A DNA stretch of 10,170 nucleotides from Candidatus Pacearchaeota archaeon (GTDB taxonomy: Archaea; Nanoarchaeota; Nanoarchaeia; Pacearchaeales; GW2011-AR1). The stretch covers positions 1-10,170 of the forward strand of contig NZAS01000147.1 in assembly GCA_002686195.1 (NCBI GenBank), in the 5' to 3' direction. The notes below the pieces were generated by a model that searched no databases, had not been told where the DNA came from, and saw only the letters and a program-made list of their open reading frames with translations. Positions 1 through 10,170 of the stretch are shown in pieces (within the stretch, counting starts at the first letter, position 1; each line of letters starts with the position of its first letter). The position numbers were made by a program, and so were the translations under genes.

Positions 1-1
1 C

Positions 2-73
2 CTACTTCCTGTGCAAAGATTTAAGAAAGCAACTGCAAAAGAGGTTTGGTCAGAATCAAGGAGTATGATTTAA
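2..73 (+). CDS. C-terminal fragment of upstream gene (probable baseplate/tail protein)
   Basis: The frame is open from the left edge and codes LLPVQRFKKATAKEVWSESR, then SMI and stop TAA at 71-73. The stop overlaps the next gene's ATG in a TAATG junction (71-75), typical of translationally coupled phage genes. I cannot identify the protein from 23 residues; in T4-like genomes gp48 (tail tube cap) often precedes a gp54-like protein, so that is a positional guess only. Confidence 0.6.
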   Translation, partial: LLPVQRFKKATAKEVWSESRSMI

Positions 74-936
74 TGAGGCGTACAATGGATAGAGATCTCG
101 GAGATAGGATGCCGTGGCTACAGCCAAAAAATCGGGAATCGGGTCACGTAGAGGCCAGCAGACCGAGTGCACGAACTCTTAAATCGTTCTCATCCGTATC
201 TGGAGATATGAAAAATATTTTAGCTTCATTTCGTTCAGAAGACGGGTATGCAGAACCTAGTAAATTTGAAGCAATAATTACTCCGCCGAGGGGCATGTCA
301 ACAAGAGGCCGGGTTCGAGCGCGATATAGCGACATGAGGTCTATTTCGTTAAGAGTTGAATCTATCTCACTTCCCGGCCGGAATTTAAATACTTTAACAG
401 ATTCAAATATCTATGGACCGACAAGGGAAGTTGTTAATGGGGTAACTTATGCAGAAGATATATCTATAACATTTCAAGCAAGCGTGGATTTACGTGAAAG
501 AAAATTTTTTGAAGAATGGCAAAATTTAGCAATTAATACAACAACTTGGGACATTGGTTATTACGATAGTTATACTGGTGAAATTGACATTTATATAATA
601 GACAGAGAAAATGCCCGGCGCTATGGACTTAAATTACATGAGGCATTTCCAAAAACAATTTCTGCTACTGCTTTAAATGGAGCAAGTAGTAATGAAATAA
701 TAAAAAATGAAATTAGTTTTGCTTTTAGATATTGGACACCTCTTGAGAAAGAAATACAAACCGCCGCGATGCAACAACTATTGAGTACCACCCTCCGTGT
801 AGGCAATTATCCTGCAACGGTTAAATACCTTGAGTACATCGGCCCGGACGGTATGTGGCACCCCGGCGCCTACGATTCCCGGTATCCCGAAGATAGCCGA
901 CCTCTCGTTCGCAGTAAGTTGGGATCAATTAGATGA
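73..936 (+). CDS. gp54-like baseplate tail tube initiator (gp19-like fold)
   Basis: Probable virion protein of 287 residues. The central part, from about FEAIITPP through SLRVESISLPGRNLNTL, YGPTREVVNGVTYAEDISITF and FFEEWQNLAIN to EISFAFRYW, matches the pattern I know from the T4 gp19/gp54 tail-tube family: a beta-rich domain that stacks as a ring on the baseplate. I chose ATG 73 rather than the in-frame TTG at 46 because AAGGAG (58-63) sits 9 nt upstream and the previous stop overlaps it as TAATG. T4 gp54 is about 320 residues, so the length suits an initiator better than the 163-residue gp19. Both ends (about 100-170 and 780-915) are visibly more GC-rich than the AT-rich core. It could instead be another tube-like baseplate protein; the fold call is firmer than the exact gene. 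Confidence 0.75.
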   Translation: MRRTMDRDLGDRMPWLQPKNRESGHVEASRPSARTLKSFSSVSGDMKNILASFRSEDGYAEPSKFEAIITPPRGMSTRGRVRARYSDMRSISLRVESISLPGRNLNTLTDSNIYGPTREVVNGVTYAEDISITFQASVDLRERKFFEEWQNLAINTTTWDIGYYDSYTGEIDIYIIDRENARRYGLKLHEAFPKTISATALNGASSNEIIKNEISFAFRYWTPLEKEIQTAAMQQLLSTTLRVGNYPATVKYLEYIGPDGMWHPGAYDSRYPEDSRPLVRSKLGSIR

Positions 937-995
937 GTTTAACATTATGAAGTCAACATGTTACGCCATACACATAAAATGAAGGATGAAAAATT

Positions 996-1700
996 ATGTC
1001 ACTACCTAAACTTAATACTTTAACCTATGAATTGGAATTACCTTCAACAGGTGAGAAACTAAAATATAGACCCTTTCTTGTAAAGGAACAAAAAGCTTTG
1101 ATGATTGCTCAAGAAACAGAAGATGACAAATTGTTGGAAAATACATTCGCTCAAATTATTAGCGATTGTGTTCTGGATGATATTGATCCTTATACTATGC
1201 CGATGTTTGATATTGAATACGTTTTTTTAAGAATAAGAGGAAAATCTGTTGGAGAAAAGGTTAAATTAAATTTGTTATGTCCAGACGATGAAAAGACTCG
1301 TGTAAATGTTGAAATTGATTTAGAAAAAGTCGATGTGCAAATGTCTGAAGATCATACTAATATTGTTAATTTAACAAAAGATATAAAGTTAATAATGAGA
1401 TATCCTCGTTTAAGAGATATGACAGGATTTGATGACAAAGGAGAAGTATCATCTATATTCGATATGATCAAACGATGTGTTCATGAAATTCATGATGGTA
1501 AAACTGTTTATAATAAAGTAGACATTTCAGAAAAAGAATTGGATGAATTTATTGACAGTATGTCAACAGAAAATTTTGAGAATTTGAGTGCATTTTTTGA
1601 AACTATGCCAAAATTATTTCATGAAATTGAGGTAAAAAATCCAAAGACGAAGAAGAAAACTAAAATTCCGATTGAGGGTTTGCAAAGTTTTTTCGTATAG
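996..1700 (+). CDS. 26: gp26-like baseplate hub assembly protein (zero-frame product)
   Basis: A 234-residue acidic protein starting MSLPKLNTLTYELELPSTG, with RPFLVKEQKALMIA and the DIEYVFLRIRGKSVGE segment typical of the T4-like gp26/baseplate family. In T4, gp26 works with gp51 in assembly of the baseplate hub and is not clearly kept in the virion. The ATG has AAGGA (982-986) 9 nt upstream. The gene ends KIPIEGLQSFFV then TAG. The last zero-frame codons TTT TTC lie in a T-run that forms a -1 slippery heptamer, so this is probably the shorter of two products. T4 gp26 is 208 residues, so the length is normal. Confidence 0.82.
   Translation: MSLPKLNTLTYELELPSTGEKLKYRPFLVKEQKALMIAQETEDDKLLENTFAQIISDCVLDDIDPYTMPMFDIEYVFLRIRGKSVGEKVKLNLLCPDDEKTRVNVEIDLEKVDVQMSEDHTNIVNLTKDIKLIMRYPRLRDMTGFDDKGEVSSIFDMIKRCVHEIHDGKTVYNKVDISEKELDEFIDSMSTENFENLSAFFETMPKLFHEIEVKNPKTKKKTKIPIEGLQSFFV
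1688..1694 (+). promoter_or_regulatory. -1 programmed ribosomal frameshift slippery site T TTT TTC
   Basis: In the gp26 frame the codons are AGT TTT TTC GTA TAG. The heptamer at 1688-1694 has the X XXY YYZ register (T TTT TTC), so both tRNAs re-pair after a -1 slip. The -1 frame is closed by TGA at 1673-1675 and the zero frame by TAG at 1698-1700, so a shift must occur between these points, and this is the only canonical heptamer there. GAGGG at 1674-1678, 9 nt upstream, resembles the internal Shine-Dalgarno stimulator of dnaX-type shifts. Bases 1681-1690 are complementary to 1738-1747 and 1743-1756 is a perfect palindrome; either could stimulate, but neither is a classic hairpin 5-9 nt downstream. 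Confidence 0.75.
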
Positions 1701-1888
1701 CCCTTTCTCATGATTCCTTGGAGAACTACTATAAAACAAACTTTGCATTAATGCAACATCATAATTATAGTTTGACTGAATTAGACAATATGATGCCGTG
1801 GGAAAGGGAAGTATATCTTGGTTTGTTAATGAACTTTTTGAAGGAGGAAAAGAAAAGAATAGAAGAAGAACAAAGACGGAGTAAATAA
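1694..1888 (+). CDS. 51: gp51-like C-terminal extension, probably made as a gp26-gp51 frameshift fusion
   Basis: In the -1 frame after the slippery site, 64 codons read RIALSHDSLENYYKTNFALM, then QHHNYSLTELDNMMPWEREV and YLGLLMNFLKEEKKRIEEEQ RRSK, stop TAA 1886-1888. The pattern 'short linker, YSLTEL..M.PWER..Y..LL, charged helix' is what I know from small gp51-like proteins of T4-like marine phages and from the T part of phage G/GT tail chaperones. No ATG precedes residue Met at 1751, which would cut into the conserved part, and TTG 1718 has no Shine-Dalgarno. A -1 shift yields a 297-residue fusion (233 + 64). The stop touches the next ATG (TAA ATG). T4 gp51 is far longer (249 residues), so the name rests on motif and position. 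Confidence 0.72.
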   Translation, partial: RIALSHDSLENYYKTNFALMQHHNYSLTELDNMMPWEREVYLGLLMNFLKEEKKRIEEEQRRSK

Positions 1889-2212
1889 ATGGCCGACGAC
1901 AAAGTAAAGGTAACAGAAACAACTAAGGAATATGAACTTTCCGTAGTTGACTTAGTGCCAAGTGCGCCAGGTGACGAACCTACATGGTACAATAAGACAG
2001 CTGGCGTAATAGATAAGTTCAGACTGATTCCTAGACTAATCATGTTAGCATACATCTATGCGTTCTATTCATCGACAATTTGGTATATGGCATTATCTGA
2101 TCCCACTAATGCACAAGCAGCATTTATATCCACCATAGTCGGTGCTGGTGCAGCCTTCTTTGGTTTATATGTTGGTAAGCCAGGCACCTCATTGCCTAAA
2201 GGAAAAAAGTAG
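1889..2212 (+). CDS. small two-span membrane protein, holin-like in layout
   Basis: A 107-residue protein. About 45 hydrophilic residues lead into two hydrophobic stretches, RLIPRLIMLAYIYAFYSS plus TIWYMAL (about 45-70) and AAFISTIVGAGAAFFGLYVG (about 77-96), then a basic tail PKGKK. The DPTNAQAAFISTIVGAGAA pattern recurs, as I recall, in small unnamed proteins of T4-like marine phages. Two spans with a short charged tail would suit a holin, but the position, between the gp26/51 chaperones and the putative tape measure, would equally suit a tail or assembly-associated membrane protein. GGAG at 1878-1881 lies 7 nt before the ATG, which follows the gp51-like stop without a gap. No catalytic motif is visible. 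Confidence 0.7.
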   Translation: MADDKVKVTETTKEYELSVVDLVPSAPGDEPTWYNKTAGVIDKFRLIPRLIMLAYIYAFYSSTIWYMALSDPTNAQAAFISTIVGAGAAFFGLYVGKPGTSLPKGKK

Positions 2213-2221
2213 GATAGTTAG

Positions 2222-4615
2222 ATGGCTGATTTTTCAAAAGATATTCTCAATCAATTAAGGGAATCAAATAAAAGACTTGAAATTCTTGAGAAACAGGGTA
2301 TAAAAGACGATACTCCAAAAGATATTATCGCTGATGCTTTACCAGAAGTTTTGGCGGAGCGTAGATACGGATACGAGTGGCCAAAAACGGAAGGGGTATT
2401 CGAAACAGACGATATTATCAAAAGGGATCTTGAGGCCGGGAAAAACAAACCTTACTTAAAGTCAATACTCGGCGCTCTTGATCCCAAAGGGGCCGCTGCG
2501 GCAGAAAAGGCAGCCGAAAAAGCAGCTAAAGATAAGAAAGATCGAAGTCTTCTTACAAAAATTGCTGATCATCTCGGTAAAATGCAGGGGAAAATGTTCG
2601 AAAAGATGAAGAGTGCTGGTAAAGGTATTTGGGCCGTTATAAAAGGTACTATGCTAGCTGGTTTTCTTGTAGCTCTTTTAGCATTTTTGGAGAGTGACAC
2701 TTGGAAAAAAATGAAAGAGAATATAGAAGTCTTTCTAGATAATCCGACTTGGGGAAAGTTCTTCGACATATTCGAACCTGTAGGCAAGTGGAGTATTATT
2801 GCTGCTATTGGCGGACTTGCGCTATTATTTACTCCAATAAGAACAACAATGGCTGTTGGTGGGTTCTTATGGAAAAAAATGAAAGGCCTGGTAGGAATGT
2901 TTGGCGAAGAAGGATTCTTCAATAAAGGTATTAGAAGACTCTTGGGTTTGGCTCCGAAAAAAGTTCCGAAAGTACCACCAACTGGTGGTATAGCAGGTGC
3001 TGCTCGGGGAGCTGCACGTGCAGCTGCACCCGCAGCGGCGGCGGTGGCGCGGGGCGCCGGATCATTAAAAGCTGTTGGTAAAGGTTTGTTAAGAGGTGCA
3101 AGATTTCTTGGACCTATAGGACTTGCTGCTGCTGCAGCAGTTACAATTTATGATGGTGTTAAAGCTGGTATGGAGGAATATGAAAAAACTGGTGATTTAG
3201 CTGCATCAATAAAAACTGGTGCTGCAGCATCATTGAGCTCCTTGACTTTTGGACTTGTCTCTACAGAAACATTCAAGGACACCTTTGATTGGATAGGTGG
3301 TAAAACCATTGCTCTCACCACTGGCGTTAAAGACATGGCTAAAGAAGCATGGGTTGGTGTTAAAGACCTCATTCCTACGAAAGAAAAACTTACAACAGCA
3401 TATACTGATTTAAAAGATAAAGTTGCTGGTATAACCACAAGTGTTACGGATGCTGCTGAAAAGGCATACACCGCTGTTAAAGATAAAATTCCTACAAAAA
3501 AACAACTTACAACAGCATATACTGGTTTAAAAGATAAAGTTGCTGGTATAACTACGAGTGTCACTACTGCGGCTACTGCGGCATGGACATCTGTTAAAGA
3601 CCTTATTCCTACAGAAGCAAAACTTAAAGAAAAATTTACTACACTAAAAAATGACCTTACACCATTATTAGAAATTAAATTGCCTACAGAATTTACATTT
3701 GCTGGAATCAAAGAATCTGTTGGTACTATGGCAACCGCATTAAATACAAGTTTTGCGAACATCACTGGTATTGATGTAGATGCTACATTAACAAAAATTG
3801 GAGAGGATGTTACCGCTAAAGCTACGAAATTATTAACATCATTTAAAAATATCACTGGTATTGATGTAAGTGATACATTAACAAGTATTAAAACTGGTGT
3901 TACTGCTAAAGCTGCAGCCTTAGTAGACTCATTTGAAGATATAACAGGTTTGACGGTGCCAACTTTCGCTGACATCGAGACAAAAATTGCTGATATAGGA
4001 AAATCATTAAAAGACAACTTCAGTGGAATAATGGATAAAGCAACAGGATTCTTCTCCAGCACTACTGATTGGTTTACAGGACTATTTTCCTCAAAACCTC
4101 AAGGCCCCAAGCACGTTGCAGCAATGATAAAAAAATATGGGCAAACGGAAGAGGCTGCGAAGGAAGCTGGTTTGTATACAGATTATTACCGCGGCAAAAG
4201 TGATATTAATAGAGACTTGTTGAAAGCAGGAGTTGAATCGGGCACAATTCAAAAAGCCCTGTTACAAGCTATAATAGATGACAAGGAATTAACAGAAGAC
4301 GATTTAGGGTTTATGGAGAAACTTGTAAAACAGGCTACAACGACAGATTCACTCTTTACCCATGATCAAGGATTGTATGATCGACTAGATAGAATATTCC
4401 CACCAACTAACCAACTAGTAATGAATGCTCAAAGAACTGAACAAATACTAGCATCAGGAATAAATAGAAGTATGCAAGGTATGGGTGGTGGAAGTCCAGC
4501 TCTAATAAATGCACCTGTTAATACAGTTAATAATAGTCAAAGTAACACTACTGTTGCTTCAACTGAATTAAAACATCCAAGTCCCTTACTTGCATCAGTT
4601 AATCTTGCAGCGTAA
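2222..4615 (+). CDS. putative tail tape measure / baseplate hub structural protein with internal repeats
   Basis: A 797-residue, mostly helical protein. Residues 1-45 look coiled-coil (MADFSKDILNQLRESNKRLE). An Ala/Lys-rich helix near 80-115 precedes three hydrophobic stretches (about 135-158, 190-217, 295-316), with an unusually GC-rich Ala/Gly/Arg linker between the second and third. Residues 380-590 hold two families of exact-period repeats (39 and 30 residues). The C-terminus ends in a low-complexity NAPVNTVNNSQSNTTV tail like those of other phage structural proteins. Hydrophobic spans, helical repeats and position just after a frameshifting chaperone pair are typical of tape measures; T4's own ruler gp29 is 590 residues. 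AGGA at 2211-2214 precedes the ATG. I do not recognise a gp29 signature, so a non-ruler internal tail protein remains possible. Confidence 0.6.
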   Translation: MADFSKDILNQLRESNKRLEILEKQGIKDDTPKDIIADALPEVLAERRYGYEWPKTEGVFETDDIIKRDLEAGKNKPYLKSILGALDPKGAAAAEKAAEKAAKDKKDRSLLTKIADHLGKMQGKMFEKMKSAGKGIWAVIKGTMLAGFLVALLAFLESDTWKKMKENIEVFLDNPTWGKFFDIFEPVGKWSIIAAIGGLALLFTPIRTTMAVGGFLWKKMKGLVGMFGEEGFFNKGIRRLLGLAPKKVPKVPPTGGIAGAARGAARAAAPAAAAVARGAGSLKAVGKGLLRGARFLGPIGLAAAAAVTIYDGVKAGMEEYEKTGDLAASIKTGAAASLSSLTFGLVSTETFKDTFDWIGGKTIALTTGVKDMAKEAWVGVKDLIPTKEKLTTAYTDLKDKVAGITTSVTDAAEKAYTAVKDKIPTKKQLTTAYTGLKDKVAGITTSVTTAATAAWTSVKDLIPTEAKLKEKFTTLKNDLTPLLEIKLPTEFTFAGIKESVGTMATALNTSFANITGIDVDATLTKIGEDVTAKATKLLTSFKNITGIDVSDTLTSIKTGVTAKAAALVDSFEDITGLTVPTFADIETKIADIGKSLKDNFSGIMDKATGFFSSTTDWFTGLFSSKPQGPKHVAAMIKKYGQTEEAAKEAGLYTDYYRGKSDINRDLLKAGVESGTIQKALLQAIIDDKELTEDDLGFMEKLVKQATTTDSLFTHDQGLYDRLDRIFPPTNQLVMNAQRTEQILASGINRSMQGMGGGSPALINAPVNTVNNSQSNTTVASTELKHPSPLLASVNLAA
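3359..3657 (+). repeat. 117-bp (39-residue) direct repeats in the tape-measure gene
   Basis: Units begin at 3359, 3476 and 3593, exactly 117 bp apart. The first two are full length and share VKD.IPTK..LTTAYT.LKD followed by KVAGITTSVT; the third keeps VKDLIPT and then diverges. DNA identity between units 1 and 2 is high, indicating recent duplication or homogenisation. Confidence 0.85.
3761..3970 (+). repeat. 90-bp (30-residue) direct repeats in the tape-measure gene
   Basis: A second repeat family with starts at 3761, 3851 and 3941, exactly 90 bp apart. Each unit opens with ITGIDV or ITGLTV, followed in the first two by TLT.I...VTAKA and a terminal SF..ITG. The third unit is degenerate after its first residues. 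The period differs from the preceding 117-bp family. Confidence 0.8.
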
Positions 4616-4616
4616 A

Positions 4617-4647
4617 AATCCCCTCTAAGAAATTCTTAGAGGGGATT
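4617..4647. terminator. bidirectional hairpin terminator between convergent tape-measure gene and gene 32
   Basis: A perfect 14-bp stem (4617-4630 with 4634-4647) encloses a 3-nt loop. On the minus strand the stem is followed by TTTTT, a standard intrinsic terminator for the gene 32 transcript. On the plus strand it follows the 4615 stop directly and is followed by a weaker T-containing stretch. Confidence 0.9.
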
Positions 4648-4674
4648 CTATAGACTTATCGAGATGATTAGATT

Positions 4675-5580
4675 CTAATTACCATCAGCAAGTTTCTGAA
4701 AATAATCTAGAGCTTCCTCTTTATCATCAACTATTGATATTTCGGGAGCAAGTACTTCTTTAGTATCAACAACTGCTGCTACAGACTCATCTAAATTTGT
4801 CGGTCCAAAAGGAATATCATCTAATGCACTTCCTACCGTGGTAGTTCCAGCAAGAACCAAATTCAAACGGGTTTTCAATTCATCATATGACTTGAAGTTG
4901 GTTGGAGCAGTAAATTCTTTGAGAGAATATTGTTTCTTCCACACTCCTTCAATATCATCATCATTATCAAATAATGCAGACGATGTTTCGAACTCTGACT
5001 TATCGTAGTTCCAATAACCATCTACCTTACGAATCTTCAATTTGAAGTTCGCACCCTGCCAAAAATCGAAAGGATTGATTGGTTCCTCATCATCAAATAC
5101 AGGTTGCATAGCTTCCATGATTTTATCGAAGATCTTCTTACCAAAACGATAAAGGAAAACCTTACCCTCATGTTCGGGATGTTTGGAATCACTCACAATA
5201 TAAATGTTGGAGTAGTATTGCAACTTGCGCTTCTGACGACGAGCGATTTCCTTATCAGACTCTACACCAGAATTCCAGTATGCAGAATTCATTTCTGATA
5301 CAGGATCATTTTGTCCAAGAGTGGTAAGAGAGTTCTCAATATACCATTGTCCGGTTGGGCCTTGAAATGCGTGATTCCAGAGTTTGGCCCATGGCATATC
5401 TTCACCTGATACCGCTGGCAAAAAACGAATAACTGCATAACCATTACCTGTCTTATCAAGTTCTGGTTTCCAGATACGCTCGTCCACATAGGACTTCTTT
5501 TCTTGGGGGTGAGTTTCGGACTGTGCTGCATTCAGCAGTTTGTCCAAAGAATTTTGTTTCTTCAACTTAGTTAATGACAT
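4675..5580 (-). CDS. 32: gp32 single-stranded DNA-binding protein, cysteine-free
   Basis: A 301-residue protein, the same length as T4 gp32, which coats ssDNA in replication, recombination and repair. The N-terminus LTKLKKQNSLDKLL holds a basic LAST-like patch for cooperative binding. The core shows NGYAVIRFLP, LWNHAF, GQWYIEN, KVFLYRFGKKIFDKI, WQGANFKLKI and NYDKSEF, closely following T4. The tail is acidic, as needed for partner contacts. The T4 zinc site is His64, Cys77, Cys87, Cys90: here His70 is kept, but the cysteine positions read Ser84, Asp92 and Ser95 (DPVS for CPVC), and the protein has no cysteine at all. AAGGAG (5593-5588) lies 7 nt before ATG 5580 and 4 nt before ATG 5583; I chose 5580 (MSLTKL), the common family start. 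It follows its own tandem promoters and ends at a terminator. Confidence 0.95.
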   Translation of the reverse strand: MSLTKLKKQNSLDKLLNAAQSETHPQEKKSYVDERIWKPELDKTGNGYAVIRFLPAVSGEDMPWAKLWNHAFQGPTGQWYIENSLTTLGQNDPVSEMNSAYWNSGVESDKEIARRQKRKLQYYSNIYIVSDSKHPEHEGKVFLYRFGKKIFDKIMEAMQPVFDDEEPINPFDFWQGANFKLKIRKVDGYWNYDKSEFETSSALFDNDDDIEGVWKKQYSLKEFTAPTNFKSYDELKTRLNLVLAGTTTVGSALDDIPFGPTNLDESVAAVVDTKEVLAPEISIVDDKEEALDYFQKLADGN

Positions 5581-5626
5581 CATATTTCTCCTTATGTTGA
5601 TGTATGCTACGTATGTTAATTGTGTT

Positions 5627-5655
5627 ATTATATACTGTTTTATACGGAATGTCAA
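5627..5655 (-). promoter_or_regulatory. perfect consensus sigma70 promoter of gene 32
   Basis: On the minus strand, TTGACA (5655-5650), a 17-nt spacer and TATAAT (5632-5627) match the bacterial consensus at every position. The start should fall near 5620, giving a leader of about 40 nt to gene 32. The spacer end AAACAGTA is shared with the promoter-like site at 7871-7899. Confidence 0.88.
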
Positions 5656-5666
5656 GTTCCATTTTA

Positions 5667-5674
5667 TATTTATA
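5667..5674 (-). promoter_or_regulatory. T4-type late promoter box TATAAATA upstream of gene 32
   Basis: The exact T4 late-promoter octamer on the minus strand, directly after the stop of the GNGESR gene and just upstream of the sigma70 promoter. T4-like late promoters are read by a gp55-type sigma with gp33 coactivation, and a gp33-like gene lies in this window. Tandem early and late promoters would keep gene 32 on throughout infection. Confidence 0.72.
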
Positions 5675-6586
5675 TTACTTAAATTGTATGGTTCTTTTTT
5701 GTGTGGCCATATATCCTGTACCATAGTGCCATGGCATCTTCACAAGTTCAAGAGCCTCGCACAATTCGTTTTTGGTTATGTGTGATACATTATCTCTTTT
5801 AATTTTAACTGTGGAATCTACCAGATAAAACTTGATATGAGGAAATTCTTTAAAGACCGCTTGCATTTGGTTATACCAGTTTTCTTGATTAAACCCCTTT
5901 GCAGTAGCTGGTAGATAATTGTCAGTACCTTTATATATGTTATTCAAAGGCTCTTCATATGAACCAAGATCAAACCCCAACACATAAACTTCTTTTTTTA
6001 CATTTCGCCCACGCAGATAATCAACAGTACTAGATTGACATGCAAGATGTAATGCAGTATTACCAGCTGACCATCCTATAGGATAATTAATCTTAATAAC
6101 TATATCATTTTTCTCTACATAGGTAATCCAGATACCAATATCTTTTTCCATTTTCAATTTAAGATCGTCCATGTCAAGGTGTGGATTCATCAAAATTGCA
6201 GTTTCAATCTTTTCTTGCACTGTCGAAGGGTCTTTTCCTGTTATAACACATTGGTCAGTTCTATTCTTACTTCTGTGTATAAATGTTTCTGGAATATTAT
6301 ATCCTAAAAACATCATATCTACAATTGAAGCAGGAATAATGGACCAATTTGAGAAATAACAAATCCCCTGTTCCGGCCATTCTGGATTCTCTAAACAATA
6401 TCCTGAGTCATATATCTCTTGTTGCATAGCATAATCGACAGCAACAAGAACATCAACATAACTATCACGATATATTGCATTACATCCCCAAGTAACTACA
6501 TCTTTAGACATTTTAAAATTCTTGGGAACGAACCATGCTCGTGATTCACCATTACCTATGACAAGAGATTTACGCTGATTAGTCAT
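5675..6586 (-). CDS. phage protein with N-terminal GNGESR motif, function unknown
   Basis: A 303-residue protein starting MTNQRKSLVIGNGESRAWFV. A beta strand followed by the GNGESR turn, then VVTWGCNAIYRD and VDVLVAVDYAM, looks like a Rossmann-type nucleotide-binding start. Later come GWSAGNTALHLACQ and EVYVLGFDLGS, NNIYKGTDNY and WYNQM. This pattern occurs in uncharacterised T4-like phage proteins; a glycosyltransferase-like or nucleotide-sugar role is conceivable, but no catalytic residue can be assigned. The frame is open to 6730, but ATG 6586 overlaps the thyX stop by 8 nt (ATGACTAA), and a longer start would run deep into thyX. No strong Shine-Dalgarno is present, so translation is probably coupled to thyX. 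The stop abuts the late promoter of gene 32. Confidence 0.75.
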   Translation of the reverse strand: MTNQRKSLVIGNGESRAWFVPKNFKMSKDVVTWGCNAIYRDSYVDVLVAVDYAMQQEIYDSGYCLENPEWPEQGICYFSNWSIIPASIVDMMFLGYNIPETFIHRSKNRTDQCVITGKDPSTVQEKIETAILMNPHLDMDDLKLKMEKDIGIWITYVEKNDIVIKINYPIGWSAGNTALHLACQSSTVDYLRGRNVKKEVYVLGFDLGSYEEPLNNIYKGTDNYLPATAKGFNQENWYNQMQAVFKEFPHIKFYLVDSTVKIKRDNVSHITKNELCEALELVKMPWHYGTGYMATQKRTIQFK

Positions 6587-7226
6587 TATTGGTTCGTATT
6601 GCTTTCCATGAAACAGGAAACAACTTTTTAGCACATTCATCAATTTTCCATGCAATCTCTTGCGTTTCTTTTTGTGCAGCTGGCTTACAACGCAAATTAC
6701 ATACACGGGCAAACGCATATAGAGTGCCACTCCAATACCATTCTGTCATCATAGACTGCGGCAAAACCATTCTAGCTTGTTCTGGTGTTACACCTTCTCT
6801 CAATAACTGTTCATAAGTCCACTTGGCAGAACGAAGTGCTCGTTGATAATAGTTTACCAAAAAATTGTGTGGATTAATATCAATTACTTCATCAGAAGAC
6901 CCCTGTTTTAAATTTTCGGGTCTAGCGCGCCACTCCTCTGGTTCATAAAATTCAACCTCTACATCAACGTATCGCCGTGATACTTCATTCCATACTAATC
7001 CCACCTGATGTTTTACCAGTTGTCTTGCAACAAACACTGGTGCCTTGATATGGAACTGCATGGAAGCATGTCCAAAGGGGCTCCAATGATCATGTTCTGC
7101 GAGATATTTTATAAGTTGAGTGTCGCCCTTTTCATCAAATTCTTCATGTTTCTTTGCAAAAGAAACACGAGCAGCATTTATTACCGACAAATCACTGCCC
7201 ATATGGTCTATTAGTTCTACTTCCAT
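6579..7226 (-). CDS. thyX: ThyX flavin-dependent thymidylate synthase
   Basis: A 215-residue enzyme that methylates dUMP to dTMP using FAD, NADPH and methylenetetrahydrofolate. N-terminal NAARVSF, then HWSPFGHASMQFHI and VFVARQLVKHQVGLVWNEVS RRY are ThyX hallmarks. The signature is the variant seen in some phage enzymes: KHQ (72-74) replaces RHR, and there is one extra residue before NEVSRRY. EQARMVLPQSMMTEW leads into the C-terminal active-site region. The WYWSGTLY stretch (163-170) is encoded by a 26-bp segment also found in the next gene upstream. The start overlaps that gene's stop by 10 nt (ATGGAAGTAG). With the deaminase upstream it forms a dCMP to dUMP to dTMP supply route for DNA synthesis. 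Confidence 0.93.
   Translation of the reverse strand: MEVELIDHMGSDLSVINAARVSFAKKHEEFDEKGDTQLIKYLAEHDHWSPFGHASMQFHIKAPVFVARQLVKHQVGLVWNEVSRRYVDVEVEFYEPEEWRARPENLKQGSSDEVIDINPHNFLVNYYQRALRSAKWTYEQLLREGVTPEQARMVLPQSMMTEWYWSGTLYAFARVCNLRCKPAAQKETQEIAWKIDECAKKLFPVSWKAIRTNND
6717..6742 (-). repeat. 26-bp perfect direct repeat, copy in thyX
   Basis: Identical to 7370-7395, same strand and same reading frame, encoding the WYWSGTLY core. Identity stops abruptly at both ends (C against T at 6716/7369 and at 6743/7396). The copies start 653 bp apart. Confidence 0.95.
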
Positions 7227-7411
7227 TTATCTCTTGCCTTTACATGTTCATCTATAAAATCTGTCGGAATATCAGGACATAGATATTTTAATTCTTCTGC
7301 CGTATATGTTTCTGGTTTACGAACACCGTACTTATCAAATTGTTCGTATGCCCAATCAGTAATTTCTTTATATAGAGTGCCACTCCAATACCATTTAGAT
7401 TTGAACTTCAT
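7217..7411 (-). CDS. 64-residue protein sharing the WYWSGTLY segment with ThyX
   Basis: MKFKSKWYWSGTLYKEITDW, then AYEQFDKYGVRKPETYTAEE and a charged C-terminus ending KARDKWK. Residues 7-14 are identical in protein and DNA to ThyX 163-170; the rest is not ThyX-like and I do not recognise it. The start ATG 7411 has AAGGAG 11 nt upstream and a nearer AGG. It follows the tRNA by about 60 nt and overlaps thyX by 10 nt, so it is likely cotranslated with thyX. It may be a small phage-specific protein that gained or donated the motif by recombination, or a remnant of a thyX duplication. Confidence 0.65.
   Translation of the reverse strand: MKFKSKWYWSGTLYKEITDWAYEQFDKYGVRKPETYTAEELKYLCPDIPTDFIDEHVKARDKWK
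7370..7395 (-). repeat. 26-bp perfect direct repeat, copy in the 64-residue gene
   Basis: Partner of 6717-6742. It lies near the 5' end of the small gene, in the codons for residues 7 to 14 and flanks. Confidence 0.95.
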
Positions 7412-7471
7412 TTAACCTAATTCTCCTTACATTCCACATACACCTTTCACCTTTTTCCTTATCTTTCTAAA

Positions 7472-7545
7472 TGGTGCCGGCGGATGTAATCGAAACACCG
7501 TCTGCTGCTTACAAGGCAGCTGCTAAGCCACTCAGCTACGCCGGC
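7472..7545 (-). tRNA. tRNA-Thr (anticodon UGU), CCA encoded
   Basis: The minus strand folds as a complete cloverleaf. The acceptor GCCGGCG (7545-7539) pairs perfectly with CGCCGGC (7482-7476); the D-arm is GCT-loop-AGC with GG in the loop; the anticodon stem GCTGC/GCAGC holds loop CTTGTAA, giving anticodon TGT; a 4-nt variable loop follows; the T-arm is GGTGT-TTCGATT-ACATC. An A discriminator and encoded CCA (7474-7472) end it. UGU reads ACA and, with wobble, other ACN codons, which suits an AT-rich phage. The 5' 14 nt overlap the preceding protein gene. Confidence 0.97.
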
Positions 7546-7837
7546 CAATAACTTTTTCCTTCAGCATAACGCTGCCCGGCCGCCGGTGATGGGGACGATA
7601 TCCTTTTGGCCAACTTGGTTGACGTTGAGCAAGCTTCTTAGTTCGCTCCAACAACAGAGCATTCTCTTTTACCAATTCTGCACAATCGTATTCAGAACTT
7701 TTAATTTTGGATTTCAATTCTGCGATTTCATTTTCCATATAGGCTTTCTCTCTAACAACAGCCCGCCAATCGTCCTGTGGCAAACAATGCATTTCAGAAT
7801 CTAATTGAACTGTCCACGTATGATCTTCGTTACTCAT
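7532..7837 (-). CDS. coiled-coil protein of unknown function, 3' end inside tRNA-Thr
   Basis: A 101-residue protein. After MSNEDHTWTVQLDSE come a coiled-coil stretch (about 28-70: REKAYMENEIAELKSKI, then CAELVKENALLLERTKKLAQ) and a basic Pro/Arg-rich tail (KGYRPHHRRPG, ending GRRS). Its ATG overlaps the gene 59 stop as TAATG, with AGAGGAG about 8 nt upstream. The last codons and the TGA stop lie in the acceptor and D-arm of the tRNA. I do not recognise the family; the coiled coil plus basic tail would fit a DNA- or complex-binding accessory protein, but that is only a guess. Confidence 0.7.
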   Translation of the reverse strand: MSNEDHTWTVQLDSEMHCLPQDDWRAVVREKAYMENEIAELKSKIKSSEYDCAELVKENALLLERTKKLAQRQPSWPKGYRPHHRRPGSVMLKEKVIGRRS

Positions 7838-8418
7838 TAAACAAACTCCTCTATCAAGTCTAATAATAGTATTCTATACTGTTTCTTATCAATTGTCAAG
7901 AACCTTTTATATTTTTGTAATAATTTATTGGTATCATACCAAACATAATCTTCTGCCATACTTTTATTCCAGCTATTGGTGAACTCTAAAAGCTCATCAA
8001 GAATAATTAATGTTTCTAATGATACTCTTTTACCAAGATATTCTTTTAGCAGAAATGGATGTTCTGAGTTTTTAACTTTAAATATTGGATTGAAATCTTC
8101 TACAAATGGACGAATTTCTTCAGTGAATATAAAATGAAAATTGTTTCTTTTCTCTTTCCAATCTTCATAATTTTTATCATTGAACTTCGCAATATATCCA
8201 CTCCGTTCTGCAACAAAATTAGCTACAAAATAGTTTTTAATCTCATTATAACTATCGTATTTTTTGGAAATCTTAAAAAAGAATGACTTGTCTTTGCGCT
8301 TCCAATATGAATCTCTAGACACACGACTCTTGCCCTTATAAGTAAGAAAGTCGTAATCTTTTCTGCTGAAATGCGCTTTCAACGCACAATACATTAGATA
8401 AACATCAATGGGTTCCAT
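7837..8418 (-). CDS. 59: gp59-like helicase loader
   Basis: A 193-residue basic, helical protein. In T4, gp59 (217 residues) loads the gp41 helicase onto gp32-coated forks. Clear similarity is visible to T4 gp59: VYLMY, the YDFLTYKG.SRVS.DSYWKR segment, RKDKSFFFKISKKY, the VANFVAE stretch, FHFIFTEEIRPF, SLETLIILDELL and DYVWYDTN. The ATG at 8418 has AGAGGTGAG upstream and overlaps the deaminase gene by 25 nt. Gene order 33-59-32 is retained with insertions. The stop overlaps the next ATG (TAATG), and a promoter lies within its last 60 bases. Confidence 0.9.
   Translation of the reverse strand: MEPIDVYLMYCALKAHFSRKDYDFLTYKGKSRVSRDSYWKRKDKSFFFKISKKYDSYNEIKNYFVANFVAERSGYIAKFNDKNYEDWKEKRNNFHFIFTEEIRPFVEDFNPIFKVKNSEHPFLLKEYLGKRVSLETLIILDELLEFTNSWNKSMAEDYVWYDTNKLLQKYKRFLTIDKKQYRILLLDLIEEFV
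7871..7899 (-). promoter_or_regulatory. near-consensus sigma70 promoter inside the 3' end of gene 59
   Basis: On the minus strand, TTGACA (7899-7894), a 17-nt spacer and TAGAAT (7876-7871), one mismatch from consensus. The spacer end AAACAGTA and the following TA.AAT match the gene 32 promoter. It would give transcripts for the coiled-coil gene, tRNA-Thr, the 64-residue gene and thyX. Confidence 0.72.
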
Positions 8419-8792
8419 TTTGCAAACTCACCTCTTTCATCAATATAAAATACATTACGAACACCGACATCTTTGATTAATTGCTGACACACTTCACAAG
8501 GATAACTAGTAGCATAATCTAGATTTTTTAGAATACGAACAACATATAAATCTCTACCTTCACAATTATCTATTCCATTTCTAATAATTACTGATTGTTC
8601 GGCATGAAGAAACGGCCATTCCGTTCTTCTGTGCATTAATGGATGCGTCTTGTAACTGTTACTGCCTGTGCTTATCAACATATTTTTATGTGTAAGAGCT
8701 GCACCTAATTTAAATTTATTGTGCCCGCGTCCATTAGCACCAACACCTTGTATTGCTGCTAGTTTTGCAGCAGCGAAAAATTTGTAGTTCAT
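8394..8792 (-). CDS. deoxycytidylate/cytidine deaminase family enzyme
   Basis: A 132-residue zinc-dependent deaminase. The motifs are HAE (His63, Ala64, Glu65 in PFLHAEQSVI) and PCEVC (Pro98 to Cys102), giving zinc ligands His63, Cys99 and Cys102 and the proton shuttle Glu65. It probably converts dCMP to dUMP, feeding ThyX in the same operon, though a cytidine or other nucleoside substrate cannot be excluded. It is shorter than T4 Cd (193 residues) and lacks its N-terminal zinc insert. The ATG lies one base after the gene 33 stop (TAAGATG) and the gene overlaps gene 59 by 25 nt. Its place between 33 and 59 is an insertion relative to T4. Confidence 0.85.
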   Translation of the reverse strand: MNYKFFAAAKLAAIQGVGANGRGHNKFKLGAALTHKNMLISTGSNSYKTHPLMHRRTEWPFLHAEQSVIIRNGIDNCEGRDLYVVRILKNLDYATSYPCEVCQQLIKDVGVRNVFYIDERGEFAKWNPLMFI

Positions 8793-8793
8793 C

Positions 8794-9012
8794 TTAAACT
8801 GGTAGTTGCGCGGTTTTTGGTAAAAAGTTTAGTTCTCTTGCATTTGCTTCAATCTTTTCTTTAAGTCCCTTTGAAATTAAAGAACTGACTGATTCAGGTT
8901 CCACTCCCTCTTTTTCACAATAATACAAAACAGCATCCAGATGAGTAATTTGTTTTTCTTTTGCGATATTTTCGATAGTGTTTGCAAAAATCTTAGTTGT
9001 TGTTAATGCCAT
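8794..9012 (-). CDS. 33: gp33-like late promoter transcription accessory protein
   Basis: A 72-residue protein: TTTKIFANTIENIAKEKQIT, then HLDAVLYYCEKEGVEPESVS SLISKGLKEKIEANARELN and the C-terminal FLPKTAQLPV. The A.LYYC...G.EPE and LKEKIE..A.E.N.LP layout is what I know from short gp33-like proteins of T4-like marine phages. In T4, gp33 (112 residues) bridges RNA polymerase and the gp45 sliding clamp to activate late promoters; TATAAATA boxes in this window would be the targets. No strong Shine-Dalgarno precedes ATG 9012. A G-rich hairpin ends about 20 nt upstream, so translation might depend on RNA folding or processing. Confidence 0.8.
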   Translation of the reverse strand: MALTTTKIFANTIENIAKEKQITHLDAVLYYCEKEGVEPESVSSLISKGLKEKIEANARELNFLPKTAQLPV

Positions 9013-9032
9013 ATGAATACCAATTATAAAGT

Positions 9033-9056
9033 TGGGAGGCTAACCATAACCCCCCA
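9033..9056 (-). other. G-rich hairpin in the gene 33 leader
   Basis: In minus-strand RNA, UGGGGGG (9056-9050) pairs with CCUCCCA (9039-9033) around a 10-nt loop using one G-U pair. On the plus strand the same position would be an A-C mismatch, so the structure favours the transcribed strand. It is followed by AACTTTATAATT, not a true T-run. It could be a weak terminator, a processing site or a translation-control hairpin. The region 9057-9113 also holds a small stem (TCACC/GGTGA) and no credible ORF. Confidence 0.5.
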
Positions 9057-9113
9057 CGGATGTATTACGGCATCACCCGTCGATGTCACCCAAGCGGTAG
9101 GTGATAATATGAA

Positions 9114-9169
9114 ATGGAAGTATTCTGTTGCTAGGAACTCCCATAACCCCAGTTTCATCAATTATGCAG
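9114..9169 (-). ncRNA. diverged second copy of the tmRNA coding-piece 3' tail
   Basis: Starting in the last codons of the HTH gene, this reads CTGCATAATT, then ACTGGGGTT, then an 8-bp stem (9144-9137 with 9121-9114, one G-U) around the 15-nt loop TCCTAGCAACAGAAT. The tmRNA coding piece has the same CTGCATAATT, ACTCGGGGTT, and a 6-bp stem of different sequence around TCCTGGCAACAGAAT. Loops differ at one base while the stems differ at several positions but still pair, which indicates conserved RNA structure. No second tmRNA 5' end was found, so this is a tail without a body, possibly a duplication remnant or a stabilising or processing element. Confidence 0.75.
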
Positions 9170-9419
9170 AACGCAAAGCTGTATAACCAGCAGCGACAAC
9201 AGAACGAGGCGCAGTACCGACACGATACTTCCTATAGGTTTTCCCGTCAAATGACGACACACGATCATTCAAAAAAATAGAATATCCTTCTGAACGTAGT
9301 TTACTAATTACTGCACGAACATTCTTAACACCATAACGTGCGCTAATCTGTTTTGCGGTAAGTTCTGCACCACCTTCTAGTGCAGCGGCGACCTTAGCGG
9401 TCTGGGTCTTAGTAGTCAT
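9162..9419 (-). CDS. helix-turn-helix protein, probable DNA-binding regulator
   Basis: An 85-residue protein from ATG 9419 (MTTKTQTAKV). A winged-helix-type HTH is visible in AALEGGAELTAKQISARYGV followed by KNVRAVISKLRSEGYSIFLN, with a recognition helix around NVRAVISKLRSEG. The C-terminus is GKTYRKYRVGTAPRSVVAAG, then YTALRSA. Similar small HTH proteins occur, as I recall, in T4-like marine phages. The in-frame TTG 9425 is only 4 nt from AAGGAG (9435-9430); ATG 9419 is 10 nt away and is the likely start. It lies in the tmRNA operon, directly after the coding piece, and its stop leads into the second tmRNA-tail copy. The target is unknown. Confidence 0.8.
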   Translation of the reverse strand: MTTKTQTAKVAAALEGGAELTAKQISARYGVKNVRAVISKLRSEGYSIFLNDRVSSFDGKTYRKYRVGTAPRSVVAAGYTALRSA

Positions 9420-9478
9420 AATCAATTATCTCCTTTATCATGACAAATTTGAATTGCCTCACAGGCAATCCTTAAAGT

Positions 9479-9645
9479 GAGGGTATTCTGTTGCCAGGAA
9501 CCCTCGGAACCCCGAGTAATTATGCAGCTAGTGCATAATCCTCATATGCCCAATTATCATTGGCATTTCTTAATATGATCTATAAGGCGATCACTCCACA
9601 ATTCTCCACATCCCTATACTTGCCAGTCGATCCTATTTCGCCCCC
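9479..9645 (-). ncRNA. ssrA: tmRNA coding piece (5' acceptor strand, tag reading frame, 3' hairpin)
   Basis: The minus strand begins GGGGGCGAAATAGGATCGAC, a typical tmRNA 5' end (acceptor strand followed by a GGAUUCGAC-like D region, one U short). It carries the tag frame GCC AAT GAT AAT TGG to GCA CTA GCT GCA TAA (9564-9520) and ends in a hairpin (9505-9500 with 9484-9479, loop TCCTGGCAACAGAAT). The CCUGGCAACAGAA loop is, from memory, typical of the coding-piece end of alphaproteobacterial two-piece tmRNAs. GGGGGCG pairs with CGCCTCC of the acceptor piece (9848-9842), including G3-U70, the AlaRS identity pair. The acceptor piece lies upstream, so the gene is circularly permuted. Ends are inferred; processing between the pieces is needed. 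Confidence 0.9.
9520..9564 (-). other. tmRNA proteolysis-tag reading frame ANDNWAYEDYALAA
   Basis: Fourteen codons and TAA read ANDNWAYEDYALAA, preceded by an A-rich stretch (AAGAAAT) as expected upstream of a resume codon. With the alanine brought by the tmRNA, the appended tag would be AANDNWAYEDYALAA. The AND start and ALAA end match known tags, the ALAA end being the ClpXP/ClpAP recognition determinant. ANDN is common in alphaproteobacterial tags. Confidence 0.9.
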
Positions 9646-9646
9646 A

Positions 9647-9826
9647 TCAAAAAAAGATTAGATATAATATACCACCAATGAGAAAAATATCAGCACATAT
9701 GCTCCAAACAATATAAGCTCTTAACATCCACTTAGCAATTTCTTTCCAGCACCTTACATATGAATAGGTTGTGCATAGAGCAAGGGTCTTCATCATTTTG
9801 AATTCCCTTTTGATTTTTTCCCACAC
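9647..9826 (-). CDS. small single-span membrane protein encoded between the two tmRNA pieces
   Basis: From GTG 9826 (AAGGAG 9836-9831, spacing 4) the frame gives 59 residues: WEKIKREFKMMKTLALCTTY, then SYVRCWKEIAKWMLRAYIV and WSICADIFLIGGILYLIFF. An alternative start, ATG 9796 with AAGGGA 7 nt upstream, gives 49 residues. The C-terminal 20 or so residues form one transmembrane span, preceded by a basic, Trp- and Arg-containing segment. The stop (9649-9647) is separated by one base from the tmRNA coding piece 5' G (9645), so the ORF fills the intervening segment exactly. No family is recognised. The paired ribosome sites argue that it is real, but at this length chance is possible. Confidence 0.6.
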   Translation of the reverse strand: MWEKIKREFKMMKTLALCTTYSYVRCWKEIAKWMLRAYIVWSICADIFLIGGILYLIFF

Positions 9827-9837
9827 TAATCTCCTTA

Positions 9838-9903
9838 TGGTGGAGGCGAGCGGTACTGCCCCGCTGTCCTGTACAATTTTCAGTTTGCATCATCAAATTG
9901 TCC
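9838..9903 (-). ncRNA. ssrA: tmRNA acceptor piece (T-arm, acceptor 3' strand, CCA)
   Basis: From the predicted start near 9903 the RNA reads GGACAATTTG, a 7-bp hairpin (ACAATTT/AAATTGT), then a T-arm AGCGG-GGCAGTA-CCGCT (9865-9849), acceptor strand CGCCTCC (9848-9842), A73 and encoded CCA (9840-9838). Geometry is exact: 5-bp stem, 7-nt loop, 7-bp acceptor. The acceptor strand pairs with GGGGGCG at 9645-9639, giving G3-U70. The T-loop GGCAGTA departs from TTCRANY. There is no tRNA 5' half nearby, so this is not an ordinary tRNA. UUG..CAG in this piece may form the P2 helix with CUG.CAA of the coding piece, which I could not confirm. Confidence 0.88.
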
Positions 9904-9905
9904 TA

Positions 9906-9936
9906 TATTTATACCATATTTAGGCCCTTTTGTCAA
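9906..9936 (-). promoter_or_regulatory. combined sigma70 and T4-late promoter of the tmRNA/33/59 operon
   Basis: On the minus strand, TTGACA (9936-9931), a 17-nt spacer and TATAAA (9913-9908). The -10 is part of an exact late box TATAAATA (9913-9906). The start would fall at about 9903-9901, exactly at the proposed 5' end of the tmRNA acceptor piece. An overlapping early and late promoter would express the tmRNA and the downstream HTH and 33 genes throughout infection. Confidence 0.8.
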
Positions 9937-9951
9937 TACCCTTTTTAGATT

Positions 9952-10170
9952 TTATTCAATATTTTCTTCTTCAAATTCATTCTCTTTAGGCACATCTTTA
10001 TCACCAAAAACAAATCCGAAATCGTTATCGCTCAAAAATTCACGAATTTCACCAATTGGACGACTCCATGCCATGTGCGGCACAATTTGCCCCCAACCAT
10101 ATCCAGAAATCATTGACGGAACGCCGATCATTTCATATGTGTCTCTTCTGGTGCTGAATGCCCATAACGA
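9952..10170 (-). CDS. C-terminal part of an unrecognised phage gene
   Basis: The frame is open from the right edge to TAA (9954-9952) and gives 72 residues: SLWAFSTRRDTYEMIGVPSM, then ISGYGWGQIVPHMAWSRPIG, EIREFLSDNDFGFVFGDKDV and an acidic end PKENEFEEENIE. No stop interrupts 72 codons and codon use matches the phage genes. I do not recognise the family. The stop lies 16 nt before the -35 of the tmRNA operon promoter, with no clear terminator between, so read-through into the operon is possible. Confidence 0.7.
   Translation of the reverse strand, partial: SLWAFSTRRDTYEMIGVPSMISGYGWGQIVPHMAWSRPIGEIREFLSDNDFGFVFGDKDVPKENEFEEENIE

Follow-up and report, generated by a model that had tools for sequence, protein, structure and literature searches.

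The closest described relative of the locus considered here is the two-piece tmRNA that Buchholz et al. reported in 2022 in the T4-like Methylophilales phage Melnitz (PMC9004378). The same work counted 53 two-piece forms in a set of 133 unique phage tmRNA structures; of 47 Melnitz-like contigs, 17 carried a permuted tmRNA (PMC9004378). RNase P and tRNase Z have been suggested as the processing enzymes of two-piece tmRNA (PMC3985003). Protein genes within tmRNA genes are also on record, since a large 2025 tmRNA survey describes homing-endonuclease genes in group I introns of the T-loop region (23 of 844 introns); for the intervening sequences of permuted genes, the accessible text of that survey names a tRNA-Ala and a repeat and no protein gene (PMC11915505). 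In the open-access literature, we found no report of a permuted tmRNA with a protein gene in its spacer. The permuted tmRNA gene has so far been regarded as coding for RNA alone, its spacer being thrown away, and yet in many phages this spacer is a protein gene under selection. We describe here a phage permuted tmRNA with a conserved ORF in its spacer that encodes a small protein, predicted to be a membrane protein. Each transcript would likely become either tmRNA or the mRNA of this ORF, because the ribosome-binding site of the ORF is covered by a helix predicted to form between the two ends of the spacer.

The window (the whole stretch of DNA that was analyzed, 10,170 bp) is a virus fragment with T4-like genes, among them those for a tail tube, a baseplate hub, an ssDNA-binding protein, a helicase loader, and a late-transcription coactivator. 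Its minus strand carries a permuted two-piece tmRNA gene at 9476-9940 in which the acceptor piece comes before the coding piece. The Rfam model RF01849 (alpha_tmRNA) matches 9940-9476 (-) with 112.9 bits against a cut-off of 50 (E 8.1e-31), RF04321 (tmRNA_permuted) matches 9900-9520 (-) with 98.5 bits against a cut-off of 47 (E 9.7e-19), and ARAGORN calls a permuted tmRNA at 9934-9429 (-). The acceptor piece (9838-9899, minus strand; placed by sequence and Rfam, with an approximate 5′ boundary) contains an uninterrupted T-arm and the acceptor 3′ strand and ends in CGCCUCC-A-CCA, with the CCA at 9840-9838. The coding piece (9479-9645, minus strand; placed by sequence, ARAGORN, and Rfam, with an approximate 3′ boundary) has the 5′ end GGGGGCG starting from G 9645. 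ARAGORN places its tag reading frame, ANDNWAYEDYALAA plus a stop, at 9520-9564 (minus strand), and this frame ends in an ALAA or similar degron; a 3′ hairpin matched by Rfam follows at 9476-9519 (minus strand). A second copy of this hairpin, absent from the earlier reading of this DNA, lies at 9160-9113 (-). The sequence itself displays an acceptor stem of seven pairs across both pieces, including G3-U70, together with A73 and the CCA. The spacer between the pieces occupies 9646-9837 (minus strand) and has the linker UGAU beside the coding piece. No Rfam match to a group I intron, or to a riboswitch beside the tmRNA as in Melnitz, was found in the window at E up to 1.

These results can be set against a sequence-only reading of the same DNA. 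It had proposed a phage-encoded permuted two-piece tmRNA of the alphaproteobacterial type with both pieces on one strand, and it had named covariance models and ARAGORN as checks. Both models score above their cut-offs and ARAGORN calls the permuted form, which together with the sequence bears the proposal out, while the RF01849 match and the T4-like genes alongside agree with the alphaproteobacterial type and the phage origin. The 7-bp acceptor stem with G3-U70 that it described is directly visible, and the distance of about 190 bp that it gave between the ends measures 192 nt (9837-9646). Its statement that tmRNA in T4-like phages is at most rarely described does not stand: tmRNA in a T4-like phage is already known, having been published for Melnitz and its relatives (PMC9004378). 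It also passed over the spacer, which is in fact filled by a conserved ORF of 59 codons, so that the nested gene was missed.

Upstream of the tmRNA, a promoter-like element with sigma-70-like spacing can be read at 9906-9936 (minus strand), consisting of TTGACA (9936-9931), 17 nt, and TATAAATA (9913-9906). The second box matches the T4 late-promoter consensus. A consensus scan missed the element because it demands T at position 6 of this box. Among the matches listed, the layout TTGACA-N16-18-TATAAATA precedes the tmRNA in 91 of 167 phage copies versus 0 of 87 bacterial copies, and it occurs with long spacers (46 of 74 phage copies) as well as short ones (45 of 93). A promoter layout confined to phage copies suggests that the tmRNA is a settled phage gene and not a fresh capture from a host. 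Downstream of the tmRNA lies an ORF of 87 codons for a winged-helix protein (9162-9425, minus strand; PF14090, phrog_4973), which is a frequent tmRNA neighbor: ARAGORN finds a tmRNA in 37 of 80 loci with relatives of this protein (best 80 of 267), and of the 43 others, 19 were given to the covariance models and 8 were positive. Farther downstream, as in Melnitz, a family match identifies a gp33-like late-transcription coactivator (8794-9012, minus strand; PF16805).

Related phage tmRNAs were gathered from the matches listed in IMG/VR scans with two exact patterns and from relatives of the winged-helix neighbor (best 80 of 267). The bacterial set consists of the matches listed for one exact pattern and leaves out the betaproteobacterial and cyanobacterial types. 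Spacers were located by pattern, so copies with other ends are left out; the two copies of the window itself (L001, L002) were excluded, and merging near-duplicates of more than 95% identity reduced 308 rows to 257. Among the matches listed, all seven acceptor-stem pairs are present in 163 of 169 de-duplicated phage tmRNAs, the remainder having five pairs (4 tmRNAs), six pairs (1), or four pairs (1). The T-stem is fully paired in all 163 phage tmRNAs that fit the T-arm pattern, again among the matches listed, with compensatory changes such that AU, UA, CG, and GC all occur at its first two pairs. ARAGORN, applied to 235 loci including the window copies, found 152 tmRNAs, 151 of them permuted. 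Relatives with unpaired acceptor halves or a broken tag frame, the outcome that the sequence-only reading had said would count against it, did not turn up: the acceptor stem and the T-arm are kept in related phages, and the tag frames are intact. A gene for SmpB was found in none of five complete phage records.

The ORF nested in the spacer (9647-9826, minus strand) starts with GTG at 9826 after AAGGAG and fills the 192 nt up to a UGA at 9649-9647 that ends one base before the coding piece. Its product is VWEKIKREFKMMKTLALCTTYSYVRCWKEIAKWMLRAYIVWSICADIFLIGGILYLIFF, in which one hydrophobic stretch (19 residues, hydropathy 2.2) is predicted to form a membrane helix. An alternative ATG start at 9796 (-), after AAGGGA, would give 49 codons, the last 49 residues. 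The ORF belongs to a family that we call F1, or 'WSICAD' after a motif that is invariant in 14 aligned members. The pN/pS of F1, taken from raw proportions uncorrected for repeated changes, is 0.23 over 34 codons (20 sequences, 19 distinct) and 0.18 over 44 codons (5 sequences), and the other two frames of the analyzed stretch have stops in every sequence. When F1 loci were sought by protein alone (best 80 of 281; 52 distinct proteins), 76 of 80 proved to be nested in a tmRNA gene: both of its pieces were recognized by pattern in 72 and by covariance model in 4 more. Two others are cut by contig ends and two lie outside a tmRNA: in L502, F1 directly precedes a tmRNA whose own spacer lacks F1, and L481 has no tmRNA match. 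In this single case, L481, the neighbor of F1 is a protein with a match to phrog_451 (unknown, E 3.9e-13) and a weaker one to phrog_937, which is annotated as hemolysin. The protein database holds 197 F1 proteins; none of the 120 listed has a Pfam domain, and those that bear a name are called hypothetical.

Spacers that could house such a gene set phages apart from bacteria. The median phage spacer measures 88 nt (n=169, de-duplicated, among the matches listed) and 75 reach 100 nt, one identical pair remaining among these 75; the bacterial median is 34.5 nt, with 2 of 88 reaching 100 nt and neither of the two holding a spacer-filling ORF with a Shine-Dalgarno sequence, among the matches listed. 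Only spacers of at least 100 nt were tested, and an ORF was counted if it covered at least 60% of the spacer and had a Shine-Dalgarno sequence. Among the matches listed, 53 of the 75 long phage spacers have such an ORF and 22 have none, while 100 shuffled sets gave a mean of 2.20 (sd 1.52, maximum 7). A stricter list of Shine-Dalgarno sequences leaves 35 of 75 versus 1.85 expected, and dropping the Shine-Dalgarno condition yields 66 of 75 versus 13.4 ± 3.1, both among the matches listed. Local alignment sorts the 53 ORFs, among the matches listed, into 18 families, of which F1 accounts for 25 ORFs; F1 is enriched in this survey because relatives of the winged-helix neighbor were sampled. Of the 53 products, among the matches listed, 33 include a stretch whose hydrophobicity would suffice for a membrane helix. 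Of nine kinds of isolated phages, only Melnitz has a clear nested ORF (54 codons), and seven have none by the same measure; phage MD18, with a spacer of 98 nt, has a TTG frame of 22 codons, which is missing in its near twin DSS3_MAL1.

One could argue that a long AT-rich spacer is simply open by chance, in an ordinary tmRNA or in a captured one that is decaying. It fits this argument that none of 10 nested proteins has a PHROG match at E up to 0.01 (two more also have none) and that a tblastn search of the isolate collection with an F1 protein, at E up to 1, came back empty. We find the argument hardly credible in the face of pN/pS values of 0.18-0.24, the number of F1 proteins in the database, the excess over shuffled spacers, the intact acceptor stems and tag frames of the relatives, and the free-standing homologues described below. 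An ORF open by chance is contradicted by the shuffles, by selection, and by these homologues. That the spacer ORF is a real protein-coding gene under selection for its protein is, on the sequence evidence, near certain.

Other nested families tell a similar story, and two of them, F2 and F5, also occur widely outside the spacer. The pN/pS is 0.24 in F2 (5 sequences) and 0.09 in F4 (3 sequences, two with the same protein). All 73 F2 loci divide into 49 in spacers and 24 with neither tmRNA piece, a count that includes one copy at a contig edge (L594). In 37 of the 49 spacer copies, the last residues and the stop are taken from the 5′ end of the tmRNA, whereas free F2 genes have their own stops. 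F5 (best 80 of 312) is free in 65 loci, lies in spacers in 12, and has only an acceptor-like sequence upstream in 3. An F5 gene follows a compact tmRNA at a distance of 32 nt in L613 and of about 210 nt in L622, so that with others in spacers, the genes of one family are found both inside and beside tmRNA. A covariance-model check of 20 loci counted as outside found no tmRNA match in 18, the exceptions being L613 and L622 with one upstream, and of 20 loci counted as nested, 19 had a match and L607 had none. Three free-standing relatives of F2 and F5 have no PHROG match at E up to 1, and tblastn found no match in the isolate collection for F2 at E 0.1 or for F5 at E 0.01. For F11, phages of Aeromonas and Stenotrophomonas give a weak match (E 0.4-0.7).

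Such families invite another explanation, namely that the spacer is a passive slot in which small phage genes settle and share the tmRNA promoter, with tmRNA and protein coming from different copies of the transcript and without regulation. The variety of occupants (18 families, among the matches listed) is in its favor, as are the F2 and F5 genes that also live free, including the F5 genes downstream of compact tmRNAs, and the two spacers, L508 and L017, that hold two tandem ORFs each (the first ORF of L508 has no clear Shine-Dalgarno sequence). The near confinement of F1 to the spacer (best 80 of 281) speaks against it. We regard a passive slot as possible, although we would not bet on it, and the reading that we prefer remains one in which each transcript takes one of two fates. 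This reading draws on the folding of the spacer.

The bases right after the CCA can pair with the bases just ahead of the four-base linker at the coding piece, a helix that we refer to as the clamp. Fold and covariation place its 5′ strand, AAGGAGAUUAG, at 9826-9836 (minus strand), where it includes the Shine-Dalgarno sequence of the ORF, and its 3′ strand, CUAAUCUUUUU, at 9651-9661 (minus strand), where it also codes for the end of the nested ORF. The linker reads UGAU in 58 of the 75 long phage spacers, among the matches listed. Over 12 pairs in these 75 spacers, again among the matches listed, 85.1% of pairs are standard versus 64.0 ± 1.4% with shuffled partners, and slid registers give 43-54%. 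Bacterial spacers have the clamp as well (8 pairs, n=48, 80.7% versus 51.4 ± 2.3% shuffled, among the matches listed), which makes it a general part of permuted tmRNA; since it is found there without such a gene, the clamp did not arise for a switch. This generality is also what one would expect of a passive slot. Within F1, where the 5′ strand carries the Shine-Dalgarno sequence AAAGGAG and the 3′ strand encodes the ORF end, covariation is weak because the clamp varies little: 93.3% versus 91.9 ± 0.7% (n=25, among the matches listed) and 91.9% versus 90.1 ± 0.6% (n=38), with 1 of 500 shuffles reaching the latter observed value.

Folding predictions place the ribosome-binding site inside the clamp. 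For the window, the predicted probability that the Shine-Dalgarno sequence is unpaired is 0.05 in the precursor, 0.09 in the spacer alone, and 0.55 once the 3′ clamp strand is removed, so that in this model the site is 95% paired in the precursor. The minimum free energy and centroid folds of the window precursor both form the acceptor stem and the clamp; the fold as a whole is not unusually stable (z -1.41 versus shuffled). For 30 spacers that begin with AAGGAG, the corresponding predicted means are 0.01, 0.07, and 0.57, and the site is predicted to be occluded in all 30 (unpaired probability at most 0.22). An excised spacer would hide its Shine-Dalgarno sequence by the same folding (mean 0.07). 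Such occlusion counts against a passive slot, as it would set translation from this site in competition with folding, whether or not the competition was selected. The arrangement differs within F1: in 22 of 25 F1 spacers, among the matches listed, the Shine-Dalgarno sequence in the clamp precedes a start that is out of the F1 frame and would open a short leader frame, and those F1 ORFs have another Shine-Dalgarno-like run within the loop. The first start is in frame with F1 in just three of the 25, namely the window, L144, and L305 (among the matches listed).

From this folding model, it is plausible that a transcript which matures into tmRNA is not translated into the nested protein, and vice versa. 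Against this count the clamp of bacterial spacers that have no such gene, the weak covariation and the out-of-frame first starts in F1, the hidden site of an excised spacer, the ordinary stability of the whole fold, and the long phage spacers and isolated phages that have no qualifying ORF. The phage promoter would give rise to one precursor transcript. While RNA polymerase is still within the spacer, the Shine-Dalgarno sequence would be free, and a ribosome that loads would read the ORF and keep the clamp open. If no ribosome loads, the clamp would close and draw the two tmRNA pieces to each other; processing enzymes of the host, RNase P and probably tRNase Z, would then cut both pieces free and destroy the message. 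The output of tmRNA would thus go up when free ribosomes are scarce, which is the time when rescue is needed, and the phage would rely on the SmpB of its host. One transcript would have two seemingly incompatible fates, giving the phage a simple route to couple ribosome rescue with ribosome supply. We speculate more tentatively that phages may have turned the permuted tmRNA into a self-setting sensor of free ribosomes, in which a precursor that a ribosome catches during its synthesis serves as message for a membrane protein and an uncaught one becomes tmRNA, with the spacer as a slot for at least 18 families of small phage genes. In families whose stop, a UAG, falls within the mature tmRNA, the message left over after processing would be a nonstop one, and under the same speculation the tmRNA would police the product of its own gene.

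Where the nested ORFs end bears on this last point. The conserved junction, UGAU followed across the cut by GGGGGCGAAAUAG, contains a UGA in one reading frame, which serves as the stop of the window ORF, and a UAG in a second frame. Among the matches listed, 29 of the 53 nested ORFs, that of the window included, have their stop 0-1 nt before the cut, 11 stop 7-15 nt before it and none farther, and 13 stop inside the mature tmRNA, with 10 of the latter stops lying 13 nt in. In those read, the stops 13 nt in appear as AUG GGG GCG AAA UAG. Stop placement at the junction was considered as a sign of selection and rejected, because stops in two of the three frames are already given by the sequence kept at the junction; for a passive slot, such stops would come free of cost from conserved sequence.

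The same positions invite comparison with the arfA message of Escherichia coli, which an RNase III cut converts to a nonstop form that is repressed by trans-translation (PMC10107115). By analogy, the cut in front of the coding piece would remove or abut the nested stop, the released tmRNA would rescue the ribosomes and tag the product for destruction, and the protein would build up only at times of insufficient tmRNA activity. Besides this precedent (PMC10107115), the analogy draws on the 13 of 53 ORFs that, judged by sequence, would lose their stop on processing and on the 29 with a UGA next to the cut, among the matches listed. In the window, however, processing would not remove the stop: the UGA at 9649-9647 stays on the spacer side of the expected cut (9646/9645) with one base to spare, so that termination could proceed. 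The 11 ORFs that end 7-15 nt ahead of the cut, among the matches listed, also fit poorly, the ORF ends may merely mirror the conserved junction, and the tested nested proteins match no PHROG family, rescue factors included. We therefore consider control of this kind improbable and favor the choice between two fates set by the clamp.

Dual-function RNAs such as SgrS/SgrT are known in which one transcript is both an RNA and a message, and there the mature RNA keeps the ORF; in the system of the window, unlike SgrS/SgrT, maturation would remove it. As a small protein with an expression tied to tmRNA and a message that cleavage deprives of its stop, ArfA is a comparable system (PMC10107115). It differs in lying outside the tmRNA gene and in being cut by RNase III instead of the tmRNA-processing cut, which in the window comes after the stop. 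The intron-containing tmRNAs share the presence of a protein gene within a tmRNA gene (PMC11915505), but their gene resides in a self-splicing intron, whereas that of the window resides in the spacer of a permuted gene with no group I intron. Melnitz is the nearest counterpart. The portion of the Melnitz paper available names no ORF inside the tmRNA (PMC9004378), and SsrA is the sole annotation at this place in the Melnitz and Melnitz-2 records. A nested gene is easily missed because its site is already labeled ssrA, as in Melnitz, and knowing this gives a rule for spotting hidden small phage proteins. Melnitz departs from the window in having a glutamine riboswitch after the tmRNA. The two are alike in their permuted alpha-type tmRNA in a T4-like phage and in the neighborhood of tmRNA, gp33, helicase loader, thyX, and ssDNA-binding protein, and by our analysis the Melnitz spacer also holds an ORF, its 54 codons starting with ATG after GGAG. 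The question of why lytic phages carry tmRNA thereby becomes testable in a cultured phage.

The leader of gp33, the gene for the late-transcription coactivator, holds a conserved RNA element on the minus strand (9034-9080) that is predicted to fold as an H-type pseudoknot, with ACGG/CCGU as P1 and GAUG/CAUC as the second helix, followed by a hairpin. No Rfam match to this element was found at E values up to 1. Pairing was assessed over 61 variants from the phage loci compared, among them that of the T4-like Methylophilales phage Melnitz. With helices that had been chosen by eye from these same sequences, P1 was paired in 87.3% of cases versus 69.8 ± 1.7% after shuffling, and the second helix in 98.4% versus 90.1 ± 0.8%. 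Compensatory changes are present in the helices across this set of variants. The element lies upstream of gp33-like genes in many loci and of other genes in some, and it occurs in tandem copies in two of the loci compared (L071 and L110).

The 3′ hairpin of the tmRNA recurs at 9113-9160 on the minus strand, where a duplicate immediately follows the stop of the 87-codon ORF for the winged-helix protein. This copy agrees with the tmRNA hairpin at 84% over 31 nt and scores 23 bits against the alpha_tmRNA model, which is under the model's cut-off. Of 80 related loci, 12 have a similar motif, with no more than two mismatches, behind the winged-helix gene. Before the tmRNA, a composite promoter-like element (9906-9936, minus strand), also found in phage relatives, joins a sigma-70-like first box to a second box, TATAAATA, which reads as the T4 late consensus. 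The element could be used for both early and late transcription.

Permuted tmRNA genes also occur in isolated phages. Pelagibacter phage HTVC008M (NC_020484.1, L316) has a permuted tmRNA match of 210 bases at 145161-145370 (90.6 bits), which is too compact to leave room for a nested gene. Permuted tmRNA genes with spacers of 93-111 nt lie where no feature is annotated in L515, L517, L518, L519, L520, and L521, the records of Rhodobacter phages RcSimone-Hastad and RcXuper, Roseobacter phage DSS3P8, Ruegeria phage vB_RpoS-V10, Phaeobacter phage MD18, and Mesorhizobium phage Cp1R7A-A1. An annotated hypothetical protein spans the permuted tmRNA gene of RcRudolph (L516).

A free-standing relative of F1, the family of the spacer ORF, was seen in another locus (L481:1245-1640), immediately downstream of a gene matching phrog_451 (unknown), with a weaker match to phrog_937, which is annotated as hemolysin. 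An esterase/lipase-like gene is also present on this contig.

A short way downstream of the tmRNA of one related phage lies a manA RNA (RF01745, 72.3 bits, L502:1813-1987); Melnitz has a glutamine riboswitch downstream of its tmRNA.
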